NCBI GenBank assembly: GCA_025062325.1
Contig: JANXAL010000101.1
Coordinates: 1 to 64,000 of the forward strand
Origin: Roseiflexus sp.
GTDB lineage: Bacteria; Chloroflexota; Chloroflexia; Chloroflexales; Roseiflexaceae
Direction: 5' to 3'
Length of the DNA stretch: 64,000 nt
The translations under genes and the position numbers were made by a program. The notes under the pieces were generated by a model. That model was given only the letters and a program-made list of their open reading frames with translations. It was not told the DNA's origin and did not search any database. This document shows, one piece after another, positions 1 through 64,000 of this stretch. The stretch's first letter is position 1. The number at the start of each line of letters is the position of its first letter.

Positions 1-222
1 GTCGACTGGTGGGAGCTGCGCGAGGGGGTGTTCACGCCGCTGCCGCTGGAAGCCGACGGCACGCTGCGCAGTCGCGTCTTCCCCGGCTTGTGGCTCGACC
101 CGGCGGCATTGTGGGCGGGCGACGCGGCGGCGCTCCTCGCCACCCTGCAGCGCGGGCTGGCGGACCCGGCGCACGCCGCGTTCGTGGAGCGTCTGCGGAT
201 AATTGAGAGGCGCGAGGCATGA
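1..222 (+). CDS. Uma2 family protein (DUF820), C-terminal fragment cut by window edge
   Basis: The frame is open from base 1 and reads as the last 73 residues of a Uma2/DUF820 protein, a PD-(D/E)XK nuclease-like family that is abundant in Chloroflexota and cyanobacteria. What shows it is the closing strand-loop with L-R-S-R-V-F-P-G-L-W-L-D followed by a short Leu/Ala-rich helix, the usual end of these proteins. The nuclease core lies outside the window, so activity cannot be judged. The stop codon TGA (220-222) falls inside a seven-base tandem repeat, and the last coding segment is echoed three more times downstream in decayed form. The family assignment rests on the tail only. Confidence 0.7.
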   Translation, partial: VDWWELREGVFTPLPLEADGTLRSRVFPGLWLDPAALWAGDAAALLATLQRGLADPAHAAFVERLRIIERREA

Positions 223-411
223 GGCAAGAGGCAAGAGGCATGCGACGTCGGACGGCGCACGCTGTGCTCGTGGAGCGCCTGCGGAAGACCGCGCGGCGCG
301 CGGCACGCGGCGTCAGATGGCGCACACTGCGCTCGTCGAGTGTCTGCGGATGACCGTGCGGCGCGCGGCGTCAGATGGTGCACGCTGCGCTCTTCGAGCG
401 CCTGTGGATGA
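169..411 (+). repeat. Decayed tandem copies of the Uma2 gene tail
   Basis: A segment of about 33 bases from the Uma2 coding tail (169-201, gcgcacgccgcgttcgtgg onwards) recurs at 255-287, 320-352 and 378-411 with scattered substitutions. The last two copies are joined by a shared linker ending in GGCGTCAGATGG. Spacing shrinks from 86 to 65 to 58 bases. None continues the reading frame. It looks like local tandem duplication of a gene end followed by decay. Confidence 0.75.
214..241 (+). repeat. Heptanucleotide array GAGGCAW, four units
   Basis: Four consecutive seven-base units (GAGGCAT or GAGGCAA) start in the last codons of the Uma2 gene. The stop codon TGA is formed at the junction of the first and second units. 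Read in the sense of the upstream gene, this is the same purine-rich unit seen after several other genes here. Confidence 0.85.
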
Positions 412-487
412 CACGAGACAGCGGCTCTGGCAAGAAGCCTGGCCAGACTAGGCGGAACACATCGCCCGTTGTGAGCGTTAGGATGCG

Positions 488-541
488 CAAACTCCCCCTT
501 CTCCCCTTGTGGGAGAAGGGGGAAGGGGGATGAGGGGAAAA
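488..541 (+). repeat. Interspersed palindromic repeat (CCCCTTCTCCC family)
   Basis: CCCCCTTCTCCCC, a short TTGT loop, then GGGAGAAGGGGG is followed by GGGGGATGAGGGG. The same element occurs three more times at about 17884-18150. Here it lies between the decayed Uma2 copies and the 3' end of gatA. The rest of 412-614 holds no gene I can support. Confidence 0.7.
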
Positions 542-614
542 GAGCGTCAGAACGCGGACAACACCACTGCGCCCGAAAACGCTACACGTGTAAGTCCGGG
601 GGATGAGGGCAGTA

Positions 615-2093
615 CTACCCTTGAGTTGAATTGTCCTCTCGCACCTCTGGCATCCGCGTATGCCAGTCAGTCACGCGCTGGTAGGCGTCGCCGACGCGCA
701 AAAGCGTCTCCTCGTCGAATGCCCGCCCGATCAGTTGCAGACCGATTGGCAGTCCTTCCGCAAACCCGCACGGAACCACCAGACCAGGCAATCCTGCCAG
801 GTTCAGCGGCAGAGTGCAGACATCCTCCAGATACATCGCCAGCGGATCGTCGGTGTGCGCGCCAATTTTGAACGCGACCGTCGGCGCCGTCGGCGCAGCA
901 ATGACATCGACCTGCTCAAACGCCTGCTGGTAGTCGCGGCGGATGAGGGTGCGCACCTGTTGAGCGCGTTTGTAATAGGCATCGTAGTACCCCGCTGAGA
1001 GCGCATACGTTCCCAGCATGATGCGTCGCCGGACCTCTGGACCGAACCCTGCGCCGCGAGTGCGCTCCAATTCATCGAAGTAACTCTCCCCCGGCACGCG
1101 CAACCCGTAGCGCACGCCGTCGAAGCGCGCAAGGTTGGCGCTGGCTTCAGCGGGAGCAATCAGGTAATAGACAGGCAGCGCATAGGGGGTGTGTGGCAGG
1201 CTAATCTCAAGCACCTCAGCGCCCTGTTCGCGCAGGACCTCGATCGCAGCCCGCACTGCCGCTTCGACTTCAGGCTGCATGCCAGCAACAAAGTACTCAC
1301 GCGGAACGCCGATACGCAACCCGCGAATATCGCCGGTCAACGCCGCTTCGTAGTCCGGCACGGGATGAGCGGTGCAGGTTGCGTCGAACGGATCCTCCCC
1401 GGCGATGACTTGCAGCACAATCGCACAGTCGCGCACCGTACGCGCCATTGGTCCAATCTGGTCGAGCGACGACGCAAACGCTACTAGACCATAGCGCGAT
1501 ACACGTCCATAGGTTGGTTTGAGACCAGTAATGCCGCAAAACGCTGCTGGTTGGCGGATCGAGCCGCCGGTATCGGTTCCCAGCGTGGCAGGCGCTTCAC
1601 CGGCTGCGACTGCTGCCGCAGAGCCGCCGGATGAACCGCCGGGAACCCGTTCAAGGTTCCAGGGATTGCGCGTTTGCTGAAAGGCGCTGTTCTCGGTTGA
1701 TGATCCCATAGCGAACTCATCGCAGTTGAGCTTGCCCAGGATCACCGCCCCTGCCGTCTTCAACCGCGCCACTGCCGTCGCATCGTATACCGGGATATAG
1801 TTCTCGAGCATTTTCGAGGCGCATGTAGTGCGCAGCCCTTGCGTTGAAATCACATCCTTAATGCCGATAGGAATGCCGAGCAGCGGCGATGTGTCGCTGG
1901 CAGCGCGGCGCGCATCGGCAGCCTGCGCCTGTGCTCGGGCGCCATCAGCGTCTATGGTCAGAAACGCGCGCACCTTCGGCTCGACAGCGGCAATTCGCGC
2001 CAGCAGCGCTTCGGTCAACTCCACCGACGTAATCTCGCCGCGAGTCAGCGCCTCGCGCGCCTGAGCAACCGTCAACTGATAGAGAGGCGTCAT
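615..2093 (-). CDS. gatA: Glutamyl-tRNA(Gln)/aspartyl-tRNA(Asn) amidotransferase subunit A
   Basis: Amidase-signature subunit of the GatCAB complex. It releases ammonia from glutamine to convert Glu-tRNA(Gln) (and Asp-tRNA(Asn)) to the cognate amidated tRNA in the cytoplasm. The 492-residue length is normal. The Ser-cisSer-Lys triad is at the standard positions: Lys79 in GIPIGIKD, Ser154 in [10 protein letters not shown] and Ser178 in GTDTGGSIR. The ATG shares one base with the stop of the upstream sugar-transferase gene (TGATG), so translation is probably coupled. No gatB or gatC is adjacent. Its company in a polysaccharide-synthesis cluster is unusual but probably fortuitous. Confidence 0.96.
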
Positions 2094-3574
2094 CAGTATC
2101 CTCGATTTTTTCCTGTCAGGATGTCAACAACCGTCTTGATGATAATTTTTATATCAAATAAAAGCGACCAGTTTTCAACATAGTACAGATCATAGCGGGT
2201 GCGCTCCTCGATGCTGGTATCGCCGCGCAACCCATTGACCTGCGCCCAGCCGGTAATGCCCGCCTTCTGCTTATGGCGGCGCATGTAGCGCGGAATGCTC
2301 TGGCTGAATCGCTCAACCCACATCGGTTGCTCGGGACGCGGACCGACAACGCTCATCTCGCCGCGGATGACATTGATAAACTGCGGGAGTTCATCGAGGC
2401 TATAGCGCCGCAGGAAGCGACCCAACGGCGTCACGCGCGGATCGTCCCTTGTCGTCCAGTTGCCGATCAGCGGTGCATCGGCGCGCATCGTGCGGAACTT
2501 GAAGGTGGGGAATGGCTTGCCATCGAGACCAACGCGCTCCTGCACAAAGAAGACCGGACCACGCGACTCCAGCTTGATCAGCAGCGCGATCAGCAACATC
2601 ACTGGCGAACCAAGGGTCAGTACCAGCGTAGCAACCACCAGATCAAGACCACGTTTGAGGGCGCGATTGATTGGACTATCGAGTGCAACGTTGCGGATGC
2701 CGATCAGCGGCAAGCCGCTCACGTCGCCGATGGAGACGTCGTTATTGGTAATCAACTGAAATGCGTCGGGATAGAGCTTAATCTCAACCGACTCATCTTC
2801 GGCGAGCGCCACCAGTTCCAGCACCTCTGCCGACGTGCGCCCCGACACCGCAATAATCACCTCATCGGCGCGCGCAGCCCGAATGACGCGCCCAAGCGAT
2901 GCCGGTTTGCCGAGCACCGGCACTCCTTCGACCAGCGTACCAACCGGCGTCGAGTTCGAGACAAAGCCGACAACATGATACCCCATCTCGGGCTGGCGCC
3001 GAATGGTATTAAGCACTACCTTTCCCGGATCGCGCGTTCCGACAATAATAACCCGACGCACATCGATCCCGCGTTTGCGCAGTGCGATCAGAACCGAGCG
3101 ATGCGCCAGCCGCAGCGCCACTACTCCGGTCACTGCACCGATCCAGCTACTGACGAGCACCCGCTCGTTCCAGGGAAGCAGATCGCGCCCGAATTGCGGC
3201 TGCATTGCGTTGATGATCAGTGTGGCGAATGTACCGAGCGACGCTGCCACGATGATCTTGAAGAATTCGTCTATACGCGAAACGCCGCGTCGCAGCGAAT
3301 AGAGGCTGCTCCCAATGAATGCGGCGGCCATCGAGAGGTTCAGGATCAGCAGCGACATCAGCCAAGTCGATGGTCCGACAGCGTTGAGAGCGACGGCGAA
3401 CTCCACGTCACTGCGCATTGCCCACAGGAAGGCGCCGACGAACGCCGCATTGAGCGCCAGCGAGTCACAGGCAAGCAGCGCTAGGATCAGCAACGTGCGC
3501 ACCACCCATGTGCGCTGGCGCGTGGTTTTACCCGACGCGGCGCCCGACCGGGGAGCGGAGGAAATTGCTGCCAA
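2093..3574 (-). CDS. Undecaprenyl-phosphate sugar phosphotransferase (WcaJ/CpsE type)
   Basis: Initiates exopolysaccharide or glycan repeat-unit synthesis by moving a sugar-1-phosphate from a nucleotide sugar to undecaprenyl phosphate at the inner membrane face. The N-terminus (about 25-165) has several membrane segments. A Rossmann-like sensor fold spans roughly 174-240 ([10 protein letters not shown]), followed by a further membrane segment at about 308-330. The bacterial sugar-transferase domain then carries KFRTM, SLDELPQ, VGPRPE and [15 protein letters not shown]. Length (493) fits the family. The annotated ATG lies 47 bases inside the upstream GT2 gene, and a GTG about 70 bases further in is an alternative. 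Its stop overlaps the gatA start by one base. The sugar specificity cannot be read from sequence. Confidence 0.93.
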
Positions 3575-4457
3575 GGCTGAGATACTCCTTCAGCGTAATG
3601 CCGGTTTCAATCGCTGCATTAAGCAGCGCTGGCGTGGTAGCGGCAAAATGTTTGCGGTAAAAGATGCGCATGGCATCATAGAACCACCGGATCGTCTGCT
3701 CCGGATGCTGGCTGCTCGACGCCCGTTTGTGGTGATAGATAGTAACCGAAGGAACGTACATAATGCGCCAGCCGTACTGCTTGATGCGATACGCCCAATC
3801 GAGGTCTTCGCCATACATGAAGAACGCTTCGTCGAGCAAGCCAACCTCGCGCACAACGCTGGCGCGCACCAGCATGCACGCACCCACCACCGCGTCCACT
3901 TCTGTTTCGCAATTCTCGTCCAGGTAGGTCAGATTGTAGCGTGCAAAACGCGGATGGCGCGGAAACAGGCGCGACAGACCGATCATCCGGTAGAATGCGA
4001 CTTCCGGCGTTGGGAACGAACGTCGGCATGCCAAGTCGAGCGAGCCGTCGGGCAACAGCAGCTTCGGTCCACAGGCGCCAACATCAGGATGCGCTTCCAT
4101 ATACGCAACCAACCCGTCGAGCGCACCATGCGGCACAGTCGTATCCGGGTTGAGCAGCATGATGTAATCGGCGCTCGACGCTCCCGCTCGATCCGCTTCG
4201 TCGAGGAGTGCGCGGATCGCTAGGTTGTTGGCATAGGCGAAACCGCCGTTGCGCGGACTGACGATCAGCCGCGCCTGCGGAAACTCAGCGCGCACCATTG
4301 CGGCGCTGCCGTCGGTCGATGCGTTATCAACCACCCAGACCGTGATCGCACAGCGCGCACGATTCTCCTCGATTGAGCGCAAACACGCACGCAATAATTC
4401 GCAAGTGTTGTAACTGACAATGACAATCGCGAGCGACGGCACGGTCAAATCCCGCAA
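3528..4457 (-). CDS. Glycosyltransferase family 2
   Basis: A GT-A fold inverting glycosyltransferase of the rhamnosyltransferase-like type, probably adding a sugar to the lipid-linked glycan started by the downstream sugar transferase. Visible motifs are IVIVSYNTCELL near the N-terminus, VVDNASTDGS, the metal-binding region MLLNPDTTV, and the C-terminal GEDLDWAYRIK that contains the acidic catalytic region. It has 309 residues and no obvious membrane anchor. It is the first gene of a three-gene minus-strand operon (GT2, sugar transferase, gatA). An extended -10 box lies 20-25 bases upstream of the ATG. Donor and acceptor are unknown. Confidence 0.92.
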   Translation of the reverse strand: MRDLTVPSLAIVIVSYNTCELLRACLRSIEENRARCAITVWVVDNASTDGSAAMVRAEFPQARLIVSPRNGGFAYANNLAIRALLDEADRAGASSADYIMLLNPDTTVPHGALDGLVAYMEAHPDVGACGPKLLLPDGSLDLACRRSFPTPEVAFYRMIGLSRLFPRHPRFARYNLTYLDENCETEVDAVVGACMLVRASVVREVGLLDEAFFMYGEDLDWAYRIKQYGWRIMYVPSVTIYHHKRASSSQHPEQTIRWFYDAMRIFYRKHFAATTPALLNAAIETGITLKEYLSLGSNFLRSPVGRRVG

Positions 4458-4476
4458 ACGGCGTGCTGATGCCGCA

Positions 4477-4485
4477 ATTATATCA
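4477..4485 (-). promoter_or_regulatory. Extended -10 promoter of the GT2 operon
   Basis: On the minus strand TGATATAAT gives a consensus -10 hexamer (4482-4477) preceded by the TGN extension. No convincing -35 hexamer is seen. The start codon is at 4457. Confidence 0.55.
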
Positions 4486-4527
4486 CACCCGATATACTAT
4501 GCATGTATGCGCTCTCGATGCCTGTAG

Positions 4528-5313
4528 TCAGCCGCGCAGTAATCGCACGAATTCAGCGGCACGCGCAACATACTCGCCGGGAGGCGACTGTTCGATGACG
4601 TTGATCAGCGCACTGGCGACAATCGCGCCAGCTGCGTATCTGCCGACCTCACGCACGTGATCGGCGCTGCTGATGCCAAACCCAACGACCAGCGGCAGAT
4701 TGGTCTGACGACGCACCCGCTCCAGGAAGGCGGGCAACCCGCGCCACAGCTCACGTCGCGCTCCAGTGACGCCGGTGAGCGACACACAGTAGATGAACCC
4801 GCTGGCGAGCGCGGCGATGCGGGCAATACGCTCATCGGGGGTCGTGGGGGCCACAAAGAAAATCAGGTCAAGACCGTATTCGCGGCAGGCGGCATAACAC
4901 TCCTGCGCTTCTTCCGGCGGCAGGTCGGGGACGATCAGTCCATCTGCGCCAGCGGCGGCCAAGTCGCGCGCCAGGCGCTCAAGACCATACTGCAAAAACG
5001 GGTTGTAATACCCCATCGGCACAATCGGCACACGCACGCCTCGTTTGCGCAGCTCTGCAACCGTGGCAATGCAATGCTCGAGACGGATACCGTTCGCCAA
5101 TGCGCGTTCCGAGGCGCGCTGAATTGTTGCGCCATCGGCAAGCGGATCGGAAAACGGTACGCCAAGTTCGAAGAGATCAGCGCCAGCTTCTTCCAGCGCA
5201 GGTGCAAGCTCCAGCGCCGAGTCGCGCTCAGGATAGCCGGTCATCAGGTAGGGCATCAGCGCCGTTCGTCCGGCAGCGCGCAAACGGGCAAAGGTGTCAG
5301 CGATGCGGCTCAT
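4528..5313 (-). CDS. trpA: Tryptophan synthase alpha chain
   Basis: Cleaves indole-3-glycerol phosphate to indole and glyceraldehyde-3-phosphate, passing indole to the beta subunit. With the ATG at 5313 (AGGG upstream) the catalytic residues fall exactly at Glu49 ([10 protein letters not shown]) and Asp60 (LADGATIQ), the numbering of the Salmonella enzyme. A longer frame to 5391 adds 26 non-conserved residues and is rejected. The phosphate-binding region near the C-terminus ([11 protein letters not shown]) is present. Length is 261 residues. It stands alone here, with no other trp gene next to it, and is transcribed away from the small membrane protein at 5444. Confidence 0.96.
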
Positions 5314-5443
5314 CGTACTGTCCCTCGCATGTTCGGGAAGAAATTCACATACTGCGCAGGGAAGGCGACCCTGGCGTGTGATGCCGGACATTGTATAATA
5401 AAAGCGTTCCTTGTAGCATCATCACGGCTGAAAGGAGGGAGTG

Positions 5444-5806
5444 ATGCCCAGGAACACGATCATTGCTGGCGCAGCGCTGACAATCCTTGCGCTGTCAACA
5501 TATTTCGGAACTGGTATGTCGAGCGTCACGGCGCTCATTCCGGCGCTCTTCGGCGTGCCGCTTATCCTGCTCGGCTGGCTGGCGCAGAATGGGCAGCGCC
5601 GCAAGACGATGATGCACATCGCAGTTGCGCTTGGTGCGCTCGGGTTCATTGCGCCACTGAGCCGCATCATCCCGGCGCTTGGCTCATTTGAACTGAACGT
5701 AGCCATCGGTGCAAACATTGCGATGGCGCTCATCTGTGGCATCTATGTGGCGCTTGGCGTGCGCTCCTTCATTGAGGCGCGCCGCAACCCGCCAGCAACC
5801 ACCTAG
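5444..5806 (+). CDS. Small four-helix membrane protein, unknown function
   Basis: A 120-residue hydrophobic protein with about four predicted membrane helices (roughly residues 6-25, 28-45, 57-75 and 82-105) and a basic, polar C-terminus (RSFIEARRNPP). I do not recognise a family and assign no function. The start is the ATG at 5444, preceded by a clear Shine-Dalgarno GGAGGG; the GTG just before it overlaps that signal poorly. A TATAAT hexamer at 5394-5399 is a likely -10. The gene is divergent from trpA and downstream DNA contains only simple repeats. Confidence 0.75.
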   Translation: MPRNTIIAGAALTILALSTYFGTGMSSVTALIPALFGVPLILLGWLAQNGQRRKTMMHIAVALGALGFIAPLSRIIPALGSFELNVAIGANIAMALICGIYVALGVRSFIEARRNPPATT

Positions 5807-6007
5807 GGCGCTGGAAGGTCGACGCGAAGGTGCAAGGACGCAAGGGGTGCAGAGAAACATCGTTCTATGATGCATAATCTTCGCGCTCCTGCGCCTTTGT
5901 ACGAGTGCGGAAAGGCAAAGCGCTCGACATAGCTCTCGGTCCGAGATCTGGGTGTGCAGCGCCCGATCTCATTTCCGCCCTCCTGCACACTGGTGTACAG
6001 GGGGGCT

Positions 6008-8395
6008 TTATTCGTCCAACGCACGAAACGCTGCCTCGGCAATGCTTAACGGGTCAATCCCAAAATGGCGATAGAGGTCGGCGCGTGTACCCGACTGTCC
6101 GAAGTCATCGACCCCCAGCGCCGTCACCGGTGCGCCATAGACGCTTCCTAGCCACGCTAGGCTATGCGATGCGCCATCCTGCACCGTGATGATTGGTGCG
6201 CGACGTTCTTCCGGCAGAATCAGCCAGCCGATCGGATCGCGATCACGCCCTGTACGCCAGCGCTCGAAGATCCGCTTCGGGCTAACCAGGTTCAGAACCG
6301 TCACCGCCACGCCTTCGCGTTCCAGCAGATCGGCGGCTGCCAGCGTCTCCGGCACAATGGCGCCAGCCGCTGCGATGACGACTTGGTAAGGTTGCCCGTC
6401 CTCGCGTCGCGCCAGGGTTGCCTGATCGCTGAAACGCCAGTCGCGCAGACGGTACCCGCCCATCAGAACCTGTCGCCGCAGTTCTTCCTTTCCCAGACGT
6501 CGCAGCGCAGCGATGAACGGCGCCTGATCGACCGGTCGGGTCGAGAGGCGCAGGTAGGTCGCCTGCCCGTGGGTGCGGTCGCAACACTCACGGATCGCCT
6601 CCAACAACACCCATTCGACTTCCTGCGCGTAGCAAGGCTCATACGCGCGCAACTTCGGCAATTCTGCACCAATTGACGGCGTGATGATCGACTGGTGCGC
6701 GCCGCCTTCGGGCGACAGGGTGATCCCCGATGGCGTTCCCGCGAAAATAAACTTCGCGCCGGAATAGACGCCGTAGATCAGGGCATCGAGACCGCGACAG
6801 ACGAACGGGTCGTACACGGTGCCAATCGGAATCAGCGGCTGCCCGCACAGTTCCGCCGACAACCCCATCATACCCAGCAGCATGAACAGATTCATCTCGG
6901 AGATGCCCAGTTCGATGTGTCTGCCGGAGGGTCCGCGTTTCCAGCGCAACAGGCGGTACGACTCGGTCTCATAATCGGGATGCTCGACAGGAGTGAACAC
7001 GCCGGTTTTGTTGATCCAGCCCGCCAGGTTGGTCGAAACCGAGACATCGGGCGATGACGTGACGATGCGCTTGCCGATAGGGGTGTCCGCCAGGCGCACC
7101 AGCAGTCGTCCAAAAGCGTCCTGGGTGCTCGTGCGCTCCGGGACGGCGACATCGAGATCGACGGGGACCAGCGAGGGATCACAGGCGACGCCCTGCGGCT
7201 CATCAGGAGGGTAAAGACGCGCTGCGGCCTCAGCGCACAGGTTCGCTTCAGGCGTACCCGGCGCAAAAGCGTCCCACTCCGCGCCGGGAGCGATGCCGGA
7301 TGCAACGCGCAGCGCCTCGATCTGCTCGGCAGTCAGCAGCATCGAGTGGTTGAGCGGGTGCCCGGCGATCGGCAGTCCCCAGCCTTTGATCGTATAGGCG
7401 AAGACAATGATTGGTCTGCCTGCCGAAGCGTCCGCTTGCGCCAGCACATCGAGCAGTTCCGCCAGATCGTGCCCGCCGAGGTTCGAGATAACGGCAGGCA
7501 GCTCGTCGTCAGGAACACCTGCGATGACGCTAGCGATCTGATCCCCCTTGCCAGCCGGATCGTCACACAGCCGTGTACGCAGTTCGTGGCCAGGGAGGCG
7601 GATGAGCGCCTGATACTCCTCGTTGCTCATATCGTCGATGCGCTGGCGGAGCGCCTCACCGCCGGGCAACTGGAATAGCGCCTGCAACCGGCGGCCATAC
7701 TTCGCTTCGAGCACTTGCCATCCATTCTCGGCAAACAGGCGCTTCAGCCGCGCCGCCCGAATGCCCGGCACCACTCGATCAAGACTCTGGCGGTTCAGAT
7801 CGACGATCCAGATCAGGTTGTCCAGACCTTCCATCGCCTCATCGAGGATCGCCTCCCAAACGTTCCCCTCATCGAGTTCAGCATCGCCGACCAGCGCAAT
7901 GAAGCGCCGCGATGTCACGCGCCCGAAGTGCATTTTGGCGTAGCGATGCGCCAGTGCAGCGAAGGCGGGCGCAACTGCGCCCAGCCCGACCGAGCCAGTT
8001 GAGAAATCGACGTGATCGGGGTCTTTGGTGCGGCTGGGATACGCCTGAAGGCCGCCATAGGCGCGCAGGGTCGTCAGATACTCGCGCGGCAGTCGTCCCA
8101 GCAGGTATTGCACCGCGTGGAACGCAGGCGATGCATGCGGTTTGATCGATACCCGGTCGCCAGGACGCAGAAAATGGAAGTAGAGCGCCGTCAGGATCGT
8201 CACAAGCGATGTCGAGGATGCCTGATGCCCGCCGATCTTCGTCCCGTCGGGATTGGGGCGCACGTGGTTCGCGTGATGAACCATGTATGTCGCCAGCCAG
8301 AGGATGCGGCGCTGGATCGAGTCCAGGACTGCCAGACGTTCGGGAGAGACGGCGTGGTGCACGCGGGTCTGCGCTTCAGGCACAGCGTCAATCAC
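6008..8395 (-). CDS. AceE-type (homodimeric) 2-oxoacid dehydrogenase E1 / transketolase-like protein
   Basis: A thiamine-diphosphate enzyme of the homodimeric pyruvate dehydrogenase E1 class. The N-terminal half has GGHQASSTSLVTIL and SIKPHASPAFHAVQYLLGRLP, the AceE-style substrate and ThDP region. The ThDP/Mg motif GDAELDEGNVWEAILDEA ends in IVDLNRQSLD. The middle contains FAYTIKGWGLP. The C-terminal half has the transketolase pyrimidine and C-terminal domains (HIELGISEMNLFMLLG). The start is taken as GTG at 8395 because GGAGG lies six bases upstream; the longer TTG frame to 8422 lacks such a signal. It is shorter (795 residues) than E. coli AceE (887). No E2 or E3 gene is adjacent, so the partner and the exact substrate are uncertain. 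A separate pdhABC operon lies at 56656-60007. Confidence 0.82.
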   Translation of the reverse strand: MIDAVPEAQTRVHHAVSPERLAVLDSIQRRILWLATYMVHHANHVRPNPDGTKIGGHQASSTSLVTILTALYFHFLRPGDRVSIKPHASPAFHAVQYLLGRLPREYLTTLRAYGGLQAYPSRTKDPDHVDFSTGSVGLGAVAPAFAALAHRYAKMHFGRVTSRRFIALVGDAELDEGNVWEAILDEAMEGLDNLIWIVDLNRQSLDRVVPGIRAARLKRLFAENGWQVLEAKYGRRLQALFQLPGGEALRQRIDDMSNEEYQALIRLPGHELRTRLCDDPAGKGDQIASVIAGVPDDELPAVISNLGGHDLAELLDVLAQADASAGRPIIVFAYTIKGWGLPIAGHPLNHSMLLTAEQIEALRVASGIAPGAEWDAFAPGTPEANLCAEAAARLYPPDEPQGVACDPSLVPVDLDVAVPERTSTQDAFGRLLVRLADTPIGKRIVTSSPDVSVSTNLAGWINKTGVFTPVEHPDYETESYRLLRWKRGPSGRHIELGISEMNLFMLLGMMGLSAELCGQPLIPIGTVYDPFVCRGLDALIYGVYSGAKFIFAGTPSGITLSPEGGAHQSIITPSIGAELPKLRAYEPCYAQEVEWVLLEAIRECCDRTHGQATYLRLSTRPVDQAPFIAALRRLGKEELRRQVLMGGYRLRDWRFSDQATLARREDGQPYQVVIAAAGAIVPETLAAADLLEREGVAVTVLNLVSPKRIFERWRTGRDRDPIGWLILPEERRAPIITVQDGASHSLAWLGSVYGAPVTALGVDDFGQSGTRADLYRHFGIDPLSIAEAAFRALDE

Positions 8396-8426
8396 AGTCT
8401 TCCTCCGCACACGCTCAGTCAACTGG

Positions 8427-8590
8427 TTAATCAGGCGATGAAGGCGGCAGCAGTGCCAGAATCTCGCTGTAAAACGTCTCGAGATCGATCAGATGACGCA
8501 CCAGGATCGCCTTGAGCACATCAAGCGAAAGTTTGCGATAAATGATTGCCACTTTTGCGAGCGCAATATCGCAATTAATCAGGACTGCGC
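8427..8590 (-). pseudogene. Relic of a HEPN (DUF86) toxin C-terminus
   Basis: The minus strand upstream of the TAA at 8427-8429 reads I-A-L-A-K-V-A-I-I-Y-R-K-L-S-L-D, then VLKAILVRHLIDLETFYSEI. The pattern Y-x-x-(L/V)-D-x-x-x-L-x-x-I-L-x-x-x-L-x-D-L-E-x-F is the C-terminal helix of HepT-like HEPN ribonuclease toxins. No start codon or catalytic R-x4-6-H motif remains, so the gene is a remnant. It lies directly 3' of an MNT-antitoxin remnant, the usual partner order. Confidence 0.6.
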
Positions 8591-8606
8591 AACACTCTCC
8601 GCCCAA

Positions 8607-8870
8607 TCACTGCATCTTCAATTGGCTTGCGGATGCGCTTAAAATCGGCGTACTCCGTCGCCAGGCGGTGACGATCTCATGGTAGACGCGCGGGCTAGGG
8701 CATGCTATCATTCTGCCATATTTGAGCGCCTGGCACGCCAGAGTGGTCGGCGCGTCGTTGAGCACAACCAGATCGACATCACGCTGCACCGCTTCCTCGA
8801 AGCGCTGCTGCAGCACCAGGCGTTCCTCGACGGAGGGCGTCCGGGCATACTCGAAGACTCTTGTACACAT
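8607..8870 (-). pseudogene. Truncated MNT-type nucleotidyltransferase antitoxin (MntA-like)
   Basis: An 87-codon frame contains SVEERLVLQQRFEEAV, then QRDVDLVVLNDAPTTLACQ and ALKYGRMI. This matches the C-terminal part of minimal nucleotidyltransferases, where V-D-L-V-x-L-N-x-A-P and x-x-G-R-L/M are conserved. The N-terminal half, with the GSxARG and first catalytic DxD of the fold, is missing and is replaced by short repeats starting at 8871. The end is also atypical. Together with the HEPN remnant downstream it records a dead MNT/HEPN toxin-antitoxin pair; AMPylation of the toxin by such antitoxins is known for the family. Confidence 0.6.
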
Positions 8871-9067
8871 TCAACGTTCAACATCTCGAGACGCTGCGGC
8901 GCAGCGTCTCCACTTGGAACCTTCCCACCTTCAACCTATAACCTTCCCCGTCCGCAGGCAACGTTCAACGTGCAACATGCAACGTGCAATCCTCCTCTGT
9001 GCAACATGGCTGGAGACGTTGCGATGCAACATCATCTACCTGTACGCCTCTCGCCTCTCGCCTTACG
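8871..9067. repeat. Composite repeat 3' of pgsA: heptamers plus palindromes
   Basis: A mosaic of short repeats fills the gap between pgsA and the toxin-antitoxin relic. CCTCTCG, CCTCTCG and CCTTACG run head to tail at 9047-9067, one base from the pgsA stop. GTTGC-GAT-GCAAC is at 9018-9030. Four seven-base units of the GTGCAAC type occupy 8963-8990. ACCTTCN units follow at about 8920-8948. A palindrome with 10-base arms GAGACGCTGC (8888-8897 and 8901-8910) and TTCAACR units end it near 8871. Confidence 0.85.
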
Positions 9068-9068
9068 T

Positions 9069-9638
9069 TCACCGCCGCAACAACGGCATCGCCTTCCAGA
9101 AATACTCCACCCCCGAACCGATCGTCCAGATCAGGGCGATACCGAGCATAAAGGGCCAGAGCGACGCCAGGATGAGCAGCGCTTCCGGCGCATCGGGCGA
9201 TGCCCGCAGCGCTGAGTCGACCAGACACCAGATCAGCGCTGCAACGGTGAACGCCAGTTTCTGTTTCCCCCACTGACGCGCCGCAATCACTTCGCCTTCA
9301 GCGGCGGCGTAGGATCGTAATCCCGACACCGCAAATTCGCGGATAATGATGATCAGCGCAACCCAACCGGGAAGAAGCCCGCGTTCGACCATTGGTAGCA
9401 GCGCCCCGGCGACGAAGATTTTGTCGGAGATGGTATCGAGGAAGACGCCGAGCGGCGATACGACATTCAGTTTGCGTGCAATCCGGCCATCAGCGATGTC
9501 GCTGGCGGACATCAACAACAACAACGCAACGGCGCTCAGGTCGCCGGTTGGCGTGCCGAGCGCGATGAGAACATACAGCGCTGGCGTTGCGACAATCCGA
9601 AACAGACCGAGCAGGTTAGGCAGATGACGAGTATCCAC
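9069..9638 (-). CDS. pgsA: CDP-diacylglycerol-glycerol-3-phosphate 3-phosphatidyltransferase
   Basis: Makes phosphatidylglycerol phosphate from CDP-diacylglycerol and glycerol-3-phosphate in the membrane, the committed step to phosphatidylglycerol. The CDP-alcohol phosphatidyltransferase signature DG-x2-AR-x8-G-x3-D-x3-D is complete at about residues 50-72 (DGRIARK, then GVFLDTISD). Five to six membrane helices are evident over 189 residues. The GTG at 9638 is chosen because GGAGA lies upstream and the family core starts right after it; the open frame extends to 9860 but that part is antisense to the next gene. Divergent from the PPOX gene at 9679, with only 40 bases between starts. Confidence 0.9.
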   Translation of the reverse strand: MDTRHLPNLLGLFRIVATPALYVLIALGTPTGDLSAVALLLLMSASDIADGRIARKLNVVSPLGVFLDTISDKIFVAGALLPMVERGLLPGWVALIIIIREFAVSGLRSYAAAEGEVIAARQWGKQKLAFTVAALIWCLVDSALRASPDAPEALLILASLWPFMLGIALIWTIGSGVEYFWKAMPLLRR

Positions 9639-9678
9639 GCAAACTCTCCGTATCGCATTATACTCGAAGGAGTGGCGC

Positions 9679-10095
9679 ATGACTGCGTGGGAGCGCGATT
9701 TCATCACCCACGGGCGTGTGGCGCATATGGCGACAGTCGGTGCAGATGGACGACCTGTTGTTGTGCCAATCGTATACGCCTTCGATGGACGCCTGTACAC
9801 TCCGATCGACGCCAAGCCGAAGCGGGTGGAAGCGCAGCGGCTGCGTCGCGTGCAGAACATTCAAGCGAACCCGCATGTTGCAATTGTGGTCGATCGCTAC
9901 AGCGAAAACTGGAATGAACTCGCCTGGGCGCTTATCCGCGGGACTGCAGTTGTGGTGGCTAACGGTGCAGACTATGCGACGGGAATTGACCTGCTACGCC
10001 AGAAGTATCCGCAATATGCGACGTTGTCGCTGAGCGATAGCCTGCTCATCATCGTCACGCCAACGACGATTCGCGGCTGGCGCGCTCATCGGTGA
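9679..10095 (+). CDS. PPOX-class F420/FMN-dependent flavoprotein
   Basis: A 138-residue split-barrel protein of the pyridoxamine-5'-phosphate-oxidase superfamily, closest in look to the small F420-dependent TIGR03668/Rv0121 group. Visible features are HGRVAHMATVGADGRPVVVPIVYAF (first strands of the barrel), KPKRVEAQRLRRVQNIQANPHVA (phosphate/cofactor-binding region) and DRYSENWNELAWALIRG. It may reduce a small unsaturated substrate with reduced F420, or bind FMN or heme; the substrate is unknown. A strong GAAGGAG precedes the ATG. It is a single-gene unit divergent from pgsA. Confidence 0.8.
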   Translation: MTAWERDFITHGRVAHMATVGADGRPVVVPIVYAFDGRLYTPIDAKPKRVEAQRLRRVQNIQANPHVAIVVDRYSENWNELAWALIRGTAVVVANGADYATGIDLLRQKYPQYATLSLSDSLLIIVTPTTIRGWRAHR

Positions 10096-10191
10096 CGGCC
10101 ACGTCGGGCGCTCACAGGGGGCGCTCCTACATCGACCGCACACAGGGAGGTGCATCGACATTAGACGCTCACGAAGGGGCGCCCCTGCAAC
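10096..10191. repeat. Intergenic GC-palindrome repeat between convergent genes
   Basis: Contains the palindrome AGGGGCGCCCCT (10175-10186) and a related GGGGGCGCTCCTAC (10127-10140), in similar GCGCTCAC contexts. It lies between the convergent ends of the PPOX gene and the GT39 gene and may act as a terminator. No T-run is seen. Confidence 0.5.
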
Positions 10192-12369
10192 CTATGGCGC
10201 TATGACAGTGATAGTTCCCACCACAAGACGGTTTTCAGAGAGCGTTGAGGCGGACGTTGTGATCGGCAGGCGCGTGTCCGGCGCGCCATCGCCGCTGTAA
10301 ACCCCAAGAAGCAGGGTGTACCGACCAGGCGGCAGATCGCGCGGCAGCATAAGCACACGCTCATCGTGCACCGGATCGCCGATGCGCCAGGTGGAGGTCA
10401 ATCCAGCGGGCGCATACCCGCCAAGCGGAGGGCCATCGTCATTCGCAACGGGGGGAACATCGCAGTCGCGGCAGAGATGCAGAAACATTCGGTAATTGTG
10501 TGTAGGCGGCGTAACTGCCTCCCAGTAGAGAGTAACCGGAAGCGCGCCGCCTGCCCGTGCAGCGCCGCCGTGCAACGCCAGCGTCACGCCGCGCAACCGC
10601 AACTCGCCGCCGAACACCGCTTCAAGCGCCTGATCCGGTTGCGGGATCGTTCCCGGACCGCCAGGGTTGAAGGTTTCGGGAAAACTCTGGCACATCAGCA
10701 GGACGCCAACGAACTCGGCGCCGCCGCAGGGCCAGGTGCGTTGCGGATACTGGAAGCGCAACCCGACCCATCCAAACCGATCAACCGGCAACGGAGGCGG
10801 ATCGACTGCCCGCGCATGATCTGGCGCAATCAGCAGCAGAGCACGTTTTTTGCCAATCGCTTGTTGATTGTAGAACGGCTCGAAACGACGCCGGATGCAC
10901 TCAAGCATCTGCTGTCGCGTCGGGTTGACAATGCCGCACGTGTCGCCTTCGGCGAATACGGGGAATGTCACCGGCTGCGGCAGCGGATCAGGTGTGACGC
11001 GGGGTGCATAGTAGGCGTACATCGGCATCACGTAGTGTGGATGCACCAGCACCAGATCATCGGGATGGACGCGCGCGGCAAGCGCCGCGACCGCCTCGCG
11101 CCACTGTTCCTTGACCGGATCACCGCTGAACAGCCCCTTCTCTGGCTGTACAAGCGCCGTAACGCACGCTGCCAGACTGGTAACGAACAGTGTTGCGAAA
11201 GCAAGGCGCGTGACCGACCCCCGCGACAGACGTGAAGCGTGGATGTCGCCATTACATGCAAGCAGCGGATATGCCAAGATGAGGAGCCATGCCGGGAACG
11301 CCGATGCGGCATACCGTGCTTCGTACACCGGTGCACGGGTGTGAACAATCGCAAACAGCGCCAGCGGCGCCAGGAACAAACCGAGGATGACGCTCGCGCC
11401 GTCGTGACCGGCACGCGCATCGCGCAGCAGCAATGCCACGCCCCATGCGGTCAGCACACCAAATGGCAGCAGCCAGACCAGCGCTGGCAAACCCAGGTAG
11501 CCTTCCAGTTCGCCGGGCCAGCGGTTCAGACTGAAATGCGCAAAGGTGAACCAGAGTCCTTCAAGCATGCCGACGGCGCTACGCTCACCGCTCATACGTT
11601 CATCGCGCGTTGCCAGCATCACCCCAGCAACGCCGATGATGCTCAGCGCCAGCGCTATTGTCGCCCACATTCCTGCCTTCCAGCGTAGGACGCCGGAACC
11701 ATGCTGCCACAGGCGCCATGCAATTGCGAGCGCGGCGCCTGTCAGTGACAGCATTGCCAGGCGATGCACAAAGATGCTGGTCAGCGCCGCACCGGCGAAG
11801 AGCAGCCAGTCGCAAGGCGCACCTGACCGCAATGCACGCAGCAGCGTCCAGACGAGGAGCGCTGACGCCAGTATGAGCAGACTATAGACCTTTGCGTCCT
11901 GTGCGTACCAGAGGGCATACGGCGAAAGCGCCGCGAGCAAGCCAACCGCTGCTGGCGCATACCCATTGTCCGCTTGTCCAGAAGCGACGCGCAGTTCTCG
12001 GGCCGCCGCCATCAGCACCGGCGCGACCAGCGCTCCTGCCAGCGCCGAGGGGAAGCGCAATGCCCATTCTGAGTCGCCCGCTAGAGACACCCATGCCTTC
12101 AGCAACAGATGGTAGAGCGGATAACCGGCATTCGGACTGAACAGCTCACCAACGAGCGCCAGCCACCCTTTGCCTGTCACTTCGATCCACGTACTCCCTT
12201 CATCGAGCCAGAGACTCTGGGCATCCAGGCGATACAGGCGCAACCCGAACGCCAGAGCGGTCAATGTGATGATCAGGATCGTGTGCTGCACAGTATCAGA
12301 TCGACTGCCAGTGAATCCTCTGGCGCACCGGGTAAATGCAGTCAGGCTGGCGATTACAAGTTCGCGCAT
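10192..12369 (-). CDS. GT39-family membrane glycosyltransferase (ArnT/PMT-like)
   Basis: A large polytopic protein that should transfer a sugar from a polyprenyl-phosphate donor on the outer face of the membrane. After a first helix it has LYRLDAQSLWLDEGSTW, the acidic first loop typical of GT39/GT83 enzymes, then GYPLYHLLLKAWVSLAGDSEWALRFPSAL. About ten helices follow. The C-terminal third (about residues 560-725) is a soluble beta-sandwich-type domain ending in PPGRYTLLLGVYSGDGAPDTRLPI. It has 725 residues. The ATG at 12369 lacks a good ribosome site; a GTG 26 codons in is an alternative. Upstream is a seven-base repeat array. Confidence 0.85.
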   Translation of the reverse strand: MRELVIASLTAFTRCARGFTGSRSDTVQHTILIITLTALAFGLRLYRLDAQSLWLDEGSTWIEVTGKGWLALVGELFSPNAGYPLYHLLLKAWVSLAGDSEWALRFPSALAGALVAPVLMAAARELRVASGQADNGYAPAAVGLLAALSPYALWYAQDAKVYSLLILASALLVWTLLRALRSGAPCDWLLFAGAALTSIFVHRLAMLSLTGAALAIAWRLWQHGSGVLRWKAGMWATIALALSIIGVAGVMLATRDERMSGERSAVGMLEGLWFTFAHFSLNRWPGELEGYLGLPALVWLLPFGVLTAWGVALLLRDARAGHDGASVILGLFLAPLALFAIVHTRAPVYEARYAASAFPAWLLILAYPLLACNGDIHASRLSRGSVTRLAFATLFVTSLAACVTALVQPEKGLFSGDPVKEQWREAVAALAARVHPDDLVLVHPHYVMPMYAYYAPRVTPDPLPQPVTFPVFAEGDTCGIVNPTRQQMLECIRRRFEPFYNQQAIGKKRALLLIAPDHARAVDPPPLPVDRFGWVGLRFQYPQRTWPCGGAEFVGVLLMCQSFPETFNPGGPGTIPQPDQALEAVFGGELRLRGVTLALHGGAARAGGALPVTLYWEAVTPPTHNYRMFLHLCRDCDVPPVANDDGPPLGGYAPAGLTSTWRIGDPVHDERVLMLPRDLPPGRYTLLLGVYSGDGAPDTRLPITTSASTLSENRLVVGTITVIAP

Positions 12370-12395
12370 TGCAATTGAGAACCAGGATATGTATT

Positions 12396-12556
12396 ACTCG
12401 TCACTCGTCACTCATCACTCATTACCTGTTCCGCCTCTTGCCCCTCGCCGCCTGCCTCACACTTCTTGCCTCTCGCTCCTCGCCTCGCCCTCGCCGCTCG
12501 CCTCTTTCTTCTTACCTCTCGCCCCCTGCCTCTCGCCCCTTGCCTCTCGCCTTACG
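12396..12556. repeat. Two heptanucleotide arrays between GT39 and GT4 genes
   Basis: ACTCRTC-type units run four times at 12396-12423. A second array at 12515-12556 has six exact seven-base units alternating CCTCTCG with CCCCCTG, CCCCTTG and CCTTACG. It runs directly into the GT4 gene, whose stop codon TAA (12559-12561 on +) is part of a seventh CCTTACA unit. The DNA between the two arrays is degenerate CCTCGCC-type sequence. Confidence 0.85.
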
Positions 12557-12558
12557 CC

Positions 12559-13782
12559 TTACATCGTCGCACGGCGATATGCCTCCTCAAACCGCGCCGC
12601 CGTCGCGTCCCAGGAGAGTTCCTCCAGCACGCGACGACGCGCTGCTTCGCCGAGGCGCGCTGCGAGATCGCGGTTGTCCAGCAGACGTGCGATCGCGTCC
12701 GCCAGCGCTGCAGGGTTGCGTTCTGGCACGAGCAGGCCATGCACGCCATCGGCCATGATATCGGGAATACCAGCCGTGCAGGTTGCAACGATGGGACGCG
12801 CCGCGCCCATGCCTTCGAGAAGCGTATTGGGCAGCCCATCGACATTCCCAGCATCATCGCGCACCGAGGGCACGACATACACATCGGCGGCGGCGACATA
12901 GTGTGCTGCACGGTCTCGCGGGAGGCGCCCCGGAAGGATCACCGCCTCTTCAACGCCGAGCCTTCTGGCGCGCTCCTTCAGTTCGTCGTACAGATCGCCG
13001 TATCCTGCCAGCACAAGCGTCGCACGTGGGTGGAGTGCTCGTATGTGAGGCATTGCATCGAGCAGATATGTAAATCCTTTTTTATAGACCATTCTGCCCA
13101 TAGCGAGAATCAGCGGCGTATCGGGAGGCAGGTTTAGTTCAGCGCGCACCTGGACGCCAGCCCGTGGATCGGGGCGGAAAGCATGCGCGTCCACGCCATA
13201 TGGGATGATTATGGTCCGTTCAGGCGGCGCGCCGAGTCGCACTGCGCGCTGGCACAGATCGCGGCTGCAGGCGGTAATGGCGCCCGCGCTGCGAAAGACT
13301 GCCGCTGCACTCAGTGCAAGGATCCACCCCTTGTATGCAAGGTACACATCAGAACCGTGCAGACTGACGACCAGTGGTAATCGGCGCAACCGGGCAGCAA
13401 TCAGCGCGGGCGCGCCGTTCGGCAGCACCCAGTGCGCATGAATCAGGTCGAACTGGTAGCGGCGCGTCAGGTGCAGCAGCGCCCGCAGTGACGCCGCCAG
13501 CGCGAATGGAGCCGCTGCCAGCGCCGCCTGACGCAGACCGACATCGGCACGCAGCGACTCGGCGTAGCCGTAGACGTTGAGCGCGCGGTGCGGCGCGTAG
13601 CGGTAAAAGTGCAACCGCACGCCATGCTCAATTGGCGCACGCCGTACATCGGGGTGATACGGCGCGACGACATGCACCGTGTGCTGCCGCCGCGCCAGCG
13701 CGACTGCGATTGACTCAATGAATGGCGCTGTCGTTTCTCCGACATACTTCGGGTACGACGAGGTGAGCATGAGAATGTTCAT
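12559..13782 (-). CDS. Glycosyltransferase family 4
   Basis: A retaining GT-B glycosyltransferase acting on the cytoplasmic side. The start MNILMLTSSYPKYVGETTAPF is the classic N-terminal strand and glycine-poor loop of GT4. IHAHWVLPNGAPALIAA and VVSLHGSDVYLA follow. The C-terminal nucleotide-sugar domain has IPYGVDAHAFRPD, LILAMGRMVYKKGFTYLLDA, VLAGYGDLYDEL, LPGRLPRDRAAHYVAAADVYVVPS and the E-x7-E region GLPNTLLEGMGAARPIVAT. The 407-residue length is normal. It sits between two GT39-like membrane transferases, suggesting a shared surface glycan. The stop codon lies in a heptamer array. Confidence 0.93.
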   Translation of the reverse strand: MNILMLTSSYPKYVGETTAPFIESIAVALARRQHTVHVVAPYHPDVRRAPIEHGVRLHFYRYAPHRALNVYGYAESLRADVGLRQAALAAAPFALAASLRALLHLTRRYQFDLIHAHWVLPNGAPALIAARLRRLPLVVSLHGSDVYLAYKGWILALSAAAVFRSAGAITACSRDLCQRAVRLGAPPERTIIIPYGVDAHAFRPDPRAGVQVRAELNLPPDTPLILAMGRMVYKKGFTYLLDAMPHIRALHPRATLVLAGYGDLYDELKERARRLGVEEAVILPGRLPRDRAAHYVAAADVYVVPSVRDDAGNVDGLPNTLLEGMGAARPIVATCTAGIPDIMADGVHGLLVPERNPAALADAIARLLDNRDLAARLGEAARRRVLEELSWDATAARFEEAYRRATM

Positions 13783-13802
13783 ACCCGGTTCTCACCACAG
13801 CA

Positions 13803-14002
13803 GTGGGGCCGTTGCAATACGGTGGAGCCGTTGCAATTGCAACGGCTCTGTCTGCACCTTTCCACCTTCACATCATCACCGCGTTCGCCTCTTGCCTCTT
13901 GTCTCTTGCCTCTCGCCAACAGCCGTTGCGATGCAACGGCTCTGCCTGCACCTTTCCACCTTCACACCATCACCACATTCGCCTCTTGCCTTTCGCCTCA
14001 TT
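13803..14002. repeat. Duplicated composite repeat: palindrome, linker, heptamers
   Basis: A unit of about 95 bases occurs twice. Copy one has a perfect 24-base palindrome with half-site GAGCCGTTGCAA (13825-13848), a linker containing CACCTTTCCACCTTCACA, and CCTCTTG-type heptamers (13888-13916). Copy two has AGCCGTTGC-GAT-GCAACGGCT (13921-13941), the same linker, and heptamers CCTCTTG, CCTTTCG and CCTCATT (13982-14002). The final unit contains the stop codon of the GT39 gene at 13998. A partial third palindrome copy is at 13807-13817. Confidence 0.85.
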
Positions 14003-16862
14003 GCGGGAATTCATACACAATCGCGGTCATTTCCTTCGTCATACCGCGAAAATCGGCGCGATACGTCGGCGTCCGGTAAACTTCGCGGAAACCCAGCGCT
14101 GGATCGGCGACCAGGGTATCGAGAAAGCGGCGCACTTCCGGCGCCGGGCGCTGTAAGGTGTCGATCATCAGATAGCGCACGTTGTAGCGATGCGCTAGGC
14201 GCAGGAAGATCTCCCGATCAGTCGTGTACGGGATCATGAGCGCCGGTCGTTCGCTGTGCCAGTTGAGTTGCCAGGGGTTGCGCGTCATCACCACAGCATC
14301 GGGCGGCGTGTTGCGCTTCAGCCAGGCGTAGGCGTCAAGGTCGGCGCGGTACAGGTTTGGTTCGTCGCGCACCTTTTCGGCGATCGGGGACCACGACAGT
14401 GCGATGATTGCCGCGATCAGCGCCACAGTCGCCAGCAGCCCGAACGGCGTCCAGCGACCATCAGACAGCGCTGCGATTCGGTCGTAGATGCGCCACGCCG
14501 TTGCAGCGGCAAAGAGCGCCAGCCATGGCATCACCACGACCCAGTAGCGCTCTTCGTTCGTGTGCCAGTAGACGATCAGGAACAGCGCGTATGGCACGAA
14601 TGCCGCGCCGAGCAGCGTCATCAGGCGGCGATGCGATGCGGTTGCGGCAACAGCGCCAAAGATCGCCAGCCATGCACCTGTATCGAACAGCAGGCGATCC
14701 TTGTCGGCGCGCCCGAACCAAGCACTTAGCTCCATCGGAGCGTGTTGCCAGGAGGGAATCAGATAGTCGCGCAGTGCACGTGCCTGACGCTCCATTTTCA
14801 CCAGAGTGCGGTCGAACCCCCAGCGCAGAATCCAGCTATGGTCAGGAACCCCGGGTCCTTTCAGGCCTTCCTCGGTCGTATACACGGCGTAGATCTGATC
14901 CCACGTCGTATATTCCAACACCCACGCATCCTTGCTCTCGGTCGAGTAGAACGGCACGCCAAAGGCGAGCATGTTGCGCGCCAGATACGGCGCCAATAGC
15001 ATGCATGCCACCCCACTCCACGCCGCCACCGGCGCCAGCCGCACGCGCAGGTCTGCTAGGGTTCGTGGCAGTGTATCGAAGCGTGTGCGCAGAAACCATA
15101 GCCCCATGCCCAGCGCGATCAATCCGCCGCTCCCCGGCTTCTGCAGCAGCATGAGACCGGTCAGCGCGCCAGAGAGGATGGTCAGCGCCAGGCGGTGCGA
15201 CACTCTGCGGAAGCGCAAGCATGCACCAAGCGATTCCGCATCCGGTGCGCCCCAGGCAAGGTAGAGCAGCACCAGCGCGCCAAACGTAAACAGTGCGAAC
15301 CCCAGGTCGTTCGTCACGTAGATCACCAGTTTGAAATAGAGATGGCTGGTGATCAGCAGCGCTGCGGCGACCAGCCCAACGCGCCGATCCCACAGGCGCG
15401 CGCCAGCTTGGTAGACCGCCAGCGCCAGCAAGAGGAGAAACAAAAGATTTGGTATCTTCGCCGACCAGTTGCTGACGCCGAAGATTGCAAACGAAGCCGC
15501 CACCCACACCGGGTGCAGCAGAGGCCAGGTTTCCTGCGGGCGCGTGACGCCATTGTAGAGGCGATAAAACTGCGTCACATAATCGACCGCCCATCCTCGC
15601 CCGGCGAGGAGATTGCGCGCCACTACTGCATTATCGGCATAGTCGGCGTGACCGACATAGGGCATTGCCAGGATGACCGCCCCCAGATACCCGCACCATA
15701 CTGCCAGCAGCAGCGCCAGCGCCAGCGCCGCACCGCGCCGCGACCCGACGATGCGAACTGTCGCCTGCGCCAGCCGCGGCAGCCCATTACGTCCGTAGAT
15801 TAGCATTAGTGTCAAACCGCCGAGCGTGATTAGAGAATAGATAAGTGAGTCAGGGAAGAATTCCCAGAACTGTTCCGGGCGTGGCATTGGCGGAGCGTGC
15901 CGAACAATCATCGCTGTCAACCACACGCCCGCTGCTGCCAGCAGCCCGTATCCAAGGGCAGACCCACGCGCAAGGCGCCGCGCCAAACGGAGCGGATATC
16001 GCGCCAGAGCAGCACGATACTGCCAGATCAGCAGTACTGCGCCAGCGGCAGCAAACCATGGCAATAGCGCAACTGTCCAAATGCGCACTGCTGCCAGTGC
16101 AACTGCCGCACCGCTGACCAGCAGCGTTGCGGCAACGAAGGCGAGCGATGGTTGGCGGCTGACGCTTGCCAAAGCCAGGAACCAAACCACGCCGTTTATG
16201 GTCAGCCAGAGCACCGGCGCAGGCGCTGGCATGTACGGACCATCACTGGCGCTGCGCACACTAATTGAATCGATGCGGATTCCTTTCGGACGCGGATCCG
16301 TATAGCGGCGCGTATTGGTAAAGACATCCGATACAACGAGGGTCAGCGTCAGGTCGCTGCCGCGCCGCGCTGCGGCGGGAATGGCGATATCGTACTCTGA
16401 CCATTGCTCGGTTGGCGTAAAACGCGCGACGAGCGTTTCGTCCGCTATGACGGTCACTTCCGGCTGGCGCGTTGCACGGTTGAGAACGTCGGGCGGCCAG
16501 CCCTGCGCGCGCACTGTCGCTGTGAGTGCACCTCCGCCCAGACCAGGCAACCTCACCTGCGCCCCCTGGTGCGTCCAGCGACTGCGTCCGCCCGGCGCAT
16601 CGGCAGTGATTTCATCGCCATAGAATGTGAGCCGGTCGGCAGCGCCGGCACCTTCGCTTGCCGGTAAAAACAGGCGGTCGCCGAGCCAGCCGACAGGGAT
16701 CGTCGCGCTGACCGGCGCCTGATACGCAAAAATGCCTGCCAGCAGTGCCAGCGCAATAATCAGCGCCAGGCGCATATCCAAATAATGCAGCGCCAGGCGC
16801 GCATACGCGCTAGCGGTCGGCTGGAGTGCAGGCGGATCACCCGAAATTGCGTTGCTGCTCAC
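13998..16862 (-). CDS. Large membrane protein: N-terminal beta-sandwich plus GT39-type glycosyltransferase
   Basis: 954 residues in a modular layout. One membrane helix (about 30-50) is followed by an extracytoplasmic beta-rich domain (about 55-215, containing RLTFYGDEI and PRPKGIRIDSISVRS). A group of helices (225-300) then leads to a GT39/ArnT-like core (about 310-780) with YVGHADYADNAVVARNLLAGRGW as the acidic first loop, followed by more helices and a soluble tail. It probably moves a sugar from a polyprenyl carrier outside the cell. The start GTG at 16862 has a TATAAT only seven bases away, suggesting a leaderless transcript. The same N-terminal layout recurs in the broken genes at 43638-48611. 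Confidence 0.8.
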   Translation of the reverse strand: MSSNAISGDPPALQPTASAYARLALHYLDMRLALIIALALLAGIFAYQAPVSATIPVGWLGDRLFLPASEGAGAADRLTFYGDEITADAPGGRSRWTHQGAQVRLPGLGGGALTATVRAQGWPPDVLNRATRQPEVTVIADETLVARFTPTEQWSEYDIAIPAAARRGSDLTLTLVVSDVFTNTRRYTDPRPKGIRIDSISVRSASDGPYMPAPAPVLWLTINGVVWFLALASVSRQPSLAFVAATLLVSGAAVALAAVRIWTVALLPWFAAAGAVLLIWQYRAALARYPLRLARRLARGSALGYGLLAAAGVWLTAMIVRHAPPMPRPEQFWEFFPDSLIYSLITLGGLTLMLIYGRNGLPRLAQATVRIVGSRRGAALALALLLAVWCGYLGAVILAMPYVGHADYADNAVVARNLLAGRGWAVDYVTQFYRLYNGVTRPQETWPLLHPVWVAASFAIFGVSNWSAKIPNLLFLLLLALAVYQAGARLWDRRVGLVAAALLITSHLYFKLVIYVTNDLGFALFTFGALVLLYLAWGAPDAESLGACLRFRRVSHRLALTILSGALTGLMLLQKPGSGGLIALGMGLWFLRTRFDTLPRTLADLRVRLAPVAAWSGVACMLLAPYLARNMLAFGVPFYSTESKDAWVLEYTTWDQIYAVYTTEEGLKGPGVPDHSWILRWGFDRTLVKMERQARALRDYLIPSWQHAPMELSAWFGRADKDRLLFDTGAWLAIFGAVAATASHRRLMTLLGAAFVPYALFLIVYWHTNEERYWVVVMPWLALFAAATAWRIYDRIAALSDGRWTPFGLLATVALIAAIIALSWSPIAEKVRDEPNLYRADLDAYAWLKRNTPPDAVVMTRNPWQLNWHSERPALMIPYTTDREIFLRLAHRYNVRYLMIDTLQRPAPEVRRFLDTLVADPALGFREVYRTPTYRADFRGMTKEMTAIVYEFPQ

Positions 16863-16868
16863 GTGCAG

Positions 16869-16896
16869 TATTATACTCGAATGTTTCTGCTACAAT
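16869..16896. promoter_or_regulatory. Divergent promoters between GT39 and ridA
   Basis: On the minus strand TATAAT (16874-16869) lies seven bases from the GTG at 16862, so transcription would begin at or next to the start codon. On the plus strand TGC-TACAAT (16888-16896) is an extended -10 about 38 bases upstream of the ridA ATG. No good -35 hexamer is seen for either. Confidence 0.5.
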
Positions 16897-16933
16897 AGCC
16901 CCAGCATCCATTCCAGCAGAAAGGGACGCGCTT

Positions 16934-17320
16934 ATGGATCGTTCAGTTGTACAAACGCCGGACGCACCGCAGGCGATTGGTCCGTACTCGCAGGCGATCA
17001 TTGCCGGCGATTTTGTTTTTTGCTCGGGTCAGATTGCTCTGACTGCCGATGGTGCGCTGATTGAAGGCGACGTGGCTGCACAGACGCGCCAGGCGCTGAC
17101 GAACCTTCAGGCAGTGCTGGCGGCTGCAGGCAGTTCTCTCGATCAGGTGGTCAAAACGACCGTCTTTCTTGCTGACATGAACGATTTTGCTGCCATGAAC
17201 GCCGTCTATGCCGAATTCTTTCCTGCTCACCCGCCAGCGCGTTCGACGGTTCAGGTCGCACGGTTGCCCCGCGATGCGCGGGTGGAGATTGAAGCGATTG
17301 CGGTGCGGCGTGCCTCGTGA
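16934..17320 (+). CDS. ridA: RidA family enamine/imine deaminase
   Basis: A 128-residue protein of the YjgF/YER057c/UK114 family, which hydrolyses reactive 2-aminoacrylate and related imines released by PLP enzymes. Conserved features are PQAIGPYSQAI near the N-terminus, FCSGQIALTADGALIEGDVAAQTRQAL, KTTVFLADMNDFAAMN, and the active-site arginine Arg103 in PARSTVQVARLP, followed by VEIEAIA. The ATG at 16934 is preceded by AAAGGGA and begins the family core exactly; the frame runs open further upstream but across the promoter. The subunit should form a trimer with the active sites at interfaces. No close functional partner is adjacent. Confidence 0.94.
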   Translation: MDRSVVQTPDAPQAIGPYSQAIIAGDFVFCSGQIALTADGALIEGDVAAQTRQALTNLQAVLAAAGSSLDQVVKTTVFLADMNDFAAMNAVYAEFFPAHPPARSTVQVARLPRDARVEIEAIAVRRAS

Positions 17321-17880
17321 CGCCATCGAAATTGATAGACCGATCGGAATGCTGGGTGTTGCCGCCTTCTGGATGTCTGAGCAGCCTGCGCTGGCGGCGC
17401 GGCCGCTATTCCACGACAAAGACAAATCGTGCCCGAATCCCGCATGTCTCACGCGCATTGCACAAACTGTCGCCGGATGCGTCTGTTGCGCTCGATGGCT
17501 TGCGCAGCAACGCACCGGAAATCACGGCGCCCATTGCTCCTGCGCGGCGTAACAGGCGGGCGTTGCGACGTTCGCAAGCTCTGCACGCGATAAAACACCT
17601 GCATCGTGTGCACGCGCGAACCGGGTCGTTGGCGAATCGGCCTGACGCGCCTCGGCGACTGACATATCGCCCCGCTGTCAATTCTGCTGCGTGTCCACCC
17701 CCACGCACCGCAGTTCGGGCGCAAGGCGGCTGAGGCGTCGCCCCGCTGCCACTTGCGCTGCCGCTCGCTCCCAGCACGGTGAGCAGCGTTATCCGGTAGT
17801 AACCTCTTGCCCGGCGGACACGTCATGAACACGGGCGCCGGATCAAAACGATTTTTTCGACGCCCCTGTTCTCGCTCCTC
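17321..17880. other. Gap without a supportable gene
   Basis: Open frames exist on both strands, but none looks like a real protein. One frame directly after ridA contains HDKDKSCPNPACLTR, which resembles the cysteine zinc site of aspartate carbamoyltransferase regulatory chains; it ends soon after and no further similarity is seen, so it could be a relic or chance. No promoter or RNA gene was recognised. Confidence 0.5.
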
Positions 17881-17883
17881 CTT

Positions 17884-18150
17884 ATCTCCCCCTGCTCCCC
17901 TGGTGGGAGAAGGGGGGGATGAGGCTCACAAGTGTAGGTTTTTTGGCAAGCCCTCACGTTGCATTGCCCGTTTCAGGCGACAGGACGCCCCACCTCCCCC
18001 TTCTCCCCTGGTGGGAGAAGGGGGTCGGGGGGATGAGGGGGGAACAAACCGTCAGGATGCGGCAAATCCGCTTCGCACGCCAAAAAGCCTATACTTGAGA
18101 GCATCTCCCTTCTCTCCTGGTGAGAGAAGGGGACGGTGGGATGAGAAAAA
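17884..18150. repeat. Three copies of the CCCCTTCTCCC palindromic repeat
   Basis: Copies at about 17886-17926, 17992-18040 and 18104-18146 share CTCCC(C)TTCTCCCCTGGTG, then GGAGAAGGGG and GGGATGAG. The second and third are followed by a trailing GCGTCAGGAYG-like segment. A second element reading TTTTTTGGCAAGCCC occurs at about 17938-17953 and again, with GTTTTTTGGCAAGCCCACAG, at 18250-18269. These fill the gap upstream of the MalT-like gene. Confidence 0.75.
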
Positions 18151-18372
18151 AAGCGTCAGGACGTGGAAAACCTGCATTGCATTCACAAAACCTACATCGA
18201 CAGGAAGGCGGCAAGGAGAATGAGATGACTTACACTTCCAAAGAAAGGAAGTTTTTTGGCAAGCCCACAGCTTATATTGCCCATTTCGCACATTAGGAAG
18301 ACCAAACGAAAGATCGGGCGCGGCAAAATTGCTGTACAATAAAGAACTGAAAAGCACAGTTATCGAGGTTAT

Positions 18373-21024
18373 ATGAGCGAATCACTGCTCATAGCCAAAA
18401 TTACCCTTCCTGCCCGCCATCATGGTTTCATTCCTCGTCAACGCCTTGCAACCCAACTGCGCCATCTCATCGATGTGCCAGTGACGCTCATCAGCGCCCC
18501 AGTCGGCTTTGGCAAAACAACAGCGATGCAGGAGGCGCTGCGCTCGCTCCGCGAACAGCGCGGAACGGCGTTCGCATGGCTCACCCTCGACGCCCACGAC
18601 AACGACCCGGTTCACTTTTGGCGGTATATAGCGCTGGCACTGCACACTGCCATTCCCGAGTGCGGCGCCGCGATGATCGAAGCGCTTGCCGGACCGCAAC
18701 CCGCGCCGGTGCGGCCGCTGCTCGCTGCGACACTCGACGAAATTGCCGCGACGGGGCAGCGTCTGGTTCTCGTTCTGGATGATTACCACTGCGTTGATCT
18801 GCCTGACATTCACAACGACTTGACCTTTCTGGCAGATCATGCTCCCTCGAACCTGCACATCGTGCTGATTGCGCACGCCGATCCGCCGCTGCCACTCCAC
18901 CGCTGGCGCGCACAGGGCAAGGTGTTCGACGTGTGCGCTGCCGATCTACGCTTCGACCGGACGGAGGCGGCAACACTGCTCAACGATATCATGCATCTGA
19001 GGTTGAGTGAAGACGACATTACGACCTTGCTCAACTGGACCGAAGGGTGGCCCGCAGCCCTACACTTGGCAGGTCTGGTGTTGCGCCAAGATACTGTGTC
19101 GTTGCCGACGCGACACGACCGCATTGCGCGGCTGGCACAGAGCAACCGGTTCATTATCGAGCGCCTGACTGAAGAGGCGCTTGCCCAGCAACCGGTGGAG
19201 GTTCGCACACGTCTGCTGCGCATCTCTATCCTGGATCGGCTCTGCGGCTCGCTCTGCGACGCAGTGGCAGAAACGACCGGCAGCGCTGCGCTGCTCGAAA
19301 TGCTGGCGCAGGATCATCTCTTCATTCTCCCCCTGGGACTATCAGCGCCGCATGGTGAGTCCTGGTTTCGCTTTCATCCATTGTTTGGCAATCTGTTGCG
19401 CGAACAGGCGCGCCGTTCATTTCCCGAAGGTATCGCTACGCTCTATCGGCGCGCAGCGTTCTGGCACGCTGCACACGGCGATGTCGAGCAGGCTATCGAA
19501 TACGCCTTTGCCGGACGCGATTTCGCCTGCGCCGCACAGCTTCTCGAACGCTCTGCCAGCACGCTGGTGATGGAAGGGCGGGCGTCGCTTCTCGAGCGCT
19601 GGCTAGGCCTGTTGCCTGGCGAGTGGCGACAGACGCTGCCGCGCGCCAGTGTCGCCTTTGCGTGGACGTTGATTCTAGGTGGACGTTGTCGTGAGGCGGC
19701 GCCGTACCTCGAACAGGCAGCAGCAACCCTTCCTCTGGACAATCCTCTGCTGCAGGGAGAACTCTGTGCTGCACGCGCTGTTCTCGCAGAGACGCGGGAA
19801 CGGTCGGCAGAGGCGCTCGAATACGCACAACAGGCGCTCGACCTCGCTCCCGCCGATCATCTCATCGTCCAGGCGGCAGCGCGTAGTGCGCTTGCTGGTG
19901 CGCTACGCGCTGCCGGCGATGTGGACGCCGCTATTGCAGCGTATGAACAGGCTGTGCCGTTGTGTCAGGCAGCACGGTTGCCGCTGCTGGCGCTCCTCGG
20001 GCGCGCTCACCTTGGCTCGCTCTACCTGATGCAAGGGCGTCTCTGCCGCGCCGAAGCTGTCCTCCAGCCAGCATTACGGCTGGCAGCGTTCATTCCAGTC
20101 GCTAGTCTTGTGTTCGTTGTCTACAGCGCCATCCTGTTTGAGCGTAACCAGTTGGAAGACGCGCACCACTACCTGATGTATGCCCTGAATCTGGCGCAGC
20201 AGAGCGGGCATGCCGCAGTCCTGGCGCAATGCTACATTCATTTGGCCCGGCTGCAGCGCGCGTGGGGCGATCAGGCGGGGGCGCAGATCGCGCTCGATGC
20301 TGCCGCTGCATATGTGGCGCAGGGAATTCCGGCGTGGATCGAGCCGCTGCTGATTGCAGAACAGGTGTATCTGCACCTCGATCAGGGCGCCGTGACCAAA
20401 GCCAGGCGCACGCTGGCAGGTCGCGGCGCAGCAGTCGAGACGACCACCGGAGCCATGCGCGAAGCGCTGCCACTGGCGCACGCACGACTGCTGCTGCACC
20501 AGGGTCGCAACGCCGATGCCCGTGCGTTGCTTGACGACATCGTTGCGTCTGCTAGGCAATCCGGTCGCCAGGGATGGGTGATCGAAGCGCTGCTCCTGCG
20601 TGCGCTGGCGTGCGACGCATTGAACGACGAAGCTGCAGCTCTCGACGATCTCCGCTGCGCCTTAGAGATGGCAGAACCGGAAGGGTACGTGCGCGTCTTT
20701 CTCAACGCAGGCGTGCGCCTGGCAAGGCTTCTCTGCCGCATTGGAAGCGCCTATGCACACCGTTTGCTGGAAGCGTTCCCATCGTCAGTGCGCGATTGCG
20801 CTGCTGATCTGCTGGCACTGTCGGAACCGCTAACCATCCGTGAGCGCGAGGTTCTGCGCTTAATGGCGCGTGGGTTGACCTACCAGCAGATTGCCAGCGA
20901 ACTGATTATTAGTGTCAACACCGTGCGTTACCACATCAAGAGCCTCTACAGCAAACTCCGCGTTACCAGCCGTTCTCTGGCGCTCGCCCGCGCACGTGCA
21001 TTGCGTCTCCTTGAAGAGACGTAA
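18373..21024 (+). CDS. MalT-like LuxR-family ATPase transcriptional regulator
   Basis: A large signal-transduction ATPase (STAND) regulator of 883 residues. The N-terminus has the AAA/NACHT-type nucleotide site: Walker A SAPVGFGKTT at 41-50 and Walker B LVLVLDDYH near 135. The ARIA/winged-helix region follows (GWPAALHLAG). A long TPR-like helical repeat region (about 350-780) probably senses the ligand. A LuxR helix-turn-helix is at about 818-875 (LTIREREVLRLMARGLTYQQIASELIISVNTVRYHI, broken here at the recognition helix). The ATG is preceded by GAGG, and TACAAT near 18334 may be the -10. It is convergent with the amine dehydrogenase gene, its only close neighbour. Inducer and target are unknown. 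Confidence 0.9.
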   Translation: MSESLLIAKITLPARHHGFIPRQRLATQLRHLIDVPVTLISAPVGFGKTTAMQEALRSLREQRGTAFAWLTLDAHDNDPVHFWRYIALALHTAIPECGAAMIEALAGPQPAPVRPLLAATLDEIAATGQRLVLVLDDYHCVDLPDIHNDLTFLADHAPSNLHIVLIAHADPPLPLHRWRAQGKVFDVCAADLRFDRTEAATLLNDIMHLRLSEDDITTLLNWTEGWPAALHLAGLVLRQDTVSLPTRHDRIARLAQSNRFIIERLTEEALAQQPVEVRTRLLRISILDRLCGSLCDAVAETTGSAALLEMLAQDHLFILPLGLSAPHGESWFRFHPLFGNLLREQARRSFPEGIATLYRRAAFWHAAHGDVEQAIEYAFAGRDFACAAQLLERSASTLVMEGRASLLERWLGLLPGEWRQTLPRASVAFAWTLILGGRCREAAPYLEQAAATLPLDNPLLQGELCAARAVLAETRERSAEALEYAQQALDLAPADHLIVQAAARSALAGALRAAGDVDAAIAAYEQAVPLCQAARLPLLALLGRAHLGSLYLMQGRLCRAEAVLQPALRLAAFIPVASLVFVVYSAILFERNQLEDAHHYLMYALNLAQQSGHAAVLAQCYIHLARLQRAWGDQAGAQIALDAAAAYVAQGIPAWIEPLLIAEQVYLHLDQGAVTKARRTLAGRGAAVETTTGAMREALPLAHARLLLHQGRNADARALLDDIVASARQSGRQGWVIEALLLRALACDALNDEAAALDDLRCALEMAEPEGYVRVFLNAGVRLARLLCRIGSAYAHRLLEAFPSSVRDCAADLLALSEPLTIREREVLRLMARGLTYQQIASELIISVNTVRYHIKSLYSKLRVTSRSLALARARALRLLEET

Positions 21025-21085
21025 GAATGACGATGATACGCTCTTCCCCGGCGTTGCCGCACCGCGACGTTGCCGGAGATGAGCG

Positions 21086-21113
21086 TTGAATGTTCAACGT
21101 TGAACGTTCAAAG
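21086..21113. repeat. Heptamer array GTTSAAY overlapping a gene end
   Basis: Four seven-base units (GTTGAAT, GTTCAAC, GTTGAAC, GTTCAAA) form alternating palindromes at 21086-21113. The last codons and stop (TGA, 21094-21096 on +) of the minus-strand flavoprotein gene are made of these units. It lies between two convergent genes. Confidence 0.85.
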
Positions 21114-23154
21114 GAATAAACTCTCGTGCAAACGGCGGCGCATCGCCGTCCGACGTCTCGTCGAATTCGCGCGCCGCCAGATGCCCTGCAAAGACTGCCT
21201 GCGCGATAATGTGCGGCGCCTCGGCGTCGCCGATGACGCGCAGAGTGCGGATGCGACCGTCGGCGCGCGCTGGCGCCAGGTCAATCGCCAGCGCATCGCG
21301 CGGCGTGCGATCAGCGACGATCACGACTGCATCACACGCTAAGTCGGTCGCGCGATGTGTGACGATGTTGCGCACCGTTACGGCGTTGGCATAAATGGCG
21401 CTAAGCGCGCTGCGCGCATGGATGCCGACGCCAAGGTCGTGCAGACGGCGCTCGATACGCTTCTGCTCGAGCGTGAACTGCGACCAGTACGACACCAGCG
21501 GCGCTGGCGTGCACAGAACGACGCTGCATCCCCGGCGCGCCAGCAATTCCGCCAGCACACCCCCCATGTAGTAGTGATCATCGTCGTAGATCACGACGCG
21601 ACCCTCTGGCAGGCGTCCGTCCATGATGTCGTCGGGAGTGAAGACGTGCGGCAGATCGCATCCAGGGATGGGATGCTGCACAGTGCGCCCCACGCCGTCG
21701 CGTCGCCAGACCGCACCGGTGGCGATGATTACGTGCTCGTAGCCGCTCTCCAGAACATCGGCGGCAGTCATTGGGTTCCCCGGCAGCAATTGCACGTGGG
21801 GCATTCGGGCAATTGCCGTCAGGCGCCAGTCGATCACACGCCGCCATTCGCTCAGTCCGGGCAGCCGCGCCTCACGCGCCACCCGTCCGCCCGGTTCGCG
21901 CCGCGCCTCGACCAACGCCACCTGATAGCCACGCTGACCGAGCGCTCTGGCGCACTCCAGCCCGGCCGGACCCGCGCCGATGACCAGGACTTCTGCATTG
22001 CTGCGCTTCGGCGCGATCGTTTCGGGATGCCATCCGCGCCGCCATTCCTCCCCCATTGTCGGATTCTGGGTGCAGCGGATCGGCACGCACTTATTGTCGC
22101 TGGAGACGCAAATGTTGCATCCGATGCACTCGCGGATGTCCTCGATGCGTCCTTCCCGAATCTTGCGCGGCAGAAAGGGATCGGCGATTGACGGACGCGC
22201 CGCGCCGATGAAATCGAGAATGCCACGCTGCACTGCCGAGACCATCGCCTCCGGCGAAGTGTAGCGCCCTACACCAACCACCGGTTTGCTTGTCAATTGT
22301 TTGACGAAGGCGATATACGGCTCCTGGAACCCTTCCTTCTCAAAGCGCGACGATGCTGAGTCATTGCTCCAATCGGAAATGTTGACATCCCAGAGATCGG
22401 GGAGTTCCGCCAGCATGGCTACGATCTCATACGCTTCACCTTGGCTGGTGAGGCCCTCATCGCCGAGCAATTCATCGACAGCCAGGCGCACCGCAACTGC
22501 GCAGCGGTCACCGATGGCATCTTTTGTATCCTCAATCAACTCGCGGAACAGGCGCACACGGTTGGTCAGGCTTCCGCCGTACTCATCGGTGCGGTCGTTA
22601 AAGCGGCGCAGCAGGAAATGCATTGCCAGGCTCAGCCCATGCCCTGCGTAGCAGTAGATGATGTCGAAACCGGCGCGTTTTGCACGCAGCGCCGCGTTTC
22701 GATGCCAGCGGCGCAGGTTCCGAATATCCTCACGGTCCATCCGGCGGCACTGCCCCGGCTCGAAGCCTGTGCCTCCCATCAATCCAATTGATCGCGGACC
22801 AAGGGATACGGCGCGAGAGTAGTAGTTGAGCGCATCGTGGCCGTTGTGGGTCAGTTCGATCCCCGCCAGCGCGCCATGGCGATGCACAGCGTCCGCTATC
22901 AGCGCCAGCGCTGGAATATCATCGTCGCTCCACAACCGTCCCTCGAAGAACGGCGCCAGATCGCTTGAATGATGGATCTCGACCTCTTCCGTGCAAACCA
23001 CGCCCCAACCGCCCTCGGCTTTGATGCGGCGCATCTCCGCCAGCGCCCGCGGCATGCGGTATCCCATGCCGTTGCAGTGTGGAACCTGATAGAAACGGTT
23101 CGGCGCAGTCACCGGTCCGATTCGCACTGGCTCAAAGAGAATATCGTACGTCAT
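21094..23154 (-). CDS. Trimethylamine/dimethylamine/histamine dehydrogenase-family flavoprotein
   Basis: An iron-sulfur flavoprotein that oxidatively cleaves an amine. The N-terminal TIM barrel has RFYQVPHCNGMG, where Cys27 matches the residue that carries 6-S-cysteinyl FMN. Tyr169 and His172 (YAGHG) and Asp265 (DWSND) match the catalytic triad of trimethylamine dehydrogenase. Cysteines 343, 346, 349 and 361 bind the 4Fe-4S cluster. ADP- and NAD-type dinucleotide folds follow (VLVIGAGPAGLECARAL). RRGWHPE is a family hallmark. In the substrate pocket Trp262 is kept, but the positions of Tyr60 and Trp355 of the trimethylamine enzyme are Glu57 and Asp353. Asp at the latter position is typical of histamine dehydrogenase, so a charged or diamine substrate is more likely. 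Length 686. Electron acceptor unknown (an ETF in relatives). Confidence 0.88.
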   Translation of the reverse strand: MTYDILFEPVRIGPVTAPNRFYQVPHCNGMGYRMPRALAEMRRIKAEGGWGVVCTEEVEIHHSSDLAPFFEGRLWSDDDIPALALIADAVHRHGALAGIELTHNGHDALNYYSRAVSLGPRSIGLMGGTGFEPGQCRRMDREDIRNLRRWHRNAALRAKRAGFDIIYCYAGHGLSLAMHFLLRRFNDRTDEYGGSLTNRVRLFRELIEDTKDAIGDRCAVAVRLAVDELLGDEGLTSQGEAYEIVAMLAELPDLWDVNISDWSNDSASSRFEKEGFQEPYIAFVKQLTSKPVVGVGRYTSPEAMVSAVQRGILDFIGAARPSIADPFLPRKIREGRIEDIRECIGCNICVSSDNKCVPIRCTQNPTMGEEWRRGWHPETIAPKRSNAEVLVIGAGPAGLECARALGQRGYQVALVEARREPGGRVAREARLPGLSEWRRVIDWRLTAIARMPHVQLLPGNPMTAADVLESGYEHVIIATGAVWRRDGVGRTVQHPIPGCDLPHVFTPDDIMDGRLPEGRVVIYDDDHYYMGGVLAELLARRGCSVVLCTPAPLVSYWSQFTLEQKRIERRLHDLGVGIHARSALSAIYANAVTVRNIVTHRATDLACDAVVIVADRTPRDALAIDLAPARADGRIRTLRVIGDAEAPHIIAQAVFAGHLAAREFDETSDGDAPPFAREFIPLNVQR

Positions 23155-23308
23155 GTGAGTATGGTTCGCGATAGCACACGGGACGGATCGGGATGGAAAG
23201 GCGTCGTCGGAGCACGGCTATAGCACACGGATAAACACGGATCGAGACGGATTCGGACGGATCGATCTTCTCGGCTCTCAATTCCTGGTTCTCAGTGCTC
23301 AGTGCTCG
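23155..23308. repeat. Simple repeats and CTCAGTG heptamers at gene end
   Basis: ACGGAT-rich degenerate sequence (23180-23265) is followed by TTCTCAG, TGCTCAG and TGCTCGC, a seven-base periodic run at about 23289-23309. The stop codon of the O-methyltransferase gene (TCA at 23299-23301 on +) lies inside it, so the protein's last codons are repeat-derived. Confidence 0.75.
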
Positions 23309-23967
23309 CCCCTCACCACTGCCAGCGCCAGTCCATCGTGTCCCTTGCTCCCGACCATCTGCAGGATGGTCGCCGTCACTCGCGGGTCAGCGGCGAGCGC
23401 CTTGTTGAAGCGGCGCACGCCCTGCAACCCGGCATCGTCGCTCGTGGCGTTCAGCACCTCGCCGCCGCGAATCACGTTGTCGGCGATGATCATGCTGCCA
23501 GGACGCGCCAGGCGCACCGCCCAATCGAAATAGGTTGTCAGATTGATTTTGTCGGCATCGATAAAGATCAGGTCGAACGGTCCTGCGCCCTCTGCGGCAA
23601 GCTGCGGCAGAGTGTCCAGCGCCGCCCCCAGGCGTACCTCCACCCGCTCGGCGAGACCGGCGCGTGCAATGTTGGCGCGTGCAACCTCGGCGTGCTTCGG
23701 GTCGACTTCCAGTGTAATCAGTTTGCCATCGACTGGCAGCGCGCGCGCCATCCAGATCGCACTGTACCCGGCCAATGTCCCGATCTCGAGAATCTTCCGC
23801 GCATTGCACGCCAGCGCCAAAACGTACAGCAGCCGCCCCTGGACCGGCGAGACGTTGATCTGCGGCATGCCGGCTTCGCGCGTCAGGTGCAACACGGAGT
23901 CGAGCGTTGGATCGGACGGAAACAGATCATTGATGTATTGATCGACAGCGACCCATAGGGTGTGCAT
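23299..23967 (-). CDS. SAM-dependent O-methyltransferase (caffeoyl-CoA/COMT-like family)
   Basis: A class I methyltransferase of the PF01596 type (222 residues), methylating hydroxyl groups, usually of catechol-like small molecules, with a divalent metal. Motif I is ILEIGTLAGYSAIWMARALP, the SAM ribose acid is in LITLEVDPKH, and the metal/catalytic region is FDLIFIDADK followed by a second acidic patch at IIADNVIRGGEV. The ATG at 23967 has GAGGAG six bases upstream; the frame extends to 24006 but without a signal. It is one of several unlinked minus-strand genes here. The substrate is unknown. The C-terminal codons come from a heptamer repeat. Confidence 0.9.
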   Translation of the reverse strand: MHTLWVAVDQYINDLFPSDPTLDSVLHLTREAGMPQINVSPVQGRLLYVLALACNARKILEIGTLAGYSAIWMARALPVDGKLITLEVDPKHAEVARANIARAGLAERVEVRLGAALDTLPQLAAEGAGPFDLIFIDADKINLTTYFDWAVRLARPGSMIIADNVIRGGEVLNATSDDAGLQGVRRFNKALAADPRVTATILQMVGSKGHDGLALAVVRGEH

Positions 23968-24056
23968 CGTTTTCTCCTCAGAAGACCACCGCATCTGCAC
24001 CAACATACGCCATGTTGGGGCTATTGTCCATGATGAGCGATGCTGTCTCAGGCTGG

Positions 24057-25409
24057 CTATCGTGCAACCACTGGCAGGAATGCCCGAGGCGCGAGCGGCG
24101 CCAGCGCATTGACGGCGGCAAACACATTGATGCGCGGTTTAGTTAATCCGTTCCGCGGATCCGTCACTGGTTGGCCAGTGCTGACCAATGCCGACATATA
24201 AGCGTCTGGCGTATAGCCAGGACGCGCACTGCGCAGAAGCGCCAGCGCTCCGGACACGTGCGGCGCTGCCATCGACGTTCCCGACCTGGAAGCGAAGCTA
24301 CCCCCGGGTACAGACGAAGTGATCGCAACGCCTGGCGCCAGCAGCGTCAAAAACGGTGCGCTATTTGAGAATGAAGCAACCTGGTCCGGCATCGTCTTGG
24401 TGGTGGCGCCAACGCTAACGACATTCGACAAGCAAGCGGGCAGGCTCAGGGCCTGGGGATTGCCGTTGTTGCCCGACGATGCGACAGTGATAATCCCCTG
24501 GGTGCGCAACACAGCGATAGCGGATTTTAGAGCCGCGCCGTTCGGATTGCTTTCACAAGCTGCAACGCTGCTGAACGTTCCCGTGCCCAGGCTCAGATTG
24601 ATCACCGCCAGCGGCGGATCGAAACGCGTCGATGCCAGCCAGTCGAGCGCGCGCAACTGGTCAGCGACGTATCCCAACGCGCACGGCGAGGGCAGCGAGA
24701 ATGCCGAGCAATTGGCAATCCTCGAGAAGACCTGAACAGCGATGAGCGCGGCTCCCGGCGCAACGCCGCGATTGCCAGCGGCAATCCCGGCGACGTGCGT
24801 GCCATGGTCACATGCTGCCACAGAACACGGTGCTGCCGCACCGGGACCGATGAGTTCGGTTGCTCCGCCGGGGCAGAGGGACGTCGCACCATCGCCCGGA
24901 TTGTTTGTCGAGAAGCATGCCTCGGCAATCACACGTCCGCCGAAAAACGGATGCGCGGCATCAACGCCAGTATCAAGAATGGCGATCGCTACACCAGCGC
25001 CGGTGGACTCCTGGTGCACCAGATCGGCGCTGACCAGCGCAACGCTACTGGTCAGGTGCGGCACTGCCAGCATATCTTCGGCAATGTAGGCGACCTGCGG
25101 ATGATCCTCCAGACGCTCAATGACGGCGCGCGGCGCTTCCAGCACCACTATCGGCAGCGTGCGCAGACGGGCCACTTCGCGCGCGCCTGCGGCGGCGGCA
25201 GCGGCGACGACATGCTCCTGCACCTGCGCAAACCCGGGAAGGGTCGAGCTATCATTGTGGCCTGCCGCCGCAGGCGCGCGCAGGACGACGATTGCCCGCA
25301 CGCTATCGGCGGACTCCGCCCGCTCAGGCAGAGGAGTTGGCGAACCAACGAGAAGAAAGATCAGGAACAGCGATGCTCGTATCCGATAAAGAAAAGAAAC
25401 ACCTATCAT
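24057..25409 (-). CDS. Secreted subtilisin-like (S8) serine protease
   Basis: Extracellular protease precursor of 450 residues. An N-terminal signal peptide (about 1-33, basic then LFLIFLLVGS) is followed by an I9-type propeptide ending near PQVAYIAEDM. The catalytic domain has all three residues in their motifs: Asp146 (ILDTGVD), His205 (HGTHVAG) and Ser379 (SGTSMAAPHVSG), with the oxyanion Asn in SSGNNGN. Several cysteine pairs suggest disulfides. It ends in APRAFLPVVAR, a short hydrophobic C-terminal tail of a kind I associate with exported Chloroflexota proteins. The start ATG at 25409 is chosen because AGGA precedes it and the signal peptide begins there; the open frame continues to 25460. 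Confidence 0.93.
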   Translation of the reverse strand: MIGVSFLYRIRASLFLIFLLVGSPTPLPERAESADSVRAIVVLRAPAAAGHNDSSTLPGFAQVQEHVVAAAAAAGAREVARLRTLPIVVLEAPRAVIERLEDHPQVAYIAEDMLAVPHLTSSVALVSADLVHQESTGAGVAIAILDTGVDAAHPFFGGRVIAEACFSTNNPGDGATSLCPGGATELIGPGAAAPCSVAACDHGTHVAGIAAGNRGVAPGAALIAVQVFSRIANCSAFSLPSPCALGYVADQLRALDWLASTRFDPPLAVINLSLGTGTFSSVAACESNPNGAALKSAIAVLRTQGIITVASSGNNGNPQALSLPACLSNVVSVGATTKTMPDQVASFSNSAPFLTLLAPGVAITSSVPGGSFASRSGTSMAAPHVSGALALLRSARPGYTPDAYMSALVSTGQPVTDPRNGLTKPRINVFAAVNALAPLAPRAFLPVVAR

Positions 25410-25757
25410 CTGGGATTCCTGCGCGCAGTTGTCGGCCAAGACGCTGGCGCCATGATACATGAACGTGCTGCATCGCAGAAAGTGTTAGAGCGACATCTCA
25501 AACCCTACGAAGCAAGGAATCATCGTACAAGGGAGAGGGTCGTAGTGCATTAACCCTGATTTAGTTATTCCATCCAAACTACTCCTGCCAATCTTCGTAC
25601 CGAGTCGCCCTACCGCGAACGGTTGTCACCCTCTATAATCGGATTATTGAACATTTCTGGCATGTGTCCTGCAAAGATGCACGCGGATGACCACGCCTGT
25701 CATCTGCGTTGTGCATTGTTAAGGGCAAGGAGCGCATCATTTCAGGAGGAAGGACCC
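25410..25757 (+). promoter_or_regulatory. glnA upstream region: promoter and structured leader
   Basis: TATAAT at 25634-25639 is a consensus -10 with no obvious -35. The leader contains a stem-loop: ATGCACGCGGATGAC (25677-25691) pairs with GTCATCTGC and GTGCAT (25699-25716) with a three-base bulge GTT and a seven-base loop. A strong AGGAGGA precedes the ATG. The part from 25410 to about 25600 shows nothing else I can name. Confidence 0.5.
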
Positions 25758-27182
25758 ATGGGAATGACACCAAAAGACGTCCTGGCGATGATCAAGGAGC
25801 ACAACATCAAAATGGTGGACCTCCGCTTTACCGACATCCCAGGTACGTGGCAACACTTTTCGCTGCCTGCCAGCGCGCTAACGGAAGATGATTTTGTAAA
25901 TGGCGTCGGTTTCGATGGATCGTCGATCCGAGGGTTCCAGGCGATCAATGAGAGCGACATGCTGGTCGTTCCTGATCCGGACACTGCGTTTATCGACCCG
26001 ATACTGAAAATTCCAACGCTGGCATTGATCTGTGACATTCGCGATCCCATTACCGGCGAAAATTACACGCGCGATCCGCGTTTCATCGCCAAGAAAGCGG
26101 AAGAGTATCTGCGCAGCACTGGGATTGCCGACACCGCGTATTTCGGACCAGAAGCCGAGTTCTTTCTGTTTAGCGACGTGCGCTTTGATCAGGGCAGCCA
26201 CTTTGGGTACTACTTCATCGACAGCGACGAGGGCATCTGGAATAGCGGCGCTGATCGGCAGGGCAAGAACCTGGGGTATCGTCCGCGCTATAAGGAAGGC
26301 TACTTCCCCTGCCCGCCGATGGACACGCTCCAGGACGTCCGCTCGCAGATCACCCTGAATATGATTGCGGCAGGGATCGAAGTCGAGGTGCATCACCACG
26401 AGGTCGCCACTGCTGGTCAGTGCGAGATCGACATGCGCTTCGACTCGCTAGTGCGCATGGCCGACAAGCTCGTGAAGTACAAATATATCGTCAAGAACAC
26501 CGCACGCGAATTCGGTCTGACCGCCACCTTTATGCCCAAGCCGATCTTCGGCGATAACGGCAGCGGCATGCACTGCCATCAGAGCCTCTGGAAGGAAGGG
26601 CAGCCGCTCTTCTATGATCCGAAAGGGTATGCGCTGCTTTCGGATATAGCGCGCTGGTATATCGGCGGCATTCTGACTCACGCTCCGGCGTTGCTGGCAA
26701 TCTGTGCGCCGACGACGAACTCCTACCGTCGTCTGGTGCCGGGGTTTGAGGCGCCGATCAACCTGGTCTACTCGCAGCGCAACCGCTCGGCGGCGATTCG
26801 CATTCCAACCTACTCGGACTCGCCAAAGGCGCGACGTATCGAATTCCGCGCGCCCGATCCGACATGTAACCCGTATCTGGCGTTTGCAGCAATGCTCATG
26901 GCGGGTATCGACGGCATTAAGAAGCGGATTGAGCCGCCGCCGCCGCTCGATGTCGATATTTATGAGCTGTCGGCCGAGGAAAAAGCGCACATTCGGGGAA
27001 CCCCCGGCTCGCTGGCAGAGTCGCTTGATGCGCTCGAAGCAGACCACGCCTTCCTGCTCGAAGGCGGCGTCTTCACGCCGGACGTGATCGAAACCTACCT
27101 GGACTATAAGCGCTCGCGCGAGTTGATCCAGGTGGCGATCCGACCGCACCCCTACGAGTTCTTCATGTACTTCGACGCATAG
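25758..27182 (+). CDS. glnA: Glutamine synthetase type I (GSI-beta)
   Basis: Condenses ammonium and glutamate to glutamine with ATP; a cytoplasmic dodecamer and the entry step of GS/GOGAT. The start [29 protein letters not shown] is the standard N-terminus, and [51 protein letters not shown] and the arginine-containing SAAIRIP follow. Tyr402 in DIYELSAEE matches the adenylylation site of the GSI-beta subclass (NLYDLPPEE in E. coli), so regulation by GlnE-type adenylylation is possible, though glnE is not seen here. 474 residues. The ATG at 25758 follows AGGAGGA. Terminated by a strong hairpin at 27226-27273 and followed by amtB and gltB on the same strand. Confidence 0.97.
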
Positions 27183-27225
27183 GGCGTTGCGCTCTTAGTT
27201 CACCAATGCCGGCAGCGACGTTGCC

Positions 27226-27273
27226 AGCGGATACAGACGTTGCAGTGCAACGTCCGTATCCGCTAGCTCTTTT
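27226..27273 (+). terminator. Rho-independent terminator of glnA
   Basis: Arms AGCGGATACAGACGTTGCA (27226-27244) and TGCAACGTCCGTATCCGCT (27246-27264) pair at 18 of 19 positions around a single central G, followed by CTCTTTT (27267-27273). The core GACGTTGCANTGCAACGTC also belongs to the palindrome family seen after other genes in this window. Confidence 0.8.
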
Positions 27274-27442
27274 ATACAATACGATGTTCTGCAATAAAAC
27301 CTTATATGCGAACAAATTGTATAAAATAGACAAAATCGAAACCGGATAATTCATACGAACTGGACGTAGCCTTCCTGCCGTTTCTGTCGTACTCTTCAGC
27401 ATATCGTAAGCCTATGCGCTTAATCCGGTGCGAAGAAGCAGC

Positions 27443-27475
27443 ATCCTGCGCCCACGTGTGTCGCAGGATTATTTT
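27443..27475 (+). terminator. Attenuator-like hairpin in the amtB leader
   Basis: ATCCTGCG (27443-27450) and CGCAGGAT (27462-27469) form a perfect eight-base stem with an 11-base loop, followed at once by TATTTT (27470-27475). It lies 60 bases upstream of the amtB ATG and downstream of an AT-rich stretch (27270-27350) that probably holds the promoter, so it could act as an attenuator. The antiterminator was not identified. Confidence 0.5.
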
Positions 27476-27534
27476 GCGTTCGGCACCGGCGGAGCGATGG
27501 AGATAGACCCCATCACACAGGAGAAAGGGAAGGT

Positions 27535-28971
27535 ATGGTCAGGCGACGAACAAAACTCATGCTCGGCATCGGCGCGCTCGCCGGTCTCTTGATCGGCACA
27601 ACCGGCACCTCCTTCGCACAGGAGGTTGATCCCGCAATTGCGGAAATGGGCGTGGTCACCGACACGATGTGGCTGCTCATCACGGCATTCCTGGTCTTCG
27701 CCATGCAGGCGGGCTTTGCGCTCGTCGAGGCTGGCTCCACGCGCTCTAAGAACATGATCAACATCATGTTCAAAAACTTTATGGACTTCTGTGTGGGCGC
27801 GCTGGTGTTTTGGATGGTTGGTTGGGGAATTGCATACGGCGCCAGCGTTAGCGGTCTCTTTGGCTCTGATCAATTCTTCCTGGGTGATGTGCGCGAAGCG
27901 GGAAGCGTGCCAACTCTGGCTTCCTGGATGTTCCAGGTTGTGTTCGCCGGAACGGCAGCGACAATCGTCTCCGGCGCAATGGCGGAACGTACCAAGTTCA
28001 TCGCCTATCTGATCTACAGCGTCGTCATTTCGGCGCTCATCTACCCGGTCGTGGTTCACTGGGTGTGGAGCGGCGCTGGCTGGCTCAACGACTACGATCC
28101 GACTACGACAGGCGACTGGGGCTTTACCGATTTTGCCGGTTCGACAGTCGTTCATAGCGTCGGCGGTTGGGCGGCGTTGATGGGTGCCTGGCTCCTCGGT
28201 CCGCGGTTGGGGCGCTACGGTCCCGACGGCAAGCCGCGCGAAATCCCCGGTCACAGCGCGGCGCTCGCCGGTCTTGGCGTGTTCATTCTCTGGCTGGGCT
28301 GGTACGGTTTCAACCCCGGTAGCCAACTGGCGTTCAAGTCGCAGGCCGATGCCGACGCGATTGCGTTGGCGGCGGTTACCACCACGCTTGCTGCTGCCGC
28401 TGGCGCTGTGGGTGCGATGATTGCCAGCTGGATCAGGAGTGGTAAGCCGGAACTTGCCGCCACGCTCAACGGCGTGCTCTCCGGTCTAGTAGCGATTACA
28501 GCCGGTTGTGCATACATGCGCCCGCTTGATGCGGTCATTGTCGGTCTGGTGGCAGGTCCGCTCTATGTGATCTCGATGAAGTGGATGGAGTCGCTCAAGA
28601 TCGATGATCCGGTCGGCGCAGTGCCGGTCCACCTGGTGAACGGCGTCTGGGGCACGCTGGCGGTCGGCCTGTTCGCAACCATCGAAGGCAACACTGGTAC
28701 GGTCGGTCTGTTTGCTGGTGGTGGTCCGCAGTTGCTCATCGCTCAGATCGTCGGCATCCTGGCGATCGGTGCGTGGAGCGCTTTGACAAGCTTCCTGCTC
28801 TTCTTCATCCTCAAGCGCACGATCGGTCTGCGCGTGTCGCCCGAAGAAGAGGAGCTCGGCCTCGACATCGGCGAGCATGGTACGGTCGCTTACCCGGATA
28901 TTCACAAGATGCCGGAGCCGGAGACGGTCAGTGCTATCACTGGTAAACCGCTCTCCAGCACGGCTAAGTGA
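27535..28971 (+). CDS. amtB: Ammonium transporter Amt
   Basis: Inner-membrane ammonium channel, supplying glutamine synthetase encoded upstream. A cleavable signal peptide (about 1-28, ending near TSFA) precedes the conserved N-terminus with DTMWLLITAFLVFAMQAGFALVEAG. The pore histidines are present in STVVHSVGGW and PVHLVNGVWG. Eleven membrane helices are expected over 478 residues. GHSAALAGLGVFILWLGWYGFNPGS is the Amt signature. The C-terminal cytoplasmic tail (EEEELGLDIGEHG) is the part that PII proteins contact in relatives, yet no glnK is adjacent. The ATG follows GGAGAAAGGGAAGG. An attenuator-like hairpin lies in the leader. Confidence 0.96.
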   Translation: MVRRRTKLMLGIGALAGLLIGTTGTSFAQEVDPAIAEMGVVTDTMWLLITAFLVFAMQAGFALVEAGSTRSKNMINIMFKNFMDFCVGALVFWMVGWGIAYGASVSGLFGSDQFFLGDVREAGSVPTLASWMFQVVFAGTAATIVSGAMAERTKFIAYLIYSVVISALIYPVVVHWVWSGAGWLNDYDPTTTGDWGFTDFAGSTVVHSVGGWAALMGAWLLGPRLGRYGPDGKPREIPGHSAALAGLGVFILWLGWYGFNPGSQLAFKSQADADAIALAAVTTTLAAAAGAVGAMIASWIRSGKPELAATLNGVLSGLVAITAGCAYMRPLDAVIVGLVAGPLYVISMKWMESLKIDDPVGAVPVHLVNGVWGTLAVGLFATIEGNTGTVGLFAGGGPQLLIAQIVGILAIGAWSALTSFLLFFILKRTIGLRVSPEEEELGLDIGEHGTVAYPDIHKMPEPETVSAITGKPLSSTAK

Positions 28972-29211
28972 GCAGAGTGGCGCGACCGTCGGTTGTCGAG
29001 GCAGGCCTCAAGCCTGCCTCGACAGTCAGGCAGGAGATCAGGCGCCGACGACGTGCTGCCGTCATTGCGAAGAGCGCAGACAACGAAACGATGACGGCAA
29101 AGAGCAAGACCTGAAAGAGGTGCTCTGACGCCAAAACGCTTTACTGTATCAGCTCTGCTGTCTCAACCTGCAGGGATTGTCGCTCCTCAGCTCTAAGGAC
29201 CTGCCGACGGC
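28972..29211. other. Intergenic region between amtB and gltB promoter with inverted repeats
   Basis: A perfect hairpin GTCGAGGCAGGC / GCCTGCCTCGAC (28995-29006, 29012-29023, five-base loop) lies 24 bases after the amtB stop and may end its transcript, though no T-run follows. TGCCGTCAT and ATGACGGCA (29057-29065, 29091-29099) form a second inverted pair. No gene is supported here. Confidence 0.6.
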
Positions 29212-29240
29212 TTGACAAATTGCCCCTGAGCCGTTATAGT
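29212..29240 (+). promoter_or_regulatory. Sigma-70-type promoter of gltB
   Basis: TTGACA (29212-29217), a 17-base spacer and TATAGT (29235-29240) make the best promoter in the window. It predicts a leader of about 275 bases before the gltB ATG. Confidence 0.8.
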
Positions 29241-29247
29241 AGCCATT

Positions 29248-29524
29248 AACCTGATTTTGCGGATTGCAGCGACGCCCGCAGCCTGCTCGATTGACGAGTG
29301 TGTGCTGTGGGCGTTTGATGTATCAGACGAAGCAACACCCCCGCTGTTGCTCGTTTGAGAGTTCGCACCGCCCAGAAGAGCAGTACGCTTCTTGAAGCGG
29401 CGGAGTCGCGCATATTCAGGTCATCCCACGAGACGACAGAATCGGCAAACGGCAGCGTTGCTCCCCCGTGAACGTGGAGCGTTGATTGTGTGTACGCCAC
29501 GTCAGGTAGCAAGGTGACAACAAG
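29248..29524 (+). promoter_or_regulatory. Long structured leader of gltB
   Basis: The predicted 5' leader has several inverted repeats: ACGCCCGCAGC with GCTGTGGGCGT near 29270-29316, nested CCGCC/GGCGG with AGAAG/CTTCT near 29370-29403, and ACGTGG/CCACGT near 29471-29505 just before the start. No known riboswitch class was recognised. Its length and pairing suggest regulation at the RNA level. Confidence 0.4.
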
Positions 29525-34185
<4,661 letters not shown>

Positions 34186-34189
<4 letters not shown>

Positions 34190-35175
34190 ATATCGGCTCG
34201 ATAGGGCGCCTGATACGCTTCGATTGCCTCGCGTGGCGTGCGCACGGTGGGCACGCCGTCGAATGATACGCCGGATGCTACCAGTGTGCGCGCCAGCTCC
34301 GCCGAGATGCCACTGATTGCCACCTGACATCCAATCAGGCGCAGCGCTTGCACGGCTCGCCCCAGCAGCGCTGTTGCGCGTTTGTCAACGTTTGATGCAC
34401 CAGCGATATCGATGACCACCAAGTGTATGTGTTGTGCGCTGGCAGTCTCCAGCAACCGTCGCACGAATGTCTCGGCGCGTCGGTCATCGATAGGTCCAAC
34501 GACCGGCGCCAGGAGTACGCCTTCCGTTAGTGCGATGGCTGGCGTCTCCAGTTGCGTCACCAGGTCGAGCAACTGCTGCTGACGACGGTTCTGCTCCTGC
34601 AGCGCCTGGGTTTGCTCCTCCAGGATCTTTGCCTGTGCATCAGCGCGGGCGCGCGCTTCCTCGGCGCGCTGCGTCTGTTCGGTGGCATGCCGTATCGCGT
34701 TATCAGCAATGATTCGGCTCAGCGCCATACTCAGAACGATGAATCCAAAAATTGTAATGGTGCGCAGATCGCCAGTGTAGGCAGTGATGTATCCTGCTTC
34801 CGGTCCGGCGCGCACTGTCAGAATGGCAAGCAGCCCGACCGTGCTGATCAGAATCCAGCGCGGCCCGCCAAGGATCTGCGCCAGCGCCATCGGTACGAGG
34901 ACGATCAGACCCTGGTGCGGGCGTACTAGCCAGTCGGGCGTTCCTATGCCAACAGCAATGGTCACGATAATAATGTCCACGATGCTAGCCTGTTCCCAGC
35001 CGCGCCAGTACGCCCACAACAGACCGGCGATGATGAACGTCGTCGCTATGCCTAGCGGAAAAATGATGCTGTTAATATCTCTGATTGCTTGCCCAATGAC
35101 CAGCAGAATCGTCCCGATCAGTTGGAGCGTCAGCAGTGCAAGAACAACCTGTCGTCGTGTCATACGATCGCTCAC
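34186..35175 (-). CDS. Membrane-anchored STAS-domain sensor (RsbR-like)
   Basis: 329 residues. The N-terminal half (about 8-160) has six or so membrane helices forming a sensor. A coiled coil rich in Glu, Gln and Arg (about 163-205) leads to a C-terminal STAS domain (about 213-320) with LETPAIALTEGVLLAPVVGPIDDRRAE split around its first strands, and LVVIDIAGASNVDKRATALLGRAVQALRLIGC, the phosphoacceptor-type helix. In RsbR/RsbS proteins this domain joins stressosome-like partner switching. No kinase or sigma factor partner is adjacent. Its last four bases overlap the end of gltB tail to tail. Confidence 0.82.
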
Positions 35176-35276
35176 GTAAGTTTAGGAGTAACGGGTAGCC
35201 TGGAACACTGAAAGCTTAGGGCGCGCCTCGACCTACAAACGTGCGTTCTTATCCCCAAGACCTCTCTGCCGGGTTG

Positions 35277-35316
35277 AGGTCTCTGGAGCAGGTAGAAATC
35301 ACGCCGCCAGAGACCT
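35277..35316 (-). repeat. Inverted repeat between SUFU and STAS genes
   Basis: AGGTCTCTGG (35277-35286) and CCAGAGACCT (35307-35316) are perfect ten-base arms with a 20-base loop. The repeat sits between two minus-strand genes and could end the upstream transcript or be an operator for the STAS gene. No T-run is present. The 72-codon frame across this gap does not look coding. Confidence 0.5.
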
Positions 35317-35386
35317 GGGTCGGCAGCACTGCATGACGTATCCACCGCGTGAACCTCAAGGGTCAGACGGGTTCCTTTCGCCGCGA

Positions 35387-36076
35387 TCAACGCTGCACGA
35401 CCGGCAATCGCATCAGGTCATACGCATCATAAATCTGTGAATGGCGTTCCTGCAGGCGCTCCTCGAACGCCTCCATCCCCGCTGCACGGATAAACTGCGC
35501 TTCCGAGCGATAGATCGGGAGAACCCACAAGACCTGGATTAACAGTTCGGGGCGCTCGATCTCGCCCCACGGGTTGCTCTCATACAGTCGACTATCGTCG
35601 AGGTACGGGTAGGTGAAGTACAGATACTCCATTGGCGAACCAGGCGCGACCGGTTCACCGACCGGCATAACGTACCCCGGTCCAATTTCAACGTTGTGCA
35701 CAAACGGGTATTCTGCGACGAGCGCCAGCAGTTCGGCCGCCTGTTGTTCATTCGCCCGCGCGGCATGCATAATGTACTCGTAGCGCACACCGCGTTCATC
35801 GCCGAAACTGGCGCGACTGAACGGAATGACCCGATAACTTGCGCCGAGGGTGCAGAGCGTGGTGTAGAGCGGGTTTGCCTGGTATGCCAGTATGACGAAG
35901 TGTGGCGAGACAAACGTCTCCGGGGGCGCTCCACCTTCTTTGAAGACCGGACGCACAATGAACGATGGCATACCTTTCCAGCGCAGGTAGCGGTCAAAAA
36001 CCAGCGCTGTCGGGTCGTCATTGTGCACGTAGGCGGCATCGAGCGCTGCACGGAATTGATTGAGGTCAAACGTCAT
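35387..36076 (-). CDS. Suppressor-of-fused (SUFU) domain protein
   Basis: A 229-residue soluble protein of the bacterial SUFU family (PF05076). The match is seen in the C-terminal two-thirds: RYEYIMHA, VAEYPFVHNVEIGPGYVMPVG, SPMEYLYFTYPYLDDSRLY, and the closing block LLIQVLWVLPIYRSEAQFIRAAGMEAFEERL. In bacteria some SUFU proteins act as immunity proteins of polymorphic toxins, but no toxin is next door. The ATG overlaps the stop of the GH13 gene by four bases (ATGA), so the two are co-translated. Function here is unknown. Confidence 0.8.
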   Translation of the reverse strand: MTFDLNQFRAALDAAYVHNDDPTALVFDRYLRWKGMPSFIVRPVFKEGGAPPETFVSPHFVILAYQANPLYTTLCTLGASYRVIPFSRASFGDERGVRYEYIMHAARANEQQAAELLALVAEYPFVHNVEIGPGYVMPVGEPVAPGSPMEYLYFTYPYLDDSRLYESNPWGEIERPELLIQVLWVLPIYRSEAQFIRAAGMEAFEERLQERHSQIYDAYDLMRLPVVQR

Positions 36077-37533
36077 GCCAGGATCAGTCCGTCGCGAGCC
36101 GGCACAGATACATGGAGTGTACCATGAACAACGAGATTGCGGTAGTTCCCGTACCGGGCAATCATCTCACGGCCATCGGGCAGCAGATCGCCAACCGGGA
36201 TAGTGACCTGCCGCGTCTGCTCATCGCTGTTGACCGCTACAACTATGACCTGGTCGTTCAACCGACGCGCAAAGGCGAACACTGCGTCGTCAGCGTAGAG
36301 GCGGTGAAATGTGCCGATACGGAGCGCCGGAAGCGCATGGCGCAGGGCAATCAACTGCTTGTGGTACGCTAGCGTCTCCATATCCCACGTCTCCGGTCGA
36401 TCCCAGGGCATAGTACGGCGCGCGTCGGGATCAATACCGCCAGGCAGCCCGATTTCGTCACCGTAGAACACCGCTGGCGCGCCGGGGAACGTCATGAGCA
36501 GGATCGTCGCCAGGCGCACGCTGCTGCGGTCGCCGCGCGCAATTGTCAACAGACGCGCCGTGTCATGGCTGTCGAACAGGTTTAACTGTGTCAACTGGAT
36601 TTCCCAGTCGTACAGGTTCAGGAGATCATCAATCACTCGCGCATACTCGGCAGCCGTCAATGGCGGCGAGGTGACATAATCTCTTCCGGCGACCTGCGCC
36701 GGATCGACGCGTGAACCGGCGACATACGCAATTGTCGGACCAGCAAATAAATAGTTCATCACGCCGTCGAACTGATCGCCCTGCAGCCACTGACGTGCAT
36801 CGCGCCACACTTCGCCGACAATGTAGGCTTCAGGATTGATCGCCTTCACGCGCTGGCGAAACTCCTGCCAGAATCCTTCAGTTGTGATCTCAAACGGCAC
36901 ATCAAGGCGCCAACCGTCGATGCCCTGGCGGATCCAGTGCTCAGCGACGCGCATGAGGAACTCACGCACCTGGGGGTTGTCGGTGTTGAACTTTGGCAGT
37001 GCACGGTTGTTGGCCCAACTGCGATAGTTTGCTGGGCGTGTTCCGTCGTATGGATGGAGGGGCCATCCCTCGATGAAAAACCAATCCAGATAGGCGGAGC
37101 GGGGTCCGTTTTCAAGAATATCGTTAAACTGGAAGAATCCGCGACTAGCGTGGTTGAACACGCCGTCGATCACAACACGGATCCCACGCCGATGGCAGGC
37201 TTCCAGCAGCTCACGGAACGCTTCGTTTCCGCCAAGCATGGGATCAACCTGGTAATAGTCGTGGGTATGGTAGCGATGGTTCGCTGCCGACTGGAAGATC
37301 GGCGTGAAGTAGATCGCCGTGATCCCCAGGTCCTGCAGGTAGTCCAATTTTTCGACGACTCCCAGAAGGTCGCCTCCTTTGTACCCTTCCCGTGTTGGCG
37401 GGCTATCCCAGGGCTGGAGGTTGTTTGGTTTGACCACCCGGTCGCTTTTGGCGAAGCGGTCGGGAAAAATCTGGTAAAACACTGCGTGCTTGACCCAGTC
37501 GGGCGTGTGGATGGTCATAGCTGCTGGCATCAT
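36073..37533 (-). CDS. GH13 alpha-glucan hydrolase (neopullulanase/cyclomaltodextrinase-like)
   Basis: An alpha-amylase-family enzyme of 486 residues acting on alpha-1,4 glucans. The barrel motifs are intact: DGVFNH (region I), GWRLDVPFE with nucleophile Asp211 (II), IVGEVW with acid/base Glu241 (III) and FDSHDTAR with Asp324 (IV). The N-terminal YQIFPDRF motif is typical of neopullulanase and maltogenic amylase relatives, but the CBM34 domain they carry is absent. No signal peptide is seen, so it should act inside the cell on storage or imported glucan. Two ATGs in tandem (37533, 37530) and another at 37518 compete as start. Coupled to the SUFU gene downstream. Confidence 0.92.
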   Translation of the reverse strand: MMPAAMTIHTPDWVKHAVFYQIFPDRFAKSDRVVKPNNLQPWDSPPTREGYKGGDLLGVVEKLDYLQDLGITAIYFTPIFQSAANHRYHTHDYYQVDPMLGGNEAFRELLEACHRRGIRVVIDGVFNHASRGFFQFNDILENGPRSAYLDWFFIEGWPLHPYDGTRPANYRSWANNRALPKFNTDNPQVREFLMRVAEHWIRQGIDGWRLDVPFEITTEGFWQEFRQRVKAINPEAYIVGEVWRDARQWLQGDQFDGVMNYLFAGPTIAYVAGSRVDPAQVAGRDYVTSPPLTAAEYARVIDDLLNLYDWEIQLTQLNLFDSHDTARLLTIARGDRSSVRLATILLMTFPGAPAVFYGDEIGLPGGIDPDARRTMPWDRPETWDMETLAYHKQLIALRHALPALRIGTFHRLYADDAVFAFARRLNDQVIVVAVNSDEQTRQVTIPVGDLLPDGREMIARYGNYRNLVVHGTLHVSVPARDGLILA

Positions 37534-37653
37534 TTTCGATTTCGGCTTTTATGCCGGGCGGCATCGCTTCGTGGCGCCGCTCGAACCGGTCGCGCGTCAG
37601 TCGATCACCGCTTTCGAGGTAGGGGATCGCTGGCACGGTCATCGTTCATTGCA

Positions 37654-39228
37654 TCACCTCCCGCCGTCGTTCAGCCATTCCTGCCGGTAGTCGCGCCCAA
37701 TGATGACAACGATATCAACATTATACCCCGGCGGTGGGGCGTCGGGCGGGGCAGGCGTCAGCACGTAGCGCGCATTGATGCCCAGCGCCTCCGCCAGCAG
37801 ACGGCGCGTTTCGGGACGACCCGTATAGTCGATGATCAGGGTGTGCTCGTAGACGCGAGTAACCGTTTCCGGGTCAGCGACGGTAAACCCTCGCTTTGCA
37901 AGGAAGGCGCTGACCTGGCTGGCAATCCCTTCGATGCGCGCACCGTTGAGCACCTGGACAACCGTGCCCGGCTCGGCGACCGACGGGAGGAGTGTTGGCG
38001 TCGGTTGCAGGGGATCGACCGTTGGTGCGTCGGGTGCGGTCACCTGGGTTGGCAGACTGGTGAGCGGTAATGCAGTGGTCGTGTCAGGTCCGGCTTCCCA
38101 GCGCGCTACCAGTGCGGCAATATCGTTCGGATTCCAGTAGATGTCTGAGCCGTCCTCCCGGTCAATCGCCACATCGTCCGGGTTAATCGAGAGGTGCAGA
38201 ATGCGGCTGCCTTCCAGATCGCGCGCCAGCGCCGCCAGCGCTGTCATCGCCTGGAGATCGGAGATGGGCAGCGTCGTGCGCACATGCCGAGCGATCACCT
38301 CAATCCAGTGCGGCAGAAGTGAGGCATTCGCCAGTAAGCCGCGTGCGCGCACCTGATCGAAGAGCGCGCGCAGCACGTGCTGTTGGCGTTTGCTCCGGTC
38401 GAAATCGCTGCTGCCGTGGCGTGTGCGGGCGTAGATCAGCGCTGTGCGTCCGTCGAGCACCTGCAACCCGGCGGGAATGTAGATGCGTTCGACGCCATAG
38501 TTCTCAGTGGGATATTCCGCATCGAGGATCGGGGCAGGCACATCGATCAAAACACCGCCGACTGAGTCAATCAGTTGCTCGAAGCCGCGAAAATCAACCT
38601 GTGCAATGTAATCGACGGTGACACCGAGAAACTGTTCGACCGCTTCCGCCGCTAGTGCGCCCCCAGCAGCCAGAGGCTCAGCGCCGTCGCCGTAAAGCGC
38701 GGTAGCATTGGCGTACCCATACCCGTAGGCTGTGTTGATCTTCGCCCAGCCAAGGCGCGGGATCGGGACGACTGAGTCGCGCGGAATCGAAAGCATGCTA
38801 GCAGTGCGCGCGTGTGGATCGACGCGCACCAGGATCAGCGTATCACTCCGCGCGCCCCCATCTGGCTCAGCGCGACGGTCAATGCCGATCAGCAAAACAG
38901 TGAATGGTCGGTCTAGCAGGCTGTGCGACGCTCCTGGCGCTGGAGGCGGAGATGGAGCGGGAGACGTCGGGAGATGCATTGTAGATGTGGGAGGCAGCGC
39001 CGCCTGCGTCGCACGCTGGCGCAGATCTTCCTGCTCCATCCTGGCAAGTGTGCGTTCGGTATGCCGCAGCACCGTTACCCCAATGGTCAGCAATGCCAGC
39101 GCCGCAAGCGCCACGAGCGACAGTGCGAACAGGAACCACCGGTTTGAGCGACGCGCACGCCGTCGTGCGGCGATACGCTCACGCGCCGTTGTGCCGCGAA
39201 TGGAACGCCCTTGATGATCGTTCGCCAA
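37654..39228 (-). CDS. LytR-CpsA-Psr (LCP) family protein with LytR C-terminal domain
   Basis: Transfers undecaprenyl-linked glycans to the cell wall or another surface acceptor. A basic cytoplasmic N-terminus and one membrane helix (about 31-52) are followed by a Pro-rich linker and the LCP domain (about 115-290) with FTVLLIGIDRR, RSDTLILVRVDP, MLSIPRDSVV, INTAYGYG and the pyrophosphate-binding arginines in YARTRHGSSDFDRSKRQQ. A second Pro/Thr linker leads to a LytR_C domain (about 410-500, VVQVLNGARIEGIASQVSAFL). 524 residues. The start is TTG at 39228 with GAGGA upstream. It fits the many glycan genes of this window. Confidence 0.92.
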   Translation of the reverse strand: MANDHQGRSIRGTTARERIAARRRARRSNRWFLFALSLVALAALALLTIGVTVLRHTERTLARMEQEDLRQRATQAALPPTSTMHLPTSPAPSPPPAPGASHSLLDRPFTVLLIGIDRRAEPDGGARSDTLILVRVDPHARTASMLSIPRDSVVPIPRLGWAKINTAYGYGYANATALYGDGAEPLAAGGALAAEAVEQFLGVTVDYIAQVDFRGFEQLIDSVGGVLIDVPAPILDAEYPTENYGVERIYIPAGLQVLDGRTALIYARTRHGSSDFDRSKRQQHVLRALFDQVRARGLLANASLLPHWIEVIARHVRTTLPISDLQAMTALAALARDLEGSRILHLSINPDDVAIDREDGSDIYWNPNDIAALVARWEAGPDTTTALPLTSLPTQVTAPDAPTVDPLQPTPTLLPSVAEPGTVVQVLNGARIEGIASQVSAFLAKRGFTVADPETVTRVYEHTLIIDYTGRPETRRLLAEALGINARYVLTPAPPDAPPPGYNVDIVVIIGRDYRQEWLNDGGR

Positions 39229-39906
39229 AACTGTTCCTCAAACAGTCGTGCGTTAAGGCGGTCAGGCTGATTATATCTGCAGAAACGTTGTCGCGCAACG
39301 TCCCCCGGCAATCCCTTCACCTTTCCGTCTTTCCTCTGTACCTGTCCCGGGTGAGACGTTGCGCATCCGCGACTACTGAGATCAGACAGTGTTCTTGAAA
39401 CGCGCAGGAACCACGCCGCCGAAAACGCATTCTGACAGGCTCGATTCTACAAGAGTCGGGCGGATGCTTCAGCCTCCAACCTCTCTTGCCGCTTGCATCT
39501 CGCCGTCAGCGAGCGAGGAAGCGGATAAACGAATGGCTGCAAATGATCTCGATGTCGGAACGCGGCAAACATCCATCGCACCCAAAAACGCTCCACCTGT
39601 GAGCCTCATGCCCTTTACCGCTCGCCGCTTGCCCCGTCAAAAACATCGTATCAAAAGCATTTGACAGATGGTACAGTTGTCGTGTATTCTATAAATACGA
39701 CAATTATGCAATATGAACGCACGAAATAGCGTTCGTTGTTAAGAGATAATCAAGCGTGACGCCCAATTGCAACATACGGAATACGGACAATAATTGCGAC
39801 TGGCGTACACGATGTATGCCAGGAGATGTTGATTTGGTTCGTATTCCGGTTGTTAGGCGATGCGGCGCACGATCCTCACGGGTGGCGCTCGCTGCGAGCG
39901 CCGCTG
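39229..39906. other. Gap between LCP and HNH genes: repeats and a regulated promoter
   Basis: Bases 39410-39640 hold fragments of interspersed repeats, including a CGCACCCAAAAACGCT segment resembling one at 570-590 and a seven-base periodic run (CTTTACC, GCTCGCC, GCTTGCC) at 39613-39633. A promoter with an overlapping palindrome follows at 39661-39703. No gene is supported. Confidence 0.55.
39661..39703 (+). promoter_or_regulatory. Promoter with operator-like palindrome upstream of the HNH gene
   Basis: TTGACA (39661-39666), an 18-base spacer and TATTCT (39685-39690) form a promoter. TTGTCGT (39677-39683) and ACGACAA (39697-39703) are perfect seven-base inverted arms 13 bases apart that straddle the -10, the expected place for a repressor. 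The predicted leader to the HNH start is about 200 bases. Confidence 0.5.
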
Positions 39907-40503
39907 ATGTCATACGCGCTCGAGCGTAGGGTTGCTCCCCCTTCGCCAGAGCGCAACGAGTCGGCTTTGCAGCTTCTGGAAAGGGGGAAGGGCTTGGGGC
40001 AACAACGAGTTCTCGTTCTCAACGCAAGCTACGAGCCGCTACAGTTTGTCTCCGTGCGTCGTGCGATAGTGCTCCTACTGCAGGATAAGGCTGAACTGGT
40101 TGAAGCAGCCGAGCAGCGCCTTCGTGCGTGCGGCGTCTCCTTCGAGGTGCCTCTGGTTATTCGATTGGTCCAGTATATCCGCATTCCTCGGCGCATGCGT
40201 CTGCCATGTTCGCGCCGCAGCATCCTGATGCGCGACCGTGAAACGTGTCAGTACTGTGGCGCACAGCCGGGACGCGCACATCTCACGGTCGATCACGTCG
40301 TGCCACGGTCTCGCGGCGGCGAAACGACGTGGGAGAATGTGGTGACTGCCTGTCGCAACTGCAACCACCGCAAAGGCGGACGCACCCCGGAAGAAGCCGG
40401 TATGACGCTGCTGACCGTCCCCCGTCAGCCGCAATACGTGGCCTTCGCTCTGCTTGGTGAGCTTGAGCGTCACGAGGTGTGGCGTAAATACGCATATATG
40501 TAA
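39907..40503 (+). CDS. HNH endonuclease
   Basis: A 198-residue protein with a zinc-finger HNH nuclease domain in its C-terminal half: [44 protein letters not shown]. The N-terminal part begins [23 protein letters not shown], typical of a widespread stand-alone HNH group in Chloroflexota, cyanobacteria and actinobacteria. The ATG at 39907 is used; a TTG at 39994 directly after AAGGGGGAAGGGC would start just before the conserved core and is a serious alternative. A regulated promoter lies upstream. The biological role of this group is unknown; it is neither intron- nor intein-linked here. Confidence 0.85.
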
Positions 40504-40588
40504 GCTGCGATCAAGCGTGTTTGCCACACGTTGCGCGGTCGCTCCGCGATTGCTGCGAGGATGCCGACCGTTAGCGCCTTCCGAGAGA

Positions 40589-40613
40589 GTGCGGAGGACT
40601 CGTTCCTCCGCAC
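40589..40613 (+). terminator. Hairpin after the HNH gene
   Basis: GTGCGGAGGA and TCCTCCGCAC form a perfect ten-base stem with a five-base loop, 86 bases after the HNH stop. Only a weak pyrimidine run follows. The remaining sequence to 40950 shows nothing I can assign. Confidence 0.5.
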
Positions 40614-40956
40614 TGCTTGTCTCCTATCCCCTCTCTTCGCCCACGTTTCGTCATCAGGACGCTATTGACGGCGGTGCAGCCAATCCCGGCTTCTTGGGGA
40701 AGGTCTGCTTCGTTTCGCAGATCGGTCAGAACTAGGCGCTCAGTTACCCGCCTAACGGCGACAATCTGCAAGCGCTCTGTGCAGACAATACTGGCTGATC
40801 TCCGCGCGCAGCTTCGATGTGGAACCAAGCGGGAAGCAGGCGTTGCACCCAGTGCGGCTGGCATCGATTGCGGTCGCCAACGGTGAGGAGCAAAGCGCCC
40901 TGTGGTCGAGGGAGAACGTGCCGGGTAATGTTGCCGCTCGTCGTGGGGTGATATAC

Positions 40957-41013
40957 GTAGAGACGCTGCGCTGCAACGTCTTCTACAATGGTGTCGCAGC
41001 GCAACGTCTCTAC
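40957..41013 (-). terminator. Large palindrome directly 3' of the PhoX-type gene
   Basis: GTAGAGACGCTGCGCTGC (40957-40974) and its near-perfect inverse (40996-41013, 17 of 18 matches) flank a 21-base loop, 14 bases beyond the phosphatase stop. The arms share GAGACGYTGC with the other palindromes of the window, so this is a family member that may double as a terminator. Confidence 0.6.
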
Positions 41014-41026
41014 TGCGCCGCGTGCG

Positions 41027-42970
41027 TTACCGGCCAATGCGGCGGCCGTCGAACGCCTGGATGGTAATCACGCTCGGGCGCGGCAGACCCTGGCGGTCGG
41101 GCCAGGTGCTGATCGGCTTCTCGAACGTGCCGCCCTCACCCGGATGCTGGATCGCCAGGAAGAGCGTCCGGTTGTCAGGCGTGAACTCTGGACCGCACAC
41201 CTCACTGCCCGCCACTGATGAGAAGAATTGCTGAACATGCCCGCGCTCCGAACCGACGACCGGGATGGCGAACAGGCCATCGTTCAGCTTGATCGCGCTG
41301 GCGGCGCCGTCGGTGGCAACCCAGGCGTTGCCCGCTAGATCGAAGACGATGTTATCGGGCGTAGCAATCGGGCTGACCTTGCTCTTGTCGTAGCCAGCGA
41401 AATAGGTCGACTCGTCGGTCGGCAGACCAGCCAGGATGAAGATGTTCCAGGTGAAGCGAGTCGCTGCATGGTTGTCGCCTTCCTCGGTCAGTTCGATGAT
41501 GTGACCGGAGCGGTTGTTGGGGCGCGGGTTGGCAGCATCAACCGGCGGACCGCCGCTAGCGCCGCGCTGGCTGTTGTTCGTCAGGATGATGTAAACCTTC
41601 TTGTTGATCGGATTGGTCTCGATGTCCTCCGGCCGGTCCATCTTGGTAGCGCCCAGCGCATCGGCAGCGTTGCGCGTCTTGATCAACACGTCGCCCTGTG
41701 ACATGAAGCCGTTGCCTTCGTTCAGCGGGCCGAAGCCGTGCTTGAGCGGCAGCCACTCGCCAGTGCCGTCCGCATTGAATCGGGCAACGTACAGCGTACC
41801 GTCGTCGAGCAGGTTGAAGTTCGCCTTACGGTTGCGCGGATTGTAGCGTCCGTTCGAGACGAACTTATAGACATACTCGCCGCGCGCGTCATCGCCGGAG
41901 TATGCCACGACCTGACCGGTTGGCGCAATCACGATCGTCGCTGCCTCATGGCGGAAGCGACCAAGCGCCGTGCGCTTCACCGGCACAGAATTGGGATCAT
42001 ACGGATCGAACTCGACAATCCAGCCGAAGCGGAAACTCTCGTTCGGCTCCTTGGCAACATCGAAGCGGTCGTAGAAATTCTCCCAGCGGCGTTCTGAAGG
42101 ACCGCTCGGTATGCCATAGCGGCTATGGATCGCTTTACGATAGTCACTATTGGGCATTGCCCGCAGGTTGGCAAAGTACTGGTGGAAGTTCTCTTCCGCC
42201 GTCAGGACTGTACCCCACGGCGTCTTGCCGCCAGCGCAGTTATTCAGCGTACCGAGGACATTCCGCCCGGTTGGATCGGCGCTCGTCTTCATCCACTCGT
42301 GATCGGCCGCCGGACCGCTGATCGTCATGGGGGTATACCCCGTCAGGCGGCGATTGTACGGTGAATTGCGCACCACACTCCAGCGTCCGTCGCGCCCGCG
42401 CACGATTTCGATCACCGACACGCCATGCGCCGCCAGCTCGACATCAACCTGCGTCTTCGTGGGGTTAGGATTTTCAACATTGTAACCGGGGAACATTAGC
42501 TCCGGATTGGTGTACTCGTGGTTCACCACGAGCAGACCGCGCGTCGAGTTGTTCGAATTGTACGACGGGAGCGGGAAATAGCCGACGAAGTCACAGTTGT
42601 AGCCGAACTGCTTCTCCTGCTTTTCCTTCGTCTGCGTCCAGACATCGAACTCTGGCGCATCAGCGAAGATCGGCTCGCCCCAGCGGATGAGAGTCGCAGC
42701 GTAGTAGCCCTCTGGCACGACGACATCGTCGTATTCCGGCGGAGTTGGCGAAATCTTGACAAACTTCGGCGGTTGCGGCGCCGGGCGCGTCTGCGCTGCT
42801 GCAACATCAACGTTCATCGCAGTGGCAGCGACGACCAGTCCCGACGTCACTGCTGCAGCCTTGAGAAAGTCACGGCGGCTCAGGCGTTCTTCAAGAATGC
42901 TCTCGAAATCCTTACCTTTCCCGTCGACTGACCGGACAATCCACTTGTCCTGCTCGTCGCGTCCACCCAT
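41027..42970 (-). CDS. PhoX/DUF839 family phosphatase, Tat-exported
   Basis: A 647-residue exported beta-propeller enzyme of the PhoX (DUF839) family, alkaline phosphatases that use calcium and iron. The twin-arginine signal SRRDFLKAAAVTSGLVVA starts near residue 31. Family blocks include GLLVVNHEYTNPE, NCAGGKTPWGTVLTAEEN, HEAATIVIAPTGQVVAYSGDDARGEYVYKFVS (cut here), MDRPEDIETNP, and FTPDNRTLFLAIQHPGEGG near the end. These carry the metal-binding acidic residues and histidines. The ATG at 42970 has GGGAGAGG upstream; the frame extends 12 codons further. A PhoB-like direct repeat upstream suggests phosphate-starvation control. Confidence 0.92.
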   Translation of the reverse strand: MGGRDEQDKWIVRSVDGKGKDFESILEERLSRRDFLKAAAVTSGLVVAATAMNVDVAAAQTRPAPQPPKFVKISPTPPEYDDVVVPEGYYAATLIRWGEPIFADAPEFDVWTQTKEKQEKQFGYNCDFVGYFPLPSYNSNNSTRGLLVVNHEYTNPELMFPGYNVENPNPTKTQVDVELAAHGVSVIEIVRGRDGRWSVVRNSPYNRRLTGYTPMTISGPAADHEWMKTSADPTGRNVLGTLNNCAGGKTPWGTVLTAEENFHQYFANLRAMPNSDYRKAIHSRYGIPSGPSERRWENFYDRFDVAKEPNESFRFGWIVEFDPYDPNSVPVKRTALGRFRHEAATIVIAPTGQVVAYSGDDARGEYVYKFVSNGRYNPRNRKANFNLLDDGTLYVARFNADGTGEWLPLKHGFGPLNEGNGFMSQGDVLIKTRNAADALGATKMDRPEDIETNPINKKVYIILTNNSQRGASGGPPVDAANPRPNNRSGHIIELTEEGDNHAATRFTWNIFILAGLPTDESTYFAGYDKSKVSPIATPDNIVFDLAGNAWVATDGAASAIKLNDGLFAIPVVGSERGHVQQFFSSVAGSEVCGPEFTPDNRTLFLAIQHPGEGGTFEKPISTWPDRQGLPRPSVITIQAFDGRRIGR

Positions 42971-43095
42971 AGTGACCTCTCCCTTTCTAGAGTCTGCTTT
43001 CAACAATACACTCCGAGAAGTGCACTTATTTGCACATGCGCACAGGGTTTGTCCCCAGTATGTTTGTACCTTGCACAGTTCCCGGAGCGCTTATG

Positions 43096-43195
43096 ATTCT
43101 AGTGTCTGAGTCAGCGGAATGCAGCGCCTCAGGGGTAAAGTTTTGGTAAGATTTTTGTTATGTTTCATTAACAAAATTGGGTATTTCTCTTAACA
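43096..43195 (-). promoter_or_regulatory. Candidate Pho box and -10 of the phosphatase gene
   Basis: In gene direction TTACC occurs twice exactly 11 bases apart (43149-43145 and 43138-43134), in CTTACCAAAACTTTACCCC. The 11-base repeat is the geometry of PhoB/PhoP boxes. TAGAAT (43101-43096) is a suitable -10 further on. Two TTAACA motifs 22 bases apart (43168, 43190 on +) lie just upstream. The region is visibly AT-richer than its surroundings. Confidence 0.45.
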
Positions 43196-43201
43196 TTCTC
43201 G

Positions 43202-43618
43202 TCATTGACGAGGTTCTATGCCCGTATGCGCCTGATGCTCCTCAATTCGCCGTCGCGCCGCGCGTTCGTGGTCTGCCAGAACCACCAGGCTATCGATCAG
43301 GCGGGTCAGCGTGGCGTGCACTGCATTGATCTGACGAATCTCGGGCTCGAGCAGCCACCAGGCGATGCGACGCCGCAAGCGGTCAAGCAGCCCGCGCGGC
43401 GGCGGCGGACGCACCTCCCAGTGTGCATGGAGCGCTGCGAGTTGCTCCGCTAAGTATGGGTCGCCCTGCGCTACATCGGTGAGCAAGGGCAGATCGGCGC
43501 TGGCAAGGCGGCGTTCACGTAGCGCGCGCTCAATCTGCGCCGCCAGCGGTTCGTCGGCGCTGGGAGTGGCCAGGAAGAGGGGCGGTTCTGTCCCGGAAGC
43601 GTTGGTCTCATTATGCAT
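43202..43618 (-). CDS. Hypothetical helical protein
   Basis: 138 residues, soluble, mostly helical and rich in Arg, Leu and Ala. The C-terminal part WWLLEPEIRQINAVHATLTRLIDSLVVLADHE looks like a coiled coil; similar segments precede methyltransferase or glycosyltransferase domains in other Chloroflexota proteins, but no such domain is attached here. The ATG is preceded by GAGGAG at four bases spacing. It lies between the broken membrane glycosyltransferase gene and the phosphatase. No function is assigned. Confidence 0.65.
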   Translation of the reverse strand: MHNETNASGTEPPLFLATPSADEPLAAQIERALRERRLASADLPLLTDVAQGDPYLAEQLAALHAHWEVRPPPPRGLLDRLRRRIAWWLLEPEIRQINAVHATLTRLIDSLVVLADHERAARRRIEEHQAHTGIEPRQ

Positions 43619-43637
43619 ATGTCTCCTCAGAGAATCG

Positions 43638-44432
43638 CTATTTCCTGTTTGATGGTGATAGCCGATATACGGTCATTTCATCATCCTCGTACACCAGTGC
43701 GAGTTCCGCTCGCTGCGCTACGCGTTCGCGCCATCCAGGCCACTCACGGTCCATGGCGGCGCGGTGCACCAGAATATACTCGCCCCCCAACCGTCGGAGG
43801 GTCATCAGGGCGCGCTCCGATGGAAATTCGCGCAGCCATGCCATATCAGCGGTTGCGCCAGCCGGCTCGAAGGTGCCATAGCCCGTCAGGCTCGGACGTT
43901 TCGAGAACAGTGCATAGTACTCGATTGCGCCGGAGAATGAGTCGGGAACCTGCAGCGTCGCGCCGGACCCTGGCTGGTTCGCAAGCCAGCGATCGACCGG
44001 TCGCGGATCGGTTGATGCACTCCAGGGCGCGGCGTGCGCCGCCTCCAGCAGAACGCCGCAGAGCGCGATCACTCCGAGCGCCTGCCATGCTCGCCGCCAC
44101 TGCGCAAAACCGGTCAGACTGAGAGCCGCCAGCAACTCGACGCATACCTGGACGTAGAACGCTGTGCGCGACCAGGCGCGAATGCTGCGCAGCACCGGTA
44201 CGTGCTCATATGCCAGGAGCGCCGGGAGTGAAATGGTCCAATCGCCAACGCGCAGTTCCGGTCCCAGACTCAGGACAAAGCTCACAATCCCGATCCCCAG
44301 CAATGTCCACGCAACAGCGCTCCGTCGCCAGCGCCACATCCCGACACCTGCCAGTGCAAGGAGCACAATCCTGGCGCCACGAGGCGCGCGCCTGCGGTTT
44401 CGGGCGCAATCTGCGCCGCCCATGCGCCCCAA
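43638..44432 (-). pseudogene. C-terminal piece of a frameshifted membrane glycosyltransferase
   Basis: This frame continues the protein of the piece at 44282-45916 from about 44370. The upstream frame reads ETAGARLVAP and then degenerates, while this one resumes with IVLLALAGVGMWRWRR. It holds three or four membrane helices, then a soluble tail with SYPS-type sugar-transferase C-terminal features (LRRLGGEYILVHRAAMDREWPG). A shift of one base would restore the join. The start codon given is only the first in the frame and is not a real start. Confidence 0.7.
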
Positions 44433-45916
44433 AGCGCATGGTAACGACTCGGGGTCAGGTAGTCGAGCGGATACGCCGCGAGTTCGAGGAGCGAGGCGTA
44501 GTCATGGCGCGTCTCACCGCCGCGCAGCGCCTGCAGCGTCGGGTGGGCATAGGGCGCAAGGAGCGCCAGCGCGATCAGCGGCGCCGTCAGCGCTGCGGGC
44601 CACGCTGAGAGCAAGGTGCGCGTCTCCCTCCAGGGATGGCGCATGATCAGCCATAACGCCAGCATCAGCCACAAGATCGGTCCGTAGTACCACGATGACC
44701 ACGCCGCCAGCGCGACTCCCAGGCCGGTGAGCAGAGCATCGTGAGCGCGGCGCCAGCGGATAAATCCTTCCAGTCCATAGAGTGCAAGGACGATCCACTG
44801 AGTGCCGACCATATTCATCTGCCCCAGGGCGTGCTGGTAGCGCCAGAGACAAAAACCAACGCCAATGCCTGCGATGAGCGCGCCCAGGCGTCCTGCCCCC
44901 AGGCGTTGCGCCAACAGCGCGGTGAAGAGCGACGTCAGAATGAATGACGCAACGATCAGGAGGTTGTACGCGAGCGTCGGTCCGGCGAGCCGCGTCAACG
45001 GCAGTCCCAGCAGCGTATGCGCGGGGGTTAGCTCAGAGTACGCCAGTTCGTATCCAGTCGGGTAGAACAGGTATGGAACGAAGGTGGGCGAACGTCGTTC
45101 AGCGAGTGCGTCGGCGAACCACTGCAGTTTCCAGACATACTCCAGATTGTCGCCAGGGGGACCGGGAACGAACCGCATCGGGTCGGGAATGAGCGGCGCC
45201 AGGATGAACGCCGTCATCAATGTCGCCGCGCTGGTGACAAGCAGGGTGAAGGATAGATGTTGTGGGTTGCAGGTTGCAGGTTGCAGATTGCAGGTTGCAG
45301 GTTCAACGCTTGCTTCTGGACCTGGCTCAGATGCGTTAGGTTGCACACCGCTATGAGTCTCGCTATCAGGCTGCTGAACATCGCGCGTTGATGCGATGTT
45401 GCGATCTTGCTGACGCCGGGCAATCAGCACAACAAAGAGCGCGAAGATGATCGTCAGTCCGAAGGTCAGCAGCAACGCTTCCCAGCGCTGGGCGAAGCGC
45501 AGATCAGAGTGGCGCATGCTCAGGCTGATCAGGGCGAACAGTGCAACAACCACCCATCGCAGCGCACCGATGCCAGATGCCTGTAACGCCATCAGCAGCG
45601 TCAGCGCCGCACCGGTCACTGCGATCGTCTGCACCGGCGCCAGCCATGAGGACTCACTGAGCGCCGCAAACGTTACGGCAAATGCCGCCACTCCCAGATC
45701 GCGCCGATCACCTGGCAGCCATGTTGTGGCGGTGCGCAGGGTTATTGTATTTTCATTCGCGCTGATCAGCGAACGTGGCGCCAGCAGGCGATAGACGCGC
45801 GGCACAGTGGTGACAGGAAGAGTAGCCAGGGATGCGGCATTCAATTCAACATCAACCAGTTGGCGGCGCAATCGCCGATACACCAGGCGGTGCAGCGAGC
45901 CGCAACGCCAGGGCAT
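44282..45916 (-). pseudogene. Middle piece of a frameshifted membrane glycosyltransferase
   Basis: Ten or more membrane helices with LVDVELNAASLATLPVT at the start (end of a beta-sandwich domain) and GDNLEYVWKLQWFADAL, FYPTGYELAYSELTPAHTLLGLPL, the first-loop region of a GT39-like enzyme. The true upstream part is the frame at 45852-46355: GVSAIAPPTG runs into a stop there, whereas removing one T near 45854 would continue with DVELNAASL. The coding sequence also contains a heptamer array (45265-45303) encoding repeated ATCNLQP. Two separate frameshifts and the insertion argue for a decayed gene. Confidence 0.75.
45265..45303. repeat. Heptamer array GGTTGCA inside a coding frame
   Basis: Five and a half seven-base units, GGTTGCA four times with one GATTGCA, lie within the middle glycosyltransferase fragment. 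Similar TGCAAC-type units are found between genes at 8963-8990. Three units make 21 bases and hence a seven-residue peptide repeat. Confidence 0.85.
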
Positions 45917-46355
45917 GGTCAGTCAGCCCTCGCGCTGACAATCGGAGGGAGGCTTCCGCCGTTGTCCAGCGAAATGGACGTCCTTCCGATGCGCTAAACT
46001 CCGCTTCGTGGAAACCGGTGACAATCCCGCGATCACTCGCGCCGATAATGACCTGCTGCTGCGTCTCCAGCGGACGGATGAGGAGCGCCGCTGATACGAG
46101 CGCAATCGCAATGGTAATCGCAATGTTGAGAACAATGCCAAAGCGCAGCGGCAATGGACGACGCACTGCCGCGCTTTTCCTTGCGCCGCCGGTATCGGTT
46201 GCGGAGACGCCAGGGGTTGCCAGGGAGAGTGTCGACTCGTCAGATGGGCGCTCCAGATGTGGGGTGGGTCTGTTCATTGCCTCGCCATCTTTATCTTTCT
46301 CACCCGTGCTACGAGTCGTGCTACGGCGTCCATTCGCTTGCGCCAGCAGTTTCAC
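45852..46355 (-). pseudogene. N-terminal piece of a frameshifted membrane glycosyltransferase
   Basis: 167 codons: a polar N-terminus, one membrane helix (RFGIVLNIAITIAIALVSAALLI) and the first strands of an extracytoplasmic beta-sandwich (GFHEAEFSASEGRPFRWTTAEASLRLSARG). This matches the N-terminal layout of the intact protein at 13998-16862. The frame stops at 45852 where the next fragment's sequence should follow, so it is read as the start of one broken gene spanning 43638-46355. Confidence 0.7.
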
Positions 46356-46394
46356 CGGCTCACGCAGGCGCGCTGCGCGGAGATCGCTTGTTGC

Positions 46395-47873
46395 TCATTT
46401 TATGTGACAAATGGCATCCTGCCAGCCAGTGCCAAAGCAGGAGTCTGGCAGCGGCGCGCTGGTGCGTTGCATAAGTATGATAAGTATGATAGCGCCAATG
46501 CGCACTATCGTAACGAACAGCCCGCGTCGCTCCAGTTCGCGCAGCAATTCTTGCTCACGGTTGGCAGTAGCGGTCCCCATGCCATAAATATCGTGAACAA
46601 TAAATTCAACGGATGGCGGTTGCGGTGCACCGGCAGGATTGACGTAATTGACGCGGACAAAGGGATTGGGAAAAACAAACGCCTGCCTGCGATGCGTCAG
46701 GTGCGGATGGAGCGCCTGGCTTGCCGAGACCGCTGAGTCGTGCGGGATGTGCGCGAGCGCATAACGACGGACATATGACCATTCTACATCGCGCACCGAC
46801 GGAAATAATGCATCCTGTATTCGCAACGGGACCGTCGAAGCCGTCCACGCCGCACCCAGTGTTATGCAGAGCGTACACGCTACAAGCGCTGCACGCGGCG
46901 CATGCAACCGGCGCTCGAGCATAATGGCGGCGTCGAGACCCGCATACGACAACAGAGCGACGGTGAGCGCATCGTAGTGGGAGAACAGTTCTCTCTGCGC
47001 ATCGTAATTGCTGAGCATATTCAGTACAAGCGCTGGCAGCGCCAGCACCGCGCGCGATGGGCGGATTAACGGCAGCATGCCGAGCGGAGCCAGAACGAGC
47101 GCAAGATAGCGAAGATTTTCTGGCTGAAGCAGGTCGAGAATGATAAGACTTGGCCGCTGCAGGATGGTCAGAAGAATATCACGCGGTGTTGCGCCGTAGC
47201 GATCAAAACGGGCGGCGTGGAGGCTCTGGGATTGACCATTGAATGCTGGCAGTACAAGCAGTGTGGCAATGCTGAACCAGACAAGAGAGCAGAGGACGAG
47301 AGCGCTGCCCCATCGTCGTTCGCCTCGAATAAAGAGCCATGCGCCCAGCCATCCGATGGTTATCGCAAAGTTCTCTTTAGCCGCGCACACAGCGATCGCT
47401 GCTACGCCGATCACAGCGGCGTTTCGCTGTTCAATTCCCCAGATCGCCACCAGAATGGCTGTAGCTGCCAGTGCGTCTGGATGAAAATGAAACAGCGCCA
47501 TGTTGTGCGTAGACGGATGCAGCAGATACGCTCCGGCGACCAGTGCGCCCATCCATGGCGATCCACGGATGCAACCAATGCGATAGAGCGCCAATCCTCC
47601 AATACCGACCGCTAGACTTTGGACCGTCAACAGAACCCGTACATCGGGTGCAACCAGATACAACGCTGCCAAAGGATACAGCAGGACAGCCGCATGATCG
47701 CCTAATAGGTGAACGCCCATGCCCGTGCTGTACGCTGGCAAGCCGCGACTGATGAGCCAGAGCCACTGGTCAAAAAGTCCAAGATCGTACGCCCCCGTTG
47801 CATACCGATGATGCAGCGCCAAGCTGCCCCACGCAACGACGCTGATCCACGCAAGTGTCAGCGAACCGATCAC
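46395..47873 (-). CDS. DUF2079 membrane protein (probably the 3' part of an amber-split gene)
   Basis: About 490 residues with roughly ten membrane helices. The N-terminal YATGAYDLGLFDQWLWL followed by LLGDHAAVLLYPLAALYLV and LHPSTHNMALFHFHPDALAATAILVA is the DUF2079 (PF09852) pattern, a GT39-related family of unknown donor. The soluble C-terminal part includes HPHLTHRRQAFVFPNPF. The GTG at 47873 has no ribosome site, and the frame is open without interruption for 16 codons upstream to a TAG. Beyond that TAG, in the same frame, lies the gene at 47922-48611. I read the two as one ancestral gene split by a nonsense codon. Confidence 0.75.
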   Translation of the reverse strand: MIGSLTLAWISVVAWGSLALHHRYATGAYDLGLFDQWLWLISRGLPAYSTGMGVHLLGDHAAVLLYPLAALYLVAPDVRVLLTVQSLAVGIGGLALYRIGCIRGSPWMGALVAGAYLLHPSTHNMALFHFHPDALAATAILVAIWGIEQRNAAVIGVAAIAVCAAKENFAITIGWLGAWLFIRGERRWGSALVLCSLVWFSIATLLVLPAFNGQSQSLHAARFDRYGATPRDILLTILQRPSLIILDLLQPENLRYLALVLAPLGMLPLIRPSRAVLALPALVLNMLSNYDAQRELFSHYDALTVALLSYAGLDAAIMLERRLHAPRAALVACTLCITLGAAWTASTVPLRIQDALFPSVRDVEWSYVRRYALAHIPHDSAVSASQALHPHLTHRRQAFVFPNPFVRVNYVNPAGAPQPPSVEFIVHDIYGMGTATANREQELLRELERRGLFVTIVRIGAIILIILMQRTSAPLPDSCFGTGWQDAICHIK

Positions 47874-47921
47874 AAGGTCGGGAGGCGACAGGCGGTGCAG
47901 CGCGCCGCTAAGCTGACGCAG

Positions 47922-48611
47922 CTACAGAGCGCCACGTCCGCGAGAGAGCATCCTGTCAAACACCAGCGCTGCACTTATTGCGAATGTTGCGCCCCAGGCG
48001 ACCATCCATCCCCACACTCCCATTCCTGCAACAATACTGGCGCCGCACGCGCCCGCCAGAATCCCGCAGCGCAGCGCCAGCAGGATGAGCAACGTCATCG
48101 CGGGCGCCAGCGCGAGGAGTGCGAATCGCTGCCAGGTCTGCGGACTCAGCGGACGGAGTACGATATTATCTGTAAATACGCCAAGCAAACGCCTGTCCTG
48201 GGGGGCGCGCGCAGGCGCTGTTTCCAGCGTCACCAGTTGACCTGTTCCAGCGCCTGCAGGTGAGAGCGCCAGCATCAGGCGACGTGGCACAGGACCGGAT
48301 AGCAGGGATAGAGATGTCCGCTGATCCAATCGCAGGGTCAGCGTCCGTTCCGGCAGAGGACTCGGTGAGTATGTCCGAAACGACAGCACGACCGCATCAC
48401 TTGAAAGAGGGGGAATGAGAATGTGTGACGTTGGTCGTGTAAAACGGTACTCGCCGCTCTCGTTCCGCTCGACCGGATAGAAATCGATCAGGATCGCTGG
48501 ACGATGAACAGCGTTGCTCTCCCTGAGCAGCGCCCCGACAGTCAGGAGGAGAGCGGCGATGATCAGCATCCCGCTGATGACCTGCTGGTGCCATTTGCGG
48601 GTGGGTTTCAT
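47922..48611 (-). CDS. Membrane/beta-sandwich N-terminal module, split from DUF2079 protein by an amber codon
   Basis: 229 residues: one membrane helix (about 12-27), an extracytoplasmic beta-rich domain (about 35-155, FTRPTSHILIPPLSSDAVVLSF) and three or four helices. It lacks a transferase domain. The same module forms the N-terminus of the intact GT39-like protein at 13998-16862. It ends with TAG at 47922-47924, and codon-by-codon the same frame continues into the DUF2079 protein. Unless the stop is read through, both products are partial. The ATG at 48611 has no clear ribosome site. Confidence 0.7.
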   Translation of the reverse strand: MKPTRKWHQQVISGMLIIAALLLTVGALLRESNAVHRPAILIDFYPVERNESGEYRFTRPTSHILIPPLSSDAVVLSFRTYSPSPLPERTLTLRLDQRTSLSLLSGPVPRRLMLALSPAGAGTGQLVTLETAPARAPQDRRLLGVFTDNIVLRPLSPQTWQRFALLALAPAMTLLILLALRCGILAGACGASIVAGMGVWGWMVAWGATFAISAALVFDRMLSRGRGAL

Positions 48612-48691
48612 TCAGATGATCATTAACCGCAGGTGCATAGACCTTGAGCATCACTTTTGACTGAGCGATGGGATGGCAGGAGCGAAACGCG

Positions 48692-48716
48692 GCGGCAGCG
48701 GACAGTACGCTGCCGC
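48692..48716 (-). terminator. Hairpin 3' of the alcohol dehydrogenase gene
   Basis: GCGGCAGCG and CGCTGCCGC form a perfect nine-base stem with a seven-base loop, about 90 bases past the stop of the minus-strand dehydrogenase gene. No T-run follows in that direction. It is the only structure I see in 48612-48807. Confidence 0.5.
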
Positions 48717-48807
48717 GTCACCATTAGTGCGTCGTCGATCTCAGCGCTCGTAGCGCTAGCTATCGACGTCTTGTTTCAAAAACCGCCTCCAGGCGTTCGC
48801 GCCTTTC

Positions 48808-49980
48808 CTACTCCTGGTCGTATGCTTTGATGTACAGATCGATGATCTCCTGGCGGGTAGGCTTGCGCGGGTTGTTTGCCGGGCTGCCGCTGTCAATTGC
48901 AGCATCCGCCATCGATGGCGCCAGTTCAATCAGGCGTTCGCGCTCAACCCCCAGTTGCCTGAGCGATGGGATCTTGATGTCGCTAACCAGACGCCGGATG
49001 GCATGCACCACGCGATCGGCGGCTTCCATGATCGACAGACCCTGGATTGGTTCACCCATGGCTTCGGCGATCTGCGCGTACCGCACCGGGTCGCCCACGA
49101 TGCTGAACTCGGTGACGACCGCCAGCAATGCTGCGTTGGACACGCCATGCGGAATGTGGAAATGCGCGCCGATCGGGCGCGACATACCGTGGACCAGCGC
49201 CACCGACGAGTTACTGAATGCCACGCCCGCCTGAAACGCGCCCAGCATCATTTGCTCGCGCGCCTCGATGTTGTTGCCGTTCGCCCAGGCCTGGCGAATA
49301 TTCTGCGAAATCAACCGGATTGCCGACAGACAGAAGATATCAGTCATCGGCTGACGCTTCACCGACACATACGCCTCGATGGCATGCACCAACGCATCGA
49401 CGCCAGTCGCTGCCGTCACGTTCTGCGGCGACGAGACTGTAAGCATCGGATCAACGATGGCAATGGTCGGCATCAAGTAGGGGCTGCCGATCAGCATTTT
49501 CACATCGGTCTTCTGGTCGGTGATCACGGTATAGATCGTCGCCTCGCTGCCCGTGCCAGCTGTTGTGGGGATGGCGACGACCGGCACGCCAGGTGCGCCG
49601 ATTTTCCCGATCCCCTTGTACTGCTCAATCGATCCGGGGTTGGTGACCAGCACGGCGATGGCCTTCGCTGTATCAATGGGGCTGCCGCCGCCCACCGCCA
49701 CGACGAAGTCGCAGTTGCCTTCTTTGTACGCCTGCAATCCTTCCTGAACATATTCCACAACCGGTTCGGTATTCACGCCAGCATAAACGGTACTAGCGAT
49801 GCCGCTCTCGGCAAGGTACTGCTCGACTTTACCGACCAGCCCCAGACCGAGCATAATTTTGTCAGACACAATCAGAGCCTTCTTCCAACCACGCTTCTGA
49901 CACTGAACGCCGACTTGCTCCACAGCGCCGGAGCCTATCAGCACTTGCGAAGGCATCAAAAACTCTCGCGGCGGCATCAT
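48808..49980 (-). CDS. Iron-containing (group III) alcohol dehydrogenase
   Basis: A 390-residue NAD(P)-dependent dehydrogenase of the Fe-ADH family. The nucleotide site is VVAVGGGSPIDTAKA and IPTTAGTGSEAT. The metal ligands are all present: Asp195 and His199 in GVDALVHAIEAY, His264 in ALVHGMSRP, and His278 in HFHIPHGV. The substrate could be ethanol, butanol, lactaldehyde or 1,3-propanediol; sequence alone does not decide. AAGGAGG lies upstream of the ATG at 49980, and TTGACG-17-TACACT is a plausible promoter at 50031-50059. It is a single-gene unit. Confidence 0.93.
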   Translation of the reverse strand: MMPPREFLMPSQVLIGSGAVEQVGVQCQKRGWKKALIVSDKIMLGLGLVGKVEQYLAESGIASTVYAGVNTEPVVEYVQEGLQAYKEGNCDFVVAVGGGSPIDTAKAIAVLVTNPGSIEQYKGIGKIGAPGVPVVAIPTTAGTGSEATIYTVITDQKTDVKMLIGSPYLMPTIAIVDPMLTVSSPQNVTAATGVDALVHAIEAYVSVKRQPMTDIFCLSAIRLISQNIRQAWANGNNIEAREQMMLGAFQAGVAFSNSSVALVHGMSRPIGAHFHIPHGVSNAALLAVVTEFSIVGDPVRYAQIAEAMGEPIQGLSIMEAADRVVHAIRRLVSDIKIPSLRQLGVERERLIELAPSMADAAIDSGSPANNPRKPTRQEIIDLYIKAYDQE

Positions 49981-50030
49981 AGACAGCCTCCTTCAGGTAG
50001 CATTCCCTTTTTTGACCGTCGATGGGTCAT

Positions 50031-50059
50031 AGTGTAATATACGGGAAGCAGTGCGTCAA
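50031..50059 (-). promoter_or_regulatory. Promoter of the alcohol dehydrogenase gene
   Basis: On the minus strand TTGACG (50059-50054), a 17-base spacer and TACACT (50036-50031) form a reasonable promoter about 50 bases before the ATG. The rest of 50060-50254 shows nothing recognisable. Confidence 0.45.
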
Positions 50060-50254
50060 CCACAGATTAACGCTTCACGCCACGATTGCGACGTTCCCTG
50101 ATCGCGCTGGTTCAATCAGGTGGTGCGCTCTGGCTGAACACATTATCGTTATTGTTCTCCCGGCTGTCCTCCTTCGATTCTCCTCGTTTGCGGGCTCGAT
50201 CTACGCGACGCCCTTTGTGAGGGTGCTCTGTCAGCGTCGAGAGTTGATCAGGGA

Positions 50255-51412
50255 TTACGCACGGAGGATCTCAGTCAGCCTTCGGTGAATCCGCTCCGCT
50301 GCGTGCGCCCATGTCCAGCGCGCCGCTGTTTCCTGCGCCGCGCGCGCCCCAACCCTTCGCGCCTCGTCGGGATGGTCGTACACATGGCGCATCAGCGCAA
50401 CCAGATGCTCGATGTCCGGTTCCGCCCACTGCCATCCCAGGTAGTAGGGGCATTTGGCGTCGGCGGCAACCAACCGTCGCACCCGCAGCGGGTAGCCGAC
50501 CGTGCGGTGGAGGAATTCGGTCTGCCCGCTCCAGTCAGTGGCAATCACTGGCAACCCGCACGCCATCGCTTCGAGAATGGGCAGCCCCCATCCTTCGCCG
50601 CGCGTCGGCAGCACGAAGCAGTCGGCGCTACGGTAGAGCGCTCCCAGGCTCTCGTCGCTGATGTGACGGTTGTAGAGCAGAACAATCGGCGGAGCGTTGG
50701 CAGGAAGACGGAGCGCGGCGATCTGTCGTGCGACATCAACCTCGGCATCGAAATTGTTCACCCGCAGGATCAGCACAACATCGTCACGTCGGGTGAATGC
50801 TGCTGCATATGCGCGCAACAGAACGTCAGGCGCTTTGCGCTCGCCCCATTCAAAAACCGACAGGAATGTGAACCGTCCTGTGATCCGACGCGCCGGTCCG
50901 TCTGGTCGAAAACGCGCCGGGTCGTACCCCAGCGGCATGACATAGATCGGGCGCGTCACCCCGGCATTGGCAAAGACTGTCGCACCCCATCGGCTGGGCG
51001 TCCAGACCTCGTCCATCGTGTTGCAGGCAGCGACCCACTCACGCGGTAGGCCATCGACTTCCAGCATGGTGTAGCCGATTTTGTACCCGGCGTGACCAGT
51101 GTAAAACAGATCTGCCTGGTCATAGCTGACCTGCGGCGCATCGTTACGCGGCATGCGCGCAGCAACTGCTCGGAGCATCGGGTGGCGGATTGTTCCCAAC
51201 ATGTGCCACGGTGTTGGACGATACATCAGATCAACACCGCGTGCAACTAGCTCAAGCGCCAGCGCTTCAGAAGAGACAGCGTATCCAATTGGGAGGCCCC
51301 AACGCGACTGCCAGACGACCGAAAGGCAGGGTGACGCGAGGGTTTGATCAGGCAGTGATGAGGCAGCAGCAGCTTCTCCGTTTATGTTGTGCGCCTGCGC
51401 CCGGCTTGCCAT
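50255..51412 (-). CDS. Glycosyltransferase family 4
   Basis: A GT-B retaining glycosyltransferase. The conserved part begins SVVWQSRWGLPIGYAVSSEAL and includes WTPSRWGATVFANAGV, VMPLGYDPARFRPDGP, FTFLSVFEWGERKAPDVLLRAY, CFVLPTRGEGWGLPILEAMACGLPVIAT (the E-x7-E donor region) and GQTEFL. About 385 residues. The ATG at 51412 is preferred because it clears the end of pyrE and has AGGAG upstream; the open frame goes on to 51484 and would overlap pyrE. Probably transcribed with pyrE. Acceptor and sugar are unknown; with the other glycan genes it suits surface polysaccharide synthesis. Confidence 0.88.
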   Translation of the reverse strand: MASRAQAHNINGEAAAASSLPDQTLASPCLSVVWQSRWGLPIGYAVSSEALALELVARGVDLMYRPTPWHMLGTIRHPMLRAVAARMPRNDAPQVSYDQADLFYTGHAGYKIGYTMLEVDGLPREWVAACNTMDEVWTPSRWGATVFANAGVTRPIYVMPLGYDPARFRPDGPARRITGRFTFLSVFEWGERKAPDVLLRAYAAAFTRRDDVVLILRVNNFDAEVDVARQIAALRLPANAPPIVLLYNRHISDESLGALYRSADCFVLPTRGEGWGLPILEAMACGLPVIATDWSGQTEFLHRTVGYPLRVRRLVAADAKCPYYLGWQWAEPDIEHLVALMRHVYDHPDEARRVGARAAQETAARWTWAHAAERIHRRLTEILRA

Positions 51413-51441
51413 TGGGGTTTCGATGAGCTCCTGCGCTTCCG

Positions 51442-52074
51442 CTACATGCCAGGTGGCGACCATTCGCGCGGATTGGCGGCCCACGCCTCGACCAGCATGC
51501 GCTCGTCTGGCGTCAGACGTCCGGTGCGTTGCGCGACATCGAGCACCTCGGCGAGCGTCGCCAGCGGTACGAGATTGAGATCTGCGGCGGCAAATCGGGC
51601 AACGGTCTCAGCCCATCCCCATGTGAAGATACAGATGCAACGCGTCACTAGCGCACCTTCAGCGCGCAGGGCATCCGCCGCTTGAAGCGCGCTCTCGCCG
51701 GTGCTGACCGTATCTTCGAGCAAAACCACACGCTGCCCCCTGACAGTCGCCCCTTCCACCTGCCGTCCGCGTCCATGTCCCTTGGCAGCGCTGCGCACGT
51801 ATGCCATAGGAATGCCAAGCGTCTCAGCGACCCACGCAGCCCACGCAATGCCGCCGGTCGCTGGTCCGGCGACAATTTGCGCATCGGCGCATCGCGCCAC
51901 AAAACTGCGGGTCACCATTCGCCGCGCGGCGACATCGCCCAGCAGGATACGATTGTCGCAGTAGATCGGCGAGCGCAGACCGGACGTGAAGGTGAACGGT
52001 TTGTGCGGGCGAATCAGCACGGCGCCTGCCTCGAGAAGAGTGGACGCTATCTCGTGTGTGATGTTGGCAGTCAT
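51442..52074 (-). CDS. pyrE: Orotate phosphoribosyltransferase
   Basis: Joins orotate to PRPP, giving OMP in pyrimidine synthesis. The PRPP motif VVLLEDTVSTGESAL is clear. Other blocks are FTFTSGLRSPIYCDNR (orotate contact), IVAGPATGGIAWAAWVAETLGIPMAYVRSAAKGHGRG, with the catalytic flexible-loop lysine region. 210 residues when started at the ATG at 52074, which has AAAGGA upstream; the open frame reaches 52152 but adds non-conserved residues. No other pyr gene is adjacent. The GT4 gene follows after 29 bases on the same strand. Confidence 0.95.
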   Translation of the reverse strand: MTANITHEIASTLLEAGAVLIRPHKPFTFTSGLRSPIYCDNRILLGDVAARRMVTRSFVARCADAQIVAGPATGGIAWAAWVAETLGIPMAYVRSAAKGHGRGRQVEGATVRGQRVVLLEDTVSTGESALQAADALRAEGALVTRCICIFTWGWAETVARFAAADLNLVPLATLAEVLDVAQRTGRLTPDERMLVEAWAANPREWSPPGM

Positions 52075-52369
52075 GAGCAATCCTTTCCCGGTCTCTTTCC
52101 CATGGTCGCTCATTTCCCCGCTCAGAAAGCGCGGCGCGTCAGGATTGTCCACCTGGTCAGTTGGGTATCATACCATACCTGTAAGGTTTCGTCCGTGAAC
52201 AGCGTTTGGTTTGCGGAGGGCGCCGATTGCAGCCCGCATTCGACAGTTTTTCAACCTTCAACTCAAGATATCTTCCATTGTCCGCCTCCGTCTGCTATAC
52301 TACGCAACGCGTGGTTCAGGCGGACAGCGTGGTCCTAGTGTGGTATGCTCAACGAGGAGGACAGGAAGT
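52075..52369. other. Divergent regulatory region between pyrE and glutamate dehydrogenase
   Basis: TATACT at 52296-52301 is a likely -10 for the plus-strand dehydrogenase gene, about 70 bases before its ATG. No convincing -35 or operator is visible, and no coding frame is supported. Confidence 0.4.
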
Positions 52370-53623
52370 ATGACTATGGAGCAGGAAAGCGCGCTCGCGA
52401 GCGCGCAGCGCCAGTTCGATATCGCTGCTGACATCCTGCAGCTCGAACCTGGTCTCCGCCGCATCCTGCGAGTTCCGCAACGCGAACTGACGGTAACGTT
52501 CCCAGTAAAGATGGACGACGGTCGAATCGAAACATTTGTTGGGTATCGCGTCCATCACAACATCACTCGTGGGCCAGCGAAGGGGGGCATTCGCTACCAT
52601 CCTGATGTTACTATCGATGATGTGCGCGCCTTCAGCATGTTGATGACCTGGAAGTGCGCCACGGTCAACATCCCTTACGGCGGTGCGAAGGGTGCGGTTG
52701 TGGTCGATCCGCGCAAACTGTCGCTGGGTGAGCTCGAGCGCCTGACCCGCCGCTACACGACAGAAATCAGCGTCCTGATCAGCCCGGATCGCGACATCCC
52801 TGCGCCCGACATTGGCACCAACCCACAGATCATGGCCTGGATCATGGACACCTACTCGATGCACAGCGGCCATACGGTTCCGGCAGTTGTGACCGGCAAA
52901 CCGATTGAGATCGGCGGTTCTTACGGGCGACGTGAGGCGACGGCGCGCGGATTGGCGTATGTGCTGCGCGAAGCTGCTGAGGCGCTGAGCTTCCCGATAG
53001 CTGGCGCGCGGGTTGTAATCCAGGGGTTTGGCAACGTCGGCGCTACCTGCGCGCGTCTCCTGGAGGGAATGGGCGCTACCATCATCGCCGTGTCGGATAG
53101 TAAAGGCGGCATTTATCGCCGCAATGGCTTGCCGCTTGCATCGGTCATTGCACACAAACAGCGCACTGGAACAGTTGCCGATTTCCCGGAAGCCGATCAC
53201 GTAACGAATCCCGAGTTGCTTGAACTGCCCTGCGACATCCTGGTGCCAGCCGCAGTCCAGACGCAGATTACCGCACGAAATGCTGATCGCATTCGCGCAA
53301 GGATCATCGGTGAGGCGGCAAATGCGCCGACGACGCCGGAAGCCGATGCCATTCTGTACGACCGCGGCATTTTTGTCATTCCCGACATCCTTGCGAGCGC
53401 TGGGGGCGTAACCGTCAGTTATTTTGAGTGGGTGCAAGGATTACAGGAGTTCTTCTGGACCGAGCGCGAGGTCAATGCGCAACTCGAGCGTGTGATGGTC
53501 GGAGCGTTCAACCATGTGCTGCGCACCGCACACGAACGCCGTGTCCACATGCGAACCGCAGCCTATCTGATTGCCGTTAGCCGGGTGGCGGAAGCAACGC
53601 GCATCCGTGGCATCTATCCGTGA
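52370..53623 (+). CDS. gdhA: Glutamate dehydrogenase (Glu/Leu/Phe/Val family)
   Basis: Interconverts glutamate with 2-oxoglutarate and ammonium using NAD(P). The hexameric bacterial/archaeal type, 417 residues. Substrate and catalytic lysines are at 71 (GPAKGGIRYHP), 95 (MTWKCAT) and 107 (PYGGAKGAV). The Rossmann motif is VVIQGFGNVGATCARLL. The C-terminal region has GEAANAPTTPEADAIL and PDILASAGGVTVSYFEWVQG. Use of NAD versus NADP is not resolved. Two ATGs (52370, 52376) follow AGGAAGT, the first fitting better. It complements GS/GOGAT encoded at 25758-34189. The next gene starts nine bases after the stop. Confidence 0.95.
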   Translation: MTMEQESALASAQRQFDIAADILQLEPGLRRILRVPQRELTVTFPVKMDDGRIETFVGYRVHHNITRGPAKGGIRYHPDVTIDDVRAFSMLMTWKCATVNIPYGGAKGAVVVDPRKLSLGELERLTRRYTTEISVLISPDRDIPAPDIGTNPQIMAWIMDTYSMHSGHTVPAVVTGKPIEIGGSYGRREATARGLAYVLREAAEALSFPIAGARVVIQGFGNVGATCARLLEGMGATIIAVSDSKGGIYRRNGLPLASVIAHKQRTGTVADFPEADHVTNPELLELPCDILVPAAVQTQITARNADRIRARIIGEAANAPTTPEADAILYDRGIFVIPDILASAGGVTVSYFEWVQGLQEFFWTEREVNAQLERVMVGAFNHVLRTAHERRVHMRTAAYLIAVSRVAEATRIRGIYP

Positions 53624-53632
53624 GGCGATATA

Positions 53633-54004
53633 ATGGGGCGGCGCCAACGCCTTGGCGAGTGGGGCGAGACGGTGGCGGTGCGCTATCTGGCGCGTCGCGG
53701 GTATGAGGTGCTGAGGCGCAAGTGGCGCTGCGCCGCTGGTGAAGTTGACATTGTCGCTCGACATAATGGCGTGTTGATCTTCGTAGAGGTGCGCACGCGG
53801 AGCGGGAATGATCCGGGAATGGCTGCTGAGTCGATCACTGCCGCCAAGCGTGCGCGCCTGATAACGCTCGCTGGCATGTTTCTCGAGTCTCACCATCTTC
53901 CCGCCGACACGCCTTGGCGGATCGATATCGTGGCAATTGCTGCCGGATCATACGGACAGGCTGTTTCGATTGAGCACATTCCGTTTGCGGTCGAAACAAC
54001 GTAG
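53633..54004 (+). CDS. YraN family protein (UPF0102)
   Basis: A 123-residue protein of the UPF0102/YraN family, predicted to have a Holliday-junction-resolvase-like PD-(D/E)XK fold. The family blocks are [50 protein letters not shown] (split over residues 7-57), with Glu, Asp and the ExR/K set at the predicted active site, and [13 protein letters not shown]. Biochemical role unproven; often found near rnhB or signal-peptidase genes elsewhere. It follows the dehydrogenase stop by nine bases and is probably co-transcribed with it. Confidence 0.93.
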
Positions 54005-54041
54005 CTGGAATGTGCGCGCTGGTTTCCAGAGAGGTTGACTG

Positions 54042-54602
54042 ATGGCATTCATCCACCCGACCGCAGAGGTGTCGCCGCAGGCAGAGATTGGCGAAGGAAC
54101 GCGCATCTGGCACGGCGCGCAGATCCGTGAACGCGCTAGGCTTGGTAGAGGATGCATCGTCGGAAAGAATGTTTATGTTGATGTTGAAGTCATTATCGGC
54201 GACCATGTCAAAATACAAAACAACGCGTCGCTCTATCACGGGCTGACTGTCGAGGACGGCGTGTTTATTGGACCGCACGCCATTTTCACCAATGATCGCA
54301 TCCCGCGCGCCATCAATCCCGACGGCTCGCTCAAAGGCGCCGCTGATTGGACCGTCGGGCGCACGCTCGTCCGCCGGGGTGCGTCGATCGGAGCTGGCGC
54401 GATTATCGTGACGGGTGTGACGATTGGCGAGTGGGCGTTGTGCGGCGCAGGAGCGCTCGTCACACGTGACGTGCCTGCCCATGCGATTGTCGTCGGCAAT
54501 CCGGCGCGGATCATTGGCTACATCAGCGCTGGCGGCGTGCGCTGTGCAACCCAGGAGGAAGCCATCGCGCGCACGGCGCAGGAGCAACAGACTGCCTTGT
54601 AG
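54042..54602 (+). CDS. Left-handed beta-helix acyltransferase (WbpD/WlbB-like)
   Basis: A hexapeptide-repeat N-acetyltransferase of 186 residues. The repeats run through the whole protein: HPTAEVSPQAEIGEGTRIWHGAQI, GCIVGKNVYVDVEVIIGDHVKIQNN, then IGAGAIIVTGVTIGEWALCGAGALVTRDVPAHAIVVGNPARIIG. The central YHGLTVEDGVFIGPHAIFTND, with its histidine, resembles WbpD/WlbB enzymes that acetylate UDP-3-amino-glucuronate in surface-glycan synthesis, but the true acceptor is unknown. It follows yraN by 37 bases on the same strand. Confidence 0.85.
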   Translation: MAFIHPTAEVSPQAEIGEGTRIWHGAQIRERARLGRGCIVGKNVYVDVEVIIGDHVKIQNNASLYHGLTVEDGVFIGPHAIFTNDRIPRAINPDGSLKGAADWTVGRTLVRRGASIGAGAIIVTGVTIGEWALCGAGALVTRDVPAHAIVVGNPARIIGYISAGGVRCATQEEAIARTAQEQQTAL

Positions 54603-54636
54603 CGCAGCGGCGGCGCATGCATATGGGAGGAATGAA

Positions 54637-55080
54637 GTGGAACACAAACGTGTCAGTGATGTCATGCACTATGGCGTGATTTCGTGCCGGGTCGAAACGC
54701 CGGTCGAAGAGGCGCTGGCGCTCATGCAGGAGCATCGCATCCACGCGCTGGTGATCGTTGATGGACCCGGCTACCTTGCCGGGATTGTGTCGCAGACCGA
54801 CCTGCTGCGGGCATGGAAGGAGGGGTCGTCGTTCGAGGCGGTGATGCGCGGACCAGTTGGCGACATCATGACCCGCAGCGTGGTGACGTGCATGCCCGAA
54901 ATGGAACTCGACCGCGCAATCCAATTGCTCAACCGCCACCGCATCCATCGGCTGGTCGTCGTCGAAGAGCGCAACGACGGGCGCTTCTGGCCCGTCGGCA
55001 TCCTGTCGATGACCGACATCGTGCGCGCACTTGAGAGCGAGAGGTTAGGTGAGGGCCAATCTTCAAGCGCTGCGACCTGA
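54637..55080 (+). CDS. Two-CBS-domain protein
   Basis: 147 residues made of two CBS domains in tandem: VSDVMHYGVISCRVETPVEEALALM to GIVSQTDLLRAW, and VGDIMTRSVVTCMPEMELDRAIQLL to VGILSMTDIVRALE. Such pairs (a Bateman module) bind adenine nucleotides and usually control a partner. No catalytic domain is attached. The GTG at 54637 has GGGAGG six bases upstream and starts the first domain properly; the frame extends further back over the acyltransferase gene. A hairpin follows at 55107. Confidence 0.9.
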   Translation: MEHKRVSDVMHYGVISCRVETPVEEALALMQEHRIHALVIVDGPGYLAGIVSQTDLLRAWKEGSSFEAVMRGPVGDIMTRSVVTCMPEMELDRAIQLLNRHRIHRLVVVEERNDGRFWPVGILSMTDIVRALESERLGEGQSSSAAT

Positions 55081-55106
55081 CCAATCATCTCTGATCTGGA
55101 CGACGT

Positions 55107-55131
55107 AAGGGCGGGTCTCAGACCCGCCCTT
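55107..55131 (+). terminator. Hairpin after the CBS gene
   Basis: AAGGGCGGGTC and GACCCGCCCTT form a perfect 11-base stem with a three-base loop, 27 bases after the stop. No T-run follows, but position and strength suggest a terminator. Confidence 0.65.
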
Positions 55132-55264
55132 ATGATCCACTGTCCCGCCGGATCGGCTCCAGGTTCTCCTGTGCGGGCCGCAGTTGACGTAGAGCGCTTG
55201 AGGACGTAGAGTAGGGGGGTGGAGTCTTTGAGGATTTCATATTCGTTTCGTCTGAGACAAGCGT

Positions 55265-56395
55265 ATGATCCAGCAGCGTCTGCAGATTGCTGAGCCTGGT
55301 ACACATCACCTGCCTATCAACGAAATCATCCAGGGTGATTGTATTCAGGTCTTGAAAACATTCCCTGAGAAGTCAATAGACCTGATCTTCGCAGATCCGC
55401 CCTACAACCTTCAGCTTCGTCACGAACTGCTCCGCCCTAATCAGACGGTTGTGGACGGCGTCGATGACAAGTGGGATCAATTCGAGGATTTTCAGGAATA
55501 TGATGCCTTCACCCGCGCCTGGCTCAGTGAGTGCCGCAGAGTGCTCAAAGACAATGGCACAATCTGGGTTATAGGGACATACCATAACATCTTTCGCGTT
55601 GGGACGATCATGATGGATTTAGGGTTCTGGATATTGAACGATGTCATCTGGCATAAAACGAATCCGATGCCGAATTTTCGCGGGGTTCGCTTTCAGAATG
55701 CGACCGAGACATTGATATGGGCGAAGAAATCTGCTGATCAGAAGAAATACACGTTCAACTACCATGCCATGAAACATCTCAATGAAGAGAAGCAGATGCA
55801 GAATGTCTGGCATATTCCGCTCTGCACCGGCGCCGAACGGGTGAAGGTCAATGGCAGGAAAGCGCACTCGACGCAAAAGCCAGAAGCGTTGTTATACCGG
55901 GTCATCCTGGCATCGAGCAATCCTGGCGATCTCGTGCTTGATCCATTCTTCGGTTCTGGCACGACCGGAGTTGTTGCGCGAAGACTGAAGCGAAATTATA
56001 TCGGCATCGAATTGGATTCAACCTACGTCGAGATTGCCAGAAAGAGGATCGAACGTACACCGATGTCGTTCTTTGACGATGATTTGCTCGAAACAAAATC
56101 GAAACGCGATGTGCCGCGGGTTCGTTTTGGTCAGCTTGTTGAGTCGCACTATATCGGCGTCGGTCAGAAAGTCTACTCGAAAGATCGAACAGTCGTAGCA
56201 GTTGTCAGGGCAGACTCGCAATTGCAATGGGGCAATATCACCGGTTCTATCCACAAAATAGCCGCTCTCGCTCAGAATAAGCCCGCCTTCAATGGCTGGG
56301 AGTACTGGTACTGCGAGGATCGAGAGGGCAAGCTGGTTAGTATTGATAGCATTCGTGAACGATATCGGGCGGAGAACGGTCTGATGTCGTCATAG
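55265..56395 (+). CDS. ccrM: CcrM-like DNA (adenine-N6) methyltransferase, predicted GANTC specificity
   Basis: A beta-class adenine methyltransferase of 376 residues whose sequence tracks Caulobacter CcrM along its length: IIQGDCIQVLKTFPEKSIDL, catalytic DPPYNLQL (44-51), VDDKWDQFEDFQEYD, GTIWVIGTYHNIFRVG, NPMPNFRGVRF, IPLCTGAERVK, HSTQKPEALLYRVI and the SAM motif DPFFGSGTTG (226-235). It also keeps the C-terminal CcrM domain (about 285-370) with TGSIHKIAALAQNKPAFNGW. GANTC specificity is inferred from this resemblance. No restriction enzyme is adjacent, so it looks like an orphan methylase. The gene is visibly AT-richer than its neighbours, suggesting acquisition. A GAGTC site lies 39 bases before the ATG. 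There is no strong ribosome site. Confidence 0.92.
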   Translation: MIQQRLQIAEPGTHHLPINEIIQGDCIQVLKTFPEKSIDLIFADPPYNLQLRHELLRPNQTVVDGVDDKWDQFEDFQEYDAFTRAWLSECRRVLKDNGTIWVIGTYHNIFRVGTIMMDLGFWILNDVIWHKTNPMPNFRGVRFQNATETLIWAKKSADQKKYTFNYHAMKHLNEEKQMQNVWHIPLCTGAERVKVNGRKAHSTQKPEALLYRVILASSNPGDLVLDPFFGSGTTGVVARRLKRNYIGIELDSTYVEIARKRIERTPMSFFDDDLLETKSKRDVPRVRFGQLVESHYIGVGQKVYSKDRTVVAVVRADSQLQWGNITGSIHKIAALAQNKPAFNGWEYWYCEDREGKLVSIDSIRERYRAENGLMSS

Positions 56396-56655
56396 CTTTT
56401 GCGAATTAATCCGGTATCACACGGTCTACCCTGCACGGGCGGGCTTCGCAACAGCTGAGCTGCGGGCTGATGAAGGCGAAGAGATACCTCCAGTAAACCT
56501 GCGGCCAAGCCGCGCGTTCTCCGAGCTACGGGCTAAAGCCCTCGCGCAGAACGTAGAAGCCCTGGAGGGGCTTTTGTGACCTCAGCCGGGGCTTATGGAG
56601 TTTGAGAAAATAATCCAGTATCGCCTAAACTAGCCCGCGCAGGCGGACTTCCCTT
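56396..56655. repeat. Interspersed GCGGGCTT-type repeats with a terminator
   Basis: The gap holds fragments of a widespread intergenic repeat (GGGCGGGCTTCGCAACAG, CTGCGGGC, CTACGGGCTAAAGCCC, AGCCCGCGCAGGCGGACTTC). AAGCCC-TGGAG-GGGCTTTT (56557-56575) is a short terminator-like hairpin. It separates the convergent methyltransferase and pdh genes. Confidence 0.6.
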
Positions 56656-57963
56656 TCACCCCACCAGCAGCGCCAGCGGCTGCTCCAGCAATCGCTTCAC
56701 CTCGTTGAGAAACCGCGCAGCTTCGGCGCCGTCGGTGACGCGGTGGTCCGCCGAGAGGGTCAGCATCATCAGGTGCTTCGCCACCACTTCGTCACTGTCG
56801 TCCTTGAATGCCGGAACGCGCCGGATCATGCCGACCGCCAGGCTGGCTGCCTGCGGCGGCGTGATGATCGACGTGAACTCGGTGATGCCGTACATCCCCA
56901 TGTTGCTGACCGTAAACGTGCCTCCCTGGAGCAGATCGGGCGTGATCTTCCCCTCGCGGGCCAGGGCGATGAGCCGTTTGGCTTCACGCGCGATCGAGCC
57001 GAGCGAGCGATCCTGACAATTCGTGATTACCGGCGCCATCAGTCCGTTCTCCAGCGCCACCGCGATGGCGATATTGACTGTCGGATGCTGGATGATCCCC
57101 TCGTCGCTGTAGGAGGCGTTGAGATTGGGGAAGGCGAGCAGTGCGCCGGCGCACGCTTTGACGACCATATCGTTAACCGAGAACTGTTCCTCTTTTGCGC
57201 GTCCGGCGTTTGCCTGTGCACGCAACGCGAGCGCCGCGCCCATATCGACTTCGATAGACACGAAGATATGCGGGAACTGTTGCCAGCTTTGCAGCATGCG
57301 GCGCGCGATGGTCTTGCGCATATTGCTGAGCGGCGTAACGACGCCTGCTGCTGGCGACGGCGCGGTAACCGGAGCGGGGACGGGCGGCGGCGCCGCTGGC
57401 GCTGGCGCAGGCGGCGGCGCGACCGGGCTTGGGGTTGGCGCTGGTGCGACCGGGGCGGGAGTTGGCGCTGGCGCAGCGCTGCGCGCAGCCAGATATGCCT
57501 CGATGTCTTCTTTCACGATGCGTCCAGCCGGACCAGTGCCGCGCACCTGGCGCAGATCAATGCCATGCTCGCGCGCTAGGCGACGCGCTAGCGGCGATGC
57601 GCGAATCTCACCCGCCTCCACTGCGGGCGCTTCGCCAACTGGCTGCGGAGCGACTGGTGCAGGAGCTTCGCCAACTGGCGCGGATGCGGCTGGCGCCTCA
57701 GCGGTGGGTGCAGACGCCTGTGCGCCATTCCCGCCGTCGAGCCGCGCAATGACCGCGTTGACCGGGGCAGATTGCCCTTCCTGCACAACGATCTCGGTCA
57801 GAATGCCTGACGCGAACGCCTCGATCTCAATGGTGACCTTATCGGTCTCGATTTCAGCAATCGGTTCGCCGCGGCGAACCATGTCACCCGGCTTTTTCAG
57901 CCAGCGGACGATCGTGCCCTCCTGCATATCGAAGCCCATTTTGGGCATAGTAATGTCGGGCAT
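56656..57963 (-). CDS. pdhC: Dihydrolipoamide acyltransferase (E2) of the pyruvate dehydrogenase complex
   Basis: Core of the complex, moving the acetyl group to CoA. A single lipoyl domain (1-75) carries the lipoylated lysine Lys42 in EIETDKVTIE. An Ala/Pro-rich linker leads to the E1/E3-binding domain (about 123-160, RASPLARRLAREHGIDLRQV). A second Ala/Pro linker of about 50 residues precedes the catalytic domain, ending in HRVTDGAEAARFL with the active-site His and Asp. 435 residues. The ATG at 57963 has GGAGAG upstream; it lies 11 bases past the pdhB stop. Acyl specificity (pyruvate versus branched or acetoin) is inferred from the operon only. Confidence 0.92.
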   Translation of the reverse strand: MPDITMPKMGFDMQEGTIVRWLKKPGDMVRRGEPIAEIETDKVTIEIEAFASGILTEIVVQEGQSAPVNAVIARLDGGNGAQASAPTAEAPAASAPVGEAPAPVAPQPVGEAPAVEAGEIRASPLARRLAREHGIDLRQVRGTGPAGRIVKEDIEAYLAARSAAPAPTPAPVAPAPTPSPVAPPPAPAPAAPPPVPAPVTAPSPAAGVVTPLSNMRKTIARRMLQSWQQFPHIFVSIEVDMGAALALRAQANAGRAKEEQFSVNDMVVKACAGALLAFPNLNASYSDEGIIQHPTVNIAIAVALENGLMAPVITNCQDRSLGSIAREAKRLIALAREGKITPDLLQGGTFTVSNMGMYGITEFTSIITPPQAASLAVGMIRRVPAFKDDSDEVVAKHLMMLTLSADHRVTDGAEAARFLNEVKRLLEQPLALLVG

Positions 57964-57974
57964 AGGTCTCTCCA

Positions 57975-58943
57975 CTACGACAGCGTCTTTCGGATCGCCT
58001 GCACAATCCGATCGACCGTCACCACAGTTTGCAACTCCAGATTCCTCGAATAGGGCATCGGCACTTCACGGAAATTAACCCGTGCGATTGGCGCATCTAG
58101 GTAATCGAAGCCGTACTCATACAGGCGCGCTGCAATCTCGGCGCTTGTGCCGAACGACTGCCAGTCCTCCGTCACCACCACGGCGCGGTTGGTCTTCTTA
58201 AAACTTTCGAGTGCTACGCTCATATCGAGCGGTCGCAGCGTGCGCAGATCAACGATCTCGACCTCGATCCCGTCGCGGGCGAGAATATCGGCAGCCTGCT
58301 GCGACAGATGGACCATGCGCGAATAGGTCACGACGGTAATGTCGCGCCCCTCGCGCGCCAGGCGCGCCTTGCCCAGCGGAACAGTGTAGCTTCCCTCTGG
58401 CACTTCGCCTTTGACGGTGTACATCAGCGTATGCTCGATGAAAACGACCGGGTCCGGATCCTCGATGGCCGCCTTCAGCATCCCCTTCATATCGTAGGGT
58501 GTTGCGGGGGCGACGACCTTGAGACCCGGCATATGCGCAAAGTAAACGTCGAATGACTGCGAGTGAGTGGCGGAGAGTTGCGTCCAGCCGTTGGTCGTGC
58601 GCAGCACCATCGGCACGGTCATCTGACCGCCGAACATAGCGTAGATCTTGGCAGCGTGATTGAAGAGCATGTCGAATGCCAAGAGCGAAAAGTTGACCGA
58701 CATAATCTCGGCAATCGGGCGCATGCCGACCATTGCGGCGCCAATGGCGATGCCCACAATGCCGGACTCGGCAATGGGCGCGTCGCGGATGCGCTCCGGT
58801 CCATACTGTTCAAGGAAACCGGCAGTGACGCCGTAGGTGCTGCCGTAGCGACCAATATCTTCGCCGATGATGAAGACGCGCTCGTCCTGCATTGCTTCGT
58901 GCAACGCTTGGCGCAGCGCTTCACGAACGGTCATGACAGGCAT
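57975..58943 (-). CDS. pdhB: Pyruvate dehydrogenase E1 component, beta subunit
   Basis: 322-residue beta chain of the heterotetrameric E1. Conserved blocks are MTVREALRQALHEAMQDERVFIIGEDIG, DAPIAESGIVGIAIGAAMVGMRPIAEI, PMVLRTTNGW, HSQSFDVYFAHMPGLKVVAPATPYDMKG, and FIEHTLMY, and the C-terminal transketolase fold VEIVDLRTLRPLD. It follows pdhA after two bases and precedes the E2 gene, so the three are one operon. The alpha subunit supplies the ThDP-magnesium site. Acetoin dehydrogenase subunits look similar and cannot be excluded. Confidence 0.93.
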   Translation of the reverse strand: MPVMTVREALRQALHEAMQDERVFIIGEDIGRYGSTYGVTAGFLEQYGPERIRDAPIAESGIVGIAIGAAMVGMRPIAEIMSVNFSLLAFDMLFNHAAKIYAMFGGQMTVPMVLRTTNGWTQLSATHSQSFDVYFAHMPGLKVVAPATPYDMKGMLKAAIEDPDPVVFIEHTLMYTVKGEVPEGSYTVPLGKARLAREGRDITVVTYSRMVHLSQQAADILARDGIEVEIVDLRTLRPLDMSVALESFKKTNRAVVVTEDWQSFGTSAEIAARLYEYGFDYLDAPIARVNFREVPMPYSRNLELQTVVTVDRIVQAIRKTLS

Positions 58944-58945
58944 AG

Positions 58946-60007
58946 TTATTCTCCGTGAATCGGTGGATCAACAGCGATAGGGGCGGCATAGACGCCGGCC
59001 TGCGTGATCCATTCGGGTCCTGGTTCCGGGCTTTCATCAGCGAAACGCACAGCGGCTTCGACCTGATCATCGATCATCCGGTCGATGTCGCGCAATTGCT
59101 GTTCGGTGGCAATCCCCTCATTCAGCAGCAGAGTGCGGAACCGGGTAATCGGATCATTGCGTCGGTGACGCTCGATATCTTCCTTCGTGCGATACTTTTG
59201 CGTATCCTGCGCGGAGTGACCGCGGAAGCGGTAGGTCATCGCCTCGAGCAGCACCGGACCCTTGCCTGAGCGTGCGTGCTCGACAGCGCGCAGCGCTGCT
59301 TCGCGCATCGCCAGGACATCATTGCCGTCCACCCGTTCGGATGTCATGCCAAAGGCGCACGCCTTGCGGTATAGCTCGGTCACCGACGAGTGGACTTCCA
59401 GCGGCGTGCCCATCGCGTAGAGGTTGTTTTCGCACACAAAGACCACTGGCAGCTTCCAGAGCTGGGCGAAGTTGAGCGATTCATAGAACTCGCCGCAGTT
59501 AGTTGCGCCATCACCGAAAAACGCCATGACCACCGAGTCCTTACGCTGCATCTTCATGCCCAGCGCCGCGCCAACCGCCAGCGGCAGGTGGCTGCCGACG
59601 ATCGCATACCCGCCCCAAAAGTTCTTGCTGACGTCGGCGAAGTGCATGGAGCCGCCCAACCCTTTGCAGCAGCCGGTTACTTTCCCGAACAATTCTGCCA
59701 TGAGCGCGTTGATGTCGAGCCCGCGCGCAATCGCATGACCGTGATCGCGATAGTGGGTGAAGATATGATCTTCCGGACGCAGCGCGGCAATGGCGCCGAC
59801 TGCCGTCGCCTCTTCGCCGACATAGAGATGGAGAAAGCCGCCGATCTTGGCTTTGGTGTACATCTCCTGGCACTTCTCCTCAAAGCGCCGGATGAGCACC
59901 ATCTGCCGATAGTAGTCAATCAGCGTCGCTGCATCAAGCCGAGAGTCGGTCAGCAAAGCTGGCGATGCGCCAGCGGAACCGTGTGCGTGGTCATTGTGGC
60001 GTACCAT
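58946..60007 (-). CDS. pdhA: Pyruvate dehydrogenase E1 component, alpha subunit
   Basis: 353-residue alpha chain with the ThDP motif GDGATNCGEFYESLNFAQLWKLP ending in VVFVCENN. Other family blocks are YYRQMVLIRRFEEKCQEMYTKAKIGGFLHLYVGEEA, DHIFTHYRDHGHAIARGLD, GCCKGLGGSMHFAD and the phosphorylation-loop-like YRFRGHSAQDTQKYRTKEDI. The ATG at 60007 is used, with GGGGAAG upstream; the open frame extends to 60217 without conservation. First gene of the pdhA-pdhB-E2 operon. No E3 gene follows, so lipoamide dehydrogenase must be encoded elsewhere. Confidence 0.93.
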   Translation of the reverse strand: MVRHNDHAHGSAGASPALLTDSRLDAATLIDYYRQMVLIRRFEEKCQEMYTKAKIGGFLHLYVGEEATAVGAIAALRPEDHIFTHYRDHGHAIARGLDINALMAELFGKVTGCCKGLGGSMHFADVSKNFWGGYAIVGSHLPLAVGAALGMKMQRKDSVVMAFFGDGATNCGEFYESLNFAQLWKLPVVFVCENNLYAMGTPLEVHSSVTELYRKACAFGMTSERVDGNDVLAMREAALRAVEHARSGKGPVLLEAMTYRFRGHSAQDTQKYRTKEDIERHRRNDPITRFRTLLLNEGIATEQQLRDIDRMIDDQVEAAVRFADESPEPGPEWITQAGVYAAPIAVDPPIHGE

Positions 60008-60435
60008 AAGGCTTTCTTCCCCTTTTGCCTGTGCGTCGCATGCGCCAGGGGCGCAAGGCGCGTTTTTTTGTCCATCGAATACCCAACGTATGGATACACT
60101 CTCGTTCGGATGGGGCCAAGGCAGAGATGGCGTCAGACAGGACGCATGGAGGTCCCTCTCTACCCGTCGAGACGTATGGCAGCGCCTAATATCCGACGAT
60201 CCGACGATCCGTCGCACAGCAGACCTTCCACAAGCTCCAGGAGTGGGACCCTGTCGCTAGAGCAGACCATCCCGCAGTGCGGTGTTGCTCCGCGCACGTC
60301 CATACAGAGAAACAGTCGCATACGTGTGTTGTATTGGAAGCAACGGCACGGCGGAGACGCGCCGTCACCCGGAGCGAGTAATCGTTTGCCCGCTCCCGCA
60401 TCCGTTTCTGTCAGCGGGAGCAAGCGTCCAATCTG
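60008..60435. other. Gap between pdhA and the DHH-type gene
   Basis: Contains a hairpin GCTCCCGC/GCGGGAGC (60392-60399, 60414-60421), placed to end the minus-strand gene at 60436, and a GCGCC/GGCGC pair followed by seven T (60042-60069) that reads as a terminator on the plus strand where no gene needs one. CCGACGAT is repeated at 60195-60210. The pdhA promoter was not found. Confidence 0.45.
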
Positions 60436-61287
60436 TCACCTGTGTCGATCAGCGACCGATGACGAACGGTCCAGAAACAGCGCCTCACCCTGGATCACCC
60501 GCACGAGTTCGTCAAGCGTCAGGCGTGAGGGCGAGCGCGGCGGCGCCTTGGGCGTGCCGCAGAGCAGCATCCGTTTCCCCGGATGCAAATACCAGTCAGC
60601 GTCGCGGTCGATAATCCGCAAATCACGGTAGACTGGTGACAGATCGACGTTGGATCGTGATCGGGCAGCGATGCCCATCCAGCCCTTCTCGTTGCGGTAC
60701 GCGTAGAGCACCGCGCCATGGCGATACGCCAGTTTACTCGAGCCGCCGTCGTCGCCATCGAGCGCAATCCCCAACCCCCAGGGCGTTTCGAACTCGACAC
60801 GGCGTGCAAACGCCTTCTCAAGCTGGATCTGACGTTGTTCGTGCTCGTACCACGCATCCAGATTGGGCAGCATTGCGTAAGCCACATGATGAGGGCGATT
60901 GGGGAACAGCAAATTGTAACCAGCAACTAGTGCATTAACGTTGAAGAATCCCTGTGAACCTCGAGGCGCAGTTGCGTTGTCGATCTGGTTCACTTGCTTG
61001 ACCATGCGAGCAAGCGCCTCATCATCGGGAGCGACGCTGCGGCGCACTAGTTCCGCCGCGCACAACCCCTGTGCATCAGGCCGGTGATGATCGAACCGTC
61101 CGCCGCCAGTATCGACGTGGATGATATGAGGATCTTCGTCGGGTGGACGATGATGAAGCGTTTGGCCTGCGGGGACGAACTGCAACGTGGCATTGCGGGC
61201 GCCGCCGAATCGCACCAGAATCCAGATTGCCGTCAGGCAATCAAGATCCGGAGCGAGATGCCCCACGATGGTGGTCAACTCCTCCAC
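60436..61287 (-). CDS. DHH-type predicted metal-dependent phosphoesterase
   Basis: 283 residues. The N-terminus has TTIVGHLAPDLDCLTAIWIL (His10, Asp14, Asp16) and, later, IIHVDTGGGRFDHHRPDAQG with Asp59 and the D-H-H at 66-68. This set of residues is the metal site of DHH/MYG1-like phosphoesterases (nanoRNase, exopolyphosphatase or MYG1 nuclease relatives). The C-terminal part (YRHGAVLYAYRNEKGWMGIAARS) resembles no domain I can name. A good promoter lies upstream (TTGCCG-17-TATACT, 61367-61395). Substrate unknown; it may act on nucleotides, RNA or polyphosphate. Confidence 0.65.
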   Translation of the reverse strand: MEELTTIVGHLAPDLDCLTAIWILVRFGGARNATLQFVPAGQTLHHRPPDEDPHIIHVDTGGGRFDHHRPDAQGLCAAELVRRSVAPDDEALARMVKQVNQIDNATAPRGSQGFFNVNALVAGYNLLFPNRPHHVAYAMLPNLDAWYEHEQRQIQLEKAFARRVEFETPWGLGIALDGDDGGSSKLAYRHGAVLYAYRNEKGWMGIAARSRSNVDLSPVYRDLRIIDRDADWYLHPGKRMLLCGTPKAPPRSPSRLTLDELVRVIQGEALFLDRSSSVADRHR

Positions 61288-61366
61288 GGCGACGAAACTC
61301 GCTTTCCAGGCTTACCGGGCGCACGACCTGCGTTGGCATGCAGGAGGTACATCAATCCATCTGGAA

Positions 61367-61395
61367 AGTATAGCAGAAAAGCGGAGATTCGGCAA
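61367..61395 (-). promoter_or_regulatory. Promoter of the DHH-type gene
   Basis: On the minus strand TTGCCG (61395-61390), a 17-base spacer and TATACT (61372-61367), about 80 bases before the ATG at 61287. Confidence 0.6.
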
Positions 61396-61460
61396 TGCAT
61401 TCCGTTGCGGAGCGCTCAGGCATACCAGGCTGTTTGGCGGGCAGTTGCAAACCGCTGCGC

Positions 61461-61489
61461 TTGCGTTTTGCATGTGAACGCCGTATAAT
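61461..61489 (+). promoter_or_regulatory. Promoter of rpsA
   Basis: TTGCGT (61461-61466), a 17-base spacer and the consensus TATAAT (61484-61489), 72 bases before the rpsA ATG. Divergent from the DHH-type gene's promoter. Confidence 0.65.
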
Positions 61490-61560
61490 ACCACAAAGTC
61501 CCGCGCATCTATTCGCCCTCTGGCGCACACTACCTCTTGCCGCCGGGATAAGGGAAGGGC

Positions 61561-62802
61561 ATGGAACAGCAAGAACAGGTTGCTACAAACCATCAAGATA
61601 ACACAAATGCTACCCGATCGTTAGGCCATGGCGACGCTGCGAACGGTCAACCAGCCGATCAGCCCGATGATCGGGAATTGATGGAGCAGTTCTTCAAAAA
61701 CCCTGCTCACGACTACCGCAATCTTCAGTACGGCGATACGGTTGACGGCATCATTATGCGCGTCAGCCGCGATGAGATCCTTGTCGATATTGGCGCCAAG
61801 GCCGAAGGCGTGGTGCCTGCCAAGGAGATGCAAACGCTCTCCGAGGAAGATCGGGCGGCATTGAAGCCCGGTGATCCGTTGCTTGTCTTCGTCGTTCAGT
61901 CGGAAGACAAAGAAGGCCGGGCAACCCTGTCGATCGACCGGGCGCGCCAGGAAAAAAGCTGGAGGCGCCTGCAGCAGTGCTACGAAACTGGCGAGGTCAT
62001 TGAAGCAAAAGTGATCAACTATAATAAGGGTGGGCTGCTCGTCAATCTTGATGGTGTGCGCGGGTTTGTGCCCTCCTCGCAGGTCAGCGGCATCAGTCGC
62101 GGCTCTGAGACGCAGAAGCAATCAGAGATGGCGCGTATGGTGGGGCAAACGCTGGCGTTGAAAGTGATTGAGATCAACCGGAATCGCAACCGGTTGATCC
62201 TGTCGGAGCGTCAGGCGGCGATGGATGTGCGCGAGGGGCGCAAAGGTGAGCTGCTGTCGGTGCTGAAGGAAGGCGACATTCGCGAAGGCGTCGTCACATC
62301 CGTTTGCGACTTTGGCGCGTTTGTCGATATAGGCGGTGCCGATGGCTTGATCCATCTTTCAGAACTTTCCTGGAGCCGGGTCAAGCATCCGAGCGAGATT
62401 CTGAAGCCGGGCGACAAGGTTCAGGTGTACGTGCTCAGCATCGATAACGAGCGCAAACGGATTGCGCTTTCGCTGAAGCGTACACAGCATGAGCCATGGG
62501 CCACCGTAGGCGAACGGTACCACATCGGTCAGATGGTTGAGGGCGTCGTGACGCAACTGGCGCCGTTCGGCGCATTCGTGCGGATCGAGGATGGCGTCGA
62601 AGGGTTGATCCACGTCTCCGAAATGGGTGATGGGCGCGTACAGCATCCGCGTGACGTGCTCCAGGAAGGCGACGTGGTTCAGGCGCGCATCATTCGCATT
62701 GATCCGGCGCGAAAGCGTATCGGGCTGAGCATGCGCCAGTCATCGGACGATCAGAGCACGCGCCAGCCGTCTGACGATGCGGAGTCTGGAGCTAGCGAGT
62801 GA
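61561..62802 (+). CDS. rpsA: Ribosomal protein S1 (four S1 domains)
   Basis: RNA-binding protein of the small subunit that helps load mRNA. After a polar N-terminal tail of about 50 residues, four S1/OB domains follow at about 56-127, 142-210, 226-297 and 312-383. Examples are [58 protein letters not shown] and [29 protein letters not shown]. It has four domains rather than the six of E. coli S1, as is common outside proteobacteria. 413 residues. The ATG follows AAGGGAAGGGC. ClpC follows after 83 bases on the same strand. Confidence 0.92.
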
Positions 62803-62885
62803 GCGCGTTCAGCGCCCGGCTGCTGCAGGGCGAACGGTTCCGGGTTCTCAGCATTCTTGGTTGTAAAGCGCTAGGGAGAACTGCT

Positions 62886-64000
62886 ATGTCCGAGCGGGTA
62901 TACGATAAGTTTACCAAACGCGCAAAACAGGTGTTGCAAATCGCCACCGAAGAGGCGCGTGCGTTCAATCACCCATACATCGGCACCGAGCACATTCTGC
63001 TTGGGCTGATCCGTGAGGGTGAGGGCGTCGCGGCGCGCGTACTCGATGAACTGGGAGTCAAGCTAGCCCAGGCGCGCCACGCCGTTGAGTTCATTGTTGG
63101 TCATGGAGAGGGCCCGCCGCGACAGGATCAGGATCTTACCGCGCGCGCCAAGAAGGTGATTGCATATGCCGTCGAGGAAGCCAAGCGCCTGAACCACCAT
63201 TACATCGGCACTGAGCATCTGTTGCTCGGGTTGGTGCGAAACGGCGAAGGGGTGGCGACTGGTGTTCTCGATATCCTGGGAGTGTCGCTTGAGCAGGTGC
63301 GCACGAATGTCATGCGCGTGCTGCGGCAGGGCGCTGGCGCAGGCCTCGAACGCCCCGGCTCTGTTGCGTCTTCATCGCCGTCGCAGCGGCAGAGCAAGAC
63401 GCCCTACCTTGACGCGCTGGGCACTGACCTGACAGAGATGGCGGAAGCCGGCCGTCTCGATCCGGTGATTGGCCGCCAGCACGAGATCGAGCGCGTGATC
63501 CAGATTCTCAGCCGCCGCACGAAGAACAACCCGGCGCTGATCGGTGAGCCAGGCGTCGGCAAGACGGCGATTGTCGAAGGACTGGCACAGCGGATTGTTG
63601 CTGGCGAGGTGCCGGATAGCATCAAGGGCAAGCGGGTGGTAACGCTCGATATGGGCGCCCTGGTTGCAGGCACCAAGTACCGCGGTCAGTTCGAGGAGCG
63701 TCTGAAGCGGGTCGTCGATGAGATTAAGGAAACTCGCTGCATCCTGTTCATCGATGAGTTCCATACGATCATTGGCGCTGGCGGCGCCGAAGGCACGCTC
63801 GATGCTGCCAATATTCTGAAGCCAGCGCTGTCACGCGGCGAGTTGCAGACCATCGGCGCCACAACGCTCGATGAATACCGCAAGTACATCGAGCGCGACG
63901 CAGCGCTTGAGCGACGCTTCCAGCCGGTTATGGTCGAGCAACCGACGGAGGAAGAGACAATCGAGATCCTGCGTGGCATCAAGAGCCGCTATGAGGATTT
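62886..64000 (+). CDS. clpC: ATP-dependent Clp protease ATPase ClpC (5' part, cut by window edge)
   Basis: The first 371 codons of a Hsp100 unfoldase that feeds substrates to ClpP. Two Clp-N repeats open the protein (residues 6-70 and 80-145, each with [13 protein letters not shown] or [13 protein letters not shown]). A linker with [12 protein letters not shown] follows, then the first AAA+ domain: Walker [10 protein letters not shown] (220-228), Walker [10 protein letters not shown] and sensor/arginine region [32 protein letters not shown]. The ATG at 62886 has GGGAGAA upstream. The middle domain and second AAA+ module lie beyond the window. Confidence 0.95.

Follow-up and report, generated by a model that had tools for sequence, protein, structure and literature searches.

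The window, that is the whole stretch of 64,000 nucleotides of Roseiflexus sp. that was analysed, carries on its minus strand two adjoining genes with damaged reading frames: gene B, which is interrupted by an in-frame amber codon, and downstream of it gene A (Table 1). The frame of gene B begins with an ATG (48609-48611, minus strand) and runs through 229 codons to the TAG. Past the TAG, the same frame stays open for 508 codons and closes at a TGA (46395-46397, minus strand). The GTG 16 codons past the TAG is the start that ORF finding assigns to a DUF2079 protein. The preliminary description had read this region as the frame of a 229-residue protein that ends at the TAG and continues through 16 codons into the DUF2079 protein, and this was borne out exactly. 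The open run behind the TAG is longer than any of the in-frame runs past the ends of 27 conserved genes of the window, which extend for 3 to 181 codons. About one in three adjacent gene pairs have their frame in common, and a same-frame neighbour is by itself weak evidence.

Table 1. Positions of the features of gene B and the adjoining gene A in the window.
Feature	Position	Strand	Basis
Gene B, interrupted frame: 229 codons, TAG, 508 codons, TGA	46395..48611	minus	Frame reading; single 747-codon orthologous frame in G009
N-terminal module of gene B: membrane helix, beta-sandwich (model residues 42-154), further helices	47925..48611	minus	AlphaFold model, of modest confidence here
In-frame amber TAG, codon 230; the orthologue has TGG (Trp)	47922..47924	minus	Alignment with G009
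GTG, first ATG/GTG/TTG codon past the TAG in the gene B frame; possible restart, without Shine-Dalgarno-like motif upstream	47871..47873	minus	
GT-C core of gene B, Pfam DUF2079 (PF09852)	46398..47921	minus	Pfam E 1.4e-63; VIA-align to ArnT and PglB
In-frame 9-bp tandem duplication near the 3' end of gene B, not in G002 or G009	46471..46488	minus	Sequence and alignment
Gene A, glycosyltransferase-like, broken by two frameshifts (+1 and -1)	43641..46220	minus	Intact orthologues of 831 codons (G003) and 809 codons (G009)

Strong matches to gene B were present in three of the 26 genomes of the family: the source genome (G000), a genome of the same genus (G002) and a Chloroflexi MAG of another genus (G009, contig JACAEQ010000028.1). 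The other genomes of the family gave weaker, partial matches, and a contig scan for further orthologues returned G009 again together with three remote Prochlorococcus loci. In G009 both halves of gene B form one uninterrupted frame of 747 codons, the product of which is 57% identical to the read-through product of gene B. The codons around the junction are GGC GCT CTG TAG CTG CGT CAG in gene B and GGC GCC GAC TGG TTG CGC CAG in G009. The TAG and the TGG thus differ by one G-to-A change within a common LRQ context, and the linker across the stop aligns without gaps (W-LRQ). Relative to this intact orthologue, gene B contains a premature in-frame stop. The 747-codon frame and the TGG opposite the TAG support the earlier claim of one large gene split by an amber codon. 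G009 provides the one intact full-length orthologue, and Trp as the earlier state is read from that copy.

The DNA of G002 is 94-96% identical to gene B, and its contigs leave a gap over the junction: one stops in the N part at codon 211, and another opens in the C part at codon 551. G002 was accordingly rejected as a second witness of the junction, as its contigs end on either side of codon 230. Orthologues consisting of two separate genes with ribosome sites, the case that the preliminary description had named as contrary to its reading, were not found among these copies, that is, the one intact orthologue and G002, which lacks the junction. In 57 of 65 matches, the homologue of the N-terminal module is part of a frame of at least 638 codons; the tally was made by hand and includes the row of gene B itself and, among the eight shorter frames, rows truncated at contig ends. 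The module therefore usually forms the front of a larger protein.

The core half of gene B matches PF09852, a family of predicted membrane proteins, over profile positions 6-442 of 459, with 216 bits against a curated cut-off of 28.2 (E 1.4e-63), and the G009 orthologue likewise matches the family. In comparison to PF09852, gene B adds the N-terminal membrane/beta-sandwich module, and its frame is interrupted between module and core. The AlphaFold model of the read-through frame, based on 18 sequences, had a mean pLDDT of 67.5 and a pTM of 0.65. Residue 230 falls within a linking helix (226-241) for which local confidence is low, about 50-57, and which is followed by a core of many helices. 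Residues from about 235 to 722 of this predicted model superpose with VIA-align on the GT-C glycosyltransferases ArnT (Z 20.8, 409 residues, rmsd 5.1), PglB (Z 20.4, 397 residues, rmsd 4.5) and Pmt4 (Z 20.9, 315 residues, rmsd 4.2). On the ArnT match, and at the mean model confidence given, the core was assigned to the GT-C fold; it resembles ArnT, PglB/STT3 and Pmt4 in fold while sequence identity is about 10%. GT-C enzymes have a catalytic Asp past the first core helix, and also in the gene B protein an invariant Asp (276) is located past the first core helix. The product is probably a GT-C glycosyltransferase-like membrane protein that would function in sugar transfer. As far as the model can be trusted, the amber codon falls between the accessory module and a GT-C core that is all but complete, and translation that ends there leaves the whole core out. 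A sequence search for solved structures matching the DUF2079 half found none at E values up to 1, and a literature search for 'DUF2079' found no papers in the collection searched.

The preliminary description had also likened the layout of the read-through product to that of the intact protein encoded at 13998-16862. This agreement extends to the general layout only, without likeness at the sequence level. BLASTP with either half gave best E values of 0.49 and 0.68, by which similarity was rejected, and the Pfam match of that protein is PMT_2 and not DUF2079.

Divergence between G000 and G002 was compared over 24 gene pairs and the two parts of gene B; at least three same-strand pairs (21118-23295, 28498-28968 and 62829-63677) were left out of the set. 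The dS of gene B was 0.062 in the C part and 0.112 in the N part, while the 24 other pairs ranged from 0.267 to 0.827. Because these values are far below those of the other pairs, gene B appears to have been recently exchanged between the two lineages. The dN/dS of gene B was 0.456 in the C part and 0.444 in the N part, against 0.011-0.190 in the other pairs, a difference which supports but does not prove relaxed constraint on gene B relative to the neighbouring genes, as its small dS and short divergence can inflate the ratio. The excess of amino-acid changes over the highest ratio among the other pairs had a P of 0.0008. Gene B as a whole differed from neutrality with a ratio below 1 (P 0.004); taken by itself, the C part has about 20 changes and was not distinguishable from neutral (P 0.11). 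As dN/dS is below 1 and the 9-bp insertion is in frame, both halves seem to have been constrained until recently.

The exchange is about one gene long, and the raised identity reaches the 3' end of the adjacent gene at 48808-49980, which we take to be an alcohol dehydrogenase gene, at about 48800-49000. The DNA between gene B and this gene, as well as the 3' end of the latter, is more alike in the two genomes than the body of the gene.

Of the three explanations offered in the preliminary description, the nonsense mutation agrees best with the data; an error of sequencing or assembly is possible, and nothing positive was found for programmed readthrough. The TAG of gene B probably arose by a genuine nonsense mutation, not long ago, in an accessory gene that is decaying. 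The intact gene would encode the N-terminal membrane/beta-sandwich module, a short helix and the GT-C glycosyltransferase-like core (DUF2079). A single G-to-A change would have turned Trp codon 230 from TGG to TAG, and ribosomes starting from 48611 would halt there, leaving a stub of 229 residues. Because such a stub would lack the catalytic core, this copy is most likely non-functional, being either a recent pseudogene or a loss-of-function allele. The setting would be a variable glycosyltransferase locus in which the adjoining gene A is broken too, by two frameshifts, and in which gene B has passed between lineages and evolves under weak constraint. What speaks against this reading is that a single intact orthologue, 57% identical, supports it, that the closest relative, G002, misses the junction, and that dN/dS below 1 and an insertion in frame point to constraint on both halves until recently. 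The amber codon, the TGG of the single-frame orthologue, the patchy occurrence of the gene, the lesions of gene A and the raised dN/dS are observations; a real mutation, Trp as the earlier state (one orthologue), the absence of a functional product and the sugar-transfer function are what we infer. If this is true, gene B would be an ordinary case of the turnover of an accessory glycosyltransferase-like gene in a Chloroflexi genus, involving exchange, weak constraint and loss by point mutation.

According to Belinky et al. 2021 (PMC7918605), in-frame stops occur widely in bacterial genes and in most cases do not last long, and the dN/dS of such genes is fairly high yet below 1. Gene B resembles these cases: one premature stop breaks a frame that is otherwise coding, dN/dS is raised without reaching 1, and the stop is likely short-lived. 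It differs in that the criterion of that study is a stop common to two species, whereas the stop of gene B is known from one genome. Gene B matches the description and adds nothing to it. A literature listing for Roseiflexus and pseudogenes contained nothing on gene B in the titles or the starts of the abstracts.

Gene A is present in three pieces in the window, with one base added at about 45863 and one base missing between 44368 and 44369. It is missing from G002, where the flanking genes are only about 100 bases apart, and contigs of G001 end inside it. A Pfam search with the G003 copy of gene A found no family.

A wrong base call, a faulty assembly or a minority variant in a population consensus as the source of the TAG, with the organism's own gene intact, is fairly unlikely. 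The source genome is a draft of 143 contigs, estimated as 96.81% complete, the TAG is one base away from TGG, and the contigs that end inside gene B in G002 and inside gene A in G001 suggest that assembly of the locus is difficult. However, the lesions are clustered: genes A and B (4.8 kb) together contain three, while the 35 other gene spans checked against orthologues (45.9 kb) contained no internal stop or frameshift. The probability of all three falling in genes A and B was 0.0008, a post hoc value that assumes uniform and independent lesions; a first count with 23 spans had given 0.003. The 35 spans were compiled by hand: rows flagged for stops passed as unbroken if the stop was in the leader 5' of the gene, within a stop-to-stop frame, or coincided with the usual end of the gene, antisense rows were ignored, and a toxin-antitoxin remnant at 8418-8870 was left out of both the spans and the P value. 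Furthermore, the substitution in gene B lies outside any homopolymer, and the raised dN/dS of the gene points to real relaxation.

It is quite improbable that the nonsense mutation left two polypeptides in production, the 229-residue module and a DUF2079 protein of 492 residues made by restart at the GTG (47873), so that the gene was split while the GT-C core was kept. An ongoing gene fission, in which a free-standing DUF2079 enzyme and a membrane/beta-sandwich partner are both still in use, is doubtful to the same degree. The GTG opens within the first helix of the core, which spans residues 244-270 of the model, and the GT-C matches start at model residues 230-246, which means that the core is nearly complete downstream of it. 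DUF2079 frames that stand alone, about 480 codons long, also occur in the order, and they keep a restart within reach. Against it, the GTG has no Shine-Dalgarno-like motif and is 48 nt from the TAG, although the argument from the motif is modest because the gene B start at 48611 likewise has no clear one. The C part is also as relaxed as the N part by dN/dS. No promoter-like site was found between the TAG and the GTG; the region as a whole gave a single match, where 1.0 was expected, and it lies elsewhere. Gene B would lend itself well to testing whether the core of a GT-C gene is still produced after an interruption.

Readthrough of the UAG, whether programmed or tolerated, with a low yield of full-length protein is very unlikely. 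Gene B still looks protein-coding overall (dN/dS below 1), and in-frame stops combined with dN/dS below 1 are widespread in bacteria according to Belinky et al. 2021 (PMC7918605). However, TAG is a normal stop here, and the only intact orthologue, that of G009, has a sense codon in its place. Of two decoding means, a suppressor tRNA and a stimulating RNA structure, neither was found: the CTA anticodon of a suppressor tRNA was present in none of the 46 tRNA matches (ARAGORN/Rfam), and the fold of the RNA past the TAG was no better than that of shuffled sequences (z 0.20). One of the 46 matches, in C21, was not called by ARAGORN; inspection of its Rfam alignment by eye gave the anticodon as Val GAC. 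Genome-wide reassignment of UAG was rejected, as TAG ends 10 of the 27 conserved genes in the window.

That two ancestral adjacent genes shared a frame by chance and were later fused in G009 is hardly credible, common as stand-alone DUF2079 proteins are in the order, since the linker is gap-free across the stop, a single base separates the two states, no ribosome site is present and the N-terminal module usually leads in frame into a long core. A nonsense mutation in one gene, as preferred here, is also a warning against annotating the halves of gene B as two genes.

The remnant at 8418-8870 on the minus strand is a decayed toxin-antitoxin pair of the nucleotidyltransferase-HepT-like type, of which a frame of 87 codons and a fragment of 41 residues remain, with a change of frame near 8668. 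Its counterpart in G003 consists of two open frames matching the Pfam families Polbeta and HepT-like. Dispersed short repeats were detected at about 56456-56658, 12430-12560 and 17885-18100, each with many copies, roughly 70-96% identical, in one or more of the genomes G002, G003, G004 and G005.
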